Virus record (IMG/VR): IMGVR_UViG_3300022689_000130
Span: 1-64,000 of that record
Source: a virus
DNA length: 64,000 nt
Reading direction: 5' to 3' (one strand)
Shown: in pieces, positions 1 to 64,000 of the stretch
How positions within the stretch are numbered: the stretch's first letter is position 1
How the letters are laid out: every line of letters starts with the position of its first letter
The notes under the pieces: generated by a model
Seen by the model: only the letters and a program-made list of their open reading frames with translations
Database searches by the model: none
Told to the model about the DNA's origin: nothing
Translations under genes and position numbers: made by a program

Positions 1-493
1 TTTTAAACTTGAGCGCCACCACTGCAAATTGCCCTGCCGTACGAAGTCCTTGAAAACTATTAATATTCATGCCGCCCACTGTCGAAAAAATGATGTTCCC
101 TAGACCGCCTTGTTCAAAATAAATTTCATCACCTGCGCTGAATCCTGTAGTTCCGTCAATGGTAATTGTAATGTCGGTCGCGCTATTGGTTTCTTTGTAT
201 TTCCCAGCATCTGTTAAGATAGCCGTGTATAAAGTTCCAGAAATGCTTTCAACAATACCTGTGCTTGACCCAATTCCAGCTAGTTTGCTTTTTTCTGCAT
301 CAGTAAATGCATTAGTATCAGGTTCAGCTTCATATGCAGCTTTGATTTCTGCTCCGGTCTGGTCGGCAGTAGCACCTGCTTCAATTCCGGCTAGTTTAGT
401 CTGCTCTGCATCAGTAAATGCGTTGGTGTTAGCTTCAGCTTCATATGCATCTTTGATAACATTGCCGAGAACGCTCAGTTGGATATCGGGCAT
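1..493 (-). CDS. Tail fibre-like protein, N-terminal part (runs off the window)
   Basis: The reading frame is open from an ATG at 493 to the window edge, so only about 164 N-terminal residues are seen. Two copies of a roughly 33-residue unit are visible, each with the core AYEAE, then NAFTDAE, then KLAGI. This repeat is common in phage tail fibre and adhesin stalks, where it forms trimeric shafts. The part after the repeats is rich in Thr, Gly and Ile, like a beta-structured fibre domain. A Shine-Dalgarno GAGG precedes the ATG, and a perfect T4 late box lies 26 bases upstream. Its exact place on the virion cannot be told from this part. Confidence 0.6.
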   Translation of the reverse strand, partial: MPDIQLSVLGNVIKDAYEAEANTNAFTDAEQTKLAGIEAGATADQTGAEIKAAYEAEPDTNAFTDAEKSKLAGIGSSTGIVESISGTLYTAILTDAGKYKETNSATDITITIDGTTGFSAGDEIYFEQGGLGNIIFSTVGGMNINSFQGLRTAGQFAVVALKFK

Positions 494-518
494 ATCATTC
501 CATTCCTCTACTTTTTAT

Positions 519-526
519 TATTTATA
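519..526 (-). promoter_or_regulatory. T4-type late promoter for the tail fibre-like gene
   Basis: Exact TATAAATA on the minus strand, 26 bases before the ATG at 493. This is the consensus read by the T4 sigma-like gp55 with host RNA polymerase. Confidence 0.7.
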
Positions 527-529
527 CGG

Positions 530-571
530 TCAAACAAAAGCCGGGGCAATTTTGCCCCGGCTTTTGTTTGA
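530..571. terminator. Bidirectional rho-independent terminator
   Basis: A nine-pair GC-rich stem with a short AT loop at 540-561 is flanked on both sides by CTTTTGTTTG-type tails, so it can stop transcription from either strand. It follows the SLOG gene on the minus strand. Confidence 0.8.
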
Positions 572-590
572 CTAAACAACTGCTATCTTT

Positions 591-977
591 CTAATTTTGT
601 AATAAATCCTCAGGCGTTAAAATAGGGATACCTTTTTCGTCTGCCTGCTCACACATATTCTTCGTTCCAATACCACCTGGGAATGCCATAACCAAGTCTA
701 CGTCAAACAAATCCAACATCAAACGATTGCGGACGGGTCCTGCTGCTCGATTATATTTGTTCCATGCGGCAGGAACACGACATTGCTCTATTCCAACTTC
801 ACGGCAGACGTCATAAACCAAGGTGTCTGCACCATTTGCATCACCATGCACCACTATCATTCGTTCAAATTGTGCATCAAGTTTTGTAAGGCAATCGAAA
901 ACTGTGCCTACCTCAGCATAGTCCCGCCCGCCTGTTACAAGAACAATCGTTAAGGACTTTTTGTATATGCTGGGCAA
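591..977 (-). CDS. SLOG-family (YspA-like) nucleotide-binding protein
   Basis: The protein has the YspA/DUF2493 pattern of the SLOG superfamily: VTGGRDY near the N-terminus (Rossmann-like first strand and loop), HGDANGAD about residue 45, then PAAWNKY and GPVRNRLML, ending with AFPGG. Family members bind nucleotides or NAD-related ligands; the ligand here is unknown. The start is TTG at 977, chosen because GAGGT lies just upstream and no ATG is in frame. The gene overlaps the preceding small gene by about 65 bases, which is long and leaves the start open to doubt. It sits between the tmRNA and a tail gene, and could serve nucleotide sensing or counter-defence. Confidence 0.75.
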   Translation of the reverse strand: MPSIYKKSLTIVLVTGGRDYAEVGTVFDCLTKLDAQFERMIVVHGDANGADTLVYDVCREVGIEQCRVPAAWNKYNRAAGPVRNRLMLDLFDVDLVMAFPGGIGTKNMCEQADEKGIPILTPEDLLQN

Positions 978-1149
978 GTATACCTCGAAATTTATCAGAC
1001 GTTAGATACGTCTTTCCATCGTTCAATTGACAGGCACGGATATCTAGTTCATGCACATCATTGTCTACGTGAACAAAGTAGGAAATGGAATCATCTTGCT
1101 CCCATTTCATCGACACAGTGTATTCTGAATCATTTATTTTGATACGCAT
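913..1149 (-). CDS. Small protein of unknown function
   Basis: This 78-residue acidic protein matches no family I know. It starts with MRIKINDSEYTVSMKW, reads like a small beta-sheet protein (SYFVHVDND, HELDIRAC) and ends with a Cys-rich tail that lies inside the overlap with the SLOG gene. I chose ATG 1149 over an in-frame TTG one codon earlier. No clear Shine-Dalgarno sequence is present. It is the last gene before the tmRNA and may be translated from a transcript reading through that locus. Confidence 0.5.
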   Translation of the reverse strand: MRIKINDSEYTVSMKWEQDDSISYFVHVDNDVHELDIRACQLNDGKTYLTSDKFRGILAQHIQKVLNDCSCNRRAGLC

Positions 1150-1217
1150 CAAATTTATTTGACTTTGGCCGAATTATCAGGATTACAAGCAACAAAATTA
1201 ATTCTATATGCATAATG

Positions 1218-1487
1218 TAAATGGAGGATTCTGTTGCTACGCTCCTCCGGGCGCCAAGTCACTTACACTGCGAGAGCGTAAGCCTTAGGTGCAAAGTTAT
1301 CGTTTGCAGTTGTAGTTTTCTTCGCATTAACCGAGCTTAGATCCGGATATCTCTTTTCACCTATCAGCATACGTCGATCCCTGGTCACCCCCATAAAAAA
1401 TATACCTGATTGCAGGTATCTTATTGGTGGAGGTGCGGGGAATTGAACCCCGGTCCGTCCTACGTCATGATGAACGTCATCAATACA
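1218..1487 (-). ncRNA. ssrA: Circularly permuted (two-piece) tmRNA
   Basis: tmRNA frees stalled ribosomes and adds a degradation tag. On the minus strand the first part (about 1487-1425) is the acceptor piece: a T arm with a five-pair GC stem and the TTCAATT loop, then CACCTCC, A and CCA. A short spacer with an ATACCTG hairpin follows. The coding piece begins at 1392 with GGGGGTG, which pairs along all seven positions with CACCTCC of the acceptor piece, followed by the tmRNA-like GGATCGACG. The tag frame (1307-1263) encodes ANDNFAPKAYALAV and a TAA stop. This order, 3' piece before 5' piece, is the permuted layout known from Alphaproteobacteria. The 3' end near 1218 is estimated from a GGAGGA/TCCTCC stem. 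The tag ends in LAV, not the usual LAA. Confidence 0.88.
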
Positions 1488-1493
1488 ACTCTA

Positions 1494-1522
1494 TTTATAA
1501 ATTAAAGTAAGGTGTTTGTCAA
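1494..1522 (-). promoter_or_regulatory. Sigma70-like promoter of the tmRNA
   Basis: TTGACA (1522-1517), 17 bases, TATAAA (1499-1494). The -10 region also contains a TATAAATA late box, so the tmRNA may be made both early and late. Confidence 0.75.
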
Positions 1523-1573
1523 GTCCGAAAACAGCCTATCACCAACCCACCAGCGTTTGCTACTATTCGATAG

Positions 1574-1678
1574 TTATGCAAAAAGAGCGAGGCCGAGCAA
1601 AAGGATACCGAACACAATGGCCCAAAATATCAGTTGCCCGAACTCGCTTTTTAATTTCTTGTAGATGCTTGGCCTCAC
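1574..1678 (-). CDS. Small single-span membrane protein
   Basis: This 34-residue frame starts at GTG 1678, overlapping the TGA of the preceding small membrane gene, so the two are probably translated together. A basic N-terminus (RPSIYKK) is followed by one hydrophobic span, from about LIFWAIVFGI to the end. It is too short for a family call. The size, the coupling to another membrane protein and the basic cytoplasmic end fit a small holin-like or membrane-modulating peptide, but nothing proves that. Confidence 0.45.
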   Translation of the reverse strand: MRPSIYKKLKSEFGQLIFWAIVFGILLLGLALFA

Positions 1679-1866
1679 TCAGCGCCGTTTTCACTCTTAA
1701 GCAATGTCCATGCGCCATATGCAATTGCCACCCATGCTGCATAAGGCAGAAGCTGCCCAAATACCAGCACAATAACTCCTAGTGCAATAATAACGCCGCC
1801 GTCCCATGTTGTGCGTTCAGCCCAACGTGCTAGAAACCAATTCCAAATGTTTGTGAAAAATTCCAT
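1675..1866 (-). CDS. Small two-span membrane protein
   Basis: A 63-residue protein whose first segment is amphipathic and Trp-rich (MEFFTNIWNWFLARW), followed by two hydrophobic stretches, GVIIALGVIVLVFGQLL and YAAWVAIAYGAWTLL. A strong AGGAG lies eight bases before ATG 1866, and a late-type AATAAATA box (1890-1897) lies upstream. No family is recognised. A holin-like or envelope role is possible from size and topology only. Confidence 0.6.
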   Translation of the reverse strand: MEFFTNIWNWFLARWAERTTWDGGVIIALGVIVLVFGQLLPYAAWVAIAYGAWTLLKSENGAE

Positions 1867-1900
1867 GATAGATCTCCTCTGTTACTAAGTATTTATTGAA

Positions 1901-2053
1901 TCAGTAGCAATCTTCGATAATTTCGTTGATTTCCACATATTCAGTATCGCCAAGCATACGTGCTCGAAAAAACACACATTCAGCCTGAATTTCACTAAGG
2001 CAATCCCAAGTTTCATAAGATTTGTCTTTTTTAATGACTGTTACGCCAAACAT
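1901..2053 (-). CDS. Small acidic protein of unknown function
   Basis: This 50-residue frame runs from ATG 2053 with GGAG six bases upstream to TGA at 1901. It starts MFGVTVIKKDKSYETW and ends in an acidic stretch (EINEIIEDCY). It fills the gap between the AlgH-like gene and the small membrane genes on the same strand. No family is recognised. Confidence 0.5.
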   Translation of the reverse strand: MFGVTVIKKDKSYETWDCLSEIQAECVFFRARMLGDTEYVEINEIIEDCY

Positions 2054-2094
2054 CACTCGCTCCAGTGTTAACGATTATCAAATATAGCAGGGGT

Positions 2095-2634
2095 TCACTT
2101 AATATCAACTGTCGCTAAAATCTTTTTTGTAGCGGATTTAGCAGCAATATTGATTGCCGATTCCCAACCATCTTCACGGTTTAAATTTTGAAAGAAAAAG
2201 TCAATATCAAAATCCGTAACAAGCCACATTCCCTGGTCAATCTCATTTTGTAGTTGATGTGGTTGCCACACGCAATAGCCTGTTACCAAAACAAATTGAT
2301 GCGGGCCGGTGCCGCGATTGATATCGGTTAAAATAGATTTGCCACTGGTATAACGCAAATCGTCGTTAAGTCTAACACTGGTGTTGTTTACATAGTCTGC
2401 ACTGTGAATGATATATCCGAGATGTTGATCGACTGGACCCCCTAGCAAAATACGCTCTGGATATTGCCAACCAAGGTCTTGTGCAAAGCGATTGGCCATT
2501 TCAGAATCCATTGGACAATTTAAAATTACACCAGCAGCACCTGCTGTGTCATCACTATGTATATAGATAACCGATTTGTAAAACATGTGATTGTTTACTT
2601 TCGGGGTTGCGATCAGAATTTTATTATCACTCAT
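2095..2634 (-). CDS. AlgH/YqgE family protein (UPF0301)
   Basis: The 179-residue protein shows the AlgH/YqgE pattern: LIATPKVNNHMFYKSVIYI at the N-terminus, GAAGVILNCP, GGPVDQHLGYIIHS near residue 65 and VLVTGYCVWQPHQLQNEI near 115. The length matches the bacterial family. In bacteria AlgH is linked to alginate regulation in Pseudomonas, but its biochemistry is unclear, and a phage-borne copy is unusual. A near-consensus promoter lies directly upstream, so it is probably expressed early as a single gene. Its use to the phage is unknown. Confidence 0.8.
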   Translation of the reverse strand: MSDNKILIATPKVNNHMFYKSVIYIHSDDTAGAAGVILNCPMDSEMANRFAQDLGWQYPERILLGGPVDQHLGYIIHSADYVNNTSVRLNDDLRYTSGKSILTDINRGTGPHQFVLVTGYCVWQPHQLQNEIDQGMWLVTDFDIDFFFQNLNREDGWESAINIAAKSATKKILATVDIK

Positions 2635-2656
2635 TTTCTATCCTTACTGTCTTTCT

Positions 2657-2684
2657 ATTATACTTATCTAGATCAGAACGTCAA
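2657..2684 (-). promoter_or_regulatory. Sigma70-like promoter of the AlgH-like gene
   Basis: TTGACG (2684-2679), 16 bases, TATAAT (2662-2657), about 23 bases before ATG 2634. Confidence 0.7.
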
Positions 2685-2706
2685 TAGTTTGAGTGAAGAT
2701 AATAAA

Positions 2707-2826
2707 TTACTCAGTGTCTTGTGCTCGTTTTCTTAGTTTATGGGCTAAGACAACATAGCCTTGTCTCTCTGCTTCATTGGCCGCTCGCAAATAACCAATG
2801 CGCTCGAATGTCTTGATAATTCCCAT
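2707..2826 (-). CDS. Small basic protein
   Basis: A 39-residue frame (MGIIKTFERIGYLRAANE at the start, a Lys/Arg-rich end) whose ATG overlaps the stop codon of the next upstream gene as TAATG, with AAGGAAA before it. The sequence looks like one amphipathic helix. It is the last of three coupled mini-genes between 3103 and 2707. No function is recognised. Confidence 0.5.
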   Translation of the reverse strand: MGIIKTFERIGYLRAANEAERQGYVVLAHKLRKRAQDTE

Positions 2827-2972
2827 TATAGCTTTCCTTCGCGCTGTAGTTGTCGAATTCGACGCTCAAGATCCTCGTGGCTTGTAGCACGAGAAAGATA
2901 AACATCAATATCATTGTAGCGATAAACATGGCTGACAAAGTCAGCCATGTTTTTTAATGCATTACGAATCAT
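2826..2972 (-). CDS. Small protein resembling DUF3563
   Basis: This 48-residue frame contains DVYLSRATSHEDLERRIRQL, close to the 'sxatDhaDLErRlReL' pattern of short DUF3563 proteins of Proteobacteria, whose function is unknown. It overlaps its neighbours on both sides (ATGA upstream, TAATG downstream), so it is translated by coupling. Confidence 0.55.
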   Translation of the reverse strand: MIRNALKNMADFVSHVYRYNDIDVYLSRATSHEDLERRIRQLQREGKL

Positions 2973-3103
2973 CGAGCGTTCCAATCGCGGGATAATTGCT
3001 CTACCGCCGCATCAAATTCTTCTGGCTTATATTCCAGACGAACATAGCGTTCGATATCTTTGCGGCTGGCGCGGGGGGTTCGGTTGAATAGACGTTTAAA
3101 CAT
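2969..3103 (-). CDS. Small protein of unknown function
   Basis: A 44-residue frame begins at ATG 3103 with AGGAG nine bases upstream. It starts MFKRLFNRTPRASRKDIERY and ends with an acidic helix. It is the first of three overlapping mini-genes after a terminator. I recognise no family. Confidence 0.5.
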   Translation of the reverse strand: MFKRLFNRTPRASRKDIERYVRLEYKPEEFDAAVEQLSRDWNAR

Positions 3104-3121
3104 TGATATAACTCCTGTTGT

Positions 3122-3150
3122 AAAAAAGTGCAGCAATATTGCTGCAACTG
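3122..3150 (-). terminator. Rho-independent terminator
   Basis: GCAGCAATATTGCTGC stem followed on the minus strand by ACTTTTTTAC, just after the 461-residue gene. Confidence 0.75.
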
Positions 3151-3225
3151 CATAATAATATTTACAATAAAGTCAGGGGTTTTACGATTGTTACCTAGTA
3201 AAGGTCGATATGCAGATACCGCATA

Positions 3226-4611
3226 TCACTTTTCAAGCTTGAAGCCTACACGTCCTTTGTTGCCAGTGGCAAAGTAGTTTTTGTTATAGATGAATGGTTT
3301 GTTGTTATCAGGCAGCTTGGCGTAGTATGTGAATGTTACTTGGTTGCCACTCAATCCCACTTTAGTGAGGATCTGTATATATCTGTTCTCACGTAGTGTT
3401 GCATTGATCACGTCAACGAACTCAGGCTCGTTATTAACGCGGCTGATTACAAGATTTACAATGGCTGCAATGAGATGGTTGTAAACGGAATACTCTGGTC
3501 GTGAAAGAGTATTTTTGTCAACACCTTGGTTCGCCAAAATCTGCTTGAGCCTGTTGCTTTGTAACACATCAGGATTTTGCTCGTTACGATCAAGATTTTC
3601 AATCTCTTCGATGTCTTCAGGGCTGATAATCTTCATCTGTCGTGCTAGCACAACAGGACCCAGTGTGCCTGCATTGCGAGGATCCGCTGAGTATGCTGGA
3701 AGTGCCGCCAGGTCTTTTACGATGGTTGCACCCTTTGGGTAACGACGCGCAACATCAGGTGGCATGATTTTGTAGATTCCAAGAAGGCTGCTAGCCGCAC
3801 CTCCTGCTTTGAACATCTTGCTGCTGACGCCAATCTTACGTCCTTCTGACGTTACAAGATAGCTGTCAATCAACATACCAGTTGTGTCTTGTGGGAACAC
3901 GATTTTGCTGCTCTTGAGATCTTTGATGTCGTAACGATCTTCGATTTCTGACACATCGACATTCACGATATTATCACTAAGCAATGCAATAACACCCGCA
4001 TACTCGCCTGCATACTTGGCAATGATGCCTGCTTGGCTGCGCTTTTCGAATGTGATGGGTTGATTGCTGTCTGCTGCATTTTCTAGAACCTGATCAATCA
4101 ATCCAATCATGTTCTCATACGGCGTGCCTTTAAGATTTTTCTTGAGATTGAATTCAATGCTATCGAGTAGTTGATCAACGGTGCGTGGATTTTCATCTGG
4201 CACGAGATCGCTAGGTTTGATAGGAAGGCTTTCAGTTTCGATAGCAGCTTGGAATTTATATCCTGTTGGTGCAGCCCATTTATTGTGAATGCTCATCAGG
4301 TCCTTGACATAGCGAACGTGCGCTTCTCTGCTACCGTCTGGGCGCTCAAATTCAGCCACGATAGCAGCTCTGCTCAAACTGTTAGGAGCATTGTCGTTTA
4401 CACGCTTCATGTCTTGTGGGATGACTTGGTCCAAGGCACCTTCGAGCTCTTCACGAGAGTCAAATGCGTAGTCATTTTCTGGACGAATGAACTTGATTTC
4501 TACCACAGTGAGCGTGTCATCAGGATTGGACGTATTAACATATACGTCTCCTGGTGCTCTTGCGCTTACACCACGCGCTTCATCTAGGTGGAGAAATTCT
4601 TGGGCTCGCAT
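3226..4611 (-). CDS. Large phage protein with N-terminal LxE signal; function unknown
   Basis: The 461-residue soluble protein has no domain I can name. Its start, MRAQEFLHLDEARG, resembles the capsid-targeting leaders of T4 internal proteins and offers an LDE site for the prohead protease, so it may travel inside the head. A segment near residue 265 (KIGVSSKMFKAGGAASSLLG) is Gly/Ala-rich and could be a substrate loop. The protein has no membrane segment. The late box CATAAATA stands five bases before the ATG with no Shine-Dalgarno sequence, so its mRNA is predicted to be leaderless. Promoter and start codon lie inside an inverted repeat (CTCGCATAA/TTATGCGAG). Confidence 0.6.
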   Translation of the reverse strand: MRAQEFLHLDEARGVSARAPGDVYVNTSNPDDTLTVVEIKFIRPENDYAFDSREELEGALDQVIPQDMKRVNDNAPNSLSRAAIVAEFERPDGSREAHVRYVKDLMSIHNKWAAPTGYKFQAAIETESLPIKPSDLVPDENPRTVDQLLDSIEFNLKKNLKGTPYENMIGLIDQVLENAADSNQPITFEKRSQAGIIAKYAGEYAGVIALLSDNIVNVDVSEIEDRYDIKDLKSSKIVFPQDTTGMLIDSYLVTSEGRKIGVSSKMFKAGGAASSLLGIYKIMPPDVARRYPKGATIVKDLAALPAYSADPRNAGTLGPVVLARQMKIISPEDIEEIENLDRNEQNPDVLQSNRLKQILANQGVDKNTLSRPEYSVYNHLIAAIVNLVISRVNNEPEFVDVINATLRENRYIQILTKVGLSGNQVTFTYYAKLPDNNKPFIYNKNYFATGNKGRVGFKLEK

Positions 4612-4616
4612 AACGA

Positions 4617-4624
4617 TATTTATG
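4617..4624 (-). promoter_or_regulatory. Late promoter abutting the start codon
   Basis: CATAAATA, then TCGTT, then ATG 4611. The five-base gap places +1 at the A of the start codon. Confidence 0.65.
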
Positions 4625-4632
4625 CGAGTTTG

Positions 4633-4938
4633 CTATTCTTCCTCAAGGGTGATTTTGAGGTTCTGGTTTGACAGACTAATCAAAACCATCGCTTCGGAAT
4701 ACTTCTGCTCAGCGATTTCATACGGATAGACGCCTGCGACCCCTTTTCCTTCTGTATGTATTTTGAGCATGAGTTCAGTTGCTTGATCTAAATTGAGCTT
4801 GAAAACATAGTGGAGCAACTCAACAACAAAATCCATTGGCGTAAAATCGTCATTATGAACGATTACTGCCCACTTCTTTGGCTTCTTCAACTTGGTTTTG
4901 TTTTGCGTTCTATCGACGGTTTCAGTATCAGTTGACAT
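4633..4938 (-). CDS. clpS: ClpS-like ClpA adaptor
   Basis: ClpS delivers N-degron substrates to ClpAP and reduces ClpAP degradation of ssrA-tagged proteins. The phage copy keeps the core: WAVIVHNDDFTPMDFVVELL (the NDD/TPM substrate pocket), DQATELMLKIHTEGKG, and GVYPYEIAEQK. The length is normal (101 residues). I start at ATG 4938 because the in-frame extension to 4983 would run through a stem-loop. It lies directly downstream of Hsp20 and close to bS21 and the tmRNA, suggesting a proteolysis or translation-quality role during infection. The clamp-binding His region is conserved by eye. Confidence 0.88.
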   Translation of the reverse strand: MSTDTETVDRTQNKTKLKKPKKWAVIVHNDDFTPMDFVVELLHYVFKLNLDQATELMLKIHTEGKGVAGVYPYEIAEQKYSEAMVLISLSNQNLKITLEEE

Positions 4939-4955
4939 AGCATCCCTATTTAGAT

Positions 4956-4981
4956 GGGGAGGCAGCGTTCGCTGCCTCCCC
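4956..4981 (-). terminator. Strong stem-loop between hsp20 and clpS
   Basis: A 12-pair GC-rich stem with a two-base centre lies between the two genes. No clear T-tract follows on either strand, so it may be an mRNA-stabilising or processing hairpin rather than a full terminator. Confidence 0.5.
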
Positions 4982-5012
4982 ACTTACATGATGAAGCATA
5001 ACCTAATAGATT

Positions 5013-5456
5013 TTACTTACCAATCTTCTTGATTTCGATTTGTCGCGGCTTCATCTCTTCAGGAAGCTCGCGGTGAAGTTTGACGAAAAGAACGCCGTCC
5101 TCCATCTCAGCTTCAACAACTTCAACATGTTCTGCAAGTAAGAATTCACGTTCAAATGCACGTGAGCTAATCCCGCGATGCAGATATTTCGCATAATCAT
5201 CCTGGATCTCTGGCTTGTGGCCTTCAATTGAAAGCTTTTTGCCGTCCTGTGTGATTTCAAGGTCGTCAATCTTGAAGCCTGCAAGTGCAACTTCAATAAC
5301 GTAGTCGTCATCACTGACTTTGATGAGGTTGTACGGAGGATATGCCGTTGTTCTTGAGTGCCCCACGGCTTCGTCAAAAAGATCGAACATACGGTCAAAT
5401 CCAATCCCGCGCTCGTTCAAAAAGCTAGGTAGAGTTTGTGTTGTGATATTTTTCAT
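5013..5456 (-). CDS. hsp20: Small heat shock protein, Hsp20/IbpA family
   Basis: An ATP-independent holdase that binds unfolding proteins in the cytoplasm. The N-terminus (LPSFLNERGIGFDRMFDLFDEAV) and PPYNLIKVSDDDYVIEVALAGF match the IbpA alpha-crystallin domain start. AFEREFLLAEHVEVVEAEMEDGVL is the typical domain end, and an IEI motif near the C-terminus fits the I-x-I oligomer contact. Length is 147 residues. AAGGAGA precedes ATG 5456. T4-like cyanophages and other marine myoviruses carry such genes, where they are thought to aid capsid assembly. Confidence 0.92.
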   Translation of the reverse strand: MKNITTQTLPSFLNERGIGFDRMFDLFDEAVGHSRTTAYPPYNLIKVSDDDYVIEVALAGFKIDDLEITQDGKKLSIEGHKPEIQDDYAKYLHRGISSRAFEREFLLAEHVEVVEAEMEDGVLFVKLHRELPEEMKPRQIEIKKIGK

Positions 5457-5519
5457 TGGTAATCTCCTTCTTAAGCAAGATTGTTAATGTTATGGACCCG
5501 TCATCGGCATCCACGCTGG

Positions 5520-5527
5520 TATTTATC
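5520..5527 (-). promoter_or_regulatory. Late promoter for hsp20/clpS
   Basis: GATAAATA at the end of the bS21 gene, about 64 bases before the hsp20 ATG. Confidence 0.5.
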
Positions 5528-5772
5528 TACCAGTCTTGACGTTTGGCAACTTCTTTTTGCCAACGTTTACGTGCTGCCGCCCGCGCCTTTTTGCGCTTCA
5601 TGCTAGGCTTTTCAAAGTAACGGCGGTCACGTAACTCTTTAAAGACCCCTTCATTTTGAAGGATCTTTTTCAGGCGCCTCATGGCCTGGTTAATGTTGTT
5701 ATCTCGGACTTCGACTCTTGAGCCTCGCGGTCCGTTATACTGATTCTTTTGGTTAGGCGTTTGTCTTGCCAT
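5527..5772 (-). CDS. rpsU: Ribosomal protein bS21 homologue
   Basis: The 81-residue basic protein has the bS21 pattern: VEVRDNNINQAMRRLKKILQ, then ELRDRRYFEKPSMKRKKARAAA. bS21 sits by the anti-Shine-Dalgarno end of 16S rRNA and affects initiation. Phage copies are known from marine viruses and are proposed to replace host bS21 on the ribosome. The N-terminal MARQTPNQKNQYNGPRG is an extension absent from most bacterial copies. AGAGGA precedes ATG 5772, and a near-consensus promoter lies 70 bases upstream, so early expression is likely. Confidence 0.92.
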   Translation of the reverse strand: MARQTPNQKNQYNGPRGSRVEVRDNNINQAMRRLKKILQNEGVFKELRDRRYFEKPSMKRKKARAAARKRWQKEVAKRQDW

Positions 5773-5843
5773 CTATTCCTCTTATTATTGCTATGGTGCG
5801 TTTGCCTGCAAGCTGCGGCTTACTGTAAGATAGCATACCCTTA

Positions 5844-5871
5844 ATTATATGCGAAAACGCTGTAATGTCAA
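5844..5871 (-). promoter_or_regulatory. Consensus sigma70 promoter of the bS21 gene
   Basis: TTGACA (5871-5866), 16 bases, TATAAT (5849-5844). It is the best match to the host consensus in the window. Confidence 0.8.
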
Positions 5872-6305
5872 GATATTTTACCGTATTCTTCAAAAAGTTT
5901 TTTTTCAATCTCATCGAGCGATCCGAATACCTCATACTGGTAACTGTTAAGTAAGGCTGCCATGGTTGAGTGTGTTTCCTGTTGCGAAAACCAAAAAACC
6001 ATAGCGCACTTTTCTTGCTCAGCTTGCATTGCAAGAAATACTTCCTCTGTTGTAATGTTGTCAAGGTTGACAAAGATGCTGCTCACCATTCCTGTTGCTG
6101 CACGGAACCAAGGAACATGTTGTGGTCGAAATCCATCCTCGCTAACATAAAAAGTAATTTCAACTTCGGGAAAAATTTTGTCATAAATGTCTGTATAAGG
6201 CTTGCTGTCATCCATAGTGATGCCAAGCAACAAGACACTTGGACCGATCGTGTTGAGTCGTAGATCTGGCGGCGTAACCGTATACACCGTGTTCTTAGCT
6301 TTCAT
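5868..6305 (-). CDS. Conserved-looking phage protein, function unknown
   Basis: A 145-residue soluble protein starting MKAKNTVYTVTPPDLRLN, with alternating strands and helices (GPSVLLLGITMDD, AMVFWFSQQE) that suggest an alpha/beta fold. No catalytic motif is recognised. Its ATG lies inside the end of the coiled-coil membrane gene (11-base overlap), so the two are co-translated. Its stop lies in the -35 box of the bS21 promoter. Confidence 0.6.
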   Translation of the reverse strand: MKAKNTVYTVTPPDLRLNTIGPSVLLLGITMDDSKPYTDIYDKIFPEVEITFYVSEDGFRPQHVPWFRAATGMVSSIFVNLDNITTEEVFLAMQAEQEKCAMVFWFSQQETHSTMAALLNSYQYEVFGSLDEIEKKLFEEYGKIS

Positions 6306-7797
6306 CTACAGGTCCGTTGTTGGATGATAGTCGTTTGACTCGCAAAACGCTTCCGTTGCGCTTGGGCAAGTTTTCTTCAACAGTGTTGCGATCTTGTGGT
6401 CCAGGAGTCAACTGTTCCTCTGCTTGATAAGGGGCAAGTAACCCTTCTGATTCAGTCAAGTCTCCCGGACTTCTAACGTTTGTAGTGGTGTCGACAGGGT
6501 TTACAGACAGGCTTTTATGTTTAACGTCTGAGTCTGTTTTAGCGCCAACCCCGTCGACGTATGGCGGTGGTGTTTCACTTCCATCGTCATTTTCAACATT
6601 ATGTGGTATTTCTGGAGTAATGTCAACAGGTTTTCTATGTAATATACTGAGCCCTGCAATAACAAGGACAATTGCTAAAGGATCAAACACGAAAACTAAC
6701 ACAATAATGACCCAACGCACTGCTTCTTCTAGTAGCTCTGGGCTGGAATCGCCATAAACAAGCTCAGCAATATACTTGACTGGACCTACTTCAACTTCTA
6801 ATATGCGCAGTTCGCCTTCCAAATCAAACTTGCGCTGTAGCAATTCGTCAACTGTTCGATTGGCTTTATCAATGACAGCCTCTTGCTCAGCAATGCCTGC
6901 TGTGTTGTCTGCTGTAGTGACCGAGATCAACTGTGTGCGAAATACATTAATGGCTTCCTGCGCCCTAGCAATCTCTGCGTTCGCTGCCTGTTGCAGTCTT
7001 GTGATTTCTTCACGGGCGGCAATGACCGCAGGATTTTCTGTAGCTGATGCTGTCTCCAAACGATCAATAATTTCTCTTTGCCGGGCATCAAGGGCGGCGG
7101 TGAACTCTGCAATACGTTGGCGTGTATTTGGACCCATCACACCATCCACGTCCGCGCCAACGAGTGCTTGTAGTGTGCGCACATCGCCACTGCTCTGTGC
7201 TACTGACAACTCGTCTCGTTGCACTCTAATGCGTTCTAGTTCGTCTTGTAGTGGTTCCAAGTTACCGCTTTGCTGTGTAATTAGTTGATTTTGCACTGCA
7301 ATGTCGCGATCGAGGCGAGAATTGATGTTTGCGATCAAACGCTCTTGTGCTTCAATACGTGCTTGAATGTTTGTGTCCGCATTGTCGACGCGCTCGTCAA
7401 AGCTGGCAATAGCAAGATTGGCTCGCTCTATCACTTGCTGCTCTCGACGTATTTCGTCGTCTATACGTTCAATCTGTGCTATTAAACTTCCTGAGCTGGC
7501 AGCTTGTTCAATATGTGCTTTGGACAGGAAACCAAAAATACCCATGCTTGTAATTAACATGAGCACCACAACAGCACTAGTCAAATAGGTCTTCACAAGG
7601 ACGCCGGATTCTGACCAAAAACTGTGCAACCAAATGGCTGTAGTGATTTTGGCAACTTCTAATGCAGCGCCCATGATAATGACTGGGACAACAGCCGCAG
7701 CGAAAATAGCAGTTAAGCCAATAATACTATAGTATGCGGCTACTGCGCTGACCGTCAAGGCGACGATCATCGTCCAAATTCCAAAAATAAATCTCAT
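6295..7797 (-). CDS. Membrane protein with long coiled coil and peptidoglycan-binding-like motif
   Basis: The N-terminal 100 residues hold about three hydrophobic spans, including AVAAYYSIIGLTAIFAAAVV and AVVVLMLITSMGIFGFL. A 260-residue coiled coil rich in Glu, Arg and Gln follows. Within it, near residue 205, VRTLQALVGADVDGVMGPNT matches the start of a PG_binding_1 repeat (the D-G-x-x-G-P-x-T signature). Another membrane segment comes near residue 365 (VIIVLVFVFDPLAIVLVIAG), then a low-complexity tail. It may reshape or span the envelope during infection. No enzyme site is visible. Confidence 0.7.
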   Translation of the reverse strand: MRFIFGIWTMIVALTVSAVAAYYSIIGLTAIFAAAVVPVIIMGAALEVAKITTAIWLHSFWSESGVLVKTYLTSAVVVLMLITSMGIFGFLSKAHIEQAASSGSLIAQIERIDDEIRREQQVIERANLAIASFDERVDNADTNIQARIEAQERLIANINSRLDRDIAVQNQLITQQSGNLEPLQDELERIRVQRDELSVAQSSGDVRTLQALVGADVDGVMGPNTRQRIAEFTAALDARQREIIDRLETASATENPAVIAAREEITRLQQAANAEIARAQEAINVFRTQLISVTTADNTAGIAEQEAVIDKANRTVDELLQRKFDLEGELRILEVEVGPVKYIAELVYGDSSPELLEEAVRWVIIVLVFVFDPLAIVLVIAGLSILHRKPVDITPEIPHNVENDDGSETPPPYVDGVGAKTDSDVKHKSLSVNPVDTTTNVRSPGDLTESEGLLAPYQAEEQLTPGPQDRNTVEENLPKRNGSVLRVKRLSSNNGPVDES

Positions 7798-7800
7798 GTG

Positions 7801-8103
7801 TTAATCTGCTTTGGCGAAGCCTTGCCCTATCATCAATTCGTTGATATTTAGCAGGTTTCCTTGCCCATCGTCTGCGAACAGATAAGCAAGAACTCGCCCT
7901 TCGCGCATCTTACGGGTGTTTGCTACCTGGATTTTAAATTCACGAGGTAATATTTGAATCAACTTTTCCATTGATTCAGGACTATCATCAACACCAAAAA
8001 GCCTGATATTCTGTCTAAGTGTTTGCCCAAACCAAAGGTCGATATCAGCTTCAACAGTGTTGCCGTTTACCACACGGATTAAACGACACCAATTTTCATA
8101 CAT
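7801..8103 (-). CDS. Staphylococcal nuclease-like (SNase/TNase fold) protein
   Basis: The order VVNGNTVEADIDLWFG, NIRLFGVDDSPES, REGRVLAYLFADDG and INELMIGQGFAK follows thermonuclease: first Asp strand, Arg in the IRL strand, Gly-Arg loop and the final 'N..L...G.A' helix. At 100 residues it is shorter than usual, and the classic D-T-P-E is changed to DDSPES, so catalytic activity is uncertain. Marine T4-like phages carry similar small proteins. The late box at 8133-8140 probably drives it. Confidence 0.65.
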   Translation of the reverse strand: MYENWCRLIRVVNGNTVEADIDLWFGQTLRQNIRLFGVDDSPESMEKLIQILPREFKIQVANTRKMREGRVLAYLFADDGQGNLLNINELMIGQGFAKAD

Positions 8104-8132
8104 TGCCTAGCCTTCTTTTTATTATGTCATCA

Positions 8133-8140
8133 TATTTATG
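8133..8140 (-). promoter_or_regulatory. Late promoter for the SNase-like gene
   Basis: CATAAATA, 29 bases before ATG 8103. It directly follows a hairpin (GCCCTGC/GCAGGGC, 8140-8158) after the endolysin gene. Confidence 0.5.
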
Positions 8141-8184
8141 CCCTGCAAATGCAGGGCATAAGACCAACTAAAGTATAGGAAGGC

Positions 8185-8718
8185 TTAGTTGTGAACGTAG
8201 AATAAATGCTCTCCGACGGTGGCAACCTGTGTGAATTCCGTGCTCCAAGCAGGCTCAACATATTCTGCGTGGTAGTAAGTGCTGCCTTCTGTATTGTCGG
8301 GCGCTTCTCCAGCGAGAACCAGTTCAGCAATCAGTTGCGCCCATTCCCAGGCAACAATCTCAGGCCAGTCGTCGTTCACTGGAGCCTGATCTGGTTTACC
8401 ATCACAATACCAGCTAAACTGGCAACGATGCTTGCTGATCTCAGAGCCATCAAGTGGTCCTTGCCGCACAACTTCACAGACGCTGTCAGGAAAATCAGGA
8501 CTTGCAACACGGTTTAGCGTCACATTAGCAACAGCCGCCATTGCTATTGCGTCCTGGTTGCGAGCCTCAAAATAGACATTCTTAGAGAGGCATTTTAGTT
8601 CTTGTGCATCGAGCTCAACGACTGATTCTGGTGTTATTTCATCTTGTAGTGGTTCTGCGTAAGCCGCTACTGATACAATTCCGATGATTTGTGCCATGAA
8701 TAGCGAAAATCTAATCAT
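8185..8718 (-). CDS. SleB/CwlJ-type cell wall hydrolase (endolysin candidate) with signal peptide
   Basis: After a hydrophobic signal sequence (FSLFMAQIIGIVSVAAYA, cleavage after AYA) comes the Hydrolase_2 domain: CLSKNVYFEARNQD with the catalytic-type Glu, AAVANVTLNRVASPDFPDSV, then CQFSWYCDG. Related enzymes are lytic transglycosylases acting on peptidoglycan. A secreted form suggests export through Sec rather than release by a classic holin. The neighbouring gene at 8776-9213 encodes a membrane protein that could act with it in lysis. TTGACA with a weak TAGAAC-type -10 lies about 50 bases upstream. Confidence 0.8.
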   Translation of the reverse strand: MIRFSLFMAQIIGIVSVAAYAEPLQDEITPESVVELDAQELKCLSKNVYFEARNQDAIAMAAVANVTLNRVASPDFPDSVCEVVRQGPLDGSEISKHRCQFSWYCDGKPDQAPVNDDWPEIVAWEWAQLIAELVLAGEAPDNTEGSTYYHAEYVEPAWSTEFTQVATVGEHLFYVHN

Positions 8719-8775
8719 AACTTTCCTGTTTTGTTGTTACTGACAGGTTAGTTCTAAATGCTTGCTTTGTCTATG

Positions 8776-9213
8776 TCAAGGCAGTTCTTGGACTTCTGGC
8801 ACACCAATAAACTTTTGACCAGCAATCATGTTGCTATATTGCCACGGCCCCAAGTCATCGGCGAGATTGTCACGTGTGCGACACATGCGAATCATTACGG
8901 TTTGCGGAACAACCGTTGTGCGATCTTCAATCTGCACACATTCACGAAAGTTGCTTTGAAACTCTGCTGTTCCGTTGATACCCAATGCCAAGGCAAAGAA
9001 GAGACCAAAGACAAAAAACGGCAATGCAAGAAAGCTAACCAGCTTGCCTGCTCTTCCGTTCAAAGCAAGGTATAGCGGAATGCACATGATCGCTGTCCCC
9101 AAGATAACCGCAGTGAGAACCAACCATAGCTCTGCACTTGGCGCACCTGCAAACGCCCAAAGAAAAAAGTTAGCGTAAGCTTCTGCCATGGGCTGAACGA
9201 TGTCATACAGCAT
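8776..9213 (-). CDS. Two-span membrane protein next to the endolysin
   Basis: A 145-residue protein with two hydrophobic spans, LWLVLTAVILGTAIMCIPLYLAL and LVSFLALPFFVFGLFFALALG, followed by a soluble domain of about 65 residues with two Cys (ECVQ, RMCR). Position before the endolysin suggests a holin or lysis-control role, but holins rarely carry such a C-terminal domain. No family is recognised. It overlaps the cREC gene by 11 bases. Confidence 0.55.
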   Translation of the reverse strand: MLYDIVQPMAEAYANFFLWAFAGAPSAELWLVLTAVILGTAIMCIPLYLALNGRAGKLVSFLALPFFVFGLFFALALGINGTAEFQSNFRECVQIEDRTTVVPQTVMIRMCRTRDNLADDLGPWQYSNMIAGQKFIGVPEVQELP

Positions 9214-9535
9214 TTCGCACCTTTAGGTAGTTGTTGAGATAGTTTTCGATATTGGCTTTACCAATGGGGTTTTGACTGTGCACATAGAAGTCAAACTCCA
9301 CAGGCAGAGCAAAATCGTCATCACCGTCCATGTCGAGATCGACAAGAAACTTAGCAATGTCGTAACCAGTATAGTTGTCTTCCCCGAGGTCATGATCAAA
9401 GCTGATGTATCCAGGCATGCCGTGAATCCGCAGACACATCTTAACCGCCTCCCAATCACGAGCCACGACCCAATAACGGTCGTCGTTACGGGGCGGGGCA
9501 CGTTCATCATCAATGAAGAGGCTGTAGCGGCTCAT
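9203..9535 (-). CDS. Cyclic-phosphate-processing receiver-like (cREC) protein
   Basis: The sequence SLFIDDERAPPR, WEAVKMCLRIHG, YISFDHDLGEDN and TGYDIAKFL matches the stand-alone receiver-like cREC family, linked in comparative work to cyclic phosphate end processing of RNA or nucleotides. The DDE and DHDLGE acidic motifs are intact. I start at ATG 9535, which overlaps the stop of the preceding 41-codon gene as ATGA; an ATG at 9559 is also in frame. Its phage role is unknown; nucleotide-signal cleavage as counter-defence is one possibility. Confidence 0.75.
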   Translation of the reverse strand: MSRYSLFIDDERAPPRNDDRYWVVARDWEAVKMCLRIHGMPGYISFDHDLGEDNYTGYDIAKFLVDLDMDGDDDFALPVEFDFYVHSQNPIGKANIENYLNNYLKVRNAV

Positions 9536-9657
9536 TTGTTTGCTCTCGTTGCATCCCATGCCATACGCATGAGACCTTTTACATAGGTAGGTGTTTGGTT
9601 GATCTTTGTATCACTACTCTTCACATATTCAGCAAGATAACATTCTTCAAAAGTCAT
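9532..9657 (-). CDS. Small protein in an overlapping gene chain
   Basis: A 41-residue frame from ATG 9657 to TGA 9532 (starts MTFEECYLAEYVKSSDTK, ends DATRANK). Its start overlaps the upstream stop (TAATG) and its stop overlaps the cREC start (ATGA). This tight linkage supports expression. No family is recognised. Confidence 0.55.
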   Translation of the reverse strand: MTFEECYLAEYVKSSDTKINQTPTYVKGLMRMAWDATRANK

Positions 9658-9863
9658 TAATCTGATCTACATACGTCGCAAAGAGCAGCAAAACGCTCTT
9701 CGTCCCATCCAAGAATATAGCGAAAGGACTCGAGTGCGTCAATTGCTTTTACACCTCCATGAATTTCATCCATGTCTGCTGCCCAAACAAGGAACGGCAT
9801 GATATCCATGAGACAATCCCCGAGTGAACGGGCGTTGGCAAAATCTTCAGTTGTCCTCTGCAT
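9657..9863 (-). CDS. Small acidic protein of unknown function
   Basis: A 68-residue protein (MQRTTEDFANARSLGDCL at the start) with a hydrophobic middle (DIMPFLVWAADMDE) and acidic character. It overlaps its neighbours on both sides in the TGATG/TAATG style. I recognise no domain. Confidence 0.55.
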   Translation of the reverse strand: MQRTTEDFANARSLGDCLMDIMPFLVWAADMDEIHGGVKAIDALESFRYILGWDEERFAALCDVCRSD

Positions 9864-9907
9864 CAGAACAACTCCAGAATAAGGGCCAGACCGGATTCTG
9901 TTAGCAT
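9863..9907 (-). CDS. Fourteen-codon mini-gene in the coupled chain
   Basis: MLTESGLALILELF, with GGAGG eight bases before its ATG. The ATG overlaps the stop of the upstream gene (TGATG) and its own stop overlaps the next ATG (TGATG). It may be a real small hydrophobic peptide or simply a relay keeping ribosomes on the chain. Confidence 0.35.
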   Translation of the reverse strand: MLTESGLALILELF

Positions 9908-10209
9908 CAATTGACCTCCGGAAAAAGCATCACTACATGCTTGTAAGCGCGGTCGATTTGACGTGGTGTCCAGTGTTCCTTAGCCAATCTGTCAGCGAGT
10001 TCGAGAGAATCGCCACGCAGAGCCACTGACTCTTTCGCGACGTTGAATAGCTGACGCTTATTGAGGTTTTCGAAGCTGTTCATGGCTTCTTCATCGTCAT
10101 GGAATACAGGATTTGCCAATGCAAATGTGGTGATCTCGGTGACCCCCATTGGCACAACAACCTTTGCGATGATGCGAAGCTTGCCGTCGTCACAGAGTTT
10201 AGATCTCAT
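9907..10209 (-). CDS. Phage protein of unknown function
   Basis: A 100-residue soluble protein: an N-terminal beta part (MRSKLCDDGKLRIIAKVVVP) and a helical C-terminal half (LADRLAKEHWTPRQIDRAYK). No family is recognised. AAAGGAC precedes ATG 10209, and a clear sigma70-like promoter lies 32 bases upstream. It is the first gene of a chain of six overlapping small genes that runs to the cREC and endolysin region. Confidence 0.6.
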   Translation of the reverse strand: MRSKLCDDGKLRIIAKVVVPMGVTEITTFALANPVFHDDEEAMNSFENLNKRQLFNVAKESVALRGDSLELADRLAKEHWTPRQIDRAYKHVVMLFPEVN

Positions 10210-10240
10210 GATTTAAGTCCTTTAGTTACGTTATGTCAAT

Positions 10241-10269
10241 ATAATATGGCAAGACACTTCGCTTGTCAA
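10241..10269 (-). promoter_or_regulatory. Sigma70-like promoter of the small-gene chain
   Basis: TTGACA (10269-10264), 17 bases, TATTAT (10246-10241). Confidence 0.7.
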
Positions 10270-10282
10270 CCAAAAAGTTTTA

Positions 10283-11992
10283 CTAAGCCTCGATATAATC
10301 TAGCTTAACAGTCCAATCAACAGTGTGTGCAGTTTCTCCTGTAACTTGGACGCGGAAATCTGTCCCGCCCACCACATCAACCGTGAGATCATAATTTGCT
10401 GTGGCAGGCGTGCTGTTGTAAACGGTTTTATTACCACTGGTGCCAACAACAGTAACGGTTCCGTTTCTATTATCAACCAATCCTTCTATCTTGATCGCTG
10501 TGGTATCTGATGTTCCTTGGCGGTTTGCAACCGCTGTAATCTCAATAAACCAGACTGTGTTGACTTCAGGTGTTCTACGCGATACTGGAGTGCCAAACAG
10601 AACTTCTGTAGCTGAATTATTTGTCGTTTGCACCGTGCCGCGCCATGCAGTTTGTGCAGGCGCGGCGGCGCTGCCTACAACAAAGTAATCAGCCAGTGTG
10701 CCAGTCGTGCCTCCATTGTTAAGATAAGTGACTCCGTTATCGGTTCGGTAAACCATCTGGCCCAGAGAGCTGTTGCTGATAAGCAGGGCCTGTTCGCTAT
10801 TGACAATCAGTGTAGGACTTTCAACATTTGTGATGTTGTTAACTGTATCGTTGCTAGCACTATTTGCTTCTTCACGTGCTTCGGTAATAGGATTGGTAGT
10901 AAGTCCTCCAGCATTCCAACCTGGTTGGTTGACTGGCTCTGGCACATTACCAACACTGGTTTCTGGGTTTTCTTGGCTTACAACACGAGTGAATCCAATG
11001 ATCTCGCCACAGTAATTGTATACTGGTTGTTGCTCTGAAATATCTGGAGTTGGGTTTGGTGTGCGTCGTAGAATACGCAATAAATCTTCATCACAAAATG
11101 TTTCGAAAATATTGTTATAGACATTGCCGTCACTATCTTGAACTTGGTAACTTCCTAGCTGTTGATAGGCGGCCCAAAGGCTGCTACCATTTCGTACCGC
11201 CCCTTGAATACCTTCATCGTTTGCATTATAAAGAACCCCAATTCCGTCATTGACTGGGCGAGGCTTTTCAGCAAGATCACTACCGCCGTTGTCATATGTT
11301 CCAACGATATTATTCTCGCGACCAATAAGATCGTCAATATCTGCGACTACTCGATTGATATCAGCAATGAGACTGTCTTCAACGGCACTAAGATCGTCGA
11401 TGTTATCCCAAACTTTTTTGAGGATCCCTCCAGAAAAAATGGCGCCGTTAAACTCTCCGTCAATCAAACAACCGCCAATCTCGTCTGGAATGATTTGTCC
11501 GATTGCATCAACGATTGCACGACCTGCTCCAAGAAAACTGTCCATGGCATTTTCAAGAACGTTAGGTATTTGAATAGGATCAAGCGGTGCAGAGCAAAAA
11601 TTAATCATATTTGCGATGCTAGTGATCTCGGCAATCATGTTATTGATTCGCCCTAGAACTTCGTCCAACTTGAGATGATCTAGGAATCGGTCAAATGCCT
11701 GATCCATTTCTTCCAAAGCACTATACAGCGCATCTGTAACATTGCCAACAATTCCTCCGAGCAACTCTTTAAGATTGAGACTGATACAAATTTGAATATT
11801 TGGAAGCTTGAGACCGAGTCCTGCCAGCAAACTACAAATGATTTCTTTGAGTGTGAAATCATATTCAGCACTGATAACTAAGCGCCCAACATCTGCAACA
11901 CTTCCTGATAATTCGGCATTGATAGAATTTTGTGCATTCAGATAGTCATTGAGATCACGAAGCCCGTTCGGAAAATCAGTATATTCCACCAT
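10283..11992 (-). CDS. Tail/baseplate-associated structural protein
   Basis: A 569-residue protein. The N-terminal half is helical and hydrophobic in patches (ICSLLAGLGLKLPNIQICIS; LKELLGGIVGNVTDALYSAL) with a Cys pair region. The C-terminal half is beta-rich, full of Thr, Asn and Val. It lies directly downstream of the PAAR spike-tip gene, so a role in the central tail spike or baseplate hub is likely. No T4 counterpart is certain. The C-terminal beta domain after residue 450 (WFIEITAVANRQGTSDTTAI) resembles virion carbohydrate- or fibre-type folds only in composition. Confidence 0.55.
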   Translation of the reverse strand: MVEYTDFPNGLRDLNDYLNAQNSINAELSGSVADVGRLVISAEYDFTLKEIICSLLAGLGLKLPNIQICISLNLKELLGGIVGNVTDALYSALEEMDQAFDRFLDHLKLDEVLGRINNMIAEITSIANMINFCSAPLDPIQIPNVLENAMDSFLGAGRAIVDAIGQIIPDEIGGCLIDGEFNGAIFSGGILKKVWDNIDDLSAVEDSLIADINRVVADIDDLIGRENNIVGTYDNGGSDLAEKPRPVNDGIGVLYNANDEGIQGAVRNGSSLWAAYQQLGSYQVQDSDGNVYNNIFETFCDEDLLRILRRTPNPTPDISEQQPVYNYCGEIIGFTRVVSQENPETSVGNVPEPVNQPGWNAGGLTTNPITEAREEANSASNDTVNNITNVESPTLIVNSEQALLISNSSLGQMVYRTDNGVTYLNNGGTTGTLADYFVVGSAAAPAQTAWRGTVQTTNNSATEVLFGTPVSRRTPEVNTVWFIEITAVANRQGTSDTTAIKIEGLVDNRNGTVTVVGTSGNKTVYNSTPATANYDLTVDVVGGTDFRVQVTGETAHTVDWTVKLDYIEA

Positions 11993-12016
11993 TAATCACA
12001 TTTCCTATAATCTTGA

Positions 12017-12355
12017 TCATCCACCAGTTCCACCACCTGCAACGCCATTGCAAGCAAATACATTGGGACTAGCGCCAACACTTACTGGGTTACAGTGTGG
12101 AGAGCCGCGCGCCCGCGCGCGGCCAGAACAGAAAGTGTCAGGAGCGGCTTCGCTGCCTTTTAACACCACTTTGATGTTATTGATAAACACTGTACCATCA
12201 TTTACATTTGCAGAAAGCGCGCCGCCACCGTGAGTATTCGGATCGCCTTGGACACTAGCTAGCTGATTGTTTACATAAACGGTACCTTGACCTCTAACGG
12301 TAGTGGTTGCGCCGCAGGCGCGGCCGTCATTATTGCGATGCACTGGAACGTTCAT
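12017..12355 (-). CDS. PAAR-repeat tail spike tip protein
   Basis: PAAR proteins cap the cell-puncturing spike of contractile tails (T4 gp5.4). The pattern is clear: VPVHRNNDGRACGATTTV, YVNNQLASVQGDPNTHGG, then VFINNIKVVLKGSEAAPD and SPHCNPVSVGASPNVF. Cys and His positions that can hold the tip metal are present. Length is 112 residues. AGGAG precedes the ATG, and a late box CATAAATA stands at 12373-12380. The large neighbour at 10283-11992 is probably its tail partner. Confidence 0.88.
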   Translation of the reverse strand: MNVPVHRNNDGRACGATTTVRGQGTVYVNNQLASVQGDPNTHGGGALSANVNDGTVFINNIKVVLKGSEAAPDTFCSGRARARGSPHCNPVSVGASPNVFACNGVAGGGTGG

Positions 12356-12372
12356 ATATACTCCTTATAAAG

Positions 12373-12380
12373 TATTTATG
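12373..12380 (-). promoter_or_regulatory. Late promoter for the PAAR gene
   Basis: CATAAATA, 17 bases before ATG 12355, with TATAAGGAG between. Confidence 0.55.
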
Positions 12381-12711
12381 GTGTGATTAAGCCTGGATTA
12401 CTTGTTGAAAGATCAAGACCGCCAGTCTGCTGCAAATATGCATCAGCAAATTGCTTATTGGTTAACATAGGGCTGATAATCATAGTATCTTTGTTAAATT
12501 TGATTTCATTGTTGGTATCACTATGCAAGTAATCGCATGACATCACAAATGGCGCAAGTCCCATTGACTGCTGACCGGCTGGAACCGGCACAACTGGCTT
12601 ACGAAGAGTGATACTTGTAGTATCTTCTTGAACAAACCGCCCAATGACTTCTTCACCTGAGACTAGCTTGATAGTTACTACGTCGTTTGTTTTGATTTTT
12701 GTTTGTAACAT
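12376..12711 (-). CDS. Small Sm-like (SH3-barrel) phage protein
   Basis: The N-terminus (VTIKLVSGEEVIGRFVQED, then SITLRKPVVPV) reads as the first strands of an Sm/SH3-type barrel, as in LSm proteins with 'l.tGe.v.G.f...D....l'. The fold call is an inference. The later part (FVMSCDYLHS, FNKDTMIISPM) is less clear. Length is 111 residues. Similar small proteins occur in marine T4-like phages without assigned function. AGGAG precedes ATG 12711. Confidence 0.55.
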   Translation of the reverse strand: MLQTKIKTNDVVTIKLVSGEEVIGRFVQEDTTSITLRKPVVPVPAGQQSMGLAPFVMSCDYLHSDTNNEIKFNKDTMIISPMLTNKQFADAYLQQTGGLDLSTSNPGLITP

Positions 12712-12987
12712 TTAGGCTCCTGAGTTTCCTGACCACATATTGTGGTCTTCGTAGTATTGACAGAGGGCGAGATAGTCACCAACGAATTCACCATGAACCC
12801 AGATTTGCGGAACCGTCTTGGGTGCTCCAGGATTTACTTGGTCAAGAGTTTCAAGCAATGTCTCTCTTAACTCTGGGCTTTCGCTAATGTTGCGCTCTTC
12901 GTATTTGATTCCGCTGCGATCGAGCATTTCTTTTGCTTGGTCACAATATGGGCAACCGTTCTTGCTCCATACAATTGTTTCTGCCAT
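12712..12987 (-). CDS. Glutaredoxin
   Basis: The redox site is complete: WSKNGCPYCDQAKEML gives the CPYC dithiol, TVPQIWVHGEFVGDY gives the cis-Pro TVP loop and glutathione-binding GEFVGDY. Length is 91 residues, usual for a small glutaredoxin. In T4-like phages it reduces ribonucleotide reductase; here the reductase NrdJ is encoded about 1.2 kb away, which supports that role. It directly precedes the Sm-like gene with no gap. Confidence 0.92.
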   Translation of the reverse strand: MAETIVWSKNGCPYCDQAKEMLDRSGIKYEERNISESPELRETLLETLDQVNPGAPKTVPQIWVHGEFVGDYLALCQYYEDHNMWSGNSGA

Positions 12988-12995
12988 TGTCTTTC

Positions 12996-13427
12996 CTATA
13001 GTTCATAAACGTAGACCTCGTGGTCTTCAAATAGTCCCTCGACTAGAACACTTACTTGATCCCAGTCAAGGCCGCCAAGGCCGCAGCCAATTTTAGGCAT
13101 AGCGATGCTTACCAATTCGTTTGCTTCCATATAATCAGCAATGTCAGCAAGACAGTAACCTACGGCTGTAAGGTCAGCATACTGTTTTCCATCACGTCCG
13201 TATTTTTGTTGAGTAAAAGCATTTACCCAAATGCGATCAGCATGTGGGACATACTGGCAAGTTCCCAATGTTTTGGGTTCGTGCTTGAGATATGCCTCAC
13301 GCACTGCTGGGTATTTGCGTCGTATGGCTCCGGCGACTCCGCTTCCAAAGCCGCCGGAACAATTACATCCATGAGCGATGACCTGTTGCTGCGCATCGGT
13401 TACATCTCCCTTAACGTAGTGGATCAT
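12996..13427 (-). CDS. Macrodomain protein (ADP-ribose binding/processing)
   Basis: The domain is a compact macro fold of 143 residues: MIHYVKGDVTDAQQQVIAHG (strand, Asp of the adenine pocket), NCSGGFGSGVAGAIRRKYP (substrate loop), and IAMPKIGCGLGGLDWDQV (phosphate-binding GxGxGG-like loop). This resembles the Poa1p/ALC1-like group that removes phosphate or ADP-ribose. I start at ATG 13427 with AAAGGT upstream; the longer frame covers promoter sequence. It could salvage NAD products or reverse ADP-ribosylation made by host defence; either is an inference. Confidence 0.85.
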   Translation of the reverse strand: MIHYVKGDVTDAQQQVIAHGCNCSGGFGSGVAGAIRRKYPAVREAYLKHEPKTLGTCQYVPHADRIWVNAFTQQKYGRDGKQYADLTAVGYCLADIADYMEANELVSIAMPKIGCGLGGLDWDQVSVLVEGLFEDHEVYVYEL

Positions 13428-13439
13428 TTGAATACCTTT

Positions 13440-13447
13440 TATAAATA
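13440..13447 (+). promoter_or_regulatory. Late promoter, plus strand
   Basis: Exact TATAAATA facing the plus-strand endonuclease gene. A TATAATACATGAGG element (13483 onward) closer to the gene may act as a second -10 region. Confidence 0.6.
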
Positions 13448-13508
13448 ATATTGTGGTTCGCGGCGCGCTAACACCCAACCACTCTATAATACATGAGGAT
13501 ATTACAGC

Positions 13509-14153
13509 ATGAATACTTATCAACCCTACACCTATCTGATCGGATGGTCTAATCTTGACCGCTGGTATTATGGTGTCAGATACGCACAAGGTTGCCATCC
13601 GTCTGATCTTTGGGTCTCTTACTTTACATCTTCCAAACATGTATCTCTTTTTCGTGAAGAGCATGGTGAACCTGACGTTATTCAAGTTCGCCGACTTTTT
13701 AAAACTGCACAAGACGCAGTTCTTTGGGAAGACAAAGTCTTACGTCGCACTGACGCTATTTACAATGACTGTTGGATAAATCGCTCCAATGCAGGTCATT
13801 GGGATACAACGTTATCTAATCCGAATCCTCTTGCTGGAAAAACATATGAAGAGGTTTATGGTGAAAAAGGGTTGCGATGGCTTGAGCGAAAACGGCAAGG
13901 AAATATTGACTGGTGGGATTCTGCCAAATCTGACAACTGGCGAAAAGAACTATCGATTCGATCCAAACAAAATACCAAATTTACCACTAAAGGTCTTGTT
14001 CCACATAATAAAGTTTTTGATACCTTTGATTTTACTTGTGAGTTCTGTGGATGTCAAGAAACTCGTCGCGATACCGCTACGCAACGAAAGAAGAAAACTT
14101 GCGGATCCAAATCGTGTGCGCAGAAATGGACCCGCAAGTATCGCCCTCGTTAG
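13509..14153 (+). CDS. GIY-YIG-like homing endonuclease
   Basis: The N-terminus YTYLIGWSNLDRWYYGVRYAQG has the paired YLI...YYG motif of phage GIY-YIG-type endonucleases, followed by DLWVSYFTSSKHV and an Arg/Glu-bearing segment. The middle (NPLAGKTYEEVYGEKG) is a NUMOD-like linker. A C-terminal zinc finger is visible (CEFCGC and CGSKSCAQ). It is one of few plus-strand genes, carries its own promoter, and its stop overlaps the nrdJ stop by four bases. It is therefore an inserted selfish gene beside the reductase, a common target of such elements. Confidence 0.75.
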   Translation: MNTYQPYTYLIGWSNLDRWYYGVRYAQGCHPSDLWVSYFTSSKHVSLFREEHGEPDVIQVRRLFKTAQDAVLWEDKVLRRTDAIYNDCWINRSNAGHWDTTLSNPNPLAGKTYEEVYGEKGLRWLERKRQGNIDWWDSAKSDNWRKELSIRSKQNTKFTTKGLVPHNKVFDTFDFTCEFCGCQETRRDTATQRKKKTCGSKSCAQKWTRKYRPR

Positions 14154-16363
14154 ATTTCGCACCCCCCAGCATAGCAGGCTTGAGCTCCAGTCTGATCAAT
14201 ATCAACATAGGTCTTCTTGCTGAGTCCTGTTAAGAAATTAATTGGCTGCATATTTTGCTGAATCTTAGTCCACTTATGAAGCAGGAACACATCCTTCAAA
14301 CAGTATTCTGCTGTCTTCTCGTCACCATCAAAATAGTTCTTTGCAAACTTCTTGAAACGACGGACCCACTCAGCACCAAGGTCAGCTTGTTCACCACGCT
14401 GCTCATCAGGTTGCTGTGCCGCAAATGTAGCTGACCACAGATCACCAAAGCCTTTGGTTGACTCAACAATCAAGCCGCTAGCAAACATTGCTGCACGACC
14501 ATATTTGTCGACAATCTGCTGCTCAGTTAGGACCTCAGTGAATGGTGCTTGGTCGAAGTCCTTGTCGCCGCTTGCGCTAATAAAGCTGATACCTGCAAAG
14601 CTATCACGGTTATTGAACAGATACTCTTCTACCTCTTCCCACTGGTCAGGCCCAACCTGAACTGTGTTAGAAACGTTGTGACGAACTGTTGGGTCTACGC
14701 ATAGCTCTTTGTCTGTGCCATACTCAACCCAGCTATTCTGCACAAGTTTGACCTTTTCAAGTAGATTAACACCGTAAAGATCACGCTTGAATAGACTTTC
14801 TTTTGGTGCGATTACCGGGAAAGCAATCTGGTAGTCGGTGCCGTTTGTTGACCATACGCTCTCTTCAACCATGTAAGGATTGCTTGCTGCGAATAGCTGT
14901 GCAACTTCCTGGTCCTTGTTCATTTGAACGTGACGTAGGTAGCGTGGGCTGTGGTCACCGTGAATACCGCTTGATGTGCCCAGTAGAACGCTTGCGTTGC
15001 CGCTTGGCTTAACGCAGGTTGTGCGAGCTGCTGGGTTGATGTCAATAAGCTTGGCAACTTGCTTGTTAACACGCTTTACTAGCTCTGCGCCTTCACGTAG
15101 TGTATCCTCGTTGAACAGGATTTCTGGGTTGTTCATCCAACCTGTCAAGCTGACACCAATCAATGCTTCGCGGTCGAAGATTTTCTTGCTGACATCACCA
15201 AGGAATTTGAAGTCTGTGTAACCAGCTTGTAAGGTTCCTAGGATAGCACCAGCACGGCAAACCTTGAGGAATTCCTCTTTCGTCGTGCACTTCGCACCGT
15301 TGCCTTCGCTGAGGTTACAACCCTGCCAACCTGAAATCTTTGAGCCATCCTCTTCAATCCAAACAGGATACTTGCCGATTTCAACACAAGGGTTGTATGT
15401 GTGTTCAGTGCTTTCGGTGAACACAAAACCTGGCTCGCCGAACTGGCGAATACTCTTCATTATGTCAGCAAACTGCTCGCGGTCAGCTTCCTTGCGAACA
15501 ATCACTGCTGAGTTGTTTGAACGTCCACGCTGTGGGTTTTTGATATACCAATCACCAGTTTTGGCTTCAATCATTTCCTTGTCATCTGGGCTGAACAAGC
15601 AGATGGTAGCTGAACGACGAACACCGCCAGCTAGAACAGCGTCGGCGGCGTGCATACAAATATCGTAGACTTCGATTGGCTTGAGTGTGGCGCGGCCTGC
15701 AAGAACTACGCCCTGCACAAGATGTTCGATCTTGTCAAGTGCACGACGTAGGGGCTCTGGACCTGGGGCTTTGAATCCACCAGAAATCATAGCGCCTTTG
15801 GGACGGACTTTATTGAGGTCAAAGTATACGCGCCGCCCCTGATATTCTGGGTGCTTTCCACCATCTTCAAAGAAACTTGACATCAAAACATCAAGTGCTG
15901 TTGCCCAGCCTTCAATGCTATCTTCTACTTCATGGATCTTGGCTTGGCCTTTGCGTTGCACCACTTTTGGCAACTTCGCAACGTGATGTTTCTGAACTGA
16001 GAAGCCAGCACCAGCACCACATAGGAGAACGTAGAACAACTCGCCAAAGAAGGCTGGGCGGTCTGCATAACTAGAGGTACAGTTGAACATACGCATATGA
16101 TGCTTCATCAACTGCTCACCACCAAATTGTAGAGCTCGCTGAGCACCGAGGACATACTTGAGTTTGTAGAGTGCTTCTGCTTCGTCAATCAACAGGGACA
16201 GTTCTTCATTCATCTTGTCCTTGTAAAATTCACGGTGCATGTTCATCACACGCGAGACACTTTCTTCCCAGGTTTCGTATCTACCTAGTTTATCATCCCA
16301 ACGGCTATATCCTTCGTAAAATTTAGCCTCTCCCATAAGGGCGCGGGTATCGATATCTTTCAT
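14150..16363 (-). CDS. nrdJ: Class II (adenosylcobalamin) ribonucleotide reductase, monomeric RTPR type
   Basis: It reduces ribonucleotides to deoxyribonucleotides for phage DNA synthesis. Hallmarks: FNCTSSYADRPAFFGELFY (first active-site Cys), GGVRRSATICLF, the radical-site NPCVEI near residue 325, CVKPSGNASVLLGTSSGIHG, and C-terminal CYAGGCEI, the thiol pair that re-reduces the enzyme. At 737 residues with this single-chain layout it matches the Lactobacillus-type monomer. It needs B12 from the host and no oxygen. The phage glutaredoxin encoded 1.2 kb away may supply electrons. Confidence 0.92.
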   Translation of the reverse strand: MKDIDTRALMGEAKFYEGYSRWDDKLGRYETWEESVSRVMNMHREFYKDKMNEELSLLIDEAEALYKLKYVLGAQRALQFGGEQLMKHHMRMFNCTSSYADRPAFFGELFYVLLCGAGAGFSVQKHHVAKLPKVVQRKGQAKIHEVEDSIEGWATALDVLMSSFFEDGGKHPEYQGRRVYFDLNKVRPKGAMISGGFKAPGPEPLRRALDKIEHLVQGVVLAGRATLKPIEVYDICMHAADAVLAGGVRRSATICLFSPDDKEMIEAKTGDWYIKNPQRGRSNNSAVIVRKEADREQFADIMKSIRQFGEPGFVFTESTEHTYNPCVEIGKYPVWIEEDGSKISGWQGCNLSEGNGAKCTTKEEFLKVCRAGAILGTLQAGYTDFKFLGDVSKKIFDREALIGVSLTGWMNNPEILFNEDTLREGAELVKRVNKQVAKLIDINPAARTTCVKPSGNASVLLGTSSGIHGDHSPRYLRHVQMNKDQEVAQLFAASNPYMVEESVWSTNGTDYQIAFPVIAPKESLFKRDLYGVNLLEKVKLVQNSWVEYGTDKELCVDPTVRHNVSNTVQVGPDQWEEVEEYLFNNRDSFAGISFISASGDKDFDQAPFTEVLTEQQIVDKYGRAAMFASGLIVESTKGFGDLWSATFAAQQPDEQRGEQADLGAEWVRRFKKFAKNYFDGDEKTAEYCLKDVFLLHKWTKIQQNMQPINFLTGLSKKTYVDIDQTGAQACYAGGCEI

Positions 16364-16379
16364 TGCGTTCTCCTGCTTG

Positions 16380-16892
16380 TTAATATTGATTTTCTAGGAG
16401 AGCTCGTTGTATATCCCACGACTCTCTTGTTTCTAAAGAATCAACACTGGGATTGATGATTTTTCCGTGGAGTGAGTTGAGAGCATAAAGACCGCCAAAG
16501 TTGGCAATCATATATTCATCACCGTAAGTGTGATCGCGGACGCGATCTAGGGTGACCTTTACGTCTGGATCCATATAATGCATGTTATACGCCATCGCTA
16601 GGCCCCTGCTATACTTACAGCATTCACCTTGATGGATGATTTCCCAGACAGTTGGCCAAGATTCAGGATTGTATGGGTCTATAGCTACATTCACCGCTGG
16701 GGTTTGTTCCCACCAGGTGCTGATAGCTTCAAGGCAACTCATGAGAATTGCTTGATCCGCATCGCTTCCGTTAGCCTCGTAATGATTATACGAGGATTGA
16801 AGCTCAATCCTAAACTCTCTCCAACTTGCTAGACGTTCATCGGGTGAACGCAACCACAAATTTCGTAACTGACTAGTGTTCAGTTGTTCCAA
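16380..16892 (-). CDS. Phage protein of unknown function
   Basis: A 170-residue, Trp-rich, mostly helical protein (LRNLWLRSPDERLASWREF at the start). No family is recognised. The only start that covers the good coding part is TTG 16892. A TATAGT box lies exactly seven bases before it and no Shine-Dalgarno sequence is seen, but the -35 is poor. It directly precedes nrdJ in the transcript. Confidence 0.55.
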   Translation of the reverse strand: MEQLNTSQLRNLWLRSPDERLASWREFRIELQSSYNHYEANGSDADQAILMSCLEAISTWWEQTPAVNVAIDPYNPESWPTVWEIIHQGECCKYSRGLAMAYNMHYMDPDVKVTLDRVRDHTYGDEYMIANFGGLYALNSLHGKIINPSVDSLETRESWDIQRALLENQY

Positions 16893-17078
16893 AGTGTTGA
16901 CTATATTTTGTTTTCACAACGTATAGTGCGCTGATATCTTATACTAGATATAGTTGCGTCTATCCCGTCTTCAATGTTTATTTAGCTACTTGCTAAGTTT
17001 CATCATTAAAAATAGCATATATCTTATTGATTGTAAAAGGTTTTTTGTATCTGAATTAGTAACTTTAAAAACCCACAA

Positions 17079-17750
17079 TCAAAGCTGATAATATTGTGCA
17101 ACCCTACTCGCTGCCTCATTAACATAAAAGTTATACTCATCACCAGTAATTTCAAACATTTGAAATTCACAATCTCTTGAACACATAAAAATAGCAACTG
17201 TTTTTATGTCTGTTCCGAACAAATAATTGTGTGCTTCTGCGTAAAGACATCCTTGAGCAAAATAATCAGTTATCCATTCTTTCTTTTTTGGTTTGTTGGT
17301 TTGTTTGAAATCAAAAATAGCTGGTGATCCTTTCCACACTCCGGCTCCATCAGCCGTGCCAGCATAAAGTCCTGGATTATATAAAGAGACTTCTGATCCC
17401 CAAGCTTCATCTAGGTGTGATTCAATGTTTTCAACCACAGTTTCTGCCATGCGATTGGCAGTAATATTGAGCATGTTCTTACCAGGTGTCCATCCGCCCT
17501 TCAACAGCCAGTCTTCGAGAAACCCGTGCATAAGTGTCCCTACATTGGCTGCTTCTTTCGTGATACGTGCTGCTTCTTCATGCCCAACACGATTGCGCCA
17601 CTCGTTCAACTTTTCAACGGCTTCGGCTGGCTTGGTCTTATCAAGGATGGTTGTTACGCTGGGGAGAAATCCGCTCTCGGTGTCATAGAGCCGCTTTCCT
17701 TCAACGCGAGTGCGTTTTATTTCCTGGTAAGGATATCTTTCAATGATCAT
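17079..17750 (-). CDS. PD-(D/E)XK nuclease (RecB/Cas4-like phage exonuclease)
   Basis: The nuclease core is readable: GTLMHGFLEDWL (helical motif with His/Glu), YAGTADGAGVWKGSPAIFDFKQT with D, then D-x-K (FDFKQT), and a later Gln-x-x-x-Tyr-type helix (QGCLYAEAHNYLF). This is the RecB-type order. Length is 223 residues. Marine T4-like phages carry such an exonuclease, used in DNA turnover or recombination. A TAGACA/TATTAT promoter ends exactly seven bases before ATG 17750 and no Shine-Dalgarno sequence is present, so the mRNA is predicted to be leaderless. Confidence 0.78.
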   Translation of the reverse strand: MIIERYPYQEIKRTRVEGKRLYDTESGFLPSVTTILDKTKPAEAVEKLNEWRNRVGHEEAARITKEAANVGTLMHGFLEDWLLKGGWTPGKNMLNITANRMAETVVENIESHLDEAWGSEVSLYNPGLYAGTADGAGVWKGSPAIFDFKQTNKPKKKEWITDYFAQGCLYAEAHNYLFGTDIKTVAIFMCSRDCEFQMFEITGDEYNFYVNEAASRVAQYYQL

Positions 17751-17757
17751 AATCGTG

Positions 17758-17786
17758 ATAATACACTGAAATCATTGAAGTGTCTA
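17758..17786 (-). promoter_or_regulatory. Sigma70-like promoter, predicted leaderless start
   Basis: TAGACA (17786-17781), 17 bases, TATTAT (17763-17758), seven bases, ATG 17750. Confidence 0.65.
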
Positions 17787-17798
17787 GAGATTTTTACG

Positions 17799-18239
17799 TT
17801 ATCTTCTAAATGGCGAGCGCTGTCCTGGATACCAAAATTCGCCATTGAGGATATCTTCGATATATTCCTCGAGCTGCTCCTGTTTCATATCGAGTTCTTG
17901 TGACAAAATATAGTCAGCAATCATCTTACTATATTTTTGACTTTTACCCAAATGGCCCAGGTGTGCTGAGACAAGCATTCTTACATATTTCTCGTCTTGG
18001 TTGGTAAAATACTTTTGCTCATAAGCTTCATCCATAAATGCTGATTCAGCTAATTCTTTAATCTGGCCCATAGCTGCCATGATCGCTGATTGAACACCTT
18101 CTTCAACGTCATCATCTAGTCTCATACCTGGAATTTGTTCAAGCAATCCTTCAAGATGTTCTATAATATCACTTACATCATTACCTGTTGATTCTTGAAC
18201 TTTTGTTCCAGCTAGTTGTCGTAGTCTGTTAATGTCCAT
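17799..18239 (-). CDS. MDI-leader phage protein (possible internal head protein)
   Basis: The N-terminus MDINRLRQLAGTKVQEST is shared with at least five other genes nearby. A VQE site follows the leader. The remainder is helical and acidic with no known domain (146 residues). The shared leader followed by xQE/xNE/xRE sites resembles T4 capsid-targeting leaders removed by the gp21 protease, so packaging in the head is proposed. Confidence 0.6.
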   Translation of the reverse strand: MDINRLRQLAGTKVQESTGNDVSDIIEHLEGLLEQIPGMRLDDDVEEGVQSAIMAAMGQIKELAESAFMDEAYEQKYFTNQDEKYVRMLVSAHLGHLGKSQKYSKMIADYILSQELDMKQEQLEEYIEDILNGEFWYPGQRSPFRR

Positions 18240-18243
18240 TTGG

Positions 18244-18555
18244 TTACTCCGGGTTATGTGGAATGCTCGTATTCGCTTTTGGTCTTATTTCATAATCAGT
18301 ACAGCCAGCCAATACGCTATTGTTACGAAATTTCTTATCATAACGTCCGACTCGCTTAGATCTAAGCATGACACGATCGACGTATGCTCTGGCTGCTTCT
18401 TCACTATCAAACGTAGCTACCACTTGTTCATCTGTGTTTGTTTCACCAGTATAACCACCATAGCCATATTCGGGTTCGTCAGTGATTCCAACCAGCTCAT
18501 AAATCTCTCCACTTTCACGAATGCCAGAAAGTGATTTTAGTCTACCAATATCCAC
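18244..18555 (-). CDS. MDI-leader phage protein
   Basis: 103 residues starting at GTG 18555 (MDIGRLKSLSGIRESGE). The leader is followed by an IRE site. The body contains EEAARAYVDRVMLRSKRVGR and YGYGGYTGE, resembling no family. It stands in a block of four adjacent MDI-leader genes separated by only a few bases. Confidence 0.55.
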   Translation of the reverse strand: MDIGRLKSLSGIRESGEIYELVGITDEPEYGYGGYTGETNTDEQVVATFDSEEAARAYVDRVMLRSKRVGRYDKKFRNNSVLAGCTDYEIRPKANTSIPHNPE

Positions 18556-18556
18556 C

Positions 18557-18889
18557 TTACCATCCTCTACGTAGATCTGAACGACGATCCATTTCAGTGT
18601 CGCCAGCGTCTAGATCGTCGAAATAATCAGGATCTAGGTCATCGTCCTCATCTTCATCTTCGTCACCATATAGATCATCTTCACCTGTTGGTAGCTCGTT
18701 TGCGTGGGCCATGTCACGAACATCATCTTTACTCATATATTTGAGGCAAGCATCTGCGACTGTGCGTGGATCAAGAATGCCTTCATCCATCATGGTGTGT
18801 AGTGCATTGGTTACCTGACGTACGTCTTCTTCAATCTCGACCGATTCGTTGAGTATACCTGCTAGTTGTTGTAGTCTGTTAATATCCAT
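18557..18889 (-). CDS. MDI-leader phage protein with acidic tail
   Basis: 110 residues: MDINRLQQLAGILNESVEIE, with an LNE site directly after the leader, a helical domain, then a run of Asp/Glu from about residue 70 (DLYGDEDEDEDDD). Acidic tails of this sort are common in scaffold or core proteins. No known family. Confidence 0.55.
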   Translation of the reverse strand: MDINRLQQLAGILNESVEIEEDVRQVTNALHTMMDEGILDPRTVADACLKYMSKDDVRDMAHANELPTGEDDLYGDEDEDEDDDLDPDYFDDLDAGDTEMDRRSDLRRGW

Positions 18890-18904
18890 ATCTTTTCTCT
18901 CTAA

Positions 18905-19216
18905 TTACACTGATTCAACACTACCGAGCGTATCAATTGCTTCATCTGGCAAGAAAAACTCTTCTTTTTCTCCAATGAGAGTGTTATAAATCAAAATAGT
19001 CATACCACCAGCTGCTCGTACGCCAATAATATTTCCTCTATCATTTAATACAATGGTATCGGGTATTTCATTTTCTTGTGGTCCAAGAACAGGCTGGCCT
19101 CTGCGTCCTTTATTACGCTCGATCCCTGCTTCAGTGCTTGCGTCAAAACCCTCAAAAAGATTGGTTTTGTGTGTATCATTCATTCCAGAAAGTTGTCTTA
19201 ATCTATCGATATCCAT
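18905..19216 (-). CDS. MDI-leader phage protein
   Basis: About 103 residues from ATG 19216 (MDIDRLRQLSGMNDTHK), chosen over an upstream in-frame start because AGGGA precedes it and the leader matches its neighbours. An LFE site follows. The body (TIVLNDRGNIIGVRAAGGMT) looks like a small beta-sheet domain. Unknown function. Confidence 0.55.
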   Translation of the reverse strand: MDIDRLRQLSGMNDTHKTNLFEGFDASTEAGIERNKGRRGQPVLGPQENEIPDTIVLNDRGNIIGVRAAGGMTILIYNTLIGEKEEFFLPDEAIDTLGSVESV

Positions 19217-19224
19217 TAATTTCC

Positions 19225-19845
19225 CTACCAGTAAATTTCCCACTTGATAACTGATGTGTCACTGTCAGTGTTTTTCTTTGCCAGGATGCTGTAACCAAGT
19301 CCTTGAAAATGATTAACAACCTGTGACAATTCATATGATTTCTTACGATCTTCATTTACACCTAACCAAACCTGATAGTATTCAACTGATTCTGGGTTGG
19401 TTGCATCGTAGGTCTGTGCTGTTATACCAACAGTTGCATTAGCAGAATCTGCACTAACAATAAGGTTCCATCCATTCTGTGGAGTTTCGTATGTGAGGAC
19501 TAGTTGATTGCTCGCGTTTTTGCTGGCTACTAAGCCTGCTGGACCATCATCGTTTATGATTCCGATAATTTGATTTAAGTCAGAGTTTGCTGGCAATGAT
19601 ATAGTAGTGGCTGCAATTGTCAATGATTCACCCGTGACACCAACAGTTGGATTAGCTTCTGTGCCAGTAATAGTAATGACTGGTGTGCTTTCTGTCATCG
19701 TTGTACCGTTATCAACAGTAGCAGTTAGGTTTCCTAACAGCGCCTGTTCCATGATTTTACGCTGGATTGCGTCAATCTCGTTGTAAATTACAAGATCTGA
19801 TGTTGATAACTGTCGCGCCTCAGGCCCTGTTAGCTCATATGTCAT
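19225..19845 (-). CDS. Probable virion structural protein
   Basis: 206 residues. The N-terminal region is helical (LVIYNEIDAIQRKIMEQALL). The middle is Thr/Val/Asn-rich beta sequence (ITITGTEANPTVGVTGESLT), typical of phage surface or head-decorating proteins. It lies in the head-gene block and overlaps the start region of its neighbours. No homologue is named. Confidence 0.5.
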   Translation of the reverse strand: MTYELTGPEARQLSTSDLVIYNEIDAIQRKIMEQALLGNLTATVDNGTTMTESTPVITITGTEANPTVGVTGESLTIAATTISLPANSDLNQIIGIINDDGPAGLVASKNASNQLVLTYETPQNGWNLIVSADSANATVGITAQTYDATNPESVEYYQVWLGVNEDRKKSYELSQVVNHFQGLGYSILAKKNTDSDTSVIKWEIYW

Positions 19846-20180
19846 TGATCATCCCCTAGGTCTTTTGTTGCTTGGTCAGTAGCTAGATTATCGACACGGT
19901 CTTGTTCAATCTCATCTGCGTCCTGGCCTACCATTTGGTCAGCATCGCTAGTTGCAATTAAAATTTCATCTTCAGTTGCAGTACTCACAATTTCTATTGT
20001 TTGAAGTAGTTCTAGTAAGCTCTGCTTGTCAACTGCAAAACCTTGTAATTCTAAATCACGTAGCAAATTATTAGTGCCAACATTTTTGATACCTTCTGCG
20101 CTTATGGCTGTAAGCAGAGTGATTACCTCTGAACGGAGATCATCATTGTATTCACTCTCTATCAGGTCTCTTAGGCGCAT
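19842..20180 (-). CDS. MRLR-leader phage protein
   Basis: 112 residues beginning MRLRDLIESEYNDD, with an LIE site directly after the leader, then helices and an acidic tail (DADEIEQDRVDNL). The leader is nearly the same as that of the ligase-like protein at 25620-26723 (MRLRHLIEAE), pointing to a shared sorting signal. ATG overlaps the preceding stop. Confidence 0.6.
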   Translation of the reverse strand: MRLRDLIESEYNDDLRSEVITLLTAISAEGIKNVGTNNLLRDLELQGFAVDKQSLLELLQTIEIVSTATEDEILIATSDADQMVGQDADEIEQDRVDNLATDQATKDLGDDQ

Positions 20181-20923
20181 TAGATCTCGTCTTTTATCTC
20201 GCGGCCTGTTGGCTCATCACCGCCTATAGCAGTATCATCTCCAGCAAACTCATCATCAGCATCATCGTCGACACTGTCCATGTCACTCATGTCACTCATG
20301 TCATCCATGTCAGGCTCATTGCCCATGTCATCCATATCGCCACCTTCAAGGTCGTCACCGTCCATGTCGAAGTTGTCCATGTCTGTAGCTGGTTCATGGC
20401 CCTGCGCTGCGCTGATTGCATCATCATATTGGTCTTTTGCATTCTTGAGTGCGTCAACAAGACCTGCGAGTGCCATGTCTGCCGCGTCAGAATATGCTTC
20501 AGCTTCGTCTGCACCAAGTTCACTCTTCATTGCATCCACAATTGGTATTAGATCCTGCACTTGCATCTTTGCAGCATCTTCAATCATGCCCTGGATTTTG
20601 TCACTTAGTTCTTTGGCAGCAAGGATAACTTTTGCCTCTTCCATACTATCGTCATCGAGACCTTCAGCAACCATGTTAGTTAGCTCAGTCTGAATATTTG
20701 CCTCAAACCAAAGGTCGAGACTTTCTGCAATCATGCTAAGTTTGATACGTTTGTTGATATCTTTATTTTCTTCAACCATTTCGCGCGCTCTTGCAGCCAT
20801 AAGCTTTGCACGATCAGCAGTCATGTCGTCGAAATTAAGATTATAGTCATAATTTTCTTTAAGTGCTTGGGTTAACTTGTCAAGCTTTGTTGACCCGCGT
20901 GTAGTAAATTCGTTCAGAATCAT
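20180..20923 (-). CDS. Acidic core/scaffold-like head protein
   Basis: 247 residues. MILNEFTTRGSTKLDKLTQAL gives an LNE site at the extreme N-terminus. A long helical domain follows, then an Asp/Met/Gly-rich tail with repeated DDM/SDMSDMD units from about residue 180. T4 prohead core proteins are likewise helical and acidic. A late box (20948-20955) and GGAG precede the ATG. The exact T4 counterpart is not clear. Confidence 0.55.
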   Translation of the reverse strand: MILNEFTTRGSTKLDKLTQALKENYDYNLNFDDMTADRAKLMAARAREMVEENKDINKRIKLSMIAESLDLWFEANIQTELTNMVAEGLDDDSMEEAKVILAAKELSDKIQGMIEDAAKMQVQDLIPIVDAMKSELGADEAEAYSDAADMALAGLVDALKNAKDQYDDAISAAQGHEPATDMDNFDMDGDDLEGGDMDDMGNEPDMDDMSDMSDMDSVDDDADDEFAGDDTAIGGDEPTGREIKDEI

Positions 20924-20947
20924 GTCAGATCTCCGTATTGTCTGTCC

Positions 20948-20955
20948 TGTATTTA
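20948..20955 (-). promoter_or_regulatory. Late promoter for the head-protein block
   Basis: CATAAATA, 24 bases before ATG 20923. Confidence 0.55.
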
Positions 20956-20969
20956 TGCGAAACTTTGTT

Positions 20970-21593
20970 TTACAAAGCCTTTAGTAATTTGAGCTTTGCT
21001 GCGCCCAGCTTGGTTTTTGCATTTGAATATTTTGCTGTAATGACGTCGTATTGAACTTCGCTCTCATCTAGACGTGCTAAACGTTGTTTATGACTATATA
21101 TTTCCATCATAGCGCCAACATACTCTTGGTCTAGGTCAAGAATGCGTTTCACCTTTCGCTCGTCTTCAGTAAAAAGCATGTGCTTAACAACGCCCATGGC
21201 TGTTTCAAATAGTCCGAGGTCTTCGTGCACCATTTCCCCCGTTCGGTTATCAACAATATAGTAAAATGTCTTCTTGATTCCTTCTTGCATCGGTTTCTTT
21301 TCGGTTCGAATATCGTAGCGGCTGACGCTTACGCCATTATCCGTGCGTTGTGTGTTTATTGCAACACCTAGATCTGGGTTTTTCTTGCTTTCTGATACGA
21401 TCGTTTCTGAGAATACTCCTGTTGCCTCTTGCAACCTTGCTAGCACATCGTGCATTGCGGCTGTTTCTGAATTTGATGATTCGGAATTTTGTGTAAGAGT
21501 CGATTCTTCTCTGTCGTCTGTCATTTCATTTGTAGCAGCATTCATCTTGCCAAGAATCGCTGCCATTGCGTCAGTTTGATCTTGGTTTGTCAT
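20970..21593 (-). CDS. Phage protein of unknown function in the head block
   Basis: 207 residues, helical. The N-terminal third is Ser/Thr/Glu-rich and includes LARLQEATGVF with an LQE site. The C-terminal half has a coiled-coil look (MMEIYSHKQRLARLDESEV; AAKLKLLKAL). It probably belongs to the head core set. Confidence 0.5.
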   Translation of the reverse strand: MTNQDQTDAMAAILGKMNAATNEMTDDREESTLTQNSESSNSETAAMHDVLARLQEATGVFSETIVSESKKNPDLGVAINTQRTDNGVSVSRYDIRTEKKPMQEGIKKTFYYIVDNRTGEMVHEDLGLFETAMGVVKHMLFTEDERKVKRILDLDQEYVGAMMEIYSHKQRLARLDESEVQYDVITAKYSNAKTKLGAAKLKLLKAL

Positions 21594-21753
21594 TGGTTTC
21601 TTCCTCCTGATAATACATTTGGTTCATTGCTGCTAATGTCTCTAATAGAGACTGTTCGGTTAAGTCCATGCAGCTTGTACAAGGTAACCCTACGATATCG
21701 CTTCCCATGAATCTGCTACCGCACTTGGGGCAAGTCTGTTCGACCGGTATCAT
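21571..21753 (-). CDS. Small zinc-ribbon protein
   Basis: 60 residues with two Cys pairs, CPKCGSRFMG and CTSC, which fit a zinc ribbon. The C-terminal part is acidic. It overlaps the next gene by 23 bases. Function unknown; such proteins often bind nucleic acids or partner proteins. Confidence 0.6.
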   Translation of the reverse strand: MIPVEQTCPKCGSRFMGSDIVGLPCTSCMDLTEQSLLETLAAMNQMYYQEEETNDKPRSN

Positions 21754-21969
21754 TTAGAATCCTTGGTTGATGTTGCGCTTGTAGTAAATTCCGCGATCAC
21801 CGTCACTGAATCTTTGTAGAATACCTCTACTAGTTAGCACTTTGGCCATCTCTGCTTGGCGTTCATCCATCTCATCCTTGTAGGCAGTCTCGTTAATTGT
21901 GTTAAGGAAATTGTATTCCTCGCTGGATACAAAAGTTGGTATACCGCCTTTTGTTACAACAGATCTCAT
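21754..21969 (-). CDS. Small phage protein of unknown function
   Basis: About 71 residues from ATG 21969, which overlaps the stop of the 597-residue gene (TAATG). It starts MRSVVTKGGIPTFVSSEEY, and the C-terminal RFSDGDRGIYYKRN could be a strand pair. No family is recognised. Confidence 0.55.
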   Translation of the reverse strand: MRSVVTKGGIPTFVSSEEYNFLNTINETAYKDEMDERQAEMAKVLTSRGILQRFSDGDRGIYYKRNINQGF

Positions 21970-23762
21970 TATGCTATTCCTGCCCGGCGCTTGAGCCACT
22001 CTTGCATTTGGATGACTTTTTGTTCCGGATTTTCGTAACGATGTTCGAAATACATGTCCAAATCAACGCCATATTCTTTAGCTAGCTCTTTTGCTTGAGA
22101 TAGGATTTCCCATTCGTCTTCATGGCTCATACCAGCCATAGCTGCTTGGTAGCGGTCGGCCATGTCGCGGATAATTGATTCAGCACCACTTTTGTCTAGC
22201 TTTTCTTCATACATGTCCTTGAATCCAGCGGCACCCAAAGCATAGTCTACATCTTCACGGTTGGTGGCGCGCATGTCAGGCTCACGTAGTATGTCCTCAA
22301 TATCACTCATGTCCACACTGTCTGGATAGCTCTGGCGGATGCGGTTTGCAAGGCGCTCAAGTGATGCTAGGTGTTCATCGTCTGCTATCTGTAGCAATGC
22401 ACGAATGACTTCTTTTGAGTTCCACTGCTCACCTGATCCTTCGTTTATTGATTCATCTTTGTAACCCAAATCGTCATGCAAGTGATCATATTCGTCATCG
22501 CCATAATGGCGACGTAGATCATTCTCTTCTTCGTCACTGTCAGCATAGTCGTTGAGATCAAGTTCATGTGGTTCAAAGTCCATTGCGAAATCATGATTGT
22601 AAAGGCGAACAGTTACACTATTAGGACGTGCTGACATAACTATACCGGTTTCGCCTTCCCATTCGCCGCTCGTAACAATGACGTCATCATTATGATCAAA
22701 GGAACCCTTCTTTGCTTCATGGACCGGATCCATGCCATGTTCCTTAGCAATGTCAATTGTGGTTTTGATAAGTTCATCCATGGTGCGGTAAACGTTGTCT
22801 TTGTTTTGACGGAGAGCTCTGTCGGCTTCGGCAAGGACACTTTCAACATCATTCAAATCAACGTCCCACAAGTCAACAATTCGATCATAAACGAAAACAA
22901 CCGCTGATGTCATGAACCCGTCATACACATAGCTGAATCCATATTCTGTGTTTTTCCAGTTGTCAAACAGTGGTCCCCAGCCAGCCTTTTCCATTGCTTG
23001 CTTAAAGACTTGGTAAGGCTTCTTTTTCTTGTGCATTGAATAATCAAGTGGGCCCTCTTTAAGAGGATAGCCAGCTAGTTCAGCAATACGATTAATTTCT
23101 GCAATTGATTCGTCTTTATACATTAGTTTTGCGTTTGCTGCGTCAGCTTCATCATCATAAACGTCATCATATGAATCAATCTCAGACTGTGCATGAGCAT
23201 ATCCATCATTCCACTCTTCATGTTCTTCAGTACCCTCAGGGTATGGATTTAAATCATCAAATCCATTACCAGTATAAGCACGGTGACCTTCCCAGTAAGG
23301 CCCTTCCATTCCATCTGATTCTTCAACGGGTTGATCATCTTGCATCACTGCATCTGGATCGTCTTCACTGTCAACGTTCTGTGTGCTTACGCCGTTTTGC
23401 ACACCGCCACTGTAATTGCTGCTCTGTGCTGTCTTTGATTGGCTCGACTGATCTCTTGCTGGTGCTTTTTTGGTTTTATTAGGGGCAGGGCGGGTTGCGG
23501 CGGCGCTGGTTGGTTTACGTGGCGAACTGTTACCCATGCTATATTCTAATTGTGGCAGCGGACCAAGTATTGCACTTACCTCGGCGCGATCGCCTGCTGT
23601 ATATGCATCGTTAAGAGCCAGAATATCGCTTAAACTCAAACGATCAACAATCTCATCAAGCTGAGGTTCATCAAGCTCTTCATGAAACATCGTATTTACC
23701 ATGTTTTGAATTGCGTCATGTAACGTGCTGTTTGTTTTGTCTATTGATTCAAAAAGTTTCAT
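21969..23762 (-). CDS. Large acidic head-associated protein with internal leader-like motifs
   Basis: 597 residues. It starts MKLFESIDK (LFE site near the start). Residues about 75-200 are a low-complexity Ser/Pro/Asp linker. Near residue 218 the segment INRIAELAGYPLKEGP repeats the MDINRLxxLAG leader of neighbouring proteins and is followed by an LKE site, as if a second leader were fused inside. A KOW-like stretch follows (DDVIVTSGEWEGETGIVMSA), and the C-terminus is helical. This layout suggests a polyprotein or fusion of packaged proteins. No enzyme motif is seen. Confidence 0.55.
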   Translation of the reverse strand: MKLFESIDKTNSTLHDAIQNMVNTMFHEELDEPQLDEIVDRLSLSDILALNDAYTAGDRAEVSAILGPLPQLEYSMGNSSPRKPTSAAATRPAPNKTKKAPARDQSSQSKTAQSSNYSGGVQNGVSTQNVDSEDDPDAVMQDDQPVEESDGMEGPYWEGHRAYTGNGFDDLNPYPEGTEEHEEWNDGYAHAQSEIDSYDDVYDDEADAANAKLMYKDESIAEINRIAELAGYPLKEGPLDYSMHKKKKPYQVFKQAMEKAGWGPLFDNWKNTEYGFSYVYDGFMTSAVVFVYDRIVDLWDVDLNDVESVLAEADRALRQNKDNVYRTMDELIKTTIDIAKEHGMDPVHEAKKGSFDHNDDVIVTSGEWEGETGIVMSARPNSVTVRLYNHDFAMDFEPHELDLNDYADSDEEENDLRRHYGDDEYDHLHDDLGYKDESINEGSGEQWNSKEVIRALLQIADDEHLASLERLANRIRQSYPDSVDMSDIEDILREPDMRATNREDVDYALGAAGFKDMYEEKLDKSGAESIIRDMADRYQAAMAGMSHEDEWEILSQAKELAKEYGVDLDMYFEHRYENPEQKVIQMQEWLKRRAGIA

Positions 23763-24043
23763 TTGTTGAGTGCCTTTACCATTTTGCTCGCCGGATTTGT
23801 ACGTTTGGTCCTTTGGGCTTTTCGCGCCATACGGCTGCCTTTCTGAGCCTTTGTTCTACGCAAAGTAAAGCGTTTTTTCATATCTACCGGTTTACTGCAT
23901 TGACTCGGATCACTTACTACGCGGCCTTTTCTTTTGCCGAATGTGCAACGATATTTTCGAGCGATTTTTCCACCCTTACGTGCCCAAACCATTTTGGTCT
24001 CAACCAAGCTGTCGCCCTCATTTAAGATTTCATACATCTTCAT
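23759..24043 (-). CDS. Very basic internal-type protein (DNA-binding candidate)
   Basis: 94 residues from ATG 24043 (AAGGA upstream). MKMYEILNEGDS gives an LNE site. After it comes a basic body: KGGKIARKYRCTFGKRKGR, two Cys (RCTFG, SQCSK), then MKKRFTLRRTKAQKGSRMAR. Such charge suits DNA binding inside the capsid. Similar basic proteins are conserved in marine T4-like phages. The late box CATAAATA stands 16 bases upstream. Confidence 0.65.
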   Translation of the reverse strand: MKMYEILNEGDSLVETKMVWARKGGKIARKYRCTFGKRKGRVVSDPSQCSKPVDMKKRFTLRRTKAQKGSRMARKAQRTKRTNPASKMVKALNK

Positions 24044-24059
24044 CGCAAATCCTTCTGAA

Positions 24060-24067
24060 TATTTATG
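24060..24067 (-). promoter_or_regulatory. Late promoter for the basic protein
   Basis: CATAAATA, 16 bases before ATG 24043 with AAGGA between. Confidence 0.55.
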
Positions 24068-24132
24068 CGCGTTACACACAAAGTAAGCTCTATCATTCCA
24101 ACACAACAAATCTCCAATGTTGTAGTCGACAA

Positions 24133-24429
24133 TCAGATAACAGCGATAAGAAGAACCACAATGGTACTGAGCAGCCCACCAACGATAGTTGCAGCGGCGC
24201 CAACGAAAAGATTATGCGTTCCTTTTGTATTGAGAGCATTTTCTTCGCGAATTGTCTGCATATTTTCGGCATGTTCTTTGCGAAACTCTTCCAGATTAAC
24301 AATAACAGCATCAATGCGCCCATCAATTATATCAACCTTTTCAGATATTATCTCGTAACGCTGACGATTCATCTCAACGTGAACTTCAAGGTTAGTTTTT
24401 TCCAGTTCGCTTGAAATAAGTTTCGTCAT
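24133..24429 (-). CDS. Coiled-coil protein with C-terminal membrane anchor (XhlA-like)
   Basis: 98 residues: a soluble helical coiled coil (MTKLISSELEKTNLEVHVEM...) and one C-terminal hydrophobic span (LFVGAAATIVGGLLSTIVVL). The layout equals XhlA-type haemolysin/holin-accessory proteins. It stands among head genes with its own late box at 24448-24455. A lysis or membrane role is possible. Confidence 0.5.
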   Translation of the reverse strand: MTKLISSELEKTNLEVHVEMNRQRYEIISEKVDIIDGRIDAVIVNLEEFRKEHAENMQTIREENALNTKGTHNLFVGAAATIVGGLLSTIVVLLIAVI

Positions 24430-24447
24430 CTCTCTTCCTTCTTACCA

Positions 24448-24455
24448 TATTTATT
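24448..24455 (-). promoter_or_regulatory. Late promoter for the XhlA-like gene
   Basis: AATAAATA, 18 bases before ATG 24429. Confidence 0.5.
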
Positions 24456-24483
24456 GTGTATATGTCCAGAAATATATAAGCAG

Positions 24484-24894
24484 TTATTTAAAAAAATAGA
24501 GATTTACATTATCTTTAGTGTCAAACACATTTATAGGAAATTCCACCGTGTTTTTAAGATCGCTTGTGATAGCCACGTTGTTTGATTCTTCAATCAATAA
24601 TCCAAACTCATTCTTACCATCATTCCACACATTTTCTCTTTCAATCCAAAACTTCAGTGACCAAACTGTTTGAGGCTCACTACCGTAAAATGTCCCAAAG
24701 TGTAAGTTTGTGAGAGGAACATTATGATGAATTACCACAGTAGGATCCATAACCTGTGTGCGTAGGCCAATCGTCTGTAGCAATACGTTAAGGTTTTGCT
24801 GCTGATGATATTCGATAGTATTATTAAGGTTGCTTTGTCTGACATTTGTATTGGTAATATCAACCAATGTCATTGCTGTGATTTGTTGCGTCAT
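24484..24894 (-). CDS. Phage protein of unknown function, likely structural
   Basis: 136 residues with Asn/Gln-rich N-terminal helices and a beta-rich body (HFGTFYGSEPQTVWSLKFWI). No family is recognised. Its start overlaps the end of the next gene by four bases, and both lie in the late head block. Confidence 0.5.
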   Translation of the reverse strand: MTQQITAMTLVDITNTNVRQSNLNNTIEYHQQQNLNVLLQTIGLRTQVMDPTVVIHHNVPLTNLHFGTFYGSEPQTVWSLKFWIERENVWNDGKNEFGLLIEESNNVAITSDLKNTVEFPINVFDTKDNVNLYFFK

Positions 24895-25607
24895 TTAGTA
24901 AGTGCATCGCCTATTCGACTGCCCAAAGCATAACCTCCCATTGTTGCTGCTGTTGCGACGGCTGCTGCGCCTGCAATTTTAGCAGCACGAGACTCGGGAT
25001 TTGATGCATTGCTGTCAATGAGATCATGATTTCTAGCTAGAGAATTAACATACTGATACATTTCACTACGTCGAGCATGTGTCCGATAAAAGAATATCAT
25101 TCGTGTAAGCACAATGCGTTTTTGTCCTGTTGATAAATTTGGCCAGCCTTGTGCTAATCGTCGAATACTGCGATAGTTTGAGTTTTGTATATGCAATGCA
25201 AATTCTAAACGCTGTAATGTTTGCCGTGCCATGCCTTGACTGAGGTTGTTTTGGTGTGCCATACGAAGATAACGCAAAATTTGTTGCTCATTGGGTTGAA
25301 TTCGATCTAGCAGGGTTACATCAGCATCAGTCCCTAATAAGTCAGTTCGATTTTGCGTAATTACATGTAAATTGAGATAAAGATCAGTGCTCATCTGGCG
25401 GAAGTTATTGAAGCTATTGAAGGTTGCTGTTCTTCCAGCATATTCACGACTGGCCGGCGCGCTTTCAAACTCATTATATAAAATCCATATAGCAATCATG
25501 TCCATGAATGCCATGTCAGCCACTTCACGTGCGGTTATGCGCTTGAACGCTTGCTTGCTGCGATACATGCGACTTTCTGTCAAATCATTTACAAGTTTCA
25601 AGTCCAT
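24891..25607 (-). CDS. Helical head-block protein with LTE leader
   Basis: 238 residues. The N-terminus MDLKLVNDLTESRMYRSKQ offers an LTE site. The body is helical and Arg-rich (RTHARRSEMYQYVNSLARN). The C-terminus has a small-residue hydrophobic stretch (AAKIAGAAAVATAATMGGYA) that could insert in a membrane or form a glycine-zipper helix. This resembles ejected internal proteins, but that is an inference. Confidence 0.55.
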   Translation of the reverse strand: MDLKLVNDLTESRMYRSKQAFKRITAREVADMAFMDMIAIWILYNEFESAPASREYAGRTATFNSFNNFRQMSTDLYLNLHVITQNRTDLLGTDADVTLLDRIQPNEQQILRYLRMAHQNNLSQGMARQTLQRLEFALHIQNSNYRSIRRLAQGWPNLSTGQKRIVLTRMIFFYRTHARRSEMYQYVNSLARNHDLIDSNASNPESRAAKIAGAAAVATAATMGGYALGSRIGDALTK

Positions 25608-25619
25608 ATTATTATCTCC

Positions 25620-26723
25620 TTAGCTCGGTTTCCAGCGGTGGCGCGGAACCAACTTTACTTTGTGCTTGAGGCTCACGTATCCTTCGCCCCCTGCTTGCCC
25701 ATTTGTTGATGCTTTGATATCTGTCGTGGCAGCTTCCATCTGATCAATGATGTTGTTCTTGGTTTTTGCTACTGCACGAACTAAATCAAATAGTGCCGGA
25801 AACGCTCGAGGATTCTCTTCATTGATTGCTGCTAACTTTGCTTGCTTATTGGCACTAACTTTACTAGTTGGTAACCAATCAAAGAAAGCCTTGGTTGATA
25901 CCTCGTTCGATTTGCCTGCACGAGTCATTTGGTTATTGAACGTGTAGATAATATTAGGTATGTCGCTTAGCCCTGGCTTTTTTTCAATCAGCTGATCTAA
26001 CATGGGACCGTTTTTGCGAATCTCTGCTTCGAGTTTATTAAGAATGCTCGAGTCAATGTGTGGTTTTTTCGGTGCATATGTTTGTCCAAGTGCTAGCACT
26101 TGGTTACTGTTGAGTTGCTTGACTGTGTCTTGTCCGATCACCGCTTTGTTTGGACTGTTCCAAGCATCAAACTTGAGGTGCAGAGCAATGCCTACTTGTG
26201 TTTGTGCAACACGCTTACCGAGCTCGCTCGCAGGGTCGACAGTGTATGTAACTTGGTTACTCTTGAACTGGATGCCAGCGTCTGATTGTTGCTTGGGTGC
26301 TAGCAATGGTGAGTAAATCAAGTCACCAGTCACATAGCCTGAAAAGTTTGGCGGAACGCTGGCTTCTAGCATAGGGAAGATCTGGACAAAGTCCTGACCC
26401 ATTACTTGACGCCAATCCTCGCCCTTGCCTGCTGTTGTGATGTATTCAAACGCTGCGTCTGGGCTGGTGAGCGGATTGTTCTTTGCCCAGTTGCCCTTAG
26501 TTCCCATCCCAAATACGCCGTTCTCATCACGTCCGTAAAACAGTGCAACCTTGCCATCCCATTTGATGCTGAGATCATGCTGGTCATCGTCTGTAAGGTC
26601 ACGTAGAATGTCTAGCGCCTCTTGTGCACCTTCGCTACCATAGAAAAATACCAGGTCCTCAATGTGATTGAGGTCCCTGCCCATCTTTTTGCGTTCAGCT
26701 TCTATCAGGTGACGTAGTCTCAT
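25620..26723 (-). CDS. Ligase-like covalent nucleotidyltransferase with prohead leader
   Basis: 367 residues. After the leader MRLRHLIEAE (LIE site), LSIKWDGKVALFYGRDE has the KxDG nucleotidyl-attachment motif of DNA/RNA ligases and capping enzymes. GYVTGDLIYSP fits motif III and GEGYVSLKHKVKLVPR fits motifs IV-V (EG.V.k and K..R). No OB-fold domain follows, so it may be a minimal enzyme. The substrate is unknown. With its packaging-type leader and the pol-beta-like neighbour, it could repair or seal DNA on entry. The fold assignment rests on these motifs. Confidence 0.6.
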   Translation of the reverse strand: MRLRHLIEAERKKMGRDLNHIEDLVFFYGSEGAQEALDILRDLTDDDQHDLSIKWDGKVALFYGRDENGVFGMGTKGNWAKNNPLTSPDAAFEYITTAGKGEDWRQVMGQDFVQIFPMLEASVPPNFSGYVTGDLIYSPLLAPKQQSDAGIQFKSNQVTYTVDPASELGKRVAQTQVGIALHLKFDAWNSPNKAVIGQDTVKQLNSNQVLALGQTYAPKKPHIDSSILNKLEAEIRKNGPMLDQLIEKKPGLSDIPNIIYTFNNQMTRAGKSNEVSTKAFFDWLPTSKVSANKQAKLAAINEENPRAFPALFDLVRAVAKTKNNIIDQMEAATTDIKASTNGQAGGEGYVSLKHKVKLVPRHRWKPS

Positions 26724-27628
26724 AGATATTTCTGAATCTCTTCTGGCATACCCAAGTCTTGGATAGTCTTGTCTGCTGCAATTGCTCGTGCAAATGGTTC
26801 TACCAACTCGGGGTGATTCTTTTCGATCGCTGCTAGGATTGTCTCAAAGCTATTGAGGTCTTTTGATGTTCCTAGTCGCAACACCTTTGCAATCTCGTCA
26901 CCGCGCTTCCATGGCCCACCAATCACTTCGTTTTCCCAAGCCTTAGTGTAGCCCTTGCCGTCCTTGCGTGGCTTGAGTCTGCGCACAACGCGCACCAAGC
27001 CTTTTGAACTGCTGAACATGTAACGCTCTACTTCAACTGGTCGGCCATCTGGGGTTCGTTTACTTCCCTCTTTTCGATCCACGAACTGACTTAGTGCACC
27101 AATTGCAATGTTGCGGTGTGCACCCTTATACTGGCTTTCTTTTTCGCTTGGTGCGTGATAGAATGTCTTGAGCCACTCAGGATCTTCATCCATCATGTAG
27201 TCAACCTGCACATAGCCTGTGCGCTTTTTGTTGGTTTCGAGTTCTGGGTTGTAGCCTTGAATTTCGACACGGCTCATTAGCACAAGTGGACCTTTTACAG
27301 TGTGGTCCACGATCGATGACTTTTCAACTTGTGCTTTAAACTCTTTGAATTTCTCAGGAGAAATATTGATTGCGACGTCGATATCACCGCTGAATTCTTT
27401 CTTGCCAACGCTACCTAAAACGTTGTTTTGCAAATCAATACCAATGTCGCGCTCAAGGCGCTGTAGCGTTGGCTTGATTTCACTTTTGTGAATAGCGCCA
27501 ACGCCTTCCATATGTCCGCCCTCGCGCAACTTGATTGGCGCGAGCTCGATACCTTTGATTCTACCTTTTCTGGGGCCTCGTCTCCGGCGACGCTTGTGAC
27601 CTCCACTTAGAATATCTTCAACTTTCAT
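26720..27628 (-). CDS. Pol-beta-type nucleotidyltransferase
   Basis: 302 residues. GSVGKKEFSGDIDVAIN is the GS...GDIDV signature (two metal-binding Asp) of the pol-beta/MNT superfamily, and GYVQVDYMMDED supplies the third Asp. The N-terminus begins MKVEDILSGG and is rich in Arg/Lys (HKRRRRRGPRKGR). It could be a polymerase, terminal transferase or nucleotide-adding toxin-like enzyme. Its stop overlaps the start of the ligase-like gene, so the pair is co-translated, reminiscent of gap-filling plus sealing. The mRNA appears to start at a mini-frame MGFYYES overlapping its ATG. Confidence 0.65.
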   Translation of the reverse strand: MKVEDILSGGHKRRRRRGPRKGRIKGIELAPIKLREGGHMEGVGAIHKSEIKPTLQRLERDIGIDLQNNVLGSVGKKEFSGDIDVAINISPEKFKEFKAQVEKSSIVDHTVKGPLVLMSRVEIQGYNPELETNKKRTGYVQVDYMMDEDPEWLKTFYHAPSEKESQYKGAHRNIAIGALSQFVDRKEGSKRTPDGRPVEVERYMFSSSKGLVRVVRRLKPRKDGKGYTKAWENEVIGGPWKRGDEIAKVLRLGTSKDLNSFETILAAIEKNHPELVEPFARAIAADKTIQDLGMPEEIQKYL

Positions 27629-27646
27629 AATAAAAACCCATGCTCG

Positions 27647-27654
27647 TATTTATG
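27647..27654 (-). promoter_or_regulatory. Late promoter abutting a mini-frame ATG
   Basis: CATAAATA, five bases, ATG 27641. That ATG opens a seven-codon frame whose stop overlaps the ATG region of the pol-beta-like gene (27628). Confidence 0.5.
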
Positions 27655-27711
27655 AATAACAAGCATGGTTCAACATCTCAGCCAAATTGCGGATAGAATG
27701 AGAAAACGTAA

Positions 27712-27966
27712 TTAACGCTTTCGACCTTCATTAATTTTTCTTATCCCTCGTTGAAACTTTTTAGGGTCTTGTGTGCGAATAGCATTTAGCAGTCTTTTGG
27801 ACAAATCACGAGCCATGTCTTCATCGTAGGTTTCGTTAATGAGGCTTAACAAATTCTCTGTACCAGCAATAATGTTCACAGCTTTACTTTCGATAAAATG
27901 TTCTTTATCTTTGCGTATATCAATGCGACTAATTTCTTCAAGTATGCTTCGAGTATGCTTTTTCAC
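27712..27966 (-). CDS. Small helical protein with LEE leader
   Basis: 84 residues from GTG 27966 (MKKHTRSILEEISRID). The leader offers an LEE site. The rest is one helical, mixed-charge domain ending in basic residues. A GATAAATA late box (27990-27997) lies 23 bases upstream. Function unknown. Confidence 0.5.
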   Translation of the reverse strand: MKKHTRSILEEISRIDIRKDKEHFIESKAVNIIAGTENLLSLINETYDEDMARDLSKRLLNAIRTQDPKKFQRGIRKINEGRKR

Positions 27967-27989
27967 TATAACTAGATCCCTTATAATCT

Positions 27990-27997
27990 TATTTATC
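27990..27997 (-). promoter_or_regulatory. Late promoter
   Basis: GATAAATA ahead of the GTG at 27966. Confidence 0.5.
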
Positions 27998-28001
27998 TGT
28001 A

Positions 28002-29378
28002 TTATTCAGATTTTCGAAGTATAGCCTTAAGCTTGTCGGCACTGTTAATCGCTTTCTCTGTGTTATTACTCTTTTCAGTTGTATTGGCGCGGCGCTTGCT
28101 AAGTTTGTCGTATAGTGCATTGCTAGTTGCGGTTTCAGAATCATCTTCGTCTTCGTCAAGGTCAGTGATTCTCAAGCTATCAATATCGAACGCCAGATCG
28201 AGCTTTTGTCCCACGCCCGAACTTGAACGTGTTTTCATGAATTGCACTTGCACCCGCCCGCGCTCCCGCATCGCACGACTAGAAAAGATACCGATTAGGT
28301 TGTCTGCTGTATTGATTTTACTGATACCACCAGCAATGTGGCTGTGATCAAACTCTACTTCGTCAACAGCGCCACGATTAAGTTGGCTTGCTGTTGCAAA
28401 CAGATAGTCGCCCTCAATAGACAGGTTGCGCAGTTCTTCCGAAACGTGCTTGTCCTTGAGAAATACATTATCTGCGCTAACCTTGGCTTTGGCTGGCGTC
28501 ATAAGGTCTAGATAGTCCACAAGTATAGCATCAACTTTGAGGTCATGCTGAATTTGAAATTCTTTGACATATGCTCTAATATCGTTGACATCAATGCCGC
28601 TGGGCATCTGGATGATTTGCAGCTTGCCTGACTTTTTGGCCTTCATGCTAACTTTGAGCGCGACATCTTCAATGTTCTTGAACAGCTCTTTTGTACTCTT
28701 GCCCGTGAGCATACTGTCCAGACGCATAGAGCAGAGATCTTCACTAAGTTCTAGGCTGATGTAGAGAACATTGAACCCTTTTTCAACCCAGTTAAGGGCA
28801 AGGTTTTGAAGGAAAAGTGATTTACCTGCACCACTACCACCAGCAAAGATGTTTAGCTCTCCGCGGTTAAAGCCACCGTATAGATGGAAGTCAATGTCGC
28901 GCCAGCCCGTGCTAGTGCCGCCCTTTTTATCCATGATACGCTGAAGGCGTTCTGCAGGATTTTCCCAATAGTTTGTGCCAAGTTCTTTTGCAAGACCAAT
29001 TTGTACGGCGTTCTTGATTAAGTCTTCAACTGCACCATATTCCTGTTTCTCAAGCATATCAGTTGACTTGAGGATTGCTGCTTCGATTGCTTTATGCCTA
29101 CAAAAGCGTTCAAAGTCATTGAGAAACCATTTGCGGTGATCCTCACTCGCCCGGCCGATATCTTGTAACTCTAGTCCAGTTTTCGCCTTAATTTGCTTGA
29201 GCTCAGGAACCGAACCATATTCGTCAGCATACTCCCGAACAAACTTGACACTATCACGTATGCTACGATCAAAAAAATCTTCATTCAAAATGTTGTTACA
29301 ACGCACGAACAGTTCATGATCGCTCACCAAAAATTCCAAGTAAAGCTGTTGTAATTCTGTATTATACTCTTCAGCCAT
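28002..29378 (-). CDS. 41: Replicative DNA helicase, gp41 (DnaB family)
   Basis: It unwinds DNA ahead of the phage polymerase. Residues about 1-140 form the N-terminal collar domain. The RecA-type domain has Walker A GGSGAGKSLFLQNLA near residue 180, Walker B with LVDYLDLM, and HIAGGISKINTADN near the C-terminal part (sensor and Arg-finger region, Arg in SSRAMRERGR). 458 residues is normal for T4-like gp41. The primase gene lies 300 bases upstream on the same strand, so the primosome is encoded as a unit. No intein is present. Confidence 0.93.
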   Translation of the reverse strand: MAEEYNTELQQLYLEFLVSDHELFVRCNNILNEDFFDRSIRDSVKFVREYADEYGSVPELKQIKAKTGLELQDIGRASEDHRKWFLNDFERFCRHKAIEAAILKSTDMLEKQEYGAVEDLIKNAVQIGLAKELGTNYWENPAERLQRIMDKKGGTSTGWRDIDFHLYGGFNRGELNIFAGGSGAGKSLFLQNLALNWVEKGFNVLYISLELSEDLCSMRLDSMLTGKSTKELFKNIEDVALKVSMKAKKSGKLQIIQMPSGIDVNDIRAYVKEFQIQHDLKVDAILVDYLDLMTPAKAKVSADNVFLKDKHVSEELRNLSIEGDYLFATASQLNRGAVDEVEFDHSHIAGGISKINTADNLIGIFSSRAMRERGRVQVQFMKTRSSSGVGQKLDLAFDIDSLRITDLDEDEDDSETATSNALYDKLSKRRANTTEKSNNTEKAINSADKLKAILRKSE

Positions 29379-29686
29379 TAGCCGTATATGATTCCTCTTG
29401 CCCGTAGCATCCTGATATCGTATTCACCTTCGTGTTCTTTATTCATTAGCTTAAACATAACATATTCTTCTGGTGTAAAATAGATACGGTAGTTTCCTAT
29501 ATCTAGTAGCGGTACCGTAGAGATCATGCCGCCACCTGTGTTTGAAAACGAGTTGATGACAGATGCAGACGCTGCGTCGACGAAACGTATGTCTACCTGA
29601 ACTGCAACCTGCTCCCATAATGGGGTCTTAAACCATGACCATCTTGGTTCTATAATCCACACTTCATTTATTTCAACCGCTTGCAT
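29378..29686 (-). CDS. Small phage protein between primase and helicase genes
   Basis: 102 residues, beta-rich (VWIIEPRWSWFKTPLW; YRIYFTPEEYVMFKLM). The gene touches both neighbours without gaps, so it is made with the primosome. No family is recognised. Confidence 0.6.
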   Translation of the reverse strand: MQAVEINEVWIIEPRWSWFKTPLWEQVAVQVDIRFVDAASASVINSFSNTGGGMISTVPLLDIGNYRIYFTPEEYVMFKLMNKEHEGEYDIRMLRARGIIYG

Positions 29687-30697
29687 TTACTTCAAAAATT
29701 TCTTTGACAAGACCCTAATCCTTGTTGGGTTATCAGTAGCACTTGAAAGTGCCGACTTGAGCACAAATGATCTGCCATATGCTTGTGCTGCTGCATTTGC
29801 ATCCTTGTGTTCGAGTAACCACTCTGGAAAGCTTACAAACCAGCCTTGTTTAATGGCTGGCTCTATCAATGCACGGCCTGGGCGATCACCATCAGGAAGC
29901 AAAACGGTCTTTCGCCTAAGCTGGTTGATCAAGCTTGCTTGTTCATCACTAAGGCTGTTACTTCCCAATGCTACTGCGTCAATACTTATAGCATCGAAAT
30001 CACCTTCCACTACGACCACAGCATTTCGGTCAGGTATTTGTCGATCAAGATTGAATACATAGTGAGGTGGCTTACGCACCAGATATTTGGGCGTTCCTTC
30101 TGGTGGATTACCAATAAATCTAGCATTATGTCCGACCACTTTTCCTGCATAACGATATGGCAAAATGATGCGCTTGCGATATCTGAAGTCAGCACTGGTA
30201 TATGCCCAATCATGCCAGTGCAGTAAATCTCTGTCGCTCAACATCAACAATGCTTTTTCAAAGTTGGCGTGCATTTGGGCAGGCGCGACTTCAGTCAAAA
30301 ATTCTATCCCGTCTGGTAATGCTACTGTAGGCCATTTAGGCTCAAACGGTGGTGGCTCAGCAGCAACAGGATTGAGCAACCGTGCTGTTTCTTCTTCGCG
30401 TAGTAGCTCTAAGCTTGCTCGCTGTAGGTCAGCTTCCTCACATCCAAATTGCTTGAGCAACTTCTTGACTTTACCGCCCATGTGACTGCCTGCTTTCCAT
30501 CCAGTCTTGTAGCCACAATTGAAGCAGTGATATACCCACTCATCATCACTAAAATGAAACCCGCCACGTCGCTTGCGGTCAGGTCTGCTTTCTCCATTGA
30601 TTACGCACACAGGACAGTTTCCAGAAACCCAGCCTGTACTGTTCTGGCGCCAGTCTGAAGGCAGACGTGATCGTACGAAATCTACGAAAAAATGCAT
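29687..30697 (-). CDS. 61: DNA primase, gp61
   Basis: It makes RNA primers for lagging-strand synthesis with gp41. A zinc ribbon opens the protein (CPVC ... CFNCG, residues about 28-60), followed by a TOPRIM domain with VVVVEGDFDAISIDA (catalytic Glu) and PDGDRPG (DxD-type metal site). I start at ATG 30697, giving 336 residues; the longer TTG frame overlaps the promoter. The -10 box TATACT ends seven bases before this ATG, so the transcript should begin at the start codon. No Shine-Dalgarno sequence is seen. Confidence 0.9.
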   Translation of the reverse strand: MHFFVDFVRSRLPSDWRQNSTGWVSGNCPVCVINGESRPDRKRRGGFHFSDDEWVYHCFNCGYKTGWKAGSHMGGKVKKLLKQFGCEEADLQRASLELLREEETARLLNPVAAEPPPFEPKWPTVALPDGIEFLTEVAPAQMHANFEKALLMLSDRDLLHWHDWAYTSADFRYRKRIILPYRYAGKVVGHNARFIGNPPEGTPKYLVRKPPHYVFNLDRQIPDRNAVVVVEGDFDAISIDAVALGSNSLSDEQASLINQLRRKTVLLPDGDRPGRALIEPAIKQGWFVSFPEWLLEHKDANAAAQAYGRSFVLKSALSSATDNPTRIRVLSKKFLK

Positions 30698-30704
30698 TGT
30701 TACA

Positions 30705-30733
30705 AGTATATTATAATCAAATGCTTCAGTCAA
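30705..30733 (-). promoter_or_regulatory. Sigma70-like promoter of the primase gene
   Basis: TTGACT (30733-30728), 17 bases, TATACT (30710-30705), seven bases, ATG 30697. Confidence 0.65.
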
Positions 30734-30739
30734 TAGTAA

Positions 30740-30875
30740 GCTTTTCTAAAAGCATATAAGCAACGTGTATAATACAAGGAAATTAGTAATGCCTGAAAGA
30801 TTACAAACGATTCAAGGGTGATTGGATTGGTGTCCTAAGAACGTCCTCTTACGTTGGGCACAGATTAATATCATT
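30740..30875 (+). other. Intergenic segment with plus-strand promoter-like box and structured element
   Basis: It contains an AGCTTTTCTAAAAGC palindrome, TATAATACAAGG with a Shine-Dalgarno-like AAGGAAA, and a ten-codon frame (MPERLQTIQG). It then has GTGTCC...GGGCAC, which can pair, enclosing the interleaved pairs TAAG/CTTA and AACG/CGTT. Its purpose is unclear: a small RNA, a leader peptide or decayed coding sequence are all possible. Confidence 0.3.
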
Positions 30876-31313
30876 TCAAATATTAAGACTAATTGTCGTA
30901 GTATCTAATACTTCTAACACAAAACGTGGCTTGCTACGGATGGTCTGCGCTAGGATAATGCGTCCGCGATCGTCTGTCACCTCGATGACTAGGCTGTATA
31001 GCCCAGGCTCAAATGCGCTGTTAGCTGCGGCATTAATTACCAAGCTAGCTGCACCGTCTGTGAGCGGATCAGCTACCATTGTGCCGTTCCACACTTCCAC
31101 GTTTTCAGTGTTGTAGATACGTGCGGTGATAGTTTGGCCAATAGTGAGATATGCTCGCTGACGATGATCGCGGAATGCAAAGTATAGAATTGAATCCCAG
31201 CCTTTTGTGATCTGTATAGGATCTGGGTTATCGCTACCTACACGATATGTACCGCTACGTTGGTCATTGACAGGACTGGCAATGTATGGTGTATAATAAG
31301 CGTAAACTGTCAT
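30876..31313 (-). CDS. Probable virion structural protein with Ig-like beta pattern
   Basis: About 145 residues from ATG 31313 (MTVYAYYTPYIASPVN). Alternating short strands (ITARIYNTENVEVWNG; GLYSLVIEVTDDRGR) read like a single Ig-like or tail accessory domain. A GATAAATA box stands five bases before this ATG with no ribosome-binding site, so a leaderless late mRNA is predicted. The gene is divergent from the plus-strand gene at 31361. Confidence 0.55.
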   Translation of the reverse strand: MTVYAYYTPYIASPVNDQRSGTYRVGSDNPDPIQITKGWDSILYFAFRDHRQRAYLTIGQTITARIYNTENVEVWNGTMVADPLTDGAASLVINAAANSAFEPGLYSLVIEVTDDRGRIILAQTIRSKPRFVLEVLDTTTISLNI

Positions 31314-31318
31314 ACCAA

Positions 31319-31326
31319 TATTTATC
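31319..31326 (-). promoter_or_regulatory. Late promoter abutting the start codon (minus)
   Basis: GATAAATA, TTGGT, ATG 31313. Confidence 0.65.
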
Positions 31327-31347
31327 AATCTGTCAAGATGTCTTGTG

Positions 31348-31355
31348 CATAAATA
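31348..31355 (+). promoter_or_regulatory. Late promoter abutting the start codon (plus)
   Basis: CATAAATA, TCCGC, ATG 31361. It forms a divergent pair with the late box at 31319-31326. Confidence 0.65.
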
Positions 31356-31360
31356 TCCGC

Positions 31361-31741
31361 ATGGCAGAAAACAATAAACTAGAAAAATTGCTTGACGAGT
31401 ATCCTTTTTTGACCGTGGCAGTATATGGCAAAAATGAATATCTTGGCATTATACAAAATCAGGACGGGAACCTGATCTCAATGTATGTATTTGAAGAAAT
31501 CAAAACACCAGAGCTTCGTAGGAAGTTCTTAGAGTATGGGGCTGAGTGGTGGTGGGAAACAAATCGTTTGATTCCGATTAACATTATTCTTGGAAAACGA
31601 TTTGAGCCATTTAAGAATTGCTTACGTACATTCAATATCAAGGATTTTGAGATCAAATACGGACCTAGTGTATGTCTCAAAGACATTATGCAGAAGCGCG
31701 TAAAAAGAAAAAACGTTCAGCTAATTAGAAAAATAGATTAG
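31361..31741 (+). CDS. Conserved-looking T4-like phage protein, plus strand
   Basis: 126 residues. Start MAENNKLEKLLDEYPFLTVA, then YGKNEYLGIIQNQDG, GAEWWWETNRLIPINI and VCLKDIMQKRVKRK. The sequence is rich in aromatic residues and looks like a well-kept alpha/beta domain; I recall similar unnamed proteins in marine T4-like phages. It is one of four plus-strand genes in the window and is driven by its own late box with a five-base gap to the ATG. Its end overlaps the convergent dioxygenase-like gene by four bases. Confidence 0.65.
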   Translation: MAENNKLEKLLDEYPFLTVAVYGKNEYLGIIQNQDGNLISMYVFEEIKTPELRRKFLEYGAEWWWETNRLIPINIILGKRFEPFKNCLRTFNIKDFEIKYGPSVCLKDIMQKRVKRKNVQLIRKID

Positions 31742-32436
31742 ACGTGTCCTCCGAACTGGGCGGTCTCATATTGCATCACGTCATTGACGACTCGTCGATC
31801 AATGTAGTTCATCAGTAACATGTATCTTTTGGTGGCAGTTATATTTGGCATTTGGCTATGTAATGTTCGTGCATCCCACATCAACATATCACCAAAATGA
31901 ACCACTGGCTGAATTGCCTCTTGTATAAACTGCTCGGTATATTCGCCACGATAACAACGATCGATCTCCCAAACACGTTTATGACTTCCTGGCAAAAATG
32001 CAGTAGAGCCGCTGTTTTCCGTAAATTCGTGCAGCGGTATAGCAATCTGTATGCCGAGAAGTCGCCGGTCACGATTCCAGGGTGCATGACGATGTGGTGT
32101 ATCTACATGAGGGCGTGGGCCGGAACTTAGCGGTGTTAATACGCTGCAATCTGCGTGATAGAAAACAGGGTCGTCCATAAACTCTTCCACAAACTGATCA
32201 GTTACTTCTCTAACATTAGAAATTTGATTATGATCATTCAGCGGCAGAGTCCAGTAGTTTGACCACTCAACGTTTTCATGGTATGTGGCATAGTAATTTC
32301 CGTCGCGGTCGTGTCCTCGCTGTGGAATGTCCCAGCTAATCTTGGTATGAGAGATGTCATACAATAACATCTGATCGAATTTTTGTCTGAACACTGTAAA
32401 CCCTTGTTCGACCATATTTTTGTGATACTCAGCCAT
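31738..32436 (-). CDS. Phytanoyl-CoA dioxygenase-like 2-oxoglutarate/Fe(II) oxygenase
   Basis: 232 residues. The facial triad is visible: HVDTPHRHAPW gives H-x-D, and FGDMLMWDARTLHSQMPN gives the distal His. GSTAFLPGSHKRVWE is the typical 'nG.t..ipGSH' loop of the PhyH family. An Arg able to bind 2-oxoglutarate follows (KRYMLLMNYIDRR). PhyH-like genes are frequent in marine cyanophages, but the substrate is unknown. The upstream short frame overlaps its ATG. Confidence 0.82.
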   Translation of the reverse strand: MAEYHKNMVEQGFTVFRQKFDQMLLYDISHTKISWDIPQRGHDRDGNYYATYHENVEWSNYWTLPLNDHNQISNVREVTDQFVEEFMDDPVFYHADCSVLTPLSSGPRPHVDTPHRHAPWNRDRRLLGIQIAIPLHEFTENSGSTAFLPGSHKRVWEIDRCYRGEYTEQFIQEAIQPVVHFGDMLMWDARTLHSQMPNITATKRYMLLMNYIDRRVVNDVMQYETAQFGGHV

Positions 32437-32491
32437 ATCTTTTGATTTCTTCTAACAATTCATTAACCGTTAATTCGCTATTAGCCCATTT

Positions 32492-32569
32492 TTACTGTTG
32501 CGCAACCTTACGACATTTACGAGCATACGATCGATAATCTTTAGCATCTTTAGCTGTTATTAAAATCAC
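32492..32569 (-). CDS. Short basic frame with in-frame stop and continuation
   Basis: GTG 32569 overlaps the mini-DnaE stop. The frame encodes 25 residues (AKDAKDYRSYARKCRKVAQQ at its end) and stops at TAA, but the same frame continues as KWANSELTVNELLEEIKRYG up to the next gene's ATG. This looks like one small gene broken by a stop, or two tiny peptides. Confidence 0.35.
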   Translation of the reverse strand: MILITAKDAKDYRSYARKCRKVAQQ

Positions 32570-33147
32570 AAGCTATCGTTTTGTATCTGTTCAACAAGCA
32601 AATTCATATGTAATTTCACTGACAATGCATAAGCCGTAGCATGAGAACGTTTGAACGCATAAGTTCCATCTTTTGGCCGTGTCCAAACATGTTGCATCAC
32701 ATAGTCCCAATCCTTGCCTATTAAATGTCGTTTGGCTGGGCGAATCATAGCTAGCACGGCTGCTAGCTGTGGCAGGCTTCTTGGCTTCATCTGTTTGCAT
32801 ATATCATGATGCCCGCTCATATGAAATACCATGTCACAGAAGTCCTTTTCTTCAAGCAACTCCCAAACAGGCTCGCGCTCTAGCAATTCGTTCTGATGTG
32901 CTTCGTCACGAACGCCCTTGTAAATACTTAAGTTGAGCACATCAATCTTAAAGTACCCCATGTCTTCAGCTTCTTGATAGTCGATGGTGCAACGCCCAGT
33001 GAATGGATCAGATGGCACGTCGTGAAAATAGACACCGGTGTTGTGTTTTCGGTCGCCATTCTTAGCGACTACATGCGGGAATAGTTTGAGAACCTGATCT
33101 CTGTCAGGCACGTCAATGTCAATGTCAGTTACTGTCTTCATAGCCAT
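32566..33147 (-). CDS. Miniature DnaE-like (C-family polymerase palm/fingers) protein
   Basis: 193 residues that follow the core of bacterial DNA polymerase III alpha in order. VTDIDIDVPDRDQVLKLF resembles the PDIDxDF catalytic Asp motif. TIDYQEAEDMGYFKIDVLNL matches the 'D.eda...GL.K.DfLGL' strand with the third Asp. VFHMSGHHDICKQMKPRSLP and AVLAMIRPAKR match 'vFQles.gm...l....P' and 'ALyRPGP'. FKRSHATAYALSV matches 'FnKSHaaaYal'. PHP, thumb-finger spacers and OB domains are missing. The role is unknown: a vestigial polymerase, replication regulator or inhibitor are possible. It sits in the replication cluster. Confidence 0.65.
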   Translation of the reverse strand: MAMKTVTDIDIDVPDRDQVLKLFPHVVAKNGDRKHNTGVYFHDVPSDPFTGRCTIDYQEAEDMGYFKIDVLNLSIYKGVRDEAHQNELLEREPVWELLEEKDFCDMVFHMSGHHDICKQMKPRSLPQLAAVLAMIRPAKRHLIGKDWDYVMQHVWTRPKDGTYAFKRSHATAYALSVKLHMNLLVEQIQNDSL

Positions 33148-33452
33148 GTTAACTTAAATAGTATGTAAGTTTTTTTGTCCTTAAAAACCAAATATGTATT
33201 ATGCATTTCGACATCATGTTCTTGGCACCAGTTTACCAACTCACAAAAAAACATTGTGCGAGGTAAATGACTCCTAATGAACACCTTAACACTACCGTTT
33301 TCGGTAAGTTCTGGACGAAAAAAAGATGGAGTCTGAGGTAGGTTATAGTAGCTGTTAGGCCTCAACTGGCTTCCACATCCTTGCAAACTTGAGCACGTTG
33401 GGACGTTCGTCGTCATCCATTGGCAACACAACCGCGCAACTCTTTTCAGCAT
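33138..33452 (-). CDS. Small phage protein, start uncertain
   Basis: The C-terminal 70 residues (PQTPSFFRPELTENGSVKVF, then HLPRTMFFCELVNWCQEHDV) read as a real alpha/beta protein. The first 35 residues, however, overlap the preceding gene in another frame. ATG 33452 is the only ATG that spans the whole segment; the true start may be a non-standard codon near 33350. It precedes the mini-DnaE gene and overlaps it by ten bases. Confidence 0.5.
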   Translation of the reverse strand: MLKRVARLCCQWMTTNVPTCSSLQGCGSQLRPNSYYNLPQTPSFFRPELTENGSVKVFIRSHLPRTMFFCELVNWCQEHDVEMHNTYLVFKDKKTYILFKLTWL

Positions 33453-33702
33453 TGAGCGTGGTGTTTTCGTGTCCTAACCAACATGGCAGCTCGCTAATCT
33501 TGGCAAACTCCTTGCGATTGACTCGCAGTGTTACCTTTTTGTAGCTGTTCTCGAGCCAGTCTTGATAGTCATCAAATTCGTCAGTGCCTAGCTTTTCTAT
33601 ATCAGCAAAATACATATGAGCATTAATCACACTGTGCGCAACAAGAGTAGGCACTATAAAATCTGGCACCTCGTCTAGCACTGCGATATACATCTTCTTC
33701 AT
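33355..33702 (-). CDS. Conserved-looking phage protein, possibly Pth2-like
   Basis: 115 residues: MYIAVLDEVPDFIVPTLVAH at the start, KKVTLRVNRKEFAKISELP, then GHENTTLNAEKSCAVVLPMD. The succession of an N-terminal strand, a helix with His residues and late strands faintly recalls peptidyl-tRNA hydrolase 2, but no catalytic match is certain. It is coupled to the gene before it (four-base overlap). Confidence 0.5.
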   Translation of the reverse strand: MKKMYIAVLDEVPDFIVPTLVAHSVINAHMYFADIEKLGTDEFDDYQDWLENSYKKVTLRVNRKEFAKISELPCWLGHENTTLNAEKSCAVVLPMDDDERPNVLKFARMWKPVEA

Positions 33703-34364
33703 CCGCTTGCTCCTAATATCTCTTCTATCCAGTCAACGTCTCTGCGGCTTAATTCAATCTTGCGCTGCCAGTATGAGAGATCAATTGTGTTGGCAATATC
33801 TTCTAATAATTCTATAGGAAGCTCGTCTAACGCCCGTTTGGCTTGACTGTATCCTAAGAATACCCAGGGCGAAATCTTACCCATCTTGATATCATTCACC
33901 AGAGTGTGGGGCTTAGCACCGACCCAATACTCACTCCAGTGATACCCTGTGCGTTGGCTCCATGCGTCTGCATGTATAACGAACCGTTCAAGTGCCCGCT
34001 CGGCTGTTTCTCGCTTGCTCTGCTCGGCTAGATACTGGTTATATACGCTGTCTTTGCACCAACGGTCAACGGGGACTTTTTTCTTGATTAACCAATCAAG
34101 ATAGCGTTCTGGCGCAAGGACGCGGGTCTCTAGCACATACATACCAAAGCGAACGAACGCCCCATAATATTGACTTTTCATGAACTCACGATAGTCACGT
34201 TGCTTACTTGCCCCCATAGCGATGCGATACCAGTCGTTAAAGAATTTATGACCAAGACGAACATGCTTCTCGTCTTTTTGCAGCCACCTTTTCTTGTCAC
34301 GACACATGTGAGCACTCAAAGCACTCTCACGTTTGAATACCTTGTTACAGTATTCACATTTCAT
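33699..34364 (-). CDS. C2H2 zinc-finger phage protein
   Basis: 221 residues starting with one classic C2H2 finger: CEYCNKVFKRESALSAHMC (Cys-x2-Cys ... His, with a final Cys/His position). The rest is helical and Trp/Tyr-rich (FFNDWYRIAMGASKQRDYRE; ISPWVFLGYSQAKRAL). It overlaps the gp62 candidate by four bases. A DNA-binding role in replication or transcription is likely. I know no precise name. Confidence 0.6.
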   Translation of the reverse strand: MKCEYCNKVFKRESALSAHMCRDKKRWLQKDEKHVRLGHKFFNDWYRIAMGASKQRDYREFMKSQYYGAFVRFGMYVLETRVLAPERYLDWLIKKKVPVDRWCKDSVYNQYLAEQSKRETAERALERFVIHADAWSQRTGYHWSEYWVGAKPHTLVNDIKMGKISPWVFLGYSQAKRALDELPIELLEDIANTIDLSYWQRKIELSRRDVDWIEEILGASG

Positions 34365-34831
34365 TTGAGCATTTCTTTTATTTGCTTATCGCTCAAACCG
34401 CTGTCTTGCAAGTTCTGCTTGACGGCGTCACGGTCCATGCTGTCTAGCAGCATATCAATCTCATCGTCGTTAAGATGAGGATAGCGTGTCACGAACACAT
34501 CATATAACTTTTGATTGGCTTTGTTTGAGTCGCGCCGACGTTTGCCTGGTTTGATCCAGGCATGGAATTGATTGGTGCCAATGCCTACACATTGCATAAG
34601 GCGCATCTGCAATTCGGGATGATGCCTCAAGTCGTTGAAGTGCACATTGACGAGCTCGTTAGTCATCGTCAAATAGTGGTGGTTGATCTCTTCTACTTTA
34701 CTGCTCGTGCTAGAACAGTATCGCATGAGAACCCACATACTTAGAGACTTTCGCTCCTCGTCAGTGAGTGATGCATACCATCCAAATTTGCGACGATCAA
34801 TCGCAGCCATTTCTTCTTTAATTGTTGGCAT
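34361..34831 (-). CDS. 62: Clamp loader small subunit candidate (gp62-like)
   Basis: 156 residues: MPTIKEEMAAIDRRKFGWYA, SLSMWVLMRYCSSTSS, LVNVHFNDLRHHPELQM and FHAWIKPGKRRRDS. The 'KpgkRrr' segment and helical plan recall gp62 of marine T4-like phages, which partners gp44 in loading the sliding clamp. I base this on recalled sequence resemblance; T4 gp62 itself is very diverged, and gp44 is not in the window. Confidence 0.5.
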   Translation of the reverse strand: MPTIKEEMAAIDRRKFGWYASLTDEERKSLSMWVLMRYCSSTSSKVEEINHHYLTMTNELVNVHFNDLRHHPELQMRLMQCVGIGTNQFHAWIKPGKRRRDSNKANQKLYDVFVTRYPHLNDDEIDMLLDSMDRDAVKQNLQDSGLSDKQIKEMLK

Positions 34832-34977
34832 CGTTCTCTCTCGCTGTGTAGTAGACCCGACATGTTCAGTATATACATGAACGGGCGATTATCATAGTAT
34901 GTTGTGCCATCCAAAGTTGGTAGCTGGCCCGGAAATAGTGGCAGGCAGGGTGCGTATACGATTACACCATTTACCAT
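34741..34977 (-). CDS. Small phage protein overlapping the gp62 candidate
   Basis: ATG 34977 overlaps the preceding stop. The first 50 residues (MVNGVIVYAPCLPLFPGQLP; FMYILNMSGLLHSERER) fill an otherwise empty interval and look real. The last 30 lie in another frame of the next gene, so the natural C-terminus may differ. Confidence 0.4.
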   Translation of the reverse strand: MVNGVIVYAPCLPLFPGQLPTLDGTTYYDNRPFMYILNMSGLLHSERERCQQLKKKWLRLIVANLDGMHHSLTRSESL

Positions 34978-35471
34978 AGCTCGCTTATGTCGAGGACATC
35001 AGGGATCTTGTTTGTCTCCTTGACAAAGAATGCGCAGTGGCTTCTTGGCTCATCGCTTAGCGGGACCGCTAGCAGATGCCCTTGTTTGAGTTTGGGGAAG
35101 TGCCATTTGACTTCGCTGTAGATGTTCGTAATCTCGATCGGTTGATATCTTGGCATATAGCTCGAGATAGGATTGATGGTGAACGCTGAGAACCCTCTGT
35201 CATTGAGTGACGTGATAGGTATAACCTCAGGATCGCCAATCTCGCTGTCGCATATGATAAGGCTCCAGTCGATCGGCATTTTGAATGAATAGTCTCCTAC
35301 TTTCAACACTGCTGCTGGTGCGTTGAAGATCTCAAGGAACACTAGTGGCATGAAGTAATAATCAGGATTACTCTTGTCACTGTAGTCTAAGACGCAATAG
35401 CGAATGTCATCAATCTCTTCAGGTACAAAGTCGAGTTCGTACGGAGTATTGTCAGAAGTCAATATGCGCAT
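34971..35471 (-). CDS. Phage protein of unknown function in the replication block
   Basis: 166 residues, mostly beta: MRILTSDNTPYELDFVPEEI, MPLVFLEIFNAPAAVLKVGD, then PSDE-type acidic turns and HCAFFVKETNKIPDV. No family is recognised. Its start overlaps the end of a decayed homing endonuclease by 13 bases, so the insertion lies exactly between it and uvsW. Confidence 0.55.
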   Translation of the reverse strand: MRILTSDNTPYELDFVPEEIDDIRYCVLDYSDKSNPDYYFMPLVFLEIFNAPAAVLKVGDYSFKMPIDWSLIICDSEIGDPEVIPITSLNDRGFSAFTINPISSYMPRYQPIEITNIYSEVKWHFPKLKQGHLLAVPLSDEPRSHCAFFVKETNKIPDVLDISELW

Positions 35472-36092
35472 AATTCATCCCATTCATTCTCCCAAATCTC
35501 AATTAACTGAAATCCTGCACTTTGTATTTTTTTACGTTTTTGTTGAGTCATTTCATATAATTCCTCGAATAATTTTCCATTCTTTCCATTACGATCATTT
35601 AAATTAAAAATTTTTGGATTACCATGCCAAAAATCTCCCCAAAACTCATATACAACATTCCCAACTAAAGCATCAACTATAAATCTTTGTCCATCAATAT
35701 ATATCACTTTCTGTCTATTTTCAAAACCGACATTCATTGAATCCAGCCAAGAAATTTCTTTCCAAGAACGATTTCCAGAAAAACAATATGGACATCCCCT
35801 TTGGTAGGTAATATGCGATTTAGGAGAAATATGAAATGCTCCATGGATCTTACATTTTACAATCACGTCCGAATAATTATTAATATAATCAACCTTTGTA
35901 TAGTCATACCGATTTTTATGAATGACGTTTGCTTCAGAAATGAATTTATCATTTGATTTTCGTAATGTTTTATAACCACTCTATGTAATTAACGTGTGAA
36001 ACATCCAAGCCTAATTTATCAGGATATTTTTCAATAAATCTTCTAAGAAAAGTTTTAGTATTTAATTTTTCATTATATTTCCAAATTGTCTA
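35459..36092 (-). pseudogene. Decayed Vsr-like homing endonuclease
   Basis: The intact 3' part (35459-35938) reads SEANVIHKNRYDYTKVDYIN, VIVKCKIHGAFHISPKSHIT, GCPYC, then an endonuclease core with FIVDALVGNVVYEFWGDFWHG and LIEIWENEW, as in phage Vsr-like enzymes. The 5' part (36092-35980) is open in another frame (WKYNEKLNTKTFLRRFIEKY). One missing base around 35975 would join the frames (EWL to YKTLRK). No ATG is in frame. It lies immediately downstream of uvsW. The AT content is higher than in the flanking genes. Confidence 0.7.
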
Positions 36093-37616
36093 CTAAAACC
36101 TATTATCTTTCCAATCTACCTTTTTCATTGAAAATGGATATTGTGCCTTTCGATAATATTTTTTACGTTCAGTTAAATGACGTTTTGAAAATTTAGCATT
36201 GCTACAAAGATCGATAATTCGAACGAAGTCTTTGTCTTTTGCGCGGCGCAAGCCACGCCCTATACTTTGGATCACGCGAACGAAGCTCTTGCCTGGTTCG
36301 ATAAGCATGAGGTTGAAGATACGCGGCACGTTGATGCCCACGGCTGCAACACCGTAGGTAGCGATGATGATCTTGTCGTTATTGCTTGAGATGTCTTTGT
36401 AGTGCTCACGGCGCTCTTCGTTTTTCATCTCACCACTGATGAACACAGTGCGGTCTTCTGGCAGTCGTTCAAGCAAGCCTTTGCCTGACTTAACACGGTC
36501 AACCAACACAAGAGTATTGCCGCTCTCAGCCGCTGCCAAGATCAACTTTGCCATGTAGTCCAATCTATCGCTATCTGTGGTGAGGTATGACAACTCTGTC
36601 TGATAGTTGTCGTAATGGACACTGTCTTGCATCTGTATGATGTCGACGTGGCAGTTTGCAAGTATGCCGTCTGCCTGTAGTGTCTGCGCTGCTAGTTCGC
36701 CCACTGTGGGTCCAACGCCTACCTTGAGGCTAACCGCAGCATGTTCTTCTGGCGGCACTGTTCCTGTTAGACCCCATCTAATTGGTATGTTGCGGAACGG
36801 TCCAATCAGCATTTTGCGCAAAATTTCAGCTTGTGCCCCGTGACACTCATCAACAATCACAGCCATAACACCACGTGTGAAGTCCTCTAGGCTCATGTCG
36901 CTCTTGCCGCTCTTGTGATTCTTCTGGATCACTTCCAAACTTTGCCAAGTGCAGATGGTATGAGTGCGGTCGAGCTCTTTGCGGTCTCCGTAATACACCC
37001 CGACGTCTAGGCCAAGGTTCTTGTAATCGTCTTCTGTCTGTGTGACGAGGCCTTTGTTGGGCACAATGACGATTGTGCGGGCGCCGCCATCCAAGCCAGT
37101 AGCCATCTTATACATCACCAGCTTCTCGTCCGTGAGACTGCGCTGAACAAGGTCGCTCAGCGCAGCCGTTACCAACGTTTTTCCGGCGCCGGTCCCTACC
37201 TCCTGCACACCAACTTGATTTTCAATAAACCGATTTACAATATTCAGCTGGTAGTCTCGCAGTATGATAGGCTCGCCTGCAACAGGATGGCCTTCAGGCC
37301 ATACGCGATCGCTGAAATGATCGACATCGATTGGTTGTAGGTCGATGTCGTATCTTATGCGGTTGTCTGTCAGAGACACTTCATATCCCTCGTCAACTAG
37401 AACAGGGAGAATGTCTTCAAGTAGATTGACGTATGTTTTGCCGCCTATAGCGAAGAAGTTGATCTTGCCGTCCCAACGGCCCATTCGATAAGCGGGTGTG
37501 TGCCTGGCGTATGGCAAAATAAAACTAAACTTGTCATGTAACTTTCTTCTAGTAGATGTGCTGAGACCGTGAATTTTGCAATTCACTTCATCGAGCAGTT
37601 CGATTTTTGCTTGCAT
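36093..37616 (-). CDS. uvsW: Recombination helicase UvsW
   Basis: It is a superfamily 2 helicase that processes R-loops and recombination branches. Walker A GTGAGKTLVTAALSDL lies near residue 155, DECH box VDECHGAQ near 258, LTGTVP motif III after it, and the C-terminal helicase motifs include QSIGRGLRRAKD near 465. The N-terminal portion (RHTPAYRMGRWDGKINFF) is the UvsW DNA-recognition domain. The start is ATG 37616 (507 residues); the -10 TATTAT ends seven bases before it and no Shine-Dalgarno sequence is seen, so it is predicted to be leaderless. Confidence 0.93.
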   Translation of the reverse strand: MQAKIELLDEVNCKIHGLSTSTRRKLHDKFSFILPYARHTPAYRMGRWDGKINFFAIGGKTYVNLLEDILPVLVDEGYEVSLTDNRIRYDIDLQPIDVDHFSDRVWPEGHPVAGEPIILRDYQLNIVNRFIENQVGVQEVGTGAGKTLVTAALSDLVQRSLTDEKLVMYKMATGLDGGARTIVIVPNKGLVTQTEDDYKNLGLDVGVYYGDRKELDRTHTICTWQSLEVIQKNHKSGKSDMSLEDFTRGVMAVIVDECHGAQAEILRKMLIGPFRNIPIRWGLTGTVPPEEHAAVSLKVGVGPTVGELAAQTLQADGILANCHVDIIQMQDSVHYDNYQTELSYLTTDSDRLDYMAKLILAAAESGNTLVLVDRVKSGKGLLERLPEDRTVFISGEMKNEERREHYKDISSNNDKIIIATYGVAAVGINVPRIFNLMLIEPGKSFVRVIQSIGRGLRRAKDKDFVRIIDLCSNAKFSKRHLTERKKYYRKAQYPFSMKKVDWKDNRF

Positions 37617-37623
37617 GTTGATA

Positions 37624-37652
37624 ATAATACACTTTTTGTCTAAGAATGTCAA
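37624..37652 (-). promoter_or_regulatory. Sigma70-like promoter of uvsW
   Basis: TTGACA (37652-37647), 17 bases, TATTAT (37629-37624), seven bases, ATG 37616. Confidence 0.7.
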
Positions 37653-37670
37653 CTACTTATTCATAGACAA

Positions 37671-37699
37671 TTGCAGGTCGGGCTTAGCCCGACCTGCAA
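37671..37699 (-). terminator. Thirteen-pair perfect stem-loop
   Basis: TTGCAGGTCGGGC paired to its complement around a three-base loop, between the 37766 gene and uvsW. The T-tract is weak, so it is a terminator or mRNA-end stabiliser. Confidence 0.6.
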
Positions 37700-37765
37700 T
37701 ACCAACCAGGGGTGCAATGATGGAAAGGAGATGATACTGGCTGGTGTTCCTAAACTATAATGGAA

Positions 37766-38059
37766 TTATTCGTTTATGTCAAGAAGATATTTTGGGTCGC
37801 AAAATTCTTCAACTGATACTTCGAGCTTTCCGCATTCGTGGCCGCTCTGACCCCAGTCTTCGTAATAATGGATAAACAAAGTGCTAGCATCGCCACCGAT
37901 GAACTCGACATGATCAAGATACACCTTGGGTGTATACCGCCATGCAGCTTGATGGAAGTTTTTGGGCTTGAGTTCGACACGCTTCTTGATGATGCAGGAG
38001 GCAATATACTCAACCTCCTCCTGCATATCAGCATACGCTTGAATTCGGGAAGGTGTCAT
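37766..38059 (-). CDS. Small phage protein of unknown function
   Basis: 97 residues from ATG 38059 (GGGAG upstream). An N-terminal helix (MTPSRIQAYADMQEEVEYIA) is followed by a beta part (YLDHVEFIGGDASTLFIHYY) and an acidic end. No family is recognised. It follows the AAA+ ATPase gene directly. Confidence 0.55.
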   Translation of the reverse strand: MTPSRIQAYADMQEEVEYIASCIIKKRVELKPKNFHQAAWRYTPKVYLDHVEFIGGDASTLFIHYYEDWGQSGHECGKLEVSVEEFCDPKYLLDINE

Positions 38060-38060
38060 C

Positions 38061-39092
38061 TTAACTCCCTTTGATGCAGGTTTGATCAGCAAACATTTGC
38101 CAGCCTTTAGGCTTCATCTTGGCAAGGTCAGCGATTTTACTCACCATCCGCAAGCTGAGCTCTCGCAAATTGTGCTTGTTTTCGTCGATGTATGTCAAGA
38201 TTTCGTCTACTTGAGCGTCATCAAAGTTGTAACTATCGAGCATACCGTCATTGACGATTTGCTTACAGCGGAGGAATTTTTCGCGCAGGTCATGGATACC
38301 AACGTCCAGGTAGTGACAGCGACTCACAATGGCCTTCAGGTGTTCGCCAATCTTTCCTCGTGCGTTTTCAAAATCAAGGTTGGTGACAAAGATAATACTG
38401 CCCTCGAAATCGAATTCAGTGTCGATGGCTCGATCTTCAAGCACCTTGCTTTCGGTGCGCCACGAGATCCGGCGCCGCTTGCCGCTATCTGTTGCAGCCT
38501 TGAGCATGTTGATGGTAGTCTCGTCGTAGAGGACAGTGTCGCTATCGTCTAGAACCAGCAGCGAACCAGGATACCTGTATTCCCACAGAAGCTGGTAAAG
38601 TCCGAGCGGACTTGAGTTAGCAATCTTCTCCAAGCTTTTAGGAGCGTCATTGTTTATGTCTATGTCGCCAACGAGGTCAATCTTGCGCATGACTTCCAGA
38701 CTGTTGATCACTTGCTCAATGCCAAAACTTTTGCCGACGCCCGGAGGCCCTGTGACAATCATTGCCCGCACATCGCCGTCGATCGCTGCAAGCGTCATGT
38801 GGTCCAAAATTTGGAACTTTTGACGCATACGATCCATGATCTCTTCATCGGTCTCGGCGGCAACTTCTTCAGTGATTTCCTCCGCGGTGGTGTCCTCGTC
38901 ATGCAAAAACTTGATGTCGTTTTCTTTATCGAGCATGATACGGATCTTGCGATCAGCATAGCCTAGCGGGGCACCCTCAACAGTAACATACAATCCCTTC
39001 TTGCCCATCTGGGGAGGGATAGTCATCTTGAAACGCATGTTACGGACAGCTTTTTTGGCGTAAACGCCCTTCTGAACAACGATATCGGTCAT
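38061..39092 (-). CDS. AAA+ ATPase
   Basis: 343 residues. An N-terminal 100-residue acidic domain precedes Walker A AMIVTGPPGVGKSFGIEQVI, Walker B with GSLLVLDDSDTVLYD, sensor 1 FVTNLDFENARG and a C-terminal helical lid (NKHNLRELSLRMVSKIADLA). The layout fits MoxR-like or phage-specific AAA+ remodelling ATPases. Its partner is unknown. A TTGACT-containing upstream region after a terminator suggests its own early promoter. Confidence 0.8.
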   Translation of the reverse strand: MTDIVVQKGVYAKKAVRNMRFKMTIPPQMGKKGLYVTVEGAPLGYADRKIRIMLDKENDIKFLHDEDTTAEEITEEVAAETDEEIMDRMRQKFQILDHMTLAAIDGDVRAMIVTGPPGVGKSFGIEQVINSLEVMRKIDLVGDIDINNDAPKSLEKIANSSPLGLYQLLWEYRYPGSLLVLDDSDTVLYDETTINMLKAATDSGKRRRISWRTESKVLEDRAIDTEFDFEGSIIFVTNLDFENARGKIGEHLKAIVSRCHYLDVGIHDLREKFLRCKQIVNDGMLDSYNFDDAQVDEILTYIDENKHNLRELSLRMVSKIADLAKMKPKGWQMFADQTCIKGS

Positions 39093-39148
39093 TGTGTCCT
39101 CTTTGTTGCTTACCCATATAACCTAGCAAAACATCTTGGTATAGTCAA

Positions 39149-39175
39149 CAAAAAAGACGCCCTTGGGCGCCTTTT
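39149..39175 (-). terminator. Rho-independent terminator
   Basis: GGCGCCC/GGGCGTC stem followed on the minus strand by TTTTTTG, after the 39198-39986 gene. Confidence 0.8.
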
Positions 39176-39197
39176 GTTTTTGTTTGAGATCAGTGGT

Positions 39198-39986
39198 TTA
39201 CTCGAACTTAACGCGGTTGAACATAGTCTCTTGGCATTTTGTGTGTTCATTCACTTCCTGCTTCTTGACTGTGCCAATAAACGTGATTTCCTCGCCGTTG
39301 ATTTTTTTGGCGATGTCGCTCAGCTTGTCGTTCATGAAGAATTTGGCGATCCGGCCTTCATCAGTTACAAGCGTTGCAAGGTGGATCGAGTGGCGTGGGA
39401 TAAATTTGACATCCATCACCTTCCCAGTGATTTTGAGACGCTGCCTGATCTCGCCAATGTATCCGTTGTGACGATGGCTCGCGTAGAACTTGTCCATCGC
39501 ATCCCGGTTTTCTGCAATGCGGCGGCTGTTAGGCAGACTAACAATCATTGCAAGGTCGCGGTTGATGTCAACGGTGCCGAGGCCAAAGATGCGAGCCATG
39601 TCCTCGTCAAAACGGTTGACAGAGCCATCCTTGCCGAATTTGACGAGCTCGTCTGCCATCTTGGCCATGAGCAGCTTCTGATCAAAGAAATCATAAATCT
39701 CGCCGGCATCTTTGCGGTCATCTTCCGTGGGACGGAACACTTCGAGCTCATTGCCCTCTTTGTCGACAGATTCAAGCTTTCCGTTGAGAACACGAAGTGT
39801 TTGTAATGCGGCAGTGCGGTTGTCATTTACACTCTTGCCAGATTCATTATCGAAAAAGCCATTCTGACTCTTGATAAAGCCTTGGGCTCGGTCCACTGCA
39901 ACTGCAACAGCCAATGCCTCCAAAAGCGGATATTTCTCCGTGGTAGGACGATAAGTGCCCGGGCGGCCCATTCCAAAAATACTCAT
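39198..39986 (-). CDS. Phage protein with C-terminal OB-like region
   Basis: About 262 residues from ATG 39986. Residues 40-170 are helical (FFDNESGKSVNDNRTAALQT; YDFFDQKLLMAKMADELVKF). The last 80 residues (TGKVMDVKFIPRHSIHLATL, then ITFIGTVKKQEVN) form a beta pattern like an OB-fold. It may bind nucleic acid. It overlaps the KOW-like gene by four bases. Confidence 0.55.
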   Translation of the reverse strand: MSIFGMGRPGTYRPTTEKYPLLEALAVAVAVDRAQGFIKSQNGFFDNESGKSVNDNRTAALQTLRVLNGKLESVDKEGNELEVFRPTEDDRKDAGEIYDFFDQKLLMAKMADELVKFGKDGSVNRFDEDMARIFGLGTVDINRDLAMIVSLPNSRRIAENRDAMDKFYASHRHNGYIGEIRQRLKITGKVMDVKFIPRHSIHLATLVTDEGRIAKFFMNDKLSDIAKKINGEEITFIGTVKKQEVNEHTKCQETMFNRVKFE

Positions 39987-40267
39987 TGCACTGCCTCGAG
40001 AAGCGAGCCGGCGACTCGCCACAGGCCGCCACCTTCGGCGCGGACGGTTACGGTTTTGCGGTTGACTTTTTCCACGGTGCCGGTGACAACAACGCCACGG
40101 CGGCCAGTGAACTTGACACGAGCGCCACGCCGGAGGGTGGCTGTGTTCATACGCCCGATCGAGTCGCGGCGGGCTTTGAGAAGGTTGACGACAAGAGTGA
40201 GGTCATCGTTGTCGCACTTTTCAAGGACGGTGCGAAGCGACTGGACGTCTTTTGCAGTGAGGGACAT
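39983..40267 (-). CDS. Small KOW/SH3-like protein
   Basis: 94 residues: a helical N-terminal half (TAKDVQSLRTVLEKCDNDDL) and a C-terminal barrel-like stretch, RGARVKFTGRRGVVVTGTVE then KTVTVRAEGGGLWRV. The latter has the KOW-style V-x-F-T-G-R-x-G-x-x-x-x-G-T-V pattern. RNA or ribosome contact is possible. A clear promoter stands upstream. Confidence 0.6.
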   Translation of the reverse strand: MSLTAKDVQSLRTVLEKCDNDDLTLVVNLLKARRDSIGRMNTATLRRGARVKFTGRRGVVVTGTVEKVNRKTVTVRAEGGGLWRVAGSLLEAVQ

Positions 40268-40299
40268 TTCTTACTCCTTGGGTTTCTAACTATGCTATC

Positions 40300-40327
40300 A
40301 GTATAGCAAGGCAGGTTGCAGTGTCAA
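40300..40327 (-). promoter_or_regulatory. Sigma70-like promoter of the KOW-like gene
   Basis: TTGACA (40327-40322), 16 bases, TATACT (40305-40300). Confidence 0.7.
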
Positions 40328-40437
40328 GTGATTTTGTCGTATTCGGGGCGGTGATGTGCGCCATGGCGGAGAGTATATGCATATCCTATGCCAAAAGCCG
40401 AAAAGATGATGATGACGAGTGTAATGAGAATTTCCAT
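40324..40437 (-). CDS. Small single-span membrane protein
   Basis: 37 residues: one N-terminal hydrophobic span (MEILITLVIIIFSAFGIGYA) followed by a His/Arg-rich soluble tail (LRHGAHHRPEYDK). AAGGAC precedes ATG 40437. Its stop lies in the -35 box of the next promoter. Function unknown. Confidence 0.5.
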   Translation of the reverse strand: MEILITLVIIIFSAFGIGYAYTLRHGAHHRPEYDKIT

Positions 40438-40448
40438 TTTGAGGTCCT

Positions 40449-40691
40449 TTAGTCGTTGAACACAACAGCACTGAGGCCTTGGCCCGGGCTGATGTAGTGG
40501 AAGGCGAGGATGTCTTCGCCGCTTGCGTCACGCTCTATTTTCTGGAGCAGGAAAAGGCGGGTGGCGCCAGTGCGGGCGCTGCGAATGTAAAAGCTACCCA
40601 TGTCACAAATCTGGAGATCGCTGGCTTCGGCACTGAACAGGTTCTGGCTCTTATCAAAGCTGAACTTCTGGCTGCTGATATATGCGGGCAT
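40449..40691 (-). CDS. Small phage protein of unknown function
   Basis: 80 residues: MPAYISSQKFSFDKSQNLF then CDMGSFYIRSARTGATRLFL and IERDASGEDILAFHYISPG, all beta-like. AAAGGAG precedes ATG 40691, and TTGACA/TATATT stands upstream. It looks like an early regulatory protein, but no family is recognised. Confidence 0.55.
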   Translation of the reverse strand: MPAYISSQKFSFDKSQNLFSAEASDLQICDMGSFYIRSARTGATRLFLLQKIERDASGEDILAFHYISPGQGLSAVVFND

Positions 40692-40716
40692 GTCCGTCTC
40701 CTTTGCTTACATGTTC

Positions 40717-40745
40717 AATATAAGCAAAGTGCTTTGGTTTGTCAA
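40717..40745 (-). promoter_or_regulatory. Sigma70-like promoter
   Basis: TTGACA (40745-40740), 17 bases, TATATT (40722-40717). Confidence 0.7.
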
Positions 40746-40758
40746 CAACTTTCTTGCC

Positions 40759-40848
40759 TTATCCAGTAATTTTTTCTAGGATAAGGTAGATCACGAAGCA
40801 AACCGCCACGATAGCGATGATCCAAATAATGAAGTGTAAGAGCAGGAT
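40759..40848 (-). CDS. Possible tiny membrane peptide lacking a standard start
   Basis: A 29-codon hydrophobic frame (LLLHFIIWIIAIVAVCFVIY ... LEKITG) begins right after an in-frame TAA; only ATC, CTG or ATT could start it. Its composition is that of a membrane span with a charged end. It could be a mutated small membrane gene. Confidence 0.25.
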   Translation of the reverse strand: MLLLHFIIWIIAIVAVCFVIYLILEKITG

Positions 40849-40870
40849 TTATGCTCCATACCTGCCGTTC

Positions 40871-41332
40871 TTAGTCTAAGTGAAGATCATCAAGACCAGC
40901 ACAACGCAATTTTGTGATATTGTTGATTTGAAAGCTTTTGTTATCTAGACCTTTCATGATGGCTAGATATTTGTTGCGGACAAGCGCAAACTCGTTAACC
41001 AGGTGCTCCATGTCAATGTAGTCCTGGTCGCCCTCCGCAAACTTGTCAGCATCGCGGCTGCTGAGTGCTTTGTTGTAGTGCTCAAGATACTTGCGATACT
41101 TGGCACGATGTATCTTGCGCAGTTCGATGTTGAGATACTCAAGGATAGCTTCAACCTCTTGCAGTTGCCCAAAACGATAAGCGACATCGCCTGGAATGCG
41201 CTTGCTGTTCTCTTCGAGGTTGCCCTTCAAGTATGTTTCTTGTCGGGCGGCGCCAAGCTCTTTCTCATAGTAACTGATAGCTGGCACGATGTTTGCCAGG
41301 TTATCTTTTACCTTGTTATACCACCCAGACAT
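40871..41332 (-). CDS. uvsY: UvsY-like recombination mediator
   Basis: 153 residues, all helical, with MSGWYNKVKDNLANIVPAIS at the start, RFGQLQEVEAILEYLNIELR, YLEHYNKALSSRDADKFAEG and LVNEFALVRNKYLAIMKGLD. These fit UvsY of marine T4-like phages, which loads UvsX on gp32-coated DNA. The T4 protein is 137 residues. The uvsX gene lies 500 bases upstream on the same strand. The call rests on recalled similarity and context. Confidence 0.65.
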   Translation of the reverse strand: MSGWYNKVKDNLANIVPAISYYEKELGAARQETYLKGNLEENSKRIPGDVAYRFGQLQEVEAILEYLNIELRKIHRAKYRKYLEHYNKALSSRDADKFAEGDQDYIDMEHLVNEFALVRNKYLAIMKGLDNKSFQINNITKLRCAGLDDLHLD

Positions 41333-41581
41333 TTATACCTCAAACATGTCCTCAGTTACTGGTCGCAAAACATAGTCGACACCATATCGTAAGTGTGTCA
41401 GACCTAGTTCTTCATCGCTTTCTAGTTCATCTATCAATGAATCAATATCGGCCTGTGTGGTTGGTTCTGGATATCCGACTATATGCAAACAAACCGCATA
41501 CCCATCTTCTCTTATATTTCCAAATGCGCCTACAAAATGGTTAAATCCATGTTCGCGCAAATAATTTAGTTCATTCAGCAT
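41333..41581 (-). CDS. Small phage protein between uvsX and uvsY
   Basis: 82 residues: MLNELNYLREHGFNHFVGAF then GYAVCLHIVGYPEPTTQADI and an acidic C-terminal part. It abuts both neighbours. No family is recognised. Confidence 0.55.
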   Translation of the reverse strand: MLNELNYLREHGFNHFVGAFGNIREDGYAVCLHIVGYPEPTTQADIDSLIDELESDEELGLTHLRYGVDYVLRPVTEDMFEV

Positions 41582-41838
41582 TACTCATCCCAGTCGTCAA
41601 GGTCGTCATCAACTTCATCCAACCCATTCTCCTGGACATATGTGCGCAATGCTTTATCAAACGTATCACATACTCCGTAAAGCTCTGTGCTAGCAATGCT
41701 GAGGTCAACAAGTCCTGCATCGTCAATAGATGTGATGAAGTGTTCTGCTGCGCTGCGCTGGTCCTTGGCAGGTACATAGTTTTTGATGCCCGCCCAGATT
41801 TCAACCAACGCGATTGCTTCATTTGCATGTAGCGTCAT
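41581..41838 (-). CDS. Small conserved-looking acidic protein
   Basis: 85 residues: HANEAIALVEIWAGIKNYVP, AAEHFITSIDDAGLVDLSIA, LYGVCDTFDKALRTYV, then DEVDDDLDDWDE. I recall close unnamed relatives in marine T4-like phages. Helical and acidic, it might regulate recombination proteins encoded beside it. AGAGGTAA precedes the ATG. Confidence 0.6.
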   Translation of the reverse strand: MTLHANEAIALVEIWAGIKNYVPAKDQRSAAEHFITSIDDAGLVDLSIASTELYGVCDTFDKALRTYVQENGLDEVDDDLDDWDE

Positions 41839-41847
41839 AGTTACCTC

Positions 41848-42948
41848 TTACTCTGAAGTTTGTTCTTCGGCGTTATTTAGTTCGTCGCCGTCATTTTCGT
41901 CATCTAGCTTGATGTTGTGTTTGTCAAACTCAGCCATGATGGTGTCGAGGCAACCATCTTCGTTGCGTTCCCAATACTTGCGAAACTCTTTAGTGACTTC
42001 GCCAGTGACTGGACTGATGTATTCTAGCTTGTTGCCGGTCTTCTTGAGCAGTTCCTGTGCTTCAAAGAACTCGACAAGACCACTGTATGGGTCCATACCT
42101 GTGTCCCAAGGGATCGCAACCTGAACGCTTTCAAACGGCTTGCTGTAGCGGCTCTTGACGACCTTACATCCTGCACGAATGCCGTGCACTTGTGAGGTCT
42201 TGTTACCATCAGCGTCAACCTTTAGCTTGAGCTTCTTGATAGCGACTACGATACTAGCTGCATAGATCATGCCACTTCCACCTGAGATCTTGTCATCAGG
42301 GTCGAACATGTCTTGGCTTGCATATGTGTGGTTGGTGCACACCATACCAATATTGAGGTCACCAAACATGTTGACGCAGTTGGTGACAAGTGCTTTCAAC
42401 TGACGCGCTTTGCGGCCCATGTCGCCTTTCATGTCACCCTTCTCAAACTGATTGATGTCAGTTGGTGTAAGCAACATTCCCAAACTGTCCACAACGAACA
42501 GAATCTTAGGACGCTCATCTTCGTCTGCGCTGCCATACTCCGCACGGTAGTCTTTGACGAAGTCGCTGATGACTTTTGCAACGTCGTCAATCATTGCCAT
42601 GTTAAGCTTGAGTAGCTTGTTTTCGTCAGTGTCAACACCGAGTGCATGTAACCAGCTTTCGTCCAGTGCATTTTCACTGTCAATAAGCACAACATAGATG
42701 CCTTGCTCTTGAGCGTGGCGCACAAGGTTGCCTGCTGCGATAAAGCTCTTGCCTGCGCCGCTTTCGCCGGCGAGCATGGTAACTTTACCAAGCGGAACGC
42801 CTTTGTGGAAGTCGTTGCTGATGAGTTTGTTGAGTGTGTAGTTACCTGTTGAAATCCAGGTGTCGGGATCACGGAAGCCTACACTTAGTCCCGTGACGCT
42901 TTTTGTAATGCTCTTACGAAATTTGCTGACGTCAAAAGCACGTGCCAT
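41848..42948 (-). CDS. uvsX: RecA-like recombinase UvsX
   Basis: It forms filaments on single-stranded DNA and drives strand exchange and recombination-dependent replication. Walker A AGESGAGKSFIAAGNLV lies near residue 60, the catalytic-type Glu in LIDSENALDESWL, Walker B in ILFVVDSLGMLLTP, and the L2/DNA-binding and VCTNHTYAS region near 205. The C-terminus is acidic, as in T4. 366 residues is normal. A broken GIY-YIG endonuclease gene is inserted directly upstream, between gp32 and uvsX. Confidence 0.95.
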   Translation of the reverse strand: MARAFDVSKFRKSITKSVTGLSVGFRDPDTWISTGNYTLNKLISNDFHKGVPLGKVTMLAGESGAGKSFIAAGNLVRHAQEQGIYVVLIDSENALDESWLHALGVDTDENKLLKLNMAMIDDVAKVISDFVKDYRAEYGSADEDERPKILFVVDSLGMLLTPTDINQFEKGDMKGDMGRKARQLKALVTNCVNMFGDLNIGMVCTNHTYASQDMFDPDDKISGGSGMIYAASIVVAIKKLKLKVDADGNKTSQVHGIRAGCKVVKSRYSKPFESVQVAIPWDTGMDPYSGLVEFFEAQELLKKTGNKLEYISPVTGEVTKEFRKYWERNEDGCLDTIMAEFDKHNIKLDDENDGDELNNAEEQTSE

Positions 42949-43525
42949 TATTCTTTTCCTTTACGTTTGTTCTGCGCATCCCTGCGAGCTTGCGACCAAG
43001 GAATACCTTTTTTAGTTTTACTCATGTTTTCTCGATGTTCGTCTGAAAATTTCATGCCTTTCCTTGCTTCTGATAATTTACGCCGACTATCTGGTCGTTT
43101 CATTGCATTGTTGCGAGACATTTTTAACTTTGTCTCTTCAGTATGCTTCAATCCCAATGTCCATTGGAATTGAATTTGCCCTTTTTAGCCTGAGATACCT
43201 TTGCTGCAACTTCTGGTCTTTTCATTGGATGATCATCGCCTGATAATCTATTACCTTCAAAATTATCTGAAGCTGTATTAATTAGATTGTATGATTTATT
43301 CGATTTGGCTGCATCAAACTCAGTTAAGAGTTTTCTTTCTTCATCCAGATAATTTGGACCTTGGTAGAGAATTTCTCGTTCAAAATTCTCTATGCCATGT
43401 TTTTCAAATGATTGTCGGATTAGAACACCGCTAGCAGTGTAGCCATCATCAGGACTACCTTTGTGTGATCCAATATAACATTTACCGTTTAGTTTATTGG
43501 TCCAGCGATATACAAATCCAGCCAT
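42948..43525 (-). pseudogene. GIY-YIG homing endonuclease with one-base frameshift
   Basis: The 5' part (43525-43158) encodes FVYRWTNKLNGKCYIGSHKG, the GIY-YIG motif, then FEREILYQGPNYLDEERKLL with catalytic-type Arg/Glu. The second part (to 42948) holds NUMOD3-type repeats (HTEETKLKMSRNNAMKRPDS, KFSDEHRENMSKTKKG). The frames meet at 43157. One more G in a GGG run would restore the reading NGHWGLKHTEETK. It therefore looks like a single gene broken by a one-base loss. It sits between gp32 and uvsX. Confidence 0.8.
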
Positions 43526-43547
43526 AATTTCTCCTCACTGCCAAAAG

Positions 43548-43577
43548 GACCGGGCCATTAGGCCCGGTCTAGGTTTG
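43548..43577 (-). terminator. Rho-independent terminator after the gp32 gene
   Basis: GACCGGGCC/GGCCCGGTC stem, followed on the minus strand by CTTTTGG. Confidence 0.75.
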
Positions 43578-43586
43578 AGTGTGAAG

Positions 43587-44588
43587 TTAGCCGGCTTCTT
43601 TACGAGCTCGGATTGCTGCAAGAATATCTTTTGCATCCTTGCTGCCCCCAGAAGAGTCAGTTGACGTGTCCACTGGCTGGCTAGCAGTCGTGGTGTCTTC
43701 CTGATCTTCTGAGTCTTCTTCTACGCTTTTAGCCGCGGCAGGTTCAGCCTTGGGGGTGGAATGTACTGAGCGTTCGCTAGCACCTGCATTAGGTGCATCC
43801 ATGCCATATGGACGGTAATAATCTGCAAAACGATCTGGGTCGTAAAGTTCTCCGTCAATGCTTGCTTCAAACATCTGAAAAATAATTTCGAGTTCGTCGG
43901 TCGTAGGTTGCTTTGGTAAGAAGTCGCTAAGTTTGAACAAACCATGTTCGGCAATCGCCTCACGCTCTTCCTGGTCGAGGCTGCGTTCTCTTCGGGCCCA
44001 GGATGAAGTCGTATAATCAGCATACTGTCCCTTTTTGGTCTTTGTGATACGAAAGTCAACACCTTTATCATAATCTGTTGGCATATCATCGCCAAAGTCA
44101 GGATCCATTAATGCATTCTTGATAATGCCATGGATTTGTGTGCTCATTACAAAACGACGAATAGGGTTTTCAGGAGTCTCCTCTTCGGTAAACGCACTGT
44201 TGACAACTAGGCCCTGATAAAGATAGCTGCGCTTCTTCCAGTATTTACGTGCCATATCTTCCATACTTGGATCTTTGAACCAAGGGCGAATTTCTTCGTG
44301 AATCGGACACTTTTGGTTTCCGAACATTTCTATGCAAGGAACCTTAATAGTGATAGGTTTGGATTCATCTCCTCCTTTGATTCCTGAGAAGGATAGATTG
44401 ATCATTTGGCGTTCAACCCAGAAAAAGTCGTTGTTCGGGTCTTCATCTGGAAGGAAACGAACTATTGATGTTTCATTTTCAGGGGTGTTCCAGTGCGGAT
44501 AAATGGCATTATCTTTGGTGTAGTTTTTTCCGCTCTTCCGTTGTTCTTGTTCGAGCAGCTTTGCACGAATTTCTGCGAGTGTTGGCAT
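43587..44588 (-). CDS. 32: Single-stranded DNA-binding protein gp32
   Basis: It coats exposed DNA and organises T4-type replication and recombination. The N-terminal basic 'LAST'-like region (MPTLAEIRAKLLEQEQRKSG) precedes the core (TPENETSIVRFLPDEDPNND; FFWVERQMINLSFSG). Core zinc-type residues are seen around CIEMFGNQKCPIHEE. The C-terminal third is an acidic, Ser/Thr-rich tail (KSVEEDSEDQEDTTT) for partner binding. 333 residues. A strong promoter and a structured 107-base leader lie upstream, pointing to translational control, as in T4. Confidence 0.92.
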   Translation of the reverse strand: MPTLAEIRAKLLEQEQRKSGKNYTKDNAIYPHWNTPENETSIVRFLPDEDPNNDFFWVERQMINLSFSGIKGGDESKPITIKVPCIEMFGNQKCPIHEEIRPWFKDPSMEDMARKYWKKRSYLYQGLVVNSAFTEEETPENPIRRFVMSTQIHGIIKNALMDPDFGDDMPTDYDKGVDFRITKTKKGQYADYTTSSWARRERSLDQEEREAIAEHGLFKLSDFLPKQPTTDELEIIFQMFEASIDGELYDPDRFADYYRPYGMDAPNAGASERSVHSTPKAEPAAAKSVEEDSEDQEDTTTASQPVDTSTDSSGGSKDAKDILAAIRARKEAG

Positions 44589-44695
44589 AATTTATCTCCT
44601 ATATTAGTTACTGGATAATCCAGCTCATATTAGCCTATATTAGTTACCGGTAATCCGGTTCATGTTAGTTTTGAGACAAGTAAGCTAAAGCTAAC
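44589..44695 (-). promoter_or_regulatory. Structured gp32 mRNA leader with two covarying hairpins
   Basis: Two similar units end in TAACTAATATAGG. One holds the hairpin ACCGG/CCGGT and the other CTGGAT/ATCCAG, so bases differ but pairing is kept. The second unit directly precedes the AGGAG of the gp32 ATG. A further possible stem (GTTAG/CTAAC) lies 5'. In T4, gp32 represses its own mRNA through a 5' pseudoknot and an open stretch. This leader may do the same in a different form. Confidence 0.6.
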
Positions 44696-44701
44696 TACTT
44701 G

Positions 44702-44730
44702 AATATACAAAGGAAACCTCCAAGTGTCAA
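44702..44730 (-). promoter_or_regulatory. Strong sigma70-like promoter of the gp32 gene
   Basis: TTGACA (44730-44725), 17 bases, TATATT (44707-44702). Confidence 0.78.
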
Positions 44731-44877
44731 TAACTCATTGATTTCATTGCAATATTATTTATCAATAAGACTCCTTGAACAGCGGATGAATTGTGCCCAT
44801 CGCGATGTTTTTTACACCAAGGTTTTATGGATGTTATCAGCTAGCGGTTGTTCTGTATTTGTTCAATCGCATGTCTA
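44731..44877 (-). other. Gene-free interval upstream of gp32
   Basis: No supported gene is seen here. It contains a GATAAATA late box near 44757 and AT-rich sequence. The only minus-strand frames are a few codons long. Confidence 0.4.
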
Positions 44878-44908
44878 ACACGAAGGCTGTGATTCACAGC
44901 CTTCGTGT
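44878..44908 (-). terminator. Fourteen-pair stem-loop
   Basis: ACACGAAGGCTGTG and its complement around a three-base loop, 14 bases after the 44922-47447 gene. No T-tract is present, so the type of termination is uncertain. Confidence 0.55.
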
Positions 44909-44921
44909 AAATGCTGATGCT

Positions 44922-47447
44922 TTATATGTCGAAAAGACGTTTGATATTACTATATTGATTAAGGGTTTCGTTGATATTAGTAATTTCTTCTTCATCTATT
45001 CCATTATCTTCGTCAACGGCGTGTTCTTCTGCTACGCGACTCTTCTGACGGATCACGTTGATTGCTGCCGCAGCCATGTTGAGATGCTTTCTACCAACCT
45101 CATGAACGAGGTCGCTGGTCTCCATCATCTTGTTGGCAAGGACGTCATCCTTCATCTTGGGTGCTAGGTAGTTGACCCATGCTGCAATCGCTGTTGCTGG
45201 ATCACGGAATTTACGAGCACCTGGGTTTTCAGGATCGTCTCCGTCGATTGGACGATTAAGAGTGATGTTGTCCTTGTTGTCCATCACATACTTGGCAAAG
45301 TCTATGATGGTTGCTTCCTTGGCTTGTCGTCCGCGCATATTTTCAATTACCCTTGCTACATATGGAAGACTATCTGAGATGCTTTCATCAAAGTAGCTGA
45401 CTGTAACATTGTTTTTCAGTTCGTCAAGCTTTTCTTTATCAACTTGTGCTCTTTCACGGGTGAAAGATTCAAGGTGATGTGCATAGCCTTTGGGACCTGC
45501 AATTTGTTTGAGGTTGGTGCGTAGTTGTGTGACACGGCTGTTAATCTCTTCACCAATCTTTACATCTTCAAAAAAATCGTTGCGGCGATTATGCCGCTGA
45601 AATTTCTTGAGTTCATTTAGCTCGTCCATGGTCTCGTAAATGTATTGACCAAAATCATCATATGGCGTTCCTCCTTCTTTTACGTGACGCGTCATCGCTT
45701 TTGCAGCCGTGATGTTATTAGAAGGAAACTTGAAACGTTCACGATCATGATTTTCGATGTAGATACTCTCGATTTGTCGTGTGCGGGCACCACGCTTTTC
45801 TTCGTCTACGCTGCGTTTGTGACGAACGATCATACGAGCATCTCCTAGTTCGTTAACGCTTTTGCGCTTAGATCCATGCCAGCCCGAAAAACCTTCTTTT
45901 ACTTGCTCAGGGAGTTTTCCAATTGGATATCCTTGGTTGCGCTTCTTATAACGATCCAATGTGTTATACTTATTAGGTTTCACGTGCGGGTGGTTACCTT
46001 TTCGTGATTGCATGGCGTTCTTTCTTTTTTCTCGACTTGCTTGCCCTGCTTTAACACCTTTATCAAAATCGTATTGTGTGCCCATCTGTCTAGGTGATGA
46101 AATAACTTTCTTGGCGCGTTCAATTCCAGATTCTTTATCATGTTGACTAGGGTCAAGACCATAAACCTCTTTATCAATCTTGTCCTGTTTCATCCAGTTT
46201 TTAACATTTTTGGCAGTAGGTTCAGCATTGCCGCGCGCAACCGATGGTTTCGTCATTGCACCCTGTTTCATTGATTTTTGTCTAGGATTTAATTCAGTTA
46301 GTTGCTCATTTTCCCAAATTGATGGAGGATTAGACATACTATAATGGAAAACCATATATCCTGTACCATCAGGCAATTTGCCTTGGTTCACAACATTCCA
46401 ACCGTTTCTTTTCAACATTTTTAATTTATCAAATGCTTCTTGTCCTTTAAGAAGTAACTGATCACCATCTTGTGGCGTTTCTGGAATTTTTCTGAGCATC
46501 CTTGACTCTTTAACCATGATCTGAATCTTCTTTCCATTTGTAGTGTTACGAATCTCACAGTGCTTGCCTGGCTTGACATCCTGATATGCTTCCCACTCGC
46601 CGTCGTTGATCTTTTTCATGATCGCTGCTCGCGTCATCTCTCGTGCTTCATTCATTCCTCTTGATGTGTTACTTCTAATTTCATTACGCATTTGACGAAC
46701 AAATTTTCTTCCTTTATCAGTCAATGAATAGTTTATAAAGTCGTCGAGAGTATTATATGAATCAATTGTTACATATCCATCACGTTCCAAATTATCTACG
46801 ATGTGACGATATTCTGGTTGTGCAGTTCCACCAAATGGATGTGCTGCAAACAATGCATCCAATCTTTTATTGCCGTCTGATGATTCGTTTGTTTTTTGTT
46901 TTCCTGCACCGCGGAAAGGCTTCCCATCGAAGCCAGCATTGTAGAATTTTTTACTAATACCGCCGCCAACTTTAGCTGCATTTCTTTCATATCCACGGGC
47001 AGCGTCTTGTTTACCAATCTTATATGCCCTTTGGTTTTTGCTATCATTATCAGCTAGTGTATTTTCATAATCAGAGGCACTTGATCTTGCTACTGTTTCA
47101 TTTGTTTTTTGTTTTGCCATAAACGCGAAATCCTTTGGTTTTATAGTTTTGCCAAACGTTTTAACCTCAAATTCAATGATGTAACGAGTTGCAACTATGC
47201 GCAATGCGTCAAGCATAGGCTTAATTTCATCAATTTCAGTATTCTTTGATAAGTTAACGATTATTTTGCTGTCAGTCTCATTGACATCAAAATTAACCAT
47301 CATAGAAATATCCTTTACAAAAAAGCGTTGGGCTTCGTCGAGTTTTACTGTCTTTTTTCCTTCGGCAGTAAACAAAACGACAGTATGCCCAAATCCTTTT
47401 AGGATATCGAAAATTTGCTCTGAAACAATTTCAACTGAAGTTACCAT
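44922..47447 (-). CDS. Large mosaic phage protein, possible internal polyprotein
   Basis: 841 residues from ATG 47447 (MVTSVEIVSEQIFD). The N-terminal 110 residues form a distinct domain (QIFDILKGFGHTVVLFTAEG). Two copies of a KQKTNE segment flank a Gly-rich stretch with KIGKQDAARGYERN. A helix-turn-helix-like domain follows (HIVDNLERDGYVTIDSYNTL), then basic low-complexity sequence (KAGQASREKRKNAMQSRKGN) and a helical C-terminus. Several LTE, VNE and MNE sites could be cut by a prohead protease. An AATAAATA box stands five bases before the ATG with no Shine-Dalgarno sequence (predicted leaderless). Confidence 0.5.
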   Translation of the reverse strand: MVTSVEIVSEQIFDILKGFGHTVVLFTAEGKKTVKLDEAQRFFVKDISMMVNFDVNETDSKIIVNLSKNTEIDEIKPMLDALRIVATRYIIEFEVKTFGKTIKPKDFAFMAKQKTNETVARSSASDYENTLADNDSKNQRAYKIGKQDAARGYERNAAKVGGGISKKFYNAGFDGKPFRGAGKQKTNESSDGNKRLDALFAAHPFGGTAQPEYRHIVDNLERDGYVTIDSYNTLDDFINYSLTDKGRKFVRQMRNEIRSNTSRGMNEAREMTRAAIMKKINDGEWEAYQDVKPGKHCEIRNTTNGKKIQIMVKESRMLRKIPETPQDGDQLLLKGQEAFDKLKMLKRNGWNVVNQGKLPDGTGYMVFHYSMSNPPSIWENEQLTELNPRQKSMKQGAMTKPSVARGNAEPTAKNVKNWMKQDKIDKEVYGLDPSQHDKESGIERAKKVISSPRQMGTQYDFDKGVKAGQASREKRKNAMQSRKGNHPHVKPNKYNTLDRYKKRNQGYPIGKLPEQVKEGFSGWHGSKRKSVNELGDARMIVRHKRSVDEEKRGARTRQIESIYIENHDRERFKFPSNNITAAKAMTRHVKEGGTPYDDFGQYIYETMDELNELKKFQRHNRRNDFFEDVKIGEEINSRVTQLRTNLKQIAGPKGYAHHLESFTRERAQVDKEKLDELKNNVTVSYFDESISDSLPYVARVIENMRGRQAKEATIIDFAKYVMDNKDNITLNRPIDGDDPENPGARKFRDPATAIAAWVNYLAPKMKDDVLANKMMETSDLVHEVGRKHLNMAAAAINVIRQKSRVAEEHAVDEDNGIDEEEITNINETLNQYSNIKRLFDI

Positions 47448-47451
47448 ATTA

Positions 47452-47895
47452 CTATTTATTCCATTCGCGTATTTCAACATCAAAATTTTTCGCCTTGATG
47501 CGATCGACTACATGCGACAGGTATTTTTGTCCCATCACAGTTGAACTACTACGCTTAATTGCTTTATTTTGATTTCTAGCATAGTCAACCGCAGCTTGAT
47601 AGAGTTCACTAGCTAATCCGCGATTACGATAATCTTCGTCTACTATAACGTGTTTAAGCCAAAATTCTCTATCGTCATACGGATTCAGCTCTAATGCAAG
47701 ACTAGAAACAACACGCCGTCCATCAAAATGTACCAAATGTATTTCGTTATTCATATCTCCTGGATTCAGATATTGAAGACGATTGAATACATCCGGATTT
47801 GCATCTTCGTTACGATTGATGAACAAATGCAAATCAGCGCCTGCTAGCATGTTCAGACGCAAATCATCATTTTCAAACAGATGGCGATATCTCAT
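47452..47895 (-). CDS. GNAT-family acetyltransferase with prohead leader
   Basis: 147 residues. VIVDEDYRNRGLASELYQAA is the acetyl-CoA-binding motif A (R-x-x-G-x-A). The preceding strand HLVHFDGRRVVSSLALEL is typical of the fold. The N-terminus MRYRHLFENDD has the same form as the MRLR-leaders of other genes, with an LFE site, so the enzyme may be packaged and injected. It touches the large terminase 3' half by one base. Substrate unknown; host proteins or small molecules are possible. Confidence 0.75.
   Translation of the reverse strand: MRYRHLFENDDLRLNMLAGADLHLFINRNEDANPDVFNRLQYLNPGDMNNEIHLVHFDGRRVVSSLALELNPYDDREFWLKHVIVDEDYRNRGLASELYQAAVDYARNQNKAIKRSSSTVMGQKYLSHVVDRIKAKNFDVEIREWNK
47453..47460 (-). 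promoter_or_regulatory. Late promoter abutting the start codon
   Basis: AATAAATA, GTAAT, ATG 47447. Confidence 0.6.
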
Positions 47896-48983
47896 TACAA
47901 GAATCCTACCGGCATAGGACGTCTTAGATCGGTATCGTCAAAGCTGTCTTTTAAATCATCAAATGCATCCGGATCATAACGTGCTACCTGCATAGCCATT
48001 CGGACTGCTAACAGAGTCGACATAACCAAATCGTCCGTTTCTCCTTCTTTAGCCTTATAGCTATTTCCTTGAGCGACGAATGTTTTAAGTTCACGGGTAA
48101 GATTTTTACTGCGAATTTTCATAGTTCCTTCTTCAACCCATCGTTTTAGTTTTGAGCAGGCAGCAAGCTTTGTTGAATGCGTTGTGTTAAATCCTTTGCG
48201 GAAGCGTCTTACATTACCACGACGTCTTGGTTCGCTAAGAAAGATACCTGGCAAGTTCTCTTCACCCATTTCATCAATAGAAACCAAAGCTGCTTCTCCC
48301 AATGTATTATTTTCTACCGAGTAATAAATTTCACTATTTGGTGCTGCCTCTTCGATTTCTTCCAGTATACTTTTCAAAATTTTAATTTGTCCTTGAATCG
48401 GCGTCTTGTTATGCTGCCACTCACCAATCTGACGCATACTGGGCAGAGCAAAAATTTCGATTGCGGCCGGGTCGCCTCCTGTTCCTAAACTAGGATCAAG
48501 TGCTACCAAATAAGTTTGGTTATCCTGTAGTGTATCATACCATCTAATCTGTCCGGAGCGCCGCATTGGTTCCATTCCCAAATCCATTTCAGAAAGAAAA
48601 ATTGGATTAATAAGCGTTTCATCGAATGCAATGAACTCACAGTTCGAAACAAGAATGTCGTTTCCATAAAATCGATTGCCGTCATCTACTCCAATTAAGT
48701 CGTATACCGGTTCAATTCTTCCTGTATAATCTGCAGATGTAACAGTAAGAGGTTCGCCTAATGCTGAAACTTGATCACCAACAACAAACGTGTCTGCAAA
48801 GCGTTTATTACCATCTACGTCGTAGATTCCATGATTGTCTGTGCATTCAATAAAAGTTCCATTATCAAATTCAATTCGATATATAGGCCGATCACCCATA
48901 GATGCAACACCTTTAAAGTGTTGATATCCATTAGGCGTTAATACTTTTAAATTTTTCTTGTTCTCTTTGAAAATCTGCGTCAT
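47895..48983 (-). CDS. 17: Large terminase gp17, C-terminal half, preceded by split-intein C-part
   Basis: Residues 1-114 are the C-terminal intein fragment: NKKNLKVLTPNGYQHF at the start, IECTDNHGIYDV (the TxxH block B), and the end ILVSN before Cys115. Residues 115-362 are the C-extein, starting CEFIAFDETLINP, the end of the ATPase domain, then the nuclease domain: YLVALDPSLGTGG (metal-binding Asp), YSVENNTLGEA (Glu) and ETDDLVMS (Asp). The penultimate intein residue is Ser rather than the usual His. A late box (49004-49011) gives this half its own promoter inside the 3' end of the endonuclease gene. Confidence 0.88.
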   Translation of the reverse strand: MTQIFKENKKNLKVLTPNGYQHFKGVASMGDRPIYRIEFDNGTFIECTDNHGIYDVDGNKRFADTFVVGDQVSALGEPLTVTSADYTGRIEPVYDLIGVDDGNRFYGNDILVSNCEFIAFDETLINPIFLSEMDLGMEPMRRSGQIRWYDTLQDNQTYLVALDPSLGTGGDPAAIEIFALPSMRQIGEWQHNKTPIQGQIKILKSILEEIEEAAPNSEIYYSVENNTLGEAALVSIDEMGEENLPGIFLSEPRRRGNVRRFRKGFNTTHSTKLAACSKLKRWVEEGTMKIRSKNLTRELKTFVAQGNSYKAKEGETDDLVMSTLLAVRMAMQVARYDPDAFDDLKDSFDDTDLRRPMPVGFL

Positions 48984-49980
48984 CTTCTAGTATCCTATAC
49001 GTATATTTATTTTCAAAGAGCCATAATTGAAATCTATAACCTTGATCAATTACTGCATCGCGCTTGCGAAAATTATTGGTTAGTCTTGATTCATATCTCG
49101 GATCTAAGTTGCCATTCCACCACCATACACTTTTCACTTCAATGATTAAGTTTTCAGTTGGAATATAGATGTCTGGGTAATATTTCCATTTGTGTTGATT
49201 GACATTAATATATTCAAATAATGGTAAATTATATTTTGTTTTTCTTTGTCGATTATCAATAATCAATTCATCTTCATTATATTTTTTTAATAATTCATCT
49301 AATACTAGATTTTCATATCCACGAATACCAATTACTTTTCCAGATGGCAGTATGTAATCGCGTCCTTCATTATTTTTCTTTGCTGCTAATTTCTGAGTTT
49401 CTTTGTTAAATGTATTTTCAACTCCATATCGTTTAAAAGTTGTTTTGCGGCGCTTATCATTTATTTCATTCTGCTCTTGAATTGATTTGTTTCGATTCTT
49501 TTCTGCAGATTTTTCCCAACCTGCATAATATTCATTACCATATTTTGCTAATTTCGTTTGTCGCGACTTTTCTTTGTATTCACTTGACTGTGTCGCCCAG
49601 GGCACCCCATATTTTTCTTGAAAAGTTTTTGATGCTTTTTTCTTTTGCCGTTCAATTTGTTCTGGTGTTCGTTTAGCTGCGGCTTTGATCTTATTGATAC
49701 TGTCTTGTTGGCGTTGTTCGTCTGTCCAACCTTGCTTTGTAGCAGCTACAGAAGTGCCTACACATTTGGGATCACCACAGCTATTAGCATATGATTCACT
49801 TTTTTGATAAAATGTCAGAGGCTTCAAACATGAACACAGAGGAGTGATTTGTTTTTCATATATCTCATAATAGTCTTTATATGTGAGATCATGTTTGCGT
49901 AGATGTCTAGTAAATTGTCCGTTTGTTTTGCAGTATGATTGATTGTCAATTTTGCTTGTAATATAGATTGTTTGTTTCAT
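48931..49980 (-). CDS. Vsr-like (PD-(D/E)XK) homing endonuclease between terminase halves
   Basis: About 349 residues from ATG 49980; an upstream TTG at 50010 is also in frame. The N-terminal domain has Cys pairs (LCSCLKPLT, CGDPKC). The middle holds NUMOD-like repeats with YGVPWATQ and RYGVENTFNKE. The C-terminal nuclease core shows GIRGYENLVLDELL, WKYYPDIYIPTENLIIEVKS with D and E-x-K, and RDAVIDQGYRFQLWLFE. It lies exactly between the two intein fragments, an arrangement reported for 'fractured genes' with split inteins. It overlaps the downstream half by 53 bases. It is AT-rich compared with terminase. Confidence 0.8.
   Translation of the reverse strand: MKQTIYITSKIDNQSYCKTNGQFTRHLRKHDLTYKDYYEIYEKQITPLCSCLKPLTFYQKSESYANSCGDPKCVGTSVAATKQGWTDEQRQQDSINKIKAAAKRTPEQIERQKKKASKTFQEKYGVPWATQSSEYKEKSRQTKLAKYGNEYYAGWEKSAEKNRNKSIQEQNEINDKRRKTTFKRYGVENTFNKETQKLAAKKNNEGRDYILPSGKVIGIRGYENLVLDELLKKYNEDELIIDNRQRKTKYNLPLFEYINVNQHKWKYYPDIYIPTENLIIEVKSVWWWNGNLDPRYESRLTNNFRKRDAVIDQGYRFQLWLFENKYTYRILEDDADFQREQEKFKSINA
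49004..49011 (-). promoter_or_regulatory. Late promoter for the terminase C-terminal half
   Basis: AATAAATA, 20 bases before ATG 48983, inside the endonuclease gene. Confidence 0.6.
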
Positions 49981-50010
49981 AGTGCTTTCATTTAAATGTT
50001 TCTTCTCCAA

Positions 50011-50916
50011 CTATTTATCTATTGTTTCAAACAAATCTCCAATTTCTATTTCATATTCTGTATTTCCGTCACTTATTTTCAAAAGTGTTGCGCTGTTACA
50101 ACACTCGTGCTCACGGCGAAATCTCTCGTCACCAATTTTAGCACGTTCGTTATCAGCCCATTCTTGGTCGCGCTCTGGATGTTGATCCCATTTGACCAAA
50201 TATGGACGAAATCCATTGATGCCTAGTTCTGTTTCATTTCCAAATTCATCAACATTCTTGTTAGCCTGCTTCCAAATCTGAGCAAATTGGTCGTCATCTT
50301 GGTTTGGGGTTGAAGTGATAATACATTTACCACCAGTTGATAATGTTGGTGAAATAGAAGTCCAAAATTCTTGTGCGACACGAGGCGGCACAAATGCAAA
50401 TTCGTCCAAGTAAACTAGTGAAAGCGACAAACCACGGCCAGTATTTTCGGTTGTGGCTTGTGCAACAATTTTGCTGCCGTTATCGAACTCGATGGAGCCT
50501 TTGTTATATGCTGTCACGCCCGCCCTGACATAGTCAGGACAACTCTCATACATATAACGCAGGCGTGTCATGATTTCCTGCGCGCCCTCACGCTTGTGTG
50601 CTGCTACAAGAATTGTGCTGTCTGGCTTGAACATCGCAAACCATAATAGATATGCTGCCGCGCAAGTTGACTTACCTGTCTGACGACTAAGCAAACTGAT
50701 TGAGTATCGATAATCGTTGTAGCTGTTGATCAAGCCTTCTTGATAGTCGAACAGCTTAAAAGGCATGCGACCTTTGGTAGGGTGCTGAATAAAACAGTGG
50801 TTACGGATAAAATGCAGTGGATTAATTGTACAGAGCGCTAACTCCTGCAACTCCGTCTGTGACATCTTTTCCGTTGTATACGGGCGTTTGACTAAGTCTG
50901 TGTTTACAGTATTCAC
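50011..50916 (-). CDS. 17: Large terminase gp17, N-terminal half, followed by split-intein N-part
   Basis: The motor that packages DNA into the head. Residues 1-271 are the ATPase domain: LSLLSRQTGKSTCAAAYLLW (Walker A), LSLVYLDEFAFVPPR (Walker B), CIITSTPNQDDDQ (motif III), then DERFRREHE. Residues 272-301 (CCNSATLLKISDGN...) form a 30-residue N-terminal intein fragment: Cys1 with Thr6 as in block A. Splicing would join ...RREHE to CEFIAF of the other half, giving a 519-residue terminase. The start is GTG 50916 with AGGAG upstream. Such a short N-fragment recalls the Ace Lake TerL intein. Confidence 0.88.
   Translation of the reverse strand: MNTVNTDLVKRPYTTEKMSQTELQELALCTINPLHFIRNHCFIQHPTKGRMPFKLFDYQEGLINSYNDYRYSISLLSRQTGKSTCAAAYLLWFAMFKPDSTILVAAHKREGAQEIMTRLRYMYESCPDYVRAGVTAYNKGSIEFDNGSKIVAQATTENTGRGLSLSLVYLDEFAFVPPRVAQEFWTSISPTLSTGGKCIITSTPNQDDDQFAQIWKQANKNVDEFGNETELGINGFRPYLVKWDQHPERDQEWADNERAKIGDERFRREHECCNSATLLKISDGNTEYEIEIGDLFETIDK
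50012..50019 (-). promoter_or_regulatory. Late promoter for the endonuclease gene
   Basis: GATAAATA overlapping the last codons of the terminase N-terminal half. Confidence 0.5.
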
Positions 50917-50919
50917 ACC

Positions 50920-51459
50920 TTACTCCTGAGGAAGGTGGACCCTCGCATAATAGTCTGCTTCTTCAAGAGCACGATAAAGATCTTCAAGTGCCTTGCGGAC
51001 TTCATGCAAGCCTGATGGATCTCCACCAATTGACTTGATTGACTTCTCCATAAACCCACCACGCTTGTAGGTATTTTCTAGACGCTCAACCAATTCCATG
51101 TGCTTACCCATATGCTGTTGAATGCCTTCGCCAGTAGCTTCATTTACACGGTTTTCTGGAAATGCCTCTGATACTTTGTGTTGTGGATCATGACGATCTT
51201 CCATACCTGGCTTAAATTCAAATTCATCACCATCGTCACCTACTGCATACCAAGCACCTTCAGTCCAATCACCACTGTCAGTTAGTGGTTTTCCTTCTTC
51301 CCATTCAAGATTCCAACCAAGGCCACGATAGGTAATACTGTCACCTTCAGTGTAAGTGCCATCTGTCCATTTATCATCAACCATTTGTGCTCGAGACATT
51401 TTTTCACAGATTGCTACTCGAGGCAATCCAGCTAGTTCACGTAGACGACGACTTGACAT
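50920..51459 (-). CDS. RLRELAG-leader phage protein
   Basis: 179 residues. MSSRRLRELAGLPRVAICEK carries the leader seen in MDI-type genes and an ICE site. The middle is acidic and Trp/Gly-rich (WTDGTYTEGDSITYRGLGWN). The C-terminus is helical (HMELVERLENTYKRGGFMEK). It lies between two packaging genes and is probably a head protein. Confidence 0.55.
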   Translation of the reverse strand: MSSRRLRELAGLPRVAICEKMSRAQMVDDKWTDGTYTEGDSITYRGLGWNLEWEEGKPLTDSGDWTEGAWYAVGDDGDEFEFKPGMEDRHDPQHKVSEAFPENRVNEATGEGIQQHMGKHMELVERLENTYKRGGFMEKSIKSIGGDPSGLHEVRKALEDLYRALEEADYYARVHLPQE

Positions 51460-52154
51460 TATTTCTTCCCCTTGAAGTTTTTGTATTCACGGAGCATACT
51501 TTCTTCAGTGTGGTCTTCTTCGATTTTTACTGGCATCGCGTCCGCATCCAAATAACGACGAAGGCTGAGATCTACTGTTTCACCGTCTGGCTGCTCTTGA
51601 TAGTGTCCACGATCATCATATTGCTTATAGATCGAATTGGCCCACTCACGCATTGTCTGTGCTTCAGTATTGCTTGCTTCGTCTGCCTTTTCTTTGTCCT
51701 TAGCAGCTTTTTTCATGCTTTCTTTTTCATCACCATCGCCATCAATGTCAGCAAAATCCGGTTTGCTTTCTTCAAGACTTTGTTCGCTTATCTGCATGAT
51801 CTCTGGCTTTGCATTTGCAGTTGGATCTTTGAACCGACTGAAAATTGCACGAGCAATTGCGCGAGCTTCATTTTTTGAACTGGTAGTAACAATCAGCTCT
51901 TCATTAGCCCAACCAATATCATCATATTTAAATCCCTGGCTTGAAAGGTAATCATAAACCTTGTCACTCACGTCACGCAATGTGCGCATAGTGACTTTCC
52001 ATCCTTCGCTTTCAGTTAATGTGCGATTTGATTCCATAAGACTATTACGAATCTCATACATATTCTTTCGTGATTGGTCTGCAACATATTGCAGAGCAGG
52101 CGCATTACCTGCTAGCTGACGCAGTCTATCTAATGTATTCTTATCCATTGTCAT
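51459..52154 (-). CDS. RLRQLAG-leader protein with EF-hand-like loop
   Basis: 231 residues. The leader LDRLRQLAGNAPALQ is followed by an LME site further on (NSLMESN). PDFADIDGDGDEKESMKKAA near residue 130 is an Asp-rich loop like an EF-hand, seen in various marine phage head proteins and possibly calcium-binding. A compact alpha/beta domain (WKVTMRTLRDVSDKVYDYLS; LIVTTSSKNEARAIARAIFS) precedes it. No name is known. Confidence 0.58.
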   Translation of the reverse strand: MTMDKNTLDRLRQLAGNAPALQYVADQSRKNMYEIRNSLMESNRTLTESEGWKVTMRTLRDVSDKVYDYLSSQGFKYDDIGWANEELIVTTSSKNEARAIARAIFSRFKDPTANAKPEIMQISEQSLEESKPDFADIDGDGDEKESMKKAAKDKEKADEASNTEAQTMREWANSIYKQYDDRGHYQEQPDGETVDLSLRRYLDADAMPVKIEEDHTEESMLREYKNFKGKK

Positions 52155-52662
52155 CTACCTTTTTCAAGTGCTCTGCACGCTCTTTGGAAATTCCCTTAAG
52201 GAATGAATCCTTGAACTTTTCACCATAATAGTCATCAACGTTTGGCTGATCTACTTCACTATAGTCAGCATCTATTAAGCGCGGTTTGTAATTTTCTTCT
52301 GGCATCTCTTCAGCTTCAGCTTCATCCTCGATGTGTAGAGGCTCTAGCTTGTTGCGAACGATTAGAAAACGTTCGTGAATGCCCATTTTTTGTGATAGTT
52401 CTGCTAGCAACTGTAGTGGGCTGGCTGGCTGGCGTGTCTTGAAGTCAATCATGTAAACCTCTGCTGCACCAATGCTGCGGAAGTCACGTGGGTTGCGCTG
52501 GATGATTGTCTTTTTTGGCGTTGTGATATCAAAGCCGTCATATTTTCTTAGGTGCAACTCCATAGCGTCGAGCTGCTCATCAGTTGGCTCCATTGCAATC
52601 TTTACACGAAACTCGTGGATTGCTTCATTTTCTGCCAAATATTGCCCTAGATTCTTCGTCAT
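52141..52662 (-). CDS. Conserved-looking phage protein next to the terminase, LAE leader
   Basis: 173 residues. MTKNLGQYLAENEAIHEFRV offers an LAE site. RVKIAMEPTDEQLDAMELHL, RNPRDFRSIGAAEVYMIDFK and PASPLQLLAELSQKMGI are well-formed alpha/beta segments; I recall close unnamed relatives in cyanophages. The C-terminal 50 residues are acidic. AGGAG and a late box (52684-52691) precede it. A packaged or neck-related role is possible. Confidence 0.6.
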   Translation of the reverse strand: MTKNLGQYLAENEAIHEFRVKIAMEPTDEQLDAMELHLRKYDGFDITTPKKTIIQRNPRDFRSIGAAEVYMIDFKTRQPASPLQLLAELSQKMGIHERFLIVRNKLEPLHIEDEAEAEEMPEENYKPRLIDADYSEVDQPNVDDYYGEKFKDSFLKGISKERAEHLKKVDDNG

Positions 52663-52683
52663 AGGAGTCTCCTGCTTGCTATG

Positions 52684-52691
52684 TATTTATG
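52684..52691 (-). promoter_or_regulatory. Late promoter
   Basis: CATAAATA, 21 bases before ATG 52662. Confidence 0.55.
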
Positions 52692-53211
52692 AGTTATTGT
52701 CTTTTTTTATGCCGGCAATAATGTCGTTGAGTACATCGTTACGTGTGGCAATAATACGGCCTTCTGTTTCTAACGTGTCTTCGTTTGGTTTTTTAAGGTG
52801 GCGGCGCTTGAGATATTCTAGCTTCTCTTGTTCGTGTTCAAGCTTTGCTTTTTGTATTTGCAGCTTGACCATTTCTAGCTTCTTTTGGGCTTTGTTGGTT
52901 TTAGCGTTAAGAGCATTACTCATCATACTGCTCGCTGCATTGGCGATGTCTGCTGCATGGCGATCTTCAACATTTTTGCTCAGTTCAAATAGATCATCAA
53001 ATGCCTCGATTGCTTTGTCAGCATAATTGTCATAATCAGAATCGATGCGGTCTAGGCCGCTCACTTCTGGTAGAGCAGCATCGATTTTGTCTGCTCGTTC
53101 CATAAGATGGCGCATGTCTTCTGCTGTATATTCTTCTACTTCATTTACCTCTTCGGCTTTTGGCAGATCCATTGAAGGTAAATTAAACGTCTCGCACAAT
53201 TTCTTCGTCAT
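52687..53211 (-). CDS. 16: Small terminase subunit gp16
   Basis: It recognises or prepares DNA and stimulates gp17. The 174 residues are almost all helical, as in T4 gp16: RIDSDYDNYADKAIEAFDDL, ANAASSMMSNALNAKTNKAQ and KLEMVKLQIQKAKLEHEQEK form the central coiled coil. Position two genes before gp17 on the same strand supports the call. Its ATG overlaps the stop of a GIY-YIG-like fragment. Confidence 0.75.
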   Translation of the reverse strand: MTKKLCETFNLPSMDLPKAEEVNEVEEYTAEDMRHLMERADKIDAALPEVSGLDRIDSDYDNYADKAIEAFDDLFELSKNVEDRHAADIANAASSMMSNALNAKTNKAQKKLEMVKLQIQKAKLEHEQEKLEYLKRRHLKKPNEDTLETEGRIIATRNDVLNDIIAGIKKDNNS

Positions 53212-53354
53212 TAAGCATCGCCTTTATCGAACCATTTTCTCCTGCCATTTACAAGACGAGAACCATAATAGTGACGCTCAGTAAGAATGTGGTAAAGGTG
53301 ATAGGTATATGGCATATGCTTATTTATGACTTCAAGTTTAATAGTCATAGTCAT
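53211..53354 (-). CDS. Short GIY-YIG-like fragment
   Basis: 47 residues: PYTYHLYHILTERHYYGSRL matches the Y-L...YYG-R start of phage GIY-YIG-type endonucleases, but the gene stops 15 residues later, so no catalytic domain is complete. A late box (CATAAATA, 53328-53321) stands five bases before the internal ATG 53315, so a 34-residue product may be the real one. It is either a remnant or a reused small protein. Confidence 0.45.
   Translation of the reverse strand: MTMTIKLEVINKHMPYTYHLYHILTERHYYGSRLVNGRRKWFDKGDA
53321..53328 (-). promoter_or_regulatory. Late promoter abutting ATG 53315
   Basis: CATAAATA, AGCAT, ATG. Confidence 0.5.
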
Positions 53355-53731
53355 TGTGGATCCCAAGAACGAGTGTTAATCACAACCAATTTGATACCAA
53401 ATGATTCAAAATTTAATCCATTGCCAAAGTCCAGTTCGTCCTCGTTGCGCGCTAACAACACACATACTGGTATTTTACCGCTTTCTTGCGCATAAACAAG
53501 GCTCTGTCCGATACACTCGTATGATTTCATTCGTGTAGCCCAGTCAAACTCGATAATTACAAATTCTGTTTGACAATCTGGACGCAAACCTGATGGTAAC
53601 TGTTCCTCATATCCATTGTATCGTTCAGCACAGATGCGATCTGAGTAATAGCTCTCACGTTCTGCTGCAAAACTTGCTACGGCTGCTAACATTCCCAATG
53701 CTAATGAAGCAAAAAAGATCACGGTTTTCAT
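53351..53731 (-). CDS. Exported PD-(D/E)XK-like protein
   Basis: 126 residues. A signal peptide (TVIFFASLALGMLAAVASFA) precedes ICAERYNGYEEQLPSGLRPD. DCQTEFVIIEFDWATRMKSY then gives D...E-x-D, followed by CIGQSLVYAQESGKIPV, a pattern seen in small bacterial exported proteins related to restriction-type nucleases. The final catalytic Lys appears to be replaced. Periplasmic location suggests a role against incoming DNA or in lysis. This is inference from the fold. Confidence 0.55.
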   Translation of the reverse strand: MKTVIFFASLALGMLAAVASFAAERESYYSDRICAERYNGYEEQLPSGLRPDCQTEFVIIEFDWATRMKSYECIGQSLVYAQESGKIPVCVLLARNEDELDFGNGLNFESFGIKLVVINTRSWDPQ

Positions 53732-53952
53732 ATTCTACTCACCCTATAATTTCCTCGTATATCGCTATGCCAAAATTTACCTTTACTTGGCGCCTGTAAC
53801 CATTGGCGGAATATACCTTCTGGCAACCCAAGTATACGATAACGGCGGCCGTTATTCAGTGTCATAAATGTAACATTGTGGTCACGGTCTAAGTCTGCAA
53901 TCCAGCTAGACATGACTCCAACTTCGTCTAGCTGTAATTCGTCGATTTTCAT
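53728..53952 (-). CDS. KTSC-domain protein with LDE leader
   Basis: 74 residues. After MKIDELQLDEVG (LDE site) the KTSC domain is clear: VMSSWIADLDRDHNVTFMT, NNGRRYRILGLPEGIFRQWL, then SKGKFWHSDIRGNYRV. The domain is small, frequent in phages, and linked by context to lysyl-tRNA synthetase or RNA-related proteins. Here the family's usual Lys-Thr-Ser-Cys is not complete. The leader suggests head packaging. Confidence 0.72.
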   Translation of the reverse strand: MKIDELQLDEVGVMSSWIADLDRDHNVTFMTLNNGRRYRILGLPEGIFRQWLQAPSKGKFWHSDIRGNYRVSRI

Positions 53953-54416
53953 TTCGTTCTCTTCACTTTACGTGGTCGACGGCTTGTCGGCTTTTGTGGT
54001 CGGTTGAAAATTTCGTTCTCTGTGATAATACGGAACCCTATACCTTGCTGTCTTGCCCATTGCTGAGCATAATCCCACTTGGACTTATTGATTACTGCCA
54101 TCGCTTTATCATATTGTCCTTTTGCATTTCCTATTATTTGAGTGCTCGGCTTGATTTCGACAATCTCGGCATGTTTTTTGCCTTCTTTGTCTACATAGAT
54201 GACAAAGAAGTCTGGCACGTATGTTGAACGCTTGCCTGTAATTGGATGAATGTATGGAATACGGTGGCTTTCGCTAGCCCAGGCTAGCACATTGGGATGG
54301 TTATCACACATTCTACAAAAGCTCAATTCCCATCCACTGCGATAATGCGGAATATGCTTACCAATGTATTTTTCTCGGTTTTTAGGTTGGTATTTGCCCT
54401 GCTGGTATGTTGCCAT
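53949..54416 (-). CDS. 4: Head completion nuclease gp4
   Basis: 155 residues. HYRSGWELSFCRMCDNHPNV, WASESHRIPYIHPITGKRST, YVPDFFVIYVDKEGKK and EIVEIKPSTQ show the TnsA-like nuclease core: E, D and E-x-K. T4 gp4 trims DNA and completes filled heads. The C-terminus is basic (TSRRPRKVKRTK). An AATAAATA box stands five bases before the ATG and no Shine-Dalgarno sequence is seen; the mRNA is predicted to be leaderless. Confidence 0.85.
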   Translation of the reverse strand: MATYQQGKYQPKNREKYIGKHIPHYRSGWELSFCRMCDNHPNVLAWASESHRIPYIHPITGKRSTYVPDFFVIYVDKEGKKHAEIVEIKPSTQIIGNAKGQYDKAMAVINKSKWDYAQQWARQQGIGFRIITENEIFNRPQKPTSRRPRKVKRTK

Positions 54417-54421
54417 ACCGA

Positions 54422-54429
54422 TATTTATT
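54422..54429 (-). promoter_or_regulatory. Late promoter abutting the gp4 start codon
   Basis: AATAAATA, TCGGT, ATG 54416. Confidence 0.65.
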
Positions 54430-55078
54430 AGTCACGCCAAGGAAGAGGTGGACCATTTGAAGCCCGCTCAATGCCATCTTCTGACGGTGCAGGAATTGCA
54501 TCTAGTCGAATGCTTTCAGGCTGGAATGTAATTGACCATTCAACAGGATTGCTGTCGCTGTAAGCTAAAGTATCTCCTTGAATACTGGTGATAATCGGAT
54601 TGATTAACTGTGTGCTACGAACCGTTCCGTTGTAGTAACCAGCTTGTTCAATAATGATCTGACGGAAGAAGTAACGTCCTGCATTAAGAGTAAACCCTAA
54701 ATCTGTTTCAAAGTTTATGTTTACAGTGCTGTCACCTTCTAATCCCCGCGGGTTCAATACACCACGGCCATCATTGTAGTAAAACGCCAGGTAATTTTGC
54801 ATCAAATTGAACCAAGCATTGTCGTGTGTATCAATGAATACAACTGTAACTGGTTCATAAATGAGCCGAGTTTGCACATAACGCTTTTTGTTATATTGGT
54901 TCATTATTGAACCTTCAACTGAAAAACTTGCGGTAGTTGCACTTCTCACAGTGTTAAAGTATTGCGGCTGTTCTTCTGTCGGATAGACACTCAATGTAAA
55001 ATTGAAGCGTTGTCTCGGGGCGAGGGCGCCGCCACCGCCCGATCCATATACTTCATGTCCAAAGTTTACAATCCCCAT
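54428..55078 (-). CDS. Tail tube-like or tube-initiator protein
   Basis: 216 residues. The beta-rich sequence with RQRFNFTLSVYPTEEQPQYF, VQTRLIYEPVTVVFIDTHDN and NPVEWSITFQPESIRL follows the tail-tube fold (strand-loop-strand and terminal PV-type strand). Position directly after gp19 supports a tube paralogue such as gp54-type initiator or terminator. The exact T4 counterpart is not clear. GGAAA precedes the ATG. Confidence 0.55.
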   Translation of the reverse strand: MGIVNFGHEVYGSGGGGALAPRQRFNFTLSVYPTEEQPQYFNTVRSATTASFSVEGSIMNQYNKKRYVQTRLIYEPVTVVFIDTHDNAWFNLMQNYLAFYYNDGRGVLNPRGLEGDSTVNINFETDLGFTLNAGRYFFRQIIIEQAGYYNGTVRSTQLINPIITSIQGDTLAYSDSNPVEWSITFQPESIRLDAIPAPSEDGIERASNGPPLPWRD

Positions 55079-55162
55079 TATTTTCCTAACCCATATCCAT
55101 TCTTTATTCGAAAAGTTAGCTGAAGTCGGCAGTTAAATTACTTCAGCTAACTTTCAACAAAA

Positions 55163-55768
55163 TTATTCTGTTGCGTTAGATTGCGTGTTTGGATCAACTT
55201 GATAACTTGGACCACTGAGGTTATCAATATTGTTGACTACATGCTGGGCGTTATCGTAACGAACCTGGATGCTAATAGTTTGATATTCACCACCGCTAGC
55301 ATAGTTGGTTTCGTTGTAGGTCAAGTTTGAAATATAACAACCGCTCAGGCGCCATACATCAAGAACACGCGGATCAGGATTGCCGCCGTTGAGGTTTTCA
55401 ATGTCCATTTGAAATTTGTAGCTTACACCGCTGCGAGGTGAGCTTTGGTTAGCCATATCAATTTGCTTTGCAACCTGCTGGTCAAGTAGTGTGCTTGTTC
55501 GTGAATTGATATCATCACGTAGCTCTACGGTAATTGGTTCCCAAGAATGCTTGCCAGCCAAATAAATTCGTGAGTTATATGTATCCACTGTAACTTCTTC
55601 ATGGGTAAGATTTGGACGTGTAACACTGACAACGTTATTTGTTACAACTTTAGTATCCTCAGCACCCAGGTTAATGAAGTTGACGCGAAAGCGAAACTGT
55701 AGCTTGGGCATCAAAGTGCCCTGGCTTTCGCCTTCCACTGGAACACTTAATCTATCAAGAACTGCCAT
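55163..55768 (-). CDS. 19: Tail tube protein gp19
   Basis: It forms the inner tube of the contractile tail. 201 residues with LMPKLQFRFRVNFINLG, VVSVTRPNLTHEEVTVDTYN, SRIYLAGKHSWEPITVELRD, WRLSGCYISNLTYNETNYAS and EYQTISIQVRYDNAQHV, the order seen in T4-like gp19. A late box (55804-55811) and AAGGAG precede the ATG. The sheath gene gp18 lies 3.4 kb upstream, an unusually wide separation filled by an ExbB/ExbD-like cassette and an endonuclease. Confidence 0.88.
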   Translation of the reverse strand: MAVLDRLSVPVEGESQGTLMPKLQFRFRVNFINLGAEDTKVVTNNVVSVTRPNLTHEEVTVDTYNSRIYLAGKHSWEPITVELRDDINSRTSTLLDQQVAKQIDMANQSSPRSGVSYKFQMDIENLNGGNPDPRVLDVWRLSGCYISNLTYNETNYASGGEYQTISIQVRYDNAQHVVNNIDNLSGPSYQVDPNTQSNATE

Positions 55769-55803
55769 TCGTTTATCTCCTTATGTGCGATCTCTGCTTA
55801 AAG

Positions 55804-55811
55804 TATTTATC
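55804..55811 (-). promoter_or_regulatory. Late promoter of gp19
   Basis: GATAAATA, 35 bases before ATG 55768. Confidence 0.6.
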
Positions 55812-55828
55812 ATTTAGAAATTTTTTTC

Positions 55829-55857
55829 TTGACTGCTAGAAGGTTGTATTGTATGTT
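55829..55857 (+). promoter_or_regulatory. Plus-strand sigma70-like promoter
   Basis: TTGACT, 17 bases, TATGTT, with an overlapping TATAGT just after. It faces the small plus-strand frame at 55884. Confidence 0.55.
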
Positions 55858-55883
55858 ATAGTCGCTATCAAAGGAGATATGAA

Positions 55884-55967
55884 ATGCTAAATCAAGAAAA
55901 CCTTGTCATCATGGTGACTTTGCAGCTTGTTGACTTTGTCAACCTCTACGGTGCTGTATTTTTCTAA
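55884..55967 (+). CDS. Small hydrophobic plus-strand peptide
   Basis: 27 residues: MLNQENLVIMVTLQLVDFVN followed by LYGAVFF. AAAGGAG lies before the ATG and the promoter noted above is upstream. It opposes the tail cluster, so it may be an early peptide or part of an antisense RNA. It is too short for a family call. Confidence 0.4.
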   Translation: MLNQENLVIMVTLQLVDFVNLYGAVFF

Positions 55968-55971
55968 GCGC

Positions 55972-56400
55972 CTATGGCTTGAGAAGATTTTGATTAGGGA
56001 CAGTGATCGGCGCTAATTGGTCGCCGTCGCTACGTTCGCCAAAAATCATAATTTGGCCTGGTCTTCCGTCCATAACACCCAGCCGTTGTTCTTCCAACTT
56101 GGCTGCTTCATCTCGATCATAGTCGTAAATATAGATACGGTTTCCTTTTTCACTCGTTGTCCAAATGATAATTTTGGACTCTGGTGTAATCACGTGCCAC
56201 ACATAGCCATGTTCTCCCTCTGGCCGAGATGGTATTGGCGCGCCTAGCTGTTCTACATATACGTTGAACGCGAACATTCCTATTAAAAGAAAACCCAACA
56301 GAGCTGATAGTTTGACAATGTAGTGTGCACGACTCGCATACATCATAAAAGCTATAGTAAGTGCTGTAATAACGCCTGTTAGAATTAATGCTGTTACCAT
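55972..56400 (-). CDS. Membrane protein of the ExbB/ExbD-like cassette
   Basis: 142 residues. Two N-terminal spans (MVTALILTGVITALTIAFMM; IVKLSALLGFLLIGMFAFNV) precede a soluble beta-like domain (EGEHGYVWHVITPESKIIIW; GRPGQIMIFGERSDGDQL). It overlaps the ExbD-like gene by seven bases, so it is made with the proton-channel-like pair. It could be a periplasmic or cytoplasmic effector of that complex. Confidence 0.6.
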   Translation of the reverse strand: MVTALILTGVITALTIAFMMYASRAHYIVKLSALLGFLLIGMFAFNVYVEQLGAPIPSRPEGEHGYVWHVITPESKIIIWTTSEKGNRIYIYDYDRDEAAKLEEQRLGVMDGRPGQIMIFGERSDGDQLAPITVPNQNLLKP

Positions 56401-57017
56401 TCTTCTTCCTGTCCTGAAGGCAAGGTTGTTTCGTCAGCACCTAAAGTAACATGTGGTAATTGAATGTCGGTTCTCAAATCAACAACCTGTCCAGTTTCAT
56501 CTACAACGAATGAAACTACTGTAGTTTCTTGGTGTGGCTCTAAATTAACTTTACCAGAAAACAATGTGCTGTAAGGGTCTAGATGCGTGAGCAAGATCTC
56601 AACTTCTTCAGTTGGACCAAGTGAACTAAAATAGTGAACATTAACAAAATACTCGCCTGGTGGCAACACAGTGAAGCGAATATTTTCATAGTTGCGTTTA
56701 ATTGTCACAGGCTCATTGTTAATTTCGATAGTATCGTTCTGTGTGCCTCGATCGTCTCGTTCCAAAACAAAGTAGCTTCCATCTTTACGTCTAAAACCTA
56801 CCCAGTCGCCATCCTTACCACGAACCCAGAGATCAATATCCACACGGCTTTCTGAATCCCAAACCATTTCCACCATAAACTTGATTGGTGGATCTATTTT
56901 TCCACCCTGAGTAGGTGGATTAACCATAAGAAATGCAATGATGAACATTGTTGTGATGCCTAATAACAAATTAAACACAAGGTCCAGAAATGCTAATCTC
57001 ATCGGGCCACTGGTCAT
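56394..57017 (-). CDS. ExbD/TolR-like membrane protein
   Basis: 207 residues. LAFLDLVFNLLLGITTMFII has the single N-terminal span with the Asp (D12) that carries protons in ExbD/TolR, in the same 'fiDvvfnLL' context. The remaining 180 residues are a beta-rich, likely periplasmic domain (VEMVWDSESRVDIDLWVRGK; FTVLPPGEYFVNVHYFSSLG), unlike the short ExbD tail. Its start overlaps the ExbB-like gene by four bases. Function inferred as the stator partner. Confidence 0.7.
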   Translation of the reverse strand: MTSGPMRLAFLDLVFNLLLGITTMFIIAFLMVNPPTQGGKIDPPIKFMVEMVWDSESRVDIDLWVRGKDGDWVGFRRKDGSYFVLERDDRGTQNDTIEINNEPVTIKRNYENIRFTVLPPGEYFVNVHYFSSLGPTEEVEILLTHLDPYSTLFSGKVNLEPHQETTVVSFVVDETGQVVDLRTDIQLPHVTLGADETTLPSGQEEEW

Positions 57018-57466
57018 TCTTCAAGCACCACCAATTGAAAACCTATAATTGCTGAAGTCACGATACCACTAAGAGAGGTGAGCAATGCAGCCGCCATTCC
57101 TCCCGCCATGTCTGTAAGTGCTTGAGTCATGACGGTTGTATCTGTTGGATCTAACACAACCCCTGGCCCAAACACACTCCAAAGAACTATCATGAATCCG
57201 ATTAACGTTCCAACAAGACCAATCGCCACGGAAGTTTCTCCCATATAACGAACCATTTGGTGTCTGTTCTCTTCATACTGCCCTTGCCAATGGTACTTGA
57301 ACATCATCAGATGAGATGCTACAAGAATAGCGAGGTTAGCAAAGGTAAGATAGGTCTTGTCGTTGGCTAAAATAAAATCAAATAACCCAAAGTAGACTTG
57401 TCCGGTTATTAGTGCGAAGACAATCATTACCAATATTGTCCAAAACTTCCAAAACTTCATATCCAT
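57014..57466 (-). CDS. ExbB/TolQ/MotA-like proton-channel protein
   Basis: 150 residues with four hydrophobic segments: FWTILVMIVFALITGQVYFG, LTFANLAILVASHLMMF, SVAIGLVGTLIGFMIVLWSV and MAAALLTSLSGIVTSAIIGF. The last two carry the ExbB signature 'GLlGTv.G...f' and 'aLltTaaGl..AI'. ExbB-type proteins form a pentamer around ExbD and use proton flow to move partners. A late box lies upstream, so the complex is made with the virion. Why the phage needs it is unknown. Confidence 0.72.
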   Translation of the reverse strand: MDMKFWKFWTILVMIVFALITGQVYFGLFDFILANDKTYLTFANLAILVASHLMMFKYHWQGQYEENRHQMVRYMGETSVAIGLVGTLIGFMIVLWSVFGPGVVLDPTDTTVMTQALTDMAGGMAAALLTSLSGIVTSAIIGFQLVVLEE

Positions 57467-57477
57467 ATGACTGCCCT

Positions 57478-59112
57478 TTAATAATGTATGTGGTTATTTA
57501 TCCATACATATTTGGCATTTCCACAGTCCCAGATTCGATTCCATCCTTCTTGGTCTCGTAGTTGAAATTCAGTGAGAATTGAATCAGCTGGCTTTTTCAA
57601 TGAGAACCTATGTCTTCTTTTTGTCGCATCAATATACCAATAGTTTATTGGAGATACTGATTTAAATTTAAATCCAAGAGACTCATAAACTTTTCCGTTG
57701 TTCCATCTCAAATCAGAAAATGTAATTACATTAGATGGATTAAAATCTTTAACAAATCTCTTGAACAATTTTGATGCGCCGCCAACCACCACGACATCAG
57801 TCTGTGAACAAAATCTAGAAAGTTCCCATCCCTTTTGTTTTTTGCTTGCATCTCCATTACGAAAAGTCATGACCGAAACAATCCTGCCTTGATCGAATAA
57901 TCCGTAATTCACACTGGCGTTATGATAACCTTGAATATGAAACTGATCACAGAAACTCCTAGCCTGTGCTGCACTGATTGGTTTACATATGGTTTTTCTG
58001 GCATAGATTTTGTCGCCAATTAGTCCTAATTTATGTAATAATCTAGCCTTTACAATATCACGTTTGTGAAGCCATTCATCTTCAAATATAGTAATCAAGT
58101 CGTATCCGTTTTCTTTGCATTTGGCAAGCTTTTCACTGTGATATTCTCGCGCAACTCTTTTGTCATTATGCCAATATAGTCCACAATACTCGATTGCTAA
58201 CTTACGATCTTTGATTACGATATCAAGTTCTTGAGGTGCAATCAAGGTTCGGTTGTTTCTATCCACATCAACATAATGTTCAAGAAAATCTGCAATTTGG
58301 TTTTCAGCAATGCTACCTTTGTTATTAACGCCCAGACATCTGCTACAAATTTCACCAAATGTACGCAACCTGTATTTGATTGTTTCGGTAGTTAGTATTT
58401 CCTCTTTATGGCATTCCTGGCATCGAATTTCAATACGGCAATTTGGATTTTTATATGCAGCTTGTAAATCCAGGCTTGGAGTATGTATCTTCACAATGTC
58501 AGCATGTGAGTTTACCAGAATCGAAAATGTATTGCATTGCCGTTGTCGTTGTTTTTCTCTCCACTCGTCGCTTTCAAAATAATTGTCAACTCCGTAATTT
58601 TTCCGCAATGTTGCTTTGCATTTCTCCCTATGATTTTCAATTTGACTTGGGTTTGAAACTCCATACCGATTTTGTAATGTTTCCCTCCCTTTTGTATTCA
58701 ACACTAGTGCCCGTTCACGAGCTGATTCAATGGCGGTCGGACTGACTTTTTGCCCATATTTTTTGATATTTGTAGCAATACGTTTTTTTTGAGTTTCCTC
58801 CATTTTAGCTGGATTATCAACTCCATAAAGTTCAATCATTGATTTGCGCATCTTATCAATTGCTGATTCGCCTATTTGTTTCTTTAATTTTTCTCGGCAT
58901 TTTCTTGAACAAGTTGTTTTCCCTCGATCAGGTAAATTGCCACATACAGCACATTTAGGAATTGGATCATCGCTGAGTATAAGATAACATTGATATGAAA
59001 AGTCTTTGTCAGGAAACTGTAATTCAAGCCATTCAATCATTTCTTTAGTTAGATGTTTGCGCCTGCTGTTTCGAGGGCAAGATTGTAGTATTTGTCGTAT
59101 TTGTTGTTTCAT
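57478..59112 (-). CDS. Large Vsr/PD-(D/E)XK-type homing endonuclease
   Basis: 544 residues from ATG 59112. The N-terminal zinc-binding part has CAVCGNLPDRGKTTCSRKC. Three NUMOD-like repeats follow (YGVDNPAKME; YGVSNPSQIE; YGVDNYFESD). A second Cys pair (CQEC ... CSRC) precedes the nuclease domain with APQELDIVIKDRKLAIEYCG and LYWHNDKR, CKENGYDLITIFEDEW. The C-terminal 180 residues form a further domain (YGLFDQGRIVSVMTFRNGDA). It lies between the sheath gene and the ExbB-like gene. Late box GATAAATA stands five bases before the ATG. Confidence 0.8.
   Translation of the reverse strand: MKQQIRQILQSCPRNSRRKHLTKEMIEWLELQFPDKDFSYQCYLILSDDPIPKCAVCGNLPDRGKTTCSRKCREKLKKQIGESAIDKMRKSMIELYGVDNPAKMEETQKKRIATNIKKYGQKVSPTAIESARERALVLNTKGRETLQNRYGVSNPSQIENHREKCKATLRKNYGVDNYFESDEWREKQRQRQCNTFSILVNSHADIVKIHTPSLDLQAAYKNPNCRIEIRCQECHKEEILTTETIKYRLRTFGEICSRCLGVNNKGSIAENQIADFLEHYVDVDRNNRTLIAPQELDIVIKDRKLAIEYCGLYWHNDKRVAREYHSEKLAKCKENGYDLITIFEDEWLHKRDIVKARLLHKLGLIGDKIYARKTICKPISAAQARSFCDQFHIQGYHNASVNYGLFDQGRIVSVMTFRNGDASKKQKGWELSRFCSQTDVVVVGGASKLFKRFVKDFNPSNVITFSDLRWNNGKVYESLGFKFKSVSPINYWYIDATKRRHRFSLKKPADSILTEFQLRDQEGWNRIWDCGNAKYVWINNHIHY
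57495..57502 (-). promoter_or_regulatory. Late promoter of the ExbB/ExbD-like cassette
   Basis: GATAAATA, 28 bases before ATG 57466, inside the 3' end of the endonuclease gene. Confidence 0.55.
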
Positions 59113-59117
59113 GCTTT

Positions 59118-59125
59118 TATTTATC
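59118..59125 (-). promoter_or_regulatory. Late promoter abutting the endonuclease start codon
   Basis: GATAAATA, AAAGC, ATG 59112. Confidence 0.6.
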
Positions 59126-59154
59126 ACACACTACTGCGAAATTTTTTACATATT

Positions 59155-59187
59155 CAAAAATATAGGCGGCTAACCGCCTATATTTTT
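59155..59187 (-). terminator. Rho-independent terminator after the sheath gene
   Basis: ATATAGGCGG stem with its complement, followed on the minus strand by TTTTTG; also A-rich on the other side. Confidence 0.8.
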
Positions 59188-59192
59188 ATTAG

Positions 59193-61664
59193 TTAAAGTG
59201 CGCCAGTATTGACAATACGAATTGGTATGTAAATAAATTCCACTGCTTTTGTGGGCGAAATTGCCACATCAATATACAACTCGTTACGATCAATTCGAAT
59301 AGGTGTGTTATTACTTTCGTCACAGACAACTGCGAAATCTGTAAGTGCCCGCTTGCTTAGTAAGTCACTAAGGAAACTATCAAACAACTGAACCGCGCGG
59401 GCTCGTGTTAGCGAATCGTTCTGTTCGAATAGCAACGGGCGCGCAATTTCATCGAATCGCTCACGTAGATAAGCAACAAGACGAACAACGTTTACACGGT
59501 CAAGCGCGCTGGTAAATGGGTGCAATGTTTTTTGACCAAACACAACCACGCCCTCTAGAGGGAATTGTGCAATCGGATTCATTTTGTTCAAATATAGTGA
59601 ATCGCGCTGCCCTTGGCTTAGCGAGACTGCCTTAAACTCTTCTTCAGCTGTGATATAACCAACTGCGCTACCATTCTGCACAACGCCACGTGTCAACCCT
59701 GCTGGAGCGAACCACGGGAAGCTGATGTTGTCGTTGTAAGCGTAGGTGTAAAGAACTACGTGGCTTGCTGGAACGGTGACTGTTTCGCCGTCTGGTGTGG
59801 TTGAACGTGCTGGTGGGTAGTAAACTGCACTGTAGGTGTTCTTTGTAACAAGGCCTTCGTCACCGTTTTCTGATGCCCCAACTCCTTGGACCCACTGTAC
59901 CGCTTCAGTTGGGCTGAGACGCATTGGAGTGTCAATAATAATAAACCCTGTCTCACCACGATCAGAGTTTAGTGTAACCAATTCGTCTGTAAGTTCTGGA
60001 AAGTTCGGTGCTGCTAACAATGTAAAGTTTCGGTTTGGATCTCGAAGATCTTCGTTACCTGCAACCGCTGCCTGCATTGCAGTTGCGATGATTTTACGCT
60101 GAGCAAGTCGACCAAATACGCCACTACCGTTTGCGTTATTAAGAGCGCCGTTAACCCAACCATCAACTGTGCTTGCCCCGTCGTTGACTGACATACCTTC
60201 AGCCCAAACACGAACAGTATTGCTTGATCCGGCCATATTGACCGCTAGCATATCCGTCGGGTATAGTTGAGCATTAGGTGCAGAATCTAGTAGATTAGCA
60301 CCAGTGACTGCACCGCTTGGGAGTGCAGTTCGATCAGCAACTGTAAAATCATCAAAGATAACACCTCGTTCAGTGGTCTGATCAGTGTTGTCGTAGAGCA
60401 ACCAACTTGAGCTACCACTGTCGTAACGGTAGATACGCGGATACTGAGATTCTGTACCATCAGTTTCAACCCAGATGTCATCATCACTTGGAGTGAGTGG
60501 CTCGGTAGTTGAGTAAGTGATATTTGCCTCTTCAACTCGAACCCAATCACTGCCGTCATGCAATAGAATGTCTAAATCGGTCTCAGTTGGATCAAACCAA
60601 TAAGATCCAACTACTGGCGTACCTGTTGGTTCATCATTCTGTGCATAGACCACTTCGTTGATTGCAGTTGGTGAACTACTTTCAATACGTTCAAGTTCAA
60701 ACCCGGCGTTTGCCGCAGTTATGTTGATAGCTACATTATTATCGTCCATATCTGCGACAATGTCAGTAACACTTGTTCCATCCTGAGCCACATAAGTTGT
60801 ACCGCCATCGTTTGAAACACCTTCTACTTCAAGAAGCGTGAACACGCCCAAGCTATTTGATTGATAGACTACAAGGTTAAGGCCATTACCTGGTCGCGTT
60901 GTTTTAACCCAAATATCTCCGTCAGCAGGAGCGGTCGGGCTTGCATAATGTGGTGCATATGTAACGGTGGTTGCTAGTAGATTGGCTACATTTGCTTGAT
61001 CAACACTCTGCCATGCTGCGCCATCGCTTTCAAAATAACCAATCGCGACACCTGTTGGACTTGCAACGCCATCATTTAAGATAGCGACTAGATAGCTGCC
61101 TGCTGCGCCAACTGGTTCAGATGGAACATAAGTCTTAGGATCTGCAACTTCACCTGCTGTTGCTTCAAGTGCAACTTCAACGGTGACTGTTTGAAGTACC
61201 CAGGCTGCGCTTGCTGCTACGTAACGATGAAGACCGAATGAACTTGCATCAGTGTCAATCCAGATCTGGTTTCCGTTTGCTGGACCTGCTGGCGCTGTTT
61301 CACTTGATACTAATTCATCTAGGTCAATGTCTGCTCTTACAATGTAAGCCTGTGATCCCTGTCCAAGATAACTGTATGCTGCTAATAACCCATACTCGCT
61401 TGTTTCTGCGCCTTGGACGCCGGTTACAAACTGCGGGTCTCCGAAGAATTGTGTAATCTCTCGCTGTGATGTTACTGGAACAACCAAGCCAGCATTGCTT
61501 GGCTTAGTAAACCGCGCAATCCCATCAGTTTCGGTACCTGTTGGGTCGATTTTATTTGCAGCGGTTGCAACAATAATGAGAGGAATAGTGCCAGCACCAG
61601 GGCTAGCATATGCGCTTTCGTCAATGACTGTAACGTCAACGCCTGGTGATACTAAAGTAGCCAT
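59193..61664 (-). CDS. 18: Tail sheath protein gp18 with inserted GDxW-type repeats
   Basis: It builds the contractile sheath. The N-terminus (LVSPGVDVTVIDESAYASPG) and C-terminus (NPIAQFPLEGVVVFGQKTLH; RALTDFAVVCDESNNTPIRI) match T4-like gp18. The protein is 823 residues, about 160 longer than T4 gp18. The extra length lies around residues 130-430, where at least four modules share a 'Pxx GD/GS-x-W ... W' pattern (NGNQIWIDTDAS; PADGDIWVKTTR; VVGSYWFDPTET; PSDDDIWVETDG). These probably form outward-facing domains on the sheath. AGGAG precedes the ATG. Confidence 0.9.
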   Translation of the reverse strand: MATLVSPGVDVTVIDESAYASPGAGTIPLIIVATAANKIDPTGTETDGIARFTKPSNAGLVVPVTSQREITQFFGDPQFVTGVQGAETSEYGLLAAYSYLGQGSQAYIVRADIDLDELVSSETAPAGPANGNQIWIDTDASSFGLHRYVAASAAWVLQTVTVEVALEATAGEVADPKTYVPSEPVGAAGSYLVAILNDGVASPTGVAIGYFESDGAAWQSVDQANVANLLATTVTYAPHYASPTAPADGDIWVKTTRPGNGLNLVVYQSNSLGVFTLLEVEGVSNDGGTTYVAQDGTSVTDIVADMDDNNVAINITAANAGFELERIESSSPTAINEVVYAQNDEPTGTPVVGSYWFDPTETDLDILLHDGSDWVRVEEANITYSTTEPLTPSDDDIWVETDGTESQYPRIYRYDSGSSSWLLYDNTDQTTERGVIFDDFTVADRTALPSGAVTGANLLDSAPNAQLYPTDMLAVNMAGSSNTVRVWAEGMSVNDGASTVDGWVNGALNNANGSGVFGRLAQRKIIATAMQAAVAGNEDLRDPNRNFTLLAAPNFPELTDELVTLNSDRGETGFIIIDTPMRLSPTEAVQWVQGVGASENGDEGLVTKNTYSAVYYPPARSTTPDGETVTVPASHVVLYTYAYNDNISFPWFAPAGLTRGVVQNGSAVGYITAEEEFKAVSLSQGQRDSLYLNKMNPIAQFPLEGVVVFGQKTLHPFTSALDRVNVVRLVAYLRERFDEIARPLLFEQNDSLTRARAVQLFDSFLSDLLSKRALTDFAVVCDESNNTPIRIDRNELYIDVAISPTKAVEFIYIPIRIVNTGAL

Positions 61665-61756
61665 GTATAATCTCCTGTCAAAGCTTATTAAAAATGCTCT
61701 AACAGTATTTAGCGAAAAGCTACTTATCTGGTGTGGTTATAGGGATAACTACGCGG

Positions 61757-62383
61757 TTAATCTTTCATGATGCGATCTACATGAAAACGCAGATTATCAA
61801 TGCTATCATCATTTAAAATAGTTCTATCAAATTCAGTAGGATAGTCAAGCCAGCGCCATTCGCTTTCATGTATTTCAGGATGTTCTTTCATCCATTGAGT
61901 GTCGTAACGATTATCTGAGATTGCCTTTTGTGTCCACTCTGGGTCTGAGCCTTTCTTGACTCGCCATACTTCTCCACCCATGTTACGCAAAAGATCTCGC
62001 TCGTTGAAAAAACGAACGTCAGGAATTACAAACTTGGTATCAGGATTGTCTTCCAGCTGCTTTTTGACAATTAAGACCCAAACGTTGTCGTCCAGACCTT
62101 GTCTCATGCAGTCTGTTCCTACACGCTGCATTGCTAGTCTTGGAGTAAAGTCATAACCGAGTTCTTCGCTCCACCACTCGTCAGGAGTTTCTCGCCATGC
62201 TCTGCTCGCAGGTTTATTGCCTTCAATCATGCCGCGGTCCCAGTTGAATATGGTTGCAACAGTATCTTTAAGTCGATCTGAGTAGCTGATTTTTGTGTAA
62301 CCGTATTCTTCGACAAGGATATCACCTACTGTGTCTTTACCACAGCCGATAAACCCACAGATTCCAATTATTCTTTTCTCCAT
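61757..62383 (-). CDS. 1: Deoxynucleoside monophosphate kinase gp1
   Basis: It phosphorylates dNMPs for phage DNA synthesis. GICGFIGCGKDTVGDILVEE carries the P-loop at the N-terminus. SYSDRLKDTVATIFNWDRGM, LAMQRVGTDCMRQGLDDNVW and FVIPDVRFFNERDLLRNMGG match T4 gp1-type kinases (NMP-binding and LID parts). 208 residues from ATG 62383 with GGAG upstream. It lies just ahead of the tail sheath gene. Confidence 0.88.
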   Translation of the reverse strand: MEKRIIGICGFIGCGKDTVGDILVEEYGYTKISYSDRLKDTVATIFNWDRGMIEGNKPASRAWRETPDEWWSEELGYDFTPRLAMQRVGTDCMRQGLDDNVWVLIVKKQLEDNPDTKFVIPDVRFFNERDLLRNMGGEVWRVKKGSDPEWTQKAISDNRYDTQWMKEHPEIHESEWRWLDYPTEFDRTILNDDSIDNLRFHVDRIMKD

Positions 62384-62436
62384 AATTACTCCAACGCTCC
62401 ACAATCATAACATGAAACGTCAACAATATCAAGTAG

Positions 62437-62688
62437 TTATTGCTCTAACTTTTTGAGGAGTGCTTTTTGATTATATTCGTCAAATTTACCAATCAAATAG
62501 TCGACTTCGCTTTCGGTACCAGACCGAATGTCGCGGCGCAATCCCATAAAAACAATCTGATCATCAACTTTCATGCTCCCCGATGACTGTTGATGCCAAC
62601 TTTTAAACTGGTCAAGCAACTTGTAAGCGTGGCCACGCTTACGATTCATACGTTCAAGATCGATGCTATTTTGTTCTTCTTGATTCAT
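62437..62688 (-). CDS. Small helical phage protein
   Basis: 83 residues, helical and charged (MNQEEQNSIDLERMNRKRGH; YKLLDQFKSWHQQSSGSMKV). It overlaps its upstream neighbour by four bases. No family is recognised. Confidence 0.55.
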   Translation of the reverse strand: MNQEEQNSIDLERMNRKRGHAYKLLDQFKSWHQQSSGSMKVDDQIVFMGLRRDIRSGTESEVDYLIGKFDEYNQKALLKKLEQ

Positions 62689-63035
62689 ACGTCTGTCAAT
62701 TTCCTCAAGAGCTTCATTTCAAGTGCAATACTATAATAGAAGTTGGGTTCAAATTCACTACAAGGAGGGTCTACAGGCTGTCTCCCGATCATGACACGGT
62801 CTCCGGATCGTCTCCCGATCGTGACACGATCAGTGCATCTATCTCGGCATATGCGGTATTCATCTGGATGTATACACAAGGATAGGTCATATTCTTTTGG
62901 GCATATACCTCTCTTCATCCATTTACTGCATTTAGCGCATCGACGATCAGAAATGAAGGCGTCAAGCTTACGATCTGGCCATGAAGAAAGAAGGTCGATA
63001 TATTTATCCCGCTCCTTTTGCATGTCTTTCTTCAT
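62685..63035 (-). CDS. Cys-rich small protein with internal repeat
   Basis: 116 residues. CAKCSKWMKRGIC, SLCIHPDEYRICRDRC and PPCSEF give seven Cys that could bind zinc. DRVTIGRRSGDRVMIGRQ is an eight-residue unit repeated twice, matched by a DNA repeat at about 62780-62835. No known family. Confidence 0.55.
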   Translation of the reverse strand: MKKDMQKERDKYIDLLSSWPDRKLDAFISDRRCAKCSKWMKRGICPKEYDLSLCIHPDEYRICRDRCTDRVTIGRRSGDRVMIGRQPVDPPCSEFEPNFYYSIALEMKLLRKLTDV

Positions 63036-63289
63036 GATTCCAACTTCAACATTACTTCTTTTTCACCGATTTCTTCGATCATACGTTCCAATGCCTCAGG
63101 AAAGTGATCAACAAGCATAGAGTCGTCTGGCAGACTGGTATAGAGTGAGTTAAGGAAGTAATGCACGAACCCATCACGCATTGCTCCAGCAAAAACATCT
63201 GGAGAACGCTCGTTGACCATCTTGACTTCTTCGTGCAACCGGCCAATCAGGTTGCGAACGCGAACAGCACGGGGATCAAGATAGTCCAT
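63032..63289 (-). CDS. Small helical phage protein
   Basis: 85 residues from ATG 63289 (MDYLDPRAVRVRNLIGRLHE); the longer frame reads through the neighbouring gene. Two helical parts, FVHYFLNSLYTSLPDDSML and PEALERMIEEIGEKEVM. It overlaps the next gene by four bases. Unknown function. Confidence 0.55.
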   Translation of the reverse strand: MDYLDPRAVRVRNLIGRLHEEVKMVNERSPDVFAGAMRDGFVHYFLNSLYTSLPDDSMLVDHFPEALERMIEEIGEKEVMLKLES

Positions 63290-63422
63290 CGAGAGGTTTT
63301 CCTTTGTATTTACGCTTGCGGTCAAGCTTTTGGACTTGTTTGCCAGGAATCGTCCTCTGGATAAATCCGCTGCTAGGATCGCGCAAAATGGCCGCAACTT
63401 TTGAATGCGGATAATTTGCCAT
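63276..63422 (-). CDS. Small basic protein
   Basis: 48 residues from ATG 63422: MANYPHSKVAAILRDPSSGF then GKQVQKLDRKRKYKGKPLDG, very basic in the second half. It overlaps both neighbours by 14 to 50 bases. Coding is supported by composition and its place in the chain; function unknown. Confidence 0.45.
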   Translation of the reverse strand: MANYPHSKVAAILRDPSSGFIQRTIPGKQVQKLDRKRKYKGKPLDGLS

Positions 63423-63633
63423 GTTTGAGTGTTGCGATTGCTTGATTTTTCGCAAATTCGAAGTCTTTGGCAGTGACACTGAACATAGCCACTCTATTTG
63501 TGTAACCAACATGATACCACTCGTCAATCAATGCGATAATACTGATTACCACTGCCCCGTTAACAACGTGAACATCGTATTCTAAACGATACGTATTAGA
63601 ACACCAATTCCGAGAACCAGATACTCTTGTCAT
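63373..63633 (-). CDS. Small phage protein
   Basis: 86 residues with strands (YRLEYDVHVVNGAVVISIIA; WYHVGYTNRVAMFSVTAKDF) and one helix (EFAKNQAIATLKHG). Its last 16 residues overlap the next gene. No family is recognised. Confidence 0.5.
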   Translation of the reverse strand: MTRVSGSRNWCSNTYRLEYDVHVVNGAVVISIIALIDEWYHVGYTNRVAMFSVTAKDFEFAKNQAIATLKHGKLSAFKSCGHFARS

Positions 63634-63641
63634 TATCTACC

Positions 63642-64000
63642 TCACATATAAAGCGGGCCTGTCCAACGGATGGTATAACCACCAGTGAGGATGTTGCCAC
63701 GACTGTGGTTCTTTGCGGGCGCAGACCAGCTAGCAGCTTTGAGGATCGTGCCTTTGGGGAACTTGCCGCCGTCTTCAGCAACAATGAAACCCCAAACCGA
63801 ACGGTTCGAGATGATCTTGATATACTTCTTGCCCTTGCGGACTTCGAAGCCGCCGTTGAACTCAGCAACCATCTTCTGGTTGATCTCACTCAATCCTTCA
63901 AGATCAAAATTGCGGCTACTACCCTTGCGTGTTGCGTCACGCTGACGAGCGGCGGCTCCTTGCAGAGTGTAGGTCAAGTAGTCGTCCTTGATGGCTTCAA
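63642..64000 (-). CDS. Phage protein, N-terminus beyond the window
   Basis: The frame stays open to the window edge (EAIKDDYLTYTLQ at the edge), so the true start lies outside; a TTG at 63977 is less likely. The visible part has KGSSRNFDLEGLSEINQKMV, then a beta part (FEVRKGKKYIKIISNRSVWG; GGYTIRWTGPLYM) resembling a small SH3-like or single-domain binding fold. Function unknown. Confidence 0.5.
   Translation of the reverse strand, partial: EAIKDDYLTYTLQGAAARQRDATRKGSSRNFDLEGLSEINQKMVAEFNGGFEVRKGKKYIKIISNRSVWGFIVAEDGGKFPKGTILKAASWSAPAKNHSRGNILTGGYTIRWTGPLYM

Follow-up and report, generated by a model that had tools for sequence, protein, structure and literature searches.

The gene at positions 32566 to 33147 (minus strand) of the window, the 64,000-nucleotide stretch of viral DNA analysed here, encodes, with a probability of roughly 0.78, the C-terminal half of a minimal DnaE-type (C-family) DNA polymerase made of two chains. 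We refer to its product as the C-half and to the partner found in related phages as the N-half. The assignment draws on the open reading frame, on a phage family match and on a predicted model with its fold matches.

Sequence relationships of the C-half

The open reading frame described in the earlier note is present on the minus strand and encodes 193 residues, or 191 residues if translation begins at a second ATG at 33141. The second ATG forms an ATGA overlap with the stop of a short open reading frame upstream and is the likely start. The product matches the phage family phrog_11778, which is labelled DNA polymerase, with an E-value of 6.8e-61, residues 2 to 188 aligning with positions 2 to 195 of the 197-position profile. 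It also matches phrog_405, a family of full-length phage DNA polymerases with a profile of 1190 positions (E 1.1e-7). Similarity to cellular DnaE is marginal when judged from sequence alone. A PDB search with the single C-half sequence gave no hit, a PDB profile search gave DnaE1 as the best match (E 0.017), and hhalign against E. coli DnaE returned a probability of 12.6% (E 0.0023) over residues 541 to 642. The Pfam DNA_pol3_finger profile scored 14.8 bits, below its cut-off of 22. The profile match to C-family polymerases anticipated in the earlier note was therefore obtained with the two phage families and only marginally with the cellular enzymes. Several lines of evidence place the kinship of the C-half with C-family polymerases above chance. 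Of nine sequence pairs, dS was computable for three, which had dN/dS ratios of 0.09, 0.11 and 0.15. C-halves also occur on 11 contigs (L277-L287) filed as bacterial or archaeal MAGs, which are probably phage contigs binned by mistake.

A split enzyme of this kind has been described. According to passages of a 2021 article in Viruses (PMC7824862), jumbo phages of group 2.2 possess, in addition to a family B polymerase, a minimal Pol III alpha that is specific to phages. The same passages describe it as split between an N-terminal NTP-binding protein and a C-terminal Mg- and template-binding protein, whose genes lie far apart and whose products likely reconstitute the enzyme. Excerpts of two other papers note CBB_328 as a truncated Pol III alpha (PMC5259590) and a Pol III alpha in Atu_ph07 (PMC6102473). 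We take the published split enzyme to be phrog_11778 plus phrog_11127. As far as the passages describe the group 2.2 system, the window gene shares with it both the C-terminal family and the kind of phage, and it is an additional member of the split Pol III alpha already published. The earlier note had regarded a C-family core as unexpected in a T4-like phage, a view overtaken by these passages of 2021. Beyond these passages, the present work maps both halves onto DnaE, identifies the invariant residues, counts how often the halves co-occur, links the N-half gene to the clamp-loader gene, and finds a pair in a phage below jumbo size. In the open-licence literature, consulted mostly as titles and the beginnings of abstracts, we found no experimental test of the pair.

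Predicted folds and tiling on DnaE

It is the predicted fold that decides how the C-half relates to DnaE. The AlphaFold input comprised the window protein and 71 IMG/VR homologues; these 72 sequences remained after thinning (51 of 65 non-redundant C-halves derived from 79, 20 of a further 26, and the window protein). The resulting model has a pLDDT of 92.1 and a pTM of 0.82. As the earlier note had foreseen, it overlays well on DnaE. VIA-align superposed 186 of its 191 residues on M. tuberculosis DnaE1 at 3.3 Å with a Z-score of 9.6, followed by PolC (Z 9.2) and E. coli DnaE (Z 8.7). The model covers residues 397 to 784 of E. coli DnaE with 184 aligned residues, and 188 of its residues span 416 to 808 of M. 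tuberculosis DnaE1. The first 15 rows are all C-family (Z 9.6 to 6.1). They comprise DnaE, PolC and entries with no more than 'DNA polymerase' as their title, whose alignments fall at PolC-like positions; the next, unrelated row has a Z-score of 3.4. In Foldseek, rows 1 to 16 are likewise DnaE, PolC or entries titled 'DNA polymerase'; the best E-value is 3.1e-3 and no row reaches 0.001.

To name the parts of the model we used DnaE domain limits that we assume to be correct. By these limits, the modelled C-half comprises the catalytic palm strands and the fingers core, and almost nothing of the thumb remains. E. coli DnaE carries PHP, thumb, clamp-binding and OB domains. The PHP, clamp-binding and OB domains and most of the thumb are absent from the 193-residue chain, so that the loss of large DnaE regions reported in the earlier note is borne out. 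The fold and the invariant residues D6, D8 and D67 together predict that a Pol-beta-type palm with three metal-binding aspartates is present. The palm catalytic strands, the aspartate triad and the fingers core are thus what the C-half shares with the bacterial enzymes of E. coli and M. tuberculosis (DnaE1).

The motifs named in the earlier note (DIDID, KIDVLNL, VFH...RPAK and FKRSHATAYAL) lie where it had placed them. DIDID (residues 6 to 10; 33112 to 33126, minus strand) aligns with D401, D403 and D405 of E. coli DnaE, and KxD (K65 and D67; 32941 to 32949, minus strand) with K553 and D555. D6, D8 and D67 fall on D401, D403 and D555, which we take to be the catalytic residues of E. coli DnaE. 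In the fingers, RPxK (R134 to K137; 32731 to 32742, minus strand) is aligned by hhalign to the DnaE RPG motif, and KxxHxxxY (K164 to Y171; 32629 to 32652, minus strand) is aligned in the PDB profile search to DnaE FNKSHSAAYAL. Eleven residues are invariant in the 72 aligned C-halves: D6, D8, D10, K65, D67, R134, P135, K137, K164, H167 and Y171. DxDxD, KxDx[LM], RPxK and HxxxY were all found in 79 of 79 further IMG/VR C-halves, a count biased in favour of the motifs because these sequences were collected via conserved patterns.

The nucleotide-binding segment of the palm (GRGS; from residue 361 onward in E. coli DnaE) is absent from the C-half chain. The C-half would therefore be part of a C-family enzyme and not an enzyme by itself. 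In relatives, the GRGSS motif is found in a separate protein of about 175 residues, the N-half (phrog_11127). The N-half of phage CBB is CBB_328, with 172 residues and the motif GLGRGSS; it matches phrog_11127 (E 1.7e-87) and PF07733 (E 2.1e-8). GRG[ST] is present in all 75 N-halves that were extracted from 80 loci, the other five loci being left unextracted. An N-half from contig L054 was modelled with an alignment of 61 of 70 non-redundant N-halves and gave a pLDDT of 93.5. Residues 79 to 178 of this model align to DnaE1 306-413 and to E. coli DnaE 279-393; structure rows 1 to 15 are all C-family (Z 11.8 to 7.3) and the next row has a Z-score of 2.4. Residues 1 to 78 (L054:6001-6234), also confident in the model, lie outside the DnaE matches.

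The two models tile on DnaE, leaving two residues uncovered between them on DnaE1 and three on the E. coli enzyme. By sequence, the N-half matches E. coli residues 323 to 395 (E 6.3e-6) and the C-half residues 541 to 642, the same order as by structure. In the models, the split point falls within the palm and separates the GS helix from the DxD strand, and either half by itself should be inactive. The suggestion of the earlier note that the gene is a miniature DnaE in a T4-like phage holds in that the product is a reduced C-family palm-plus-fingers module; it does not hold for a whole polymerase, as the GRGS segment is encoded in a separate gene in relatives.

Genomic context and co-occurrence of the halves

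Matches to UvsX, SSB, UvsW, primase, helicase and terminase in the window record place this phage among the T4-like phages. Several of these genes surround the C-half, and their recurrence was counted over 38 C-half loci, some partial and some near-duplicates. A DnaG-type primase lies at 29687 to 30733 (minus strand; phrog_47, E 3.3e-33; matched in 33 of the 38 loci) and a DnaB/gp41-type replicative helicase at 28002 to 29378 (minus strand; phrog_19, E 6.3e-70; 31 loci). Upstream, in the same replication cluster, a UvsW-type helicase occupies 36093 to 37652 (minus strand; 43% to RaK2 UvsW; phrog_16, E 6.8e-66; 28 loci). After the C-half gene, a small convergent gene of phrog_11637 lies at 31286 to 31741 (plus strand; E 1.3e-33; 34 loci). 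Between it and the C-half, the gene at 31738 to 32436 (minus strand) shows a weak 2OG-Fe(II) oxygenase match (phrog_81, E 7.8e-5), seen in six of the 38 loci, all of them closest relatives. The C-halves of XacN1 and CM1 lack these neighbours inside the 10 kb fetched on each side.

No N-half was found in the 144,664-base window record with a relative's protein, PF07733, phrog_11127, or two profiles run over six frames. A clamp-loader gene was not detected in this record either. In nine phages (Phosso, Atu_ph07, Paride, SCTP-2, XacN1, Vibrio phage 2.275.O, RaK2, 121Q and CBB), the N-half gene is located upstream of the clamp-loader gene or the corresponding AAA/P-loop gene, at a distance of 0.7 to 3.3 kb. 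In Escherichia phage 121Q, the two halves are encoded by genes 56 and 16. Since the clamp loader is undetected in the window record as well, the N-half region probably lies outside this fragment, and the absence of the N-half is probably a matter of missing sequence. PF00136 gave no match to a family B polymerase in the record, and that gene too may lie outside the fragment; for the window phage, its presence rests on relatives and on excerpts of PMC5259590 and PMC7824862. A match at 110,223 to 110,648 to a 548-residue single-chain DnaE (E 0.007) was set aside as chance, since the open reading frame has no DnaE motifs.

Among the phage records listed with a C-half, 60 of 63 were also listed with an N-half; these records include duplicate deposits and near-identical phages and are not independent, and the count leaves PP728206 and OQ508957 unsettled. 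The underlying phage-record searches counted 64, 65, 87 and 63 records, of which 60 were listed in each case. The three without a listed N-half are Slicko01, Slickus01 and PP728206 (109,507 bases). In Alishewanella phage Slicko01, the N-half was detected by profile (E 3.2e-19). The published system, as far as the passages of PMC7824862 go, is one of jumbo phages, whereas the pair is found here also in this circular 141-kb record, which falls short of jumbo size and in which about 11 kb separate the two halves. PQ571274 has an N-half-like match (58% covered, E 2e-3) and no listed C-half.

Fragments are poorly informative on co-occurrence. Among 26 IMG/VR contigs with a C-half, two carry an N-half and one a single-chain DnaE, and the same numbers were obtained for 11 larger C-half contigs, a set that shares G004 with the 26. 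Two of the three contigs above 200 kb among these 11 (222 and 280 kb) have no N-half; a clamp loader was not detected in these two contigs either. Conversely, 18 N-half contigs, picked among the larger of 80, include eight with a C-half, among them six of the seven above 200 kb. One 359-kb N-half contig gave no C-half match at E-values up to 10; it speaks against a strict pairing of the halves, although it too may be a fragment. In G032 and G035, the N-half, GroES and the clamp loader lie together within about 3.2 kb.

Related forms of DnaE were compared with the phage pair. E. coli DnaE has 1160 residues in a single chain, whereas the phage enzyme would comprise two chains with about 365 residues in all. 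Single-chain DnaE-like proteins in G011 and G052 (open frames of 560 and 563 residues) also have a C-family core. They are one chain without a PHP domain and are co-encoded with a C-half in both contigs. The G011 protein, of 548 residues, has GS, DxDxD, KxD and RP motifs, and its gene (L136:133-1779, minus strand) directly adjoins a helicase-like open reading frame; the G052 gene lies near 83453-84112. In cyanobacteria, the DnaE gene is likewise in two pieces, cut elsewhere, whose products are joined by a split intein. Unlike these, neither phage half shows an obvious intein extension in its sequence.

A proposed two-chain active site and its alternatives

In the mechanism we propose, the C-half would supply the three aspartates that bind metal, together with the fingers for holding template and nucleotide, and the N-half would supply the helix with the GRGSS nucleotide-binding motif. 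The halves would bind each other without peptide splicing and form one active site across their interface, and the heterodimer would copy a DNA template. Processive synthesis is doubtful because nearly all of the thumb and the domains that bind clamp and exonuclease are missing. Bacillus DnaE extends RNA primers made by primase. Tentatively, an obligate two-chain enzyme of about 365 residues might be a dedicated second replicase beside the T4-type family B enzyme, for example in RNA-primer extension ahead of a hand-over to the family B enzyme, a role suggested by the position of the C-half near primase and helicase genes and of the N-half near the clamp loader. Also speculatively, it could be a primer-extending or repair polymerase working beside gp43.

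The GRGS segment bears on two other readings of the gene. The C-half does have three metal ligands and the fingers core, as a stand-alone 193-residue miniature polymerase would need. However, it lacks the GRGS helix of the palm, which relatives encode in a separate, conserved and co-occurring gene whose product lies adjacent on DnaE. On these grounds we rejected a whole miniature polymerase, and we consider the stand-alone reading very improbable. A chain without GRGS cannot bind the incoming nucleotide as DnaE does, and the DnaE interaction domains are mostly gone from it, which would also suit a non-catalytic regulator, either a palm/fingers mimic that binds host Pol III to block or remodel it, or a structural component of the phage replisome. 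A decoy need not keep the aspartates and the K/R/H finger residues, yet these are invariant in the 72 C-halves and their motifs recur in the 79 others; 60 of the 63 listed records also have the other half of the active site, and hosts of phages with a C-half range from Agrobacterium to Klebsiella and Pseudomonas. A regulator is thus unlikely, and blocking of host Pol III, which the earlier note had offered, is disfavoured by a catalytic triad kept in every homologue examined and by the co-occurring partner.

A split nucleotidyltransferase could instead use this active site for work other than templated DNA synthesis, such as end addition or nucleotide transfer to another substrate. C-family palms share the Pol-beta nucleotidyltransferase fold, according to passages of PMC7824862, and ordinary processive synthesis is made less likely by the loss of the thumb. 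Such an enzyme is nevertheless quite improbable, given that the fingers, which in DnaE hold template and nucleotide, are retained and that the genes adjoin those for primase, helicase and clamp loader. We therefore favour the two-chain C-family polymerase, and the residue-level map and the gene pairs described here make a biochemical test of such a split polymerase direct.

If the pair is active, it would show that a small part of the bacterial replicase suffices for catalysis and that two proteins can share one polymerase active site. An active pair would also be relevant to the question why phages with a T4-type polymerase keep a bacterial-type enzyme too. Should the second-replicase reading be true, the pair would be, to our knowledge, the smallest C-family polymerase, and a living model of a pre-DnaE core.

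What the first reader, a model, noticed from the sequence alone, without database searches (positions are those of the whole stretch)
47895..50916. Large terminase split into two genes by a naturally split intein flanking a homing endonuclease
The ATPase half ends with a 30-residue intein N-fragment starting CCNSAT. The nuclease half begins with a 114-residue intein C-fragment ending ILVSN before a Cys. Joining RREHE to CEFIAF restores a continuous terminase of 519 residues. A Vsr-like endonuclease gene lies exactly between them, and each downstream piece has its own late box. The short N-fragment recalls atypical split inteins such as that from an Ace Lake terminase. The penultimate Ser in place of His and the double Cys at the N-junction are unusual. 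Packaging would depend on protein trans-splicing.
Basis: partly seen in the sequence, partly recalled or inferred. Interest (0 to 1): 0.88.

Follow-up and report, generated by a model that had tools for sequence, protein, structure and literature searches.

The report
Phage packaging motor split by intein
This phage's DNA-packaging enzyme is encoded as two separate proteins that almost certainly splice themselves together through a split intein with a nuclease gene between the halves. The kind is known, but relatives collected here appear to build the same motor from up to four pieces.

Summary
On the minus strand of a T4-like phage contig (144,664 bp), TerL is encoded as an ATPase half ending in a 30-aa IntN, a nuclease gene, and a 114-aa IntC fused to the nuclease half. 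57 uninterrupted relatives run through the same point. IntN+IntC forms a complete mini-intein: the profile and the predicted IntC fold both match Cat, the consensus of AceL-TerL/GOS-TerL, first in the PDB. A related contig has the intein unsplit at this site. So this is a new member of a known kind: an atypically split TerL intein in a 'fractured gene'.

Corrections: the endonuclease has a PD-(D/E)XK motif (DUF7487); Vsr kinship is only weakly supported. It overlaps IntC by 53 nt. Late boxes are not above chance. Penultimate Ser and double Cys recur in relatives.

Relatives show mobility: at least 17 gains or losses on the TerL tree, and an exchange tract ending at the splice junction. Four nuclease classes, or none, occupy the slot; some are decayed beside intact inteins. 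Three relative lineages have TerL split at Walker A, Walker B and this site: four polypeptides needing three trans-splicing reactions. Splicing itself is inferred, not shown.

The parts
50104..50916 (-). TerL N-extein: ATPase half (271 residues, Walker A RQTGK, Walker B VYLDEF), start codon GTG at 50916
   Evidence: Terminase_6N 1.8e-18; phrog_36964 terminase 7e-69; 57 uninterrupted homologues continue across the junction
50014..50103 (-). IntN, 30 residues, CCNSATLLKISDGNTEYEIEIGDLFETIDK; Cys1 codon 50103-50101; stop 50013-50011
   Evidence: aligns to the N-terminal part of contiguous TerL mini-inteins, including L108 at the same site; Cys1 invariant in the aligned members
48931..50010 (-). 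homing-endonuclease-like ORF (359 aa from TTG 50010; more likely 349 aa from ATG 49980): Cys-rich N-terminal part, KYGVxN-type repeats, C-terminal PD-(D/E)XK motif (E233, D280, E291, K293)
   Evidence: DUF7487 3.5e-31; phrog_3339 homing endonuclease 3.6e-11; motif nearly invariant in 18 relatives
48931..48983 (-). 53-nt overlap of the HE 3' end with the IntC start, in different frames; conserved in L003, L004; in L017 the HE frame is broken here while the IntC frame is kept
   Evidence: sequence; L017 stop
48642..48983 (-). IntC, 114 residues: TxxH (Thr48, His51), block F YDL (Asp95), penultimate Ser113, terminal Asn114
   Evidence: 6dsl CatC phmmer 4e-13, profile 1.7e-15; AF2 pLDDT 92.5, Foldseek top hit 6dsl 2.9e-7, then VidaL 6vgv
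47895..48641 (-). TerL C-extein: nuclease half (248 residues) starting with Cys+1 (CEFIAF)
   Evidence: phrog_36964 8e-52; terminase nuclease structures 3c6a and T4 gp17 3cpe; contiguous with the ATPase half in intein-free relatives

Best explanation
The locus is a large terminase gene fractured by an atypically split class 1-type intein of the AceL-TerL/GOS-TerL kind, inserted at the end of the ATPase domain (RREHE|CEF). The two precursor proteins, ATPase-IntN30 and IntC114-nuclease, are translated separately. IntN docks on IntC to complete a Hint fold. Cys1 and Cys+1 then carry out the N-S shift and transesterification, Asn114 cyclises, and a native 519-residue TerL is released. The gene between the halves encodes a free-standing PD-(D/E)XK-type homing endonuclease, which probably cuts intein-free terL alleles at or near the insertion site in mixed infections, so that IntN, endonuclease and IntC are copied in together. 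Shown here: precise insertion point, complete intein with a full set of catalytic residues, Hint fold, a cis counterpart, constraint, sporadic distribution, and a recombination tract ending at the junction. Inferred: the splicing reaction in the cell, cleavage by the endonuclease, and dependence of packaging on splicing.
For: Residue-exact continuity with intein-free TerL. Profile of IntN+IntC hits Cat 1.7e-15, gp41-1 4.6e-12, VidaL 2.4e-11, NrdJ-1 2.7e-9 and DnaE in the PDB. IntC AF2 model and Foldseek. L108 has the same intein unsplit at the same site (IntC part 54% identical), joining the IntN region directly to QIFKEN. In 47 distinct split members the B-block T/SxxH and Cys+1 are in all 47, and Cys1 and Asp in block F are invariant in the aligned ones. 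Protein-level constraint on IntC, pN/pS 0.15-0.33 among window, L002 and L003. No other TerL in the record. Intein presence needs at least 17 changes on the TerL tree, 9 forced by well-supported branches, and the window's nearest relatives are intein-free. In L003/L004 IntC has pS 0.34 against 0.80 in the nuclease half, and the high-identity tract stops at the intein/extein junction. The HE is decayed in L017-L019 with IntN and IntC intact.
Against: No protein evidence. Neither of the two assisting histidines for Asn cyclisation (F:13, penultimate G:6) is present in the window: Arg and Ser stand there. Splicing without a penultimate His is documented (references in PMC4031507), but loss of both may make C-cleavage slow. 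IntN shows weaker constraint (pN/pS 0.48-0.52 against L002/L003), though on 30 codons only. The HE model is poor (pLDDT 53.7) and its fold and target site are not shown. The record may be a fragment.
Confidence: 0.93

Rival explanations
1. The two halves are never spliced. They assemble non-covalently into a working two-chain terminase, as described for HE-split nrdA of phage Aeh1, and the intein fragments are leftovers or an assembly clamp.
For: Split phage enzymes that work without splicing exist (nrdA of Aeh1, gene 43 of phage 25; PMC2988022). The split lies at the ATPase/nuclease boundary, where a two-chain enzyme is conceivable. Both assisting histidines are missing in the window.
Against: Cys1, TxxH, Asp F:4, Asn and Cys+1 are kept across diverse members (the terminal Asn was part of the scan pattern for most of them). 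The junction is residue-exact. L108 carries the same intein in cis, where splicing must restore the chain. In L113, L132 and L174 related split inteins break Walker A and Walker B themselves.
Confidence: 0.04
2. The intein splices, but the gene in between is not its homing endonuclease: it is an independent free-standing HE, or a domesticated nuclease, that happened to land in the loop and does not move the intein.
For: The slot is filled by unrelated nucleases in relatives (PD-(D/E)XK, Vsr-like, HNH, GIY-YIG) or is empty. Free-standing phage HEs often cut at a distance from their own gene (PMC2988022).
Against: One HE family recurs in this slot across many lineages. The exchange tract in L003/L004 runs through the HE 3' part and IntC and stops at the splice junction. 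Decay of HEs next to intact inteins fits a homing cycle. Several HE types overlap the IntC start.
Confidence: 0.25
3. Assembly or frameshift artefact: a contiguous intein-HE gene broken by sequencing errors.
For: Only one record was available for the window itself.
Against: The same three-gene order is found in independent contigs (L003, and L121 with five further contigs; L002 with another HE) and cultured phages such as HY03 and JK32 have analogous splits. The HE starts and ends in frames that differ from both halves, with a conserved overlap.
Confidence: 0.01

Closest known systems
AceL-TerL / GOS-TerL / Cat atypically split inteins (PMC11766414; PDB 6dsl)
   Same: Host protein TerL, split after the first helix, short IntN (25, 37, 30 aa) and long IntC (104, 115, 104), Cys+1; CatC is the best PDB match by sequence and by fold. 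The C-flank 'CE' in the CatC chain agrees with the window's CEF site.
   Different: 30/114 split; penultimate Ser where CatC has His; 35% identity to CatC over the fold alignment; genomic context with an HE gene known here. The flanking sequences of the AceL locus could not be compared directly.
Fractured genes of Dassa et al. 2009 (NAR 37:2560; not held, cited from reviews)
   Same: Two gene halves ending and starting with split intein parts, with a free-standing endonuclease gene in between.
   Different: The window's HE carries a PD-(D/E)XK motif in DUF7487. The clearly Vsr-like type sits in the same slot in L002 instead. Whether TerL was among Dassa's loci could not be checked.
VidaL split intein (PDB 6vgv)
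   Same: Second Foldseek hit and strong profile hit. Found in a P-loop of another gene, downstream of a split TerL, in L136 and L137.
   Different: IntN of 16 aa, split after strand 2 (PMC13014065); different gene.
Contiguous TerL inteins of mycobacteriophages (PMC5050341)
   Same: TerL as the main phage intein host; P-loop (Lys|Thr) and Walker B insertion sites like sites A and B of the relatives; splicing shown.
   Different: Contiguous, with the HE inside the intein; no trans-splicing.
MIJ3 PolB split intein with HNH gene between (PMC6892783)
   Same: Same gene order: half, HE gene, half.
   Different: Another gene (polB), and block B lies on the N-terminal fragment (canonical split).

Membership tests
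Class 1-type intein (Hint fold) | Cys/Ser1, B-block TxxH, C-terminal Asn, Cys/Ser/Thr+1 | tested here: met
   C1, T48-D-N-H51, N114, C+1
Class 1-type intein (Hint fold) | Hint fold | tested here: met
   IntC model pLDDT 92.5; the confident Foldseek hits (E <= 0.001) are inteins, BIL domains or Hedgehog domains; profile hits
Class 1-type intein (Hint fold) | Assisting His at F:13 and/or penultimate G:6 (common, not obligatory) | tested here: not met
   Arg at F:13 and Ser at G:6 in the window; splicing without penultimate His is documented
Atypically split TerL intein (AceL/GOS/Cat) | Short IntN (about 15-37 aa) ending after strand 2 or helix 1, long IntC | tested here: met
   30/114 split aligned with contiguous homologues and CatC
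Atypically split TerL intein (AceL/GOS/Cat) | Same insertion site in TerL | tested here: inconclusive
   CatC chain in PDB ends ..HACE, matching the CE(F) C-extein; AceL flanks themselves not available
Atypically split TerL intein (AceL/GOS/Cat) | Splices in trans | not testable with these tools
   needs protein expression
Fractured gene with free-standing HE | HE-type gene between the two gene halves | tested here: met
Vsr-like homing endonuclease | Vsr/EDxHD-type catalytic domain | tested here: inconclusive
   motif is PD...EVK; 1vsr only at E 0.29, prob 0.69, on a poor model; clearer relation between the L002 HE and window 57478-59127
Homing endonuclease | Cuts the intein-free allele and drives its conversion | not tested
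   indirect only: sporadic distribution and exchange tract
T4 late promoter control of each piece | TATAAATA boxes upstream, above chance | tested here: not met
   3 in the window against 2.7 expected, none at these genes

The most novel reading that the evidence does not exclude
The window is the simplest state of a TerL in which split inteins sit at up to three sites: Walker A (between Lys and Thr), Walker B and the ATPase/nuclease boundary. In three lineages (L113/L114, L132/L133, L174) the packaging motor would be assembled from four separately translated chains by three mutually orthogonal trans-splicing reactions. The loop at each split acts as a slot in which unrelated nucleases (PD-(D/E)XK, Vsr-like, HNH, GIY-YIG) replace one another while the intein stays. 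I know of no natural protein described as joined by three split inteins, but the key 2009 survey could not be read here.
Probability: 0.7. Interest if true: 0.68.

Novelty: new member of a known kind. Interest (0 to 1): 0.52.

Why it matters
It places the AceL-type split inteins, used as protein-engineering tools, back in their phage genomes with an endonuclease gene beside them, and shows that the endonuclease slot turns over while the intein persists. The relatives supply dozens of new short-IntN split inteins, including sets of three within one protein that must not cross-react, which would be natural orthogonal pairs. Cultured phages with analogous splits (HY03, JK32 at the Walker B site; Vibrio phage Va1 at this site) make it directly testable whether an essential motor waits for trans-splicing.

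Tried and rejected
Late-promoter boxes: not above chance, and one is merely the Asp-Lys-stop codons. HE structure prediction: pLDDT 53.7, so its Foldseek hits (RecE, Vsr, Hjc) are only suggestive; a profile of 18 HEs found no PDB relative. IntN alone found nothing in the PDB (too short). Viral scan with the HE alone gave one locus. dS is saturated in most pairs, so pN/pS is given. Frequencies of Ser/Lys and the final Asn in the large set are biased, because the scan pattern contained [SK]N; only the loci are free of that. Several viral-contig loci are repeats of one contig under different ids; rows were dereplicated before counting. HE types in the large set were assigned by sequence motifs with spot checks in Pfam; 'no HE' includes Va1, where the HE is fused to IntC.
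Full report
What is there. The window is bases 1-64000 of a 144,664-bp IMG/VR virus record with a T4-like gene set. All parts lie on the minus strand. ORF 50916-50011 encodes the terminase ATPase half (Terminase_6N) followed by 30 residues absent from uninterrupted terminases. ORF 50010-48931 encodes an endonuclease-like protein. ORF 48983-47895 encodes 114 extra residues followed by the nuclease half.

Is the joint real? The first scan of viral contigs returned 80 loci. In the roughly 70 uninterrupted ones, the window's ATPase residues end at 271 and its nuclease residues begin at 1 without gap or overlap, apart from a residue or so of alignment slack. A TerL profile built from 57 uninterrupted proteins puts the break of the split ones at the same position.

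Is it an intein? IntC alone finds the consensus atypical intein CatC (6dsl) in the PDB at 4e-13. A profile of IntN+IntC from seven split loci finds CatC (1.7e-15), gp41-1, VidaL, NrdJ-1, DnaX and DnaE. AlphaFold2 models IntC at pLDDT 92.5, and Foldseek ranks Cat first and VidaL second, with further inteins, BIL domains and Hedgehog domains after. IntN+IntC (144 aa) aligns end to end with contiguous TerL inteins. The best of these is L108: same TerL site, IntC part 54% identical to the window's, but one ORF in which the IntN region runs straight into QIFKENKLNLKVLT. This is the unsplit twin of the window's intein.

Catalytic residues. Cys1, Thr48xxHis51, Asp95, Asn114 and Cys+1 are in place, a class 1-type set. 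Both residues that usually assist Asn cyclisation are replaced: F:13 is Arg and the penultimate residue is Ser. CatC lacks the F:13 His but keeps the penultimate one. Splicing without a penultimate His is documented (references in PMC4031507), and from general knowledge the fast Npu DnaE intein also ends in Ser-Asn. In relatives found without using that motif, the penultimate residue is Ser or Lys. The double Cys at the start recurs in L138, L141 and L147-L151 (CCNG, CCAQ). Neither feature is peculiar to this phage.

Constraint and mobility. Among window, L002 and L003, IntC has pN/pS 0.15-0.33. On a tree of the nuclease half, presence of the intein changes at least 17 times, 9 of them forced by well-supported branches; the window's closest relatives L009 and L005 are intein-free, as are the sisters of L003 (L012) and L002 (L015). 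L003 and L004 differ at 80% of synonymous sites in the nuclease half but only 34% in IntC. Along their alignment identity is about 0.9 from mid-HE to the end of IntC and about 0.75 from the start of the extein. That is what transfer of the element between diverged terminases leaves behind.

The endonuclease. P0002 belongs to DUF7487 (3.5e-31) and matches a homing-endonuclease PHROG. In 18 relatives from the same slot the near-invariant residues are E233, P279-D280 and E291-V-K293, the PD-(D/E)XK signature. Vsr is only a weak structural hit on a poor model, so 'Vsr-like' is not established. Homology suggests ATG 49980 as the start. The last 53 nt overlap the first codons of IntC. In L017-L019 the same HE has an in-frame stop and a lost C-terminus, the latter in this overlap, while IntN and IntC are intact; L120 and L128 also carry broken copies. 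Such decay beside an intact intein fits the homing cycle.

The slot. At the same insertion site, relatives carry this PD-(D/E)XK gene, an HNH/NUMOD3 gene (L021-L023 and most of L159-L181), a Vsr-like gene (L002), GIY-YIG-like genes (L169, L174), or no gene (L113, L118, L132, L151, L172). Contiguous mini-inteins without HE also occur there (L108, L154-L156, L180). Vibrio phage Va1 has this site split with the HE fused in frame to IntC. Krischvirus JK32, at the Walker B site, has the HE fused to IntN, and Tequatrovirus HY03 has three separate genes. The intein persists while nucleases come and go, and the gene borders shift.

More than one split. The TerL of relatives is cut at three places: A, in Walker A (RQxGK|TT); B, before Walker B (LLY|CDEF); and C, the window's site. 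Among 104 dereplicated rows, 30 are split at C only, 9 at two sites, and 3 lineages (L113, L132, L174) at all three, giving four ORFs; four more combine a contiguous intein at A with one or two splits. In L132 the pieces are 122, 249, 246 and 365 aa, each middle piece beginning with an IntC and ending with an IntN, and the three inteins share about 24-38% identity in IntC. Independent contigs (L133, L114) repeat the arrangement. If all splice, the motor needs three specific trans-splicing reactions. Campylobacter phage CP21, a cultured phage, appears to carry three inteins in TerL, one of them split; the related IBB_35 was described as having 'an intein and an intron' there (PMC3322345), which may be the same thing misread.

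What was not confirmed. Late boxes: TATAAATA is at chance in the window and absent at these genes. Splicing, cleavage by the HE and the need for splicing in packaging remain inferences; the absence of a second TerL in the record supports the last, though the record may be incomplete.

Verdict. Observation right, interpretation essentially right. New member of a known kind, with a family around it that is richer than the single locus suggests.

Noticed in passing
L132:1107-6098, L174:373-5438, L113:2298-5671: TerL encoded as four separate ORFs by three split inteins (Walker A, Walker B, ATPase/nuclease boundary).
   Followed up: partly
L136:9071-10336 and L137:9071-9694: An IntC matching VidaL in a P-loop (HN|SGKSYFCAGNIV, probably uvsX), about 3 kb downstream of a split TerL in the same contigs: the likely home genome of VidaL.
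   Followed up: partly
L085 (Escherichia phage HY03), L082-L084 (Krischvirus JK32, kaaroe, G2494), L086 (Vibrio phage Va1): Cultured phages whose TerL is fractured by split inteins, annotated as two terminase genes or as hypothetical proteins.
   Followed up: partly
L090 (Campylobacter phage CP21), 630-4916: TerL with three inteins (contiguous in the P-loop, split before Walker B with a gene in between, contiguous right after it). The IBB_35 paper's 'intein and intron' may be the same arrangement.
   Followed up: partly
L017-L019, about 2974-4050 of L017: HE pseudogene (in-frame stop, lost C-terminus) between intact IntN and IntC.
   Followed up: yes
window 57478-59127 (-): A 549-aa free-standing homing endonuclease (phrog_3339, DUF7487 + REase_MTES_1575) next to the tail sheath gene; 29% identical to the HE in the TerL slot of L002.
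   Followed up: partly
window 43148-43525 (-), 13509-14153 (+), 35459-35866 (-): Further HE-like genes: one matching PHROG homing endonucleases beside a gp32-like gene, one on the opposite strand next to a ribonucleotide reductase gene, and a short HNH/HE-PHROG fragment.
   Followed up: no
L089 (virus vir335 of Methanomassiliicoccales): Contiguous intein in a non-T4-type TerL of an archaeal virus, ending ILVSN|C.
   Followed up: no
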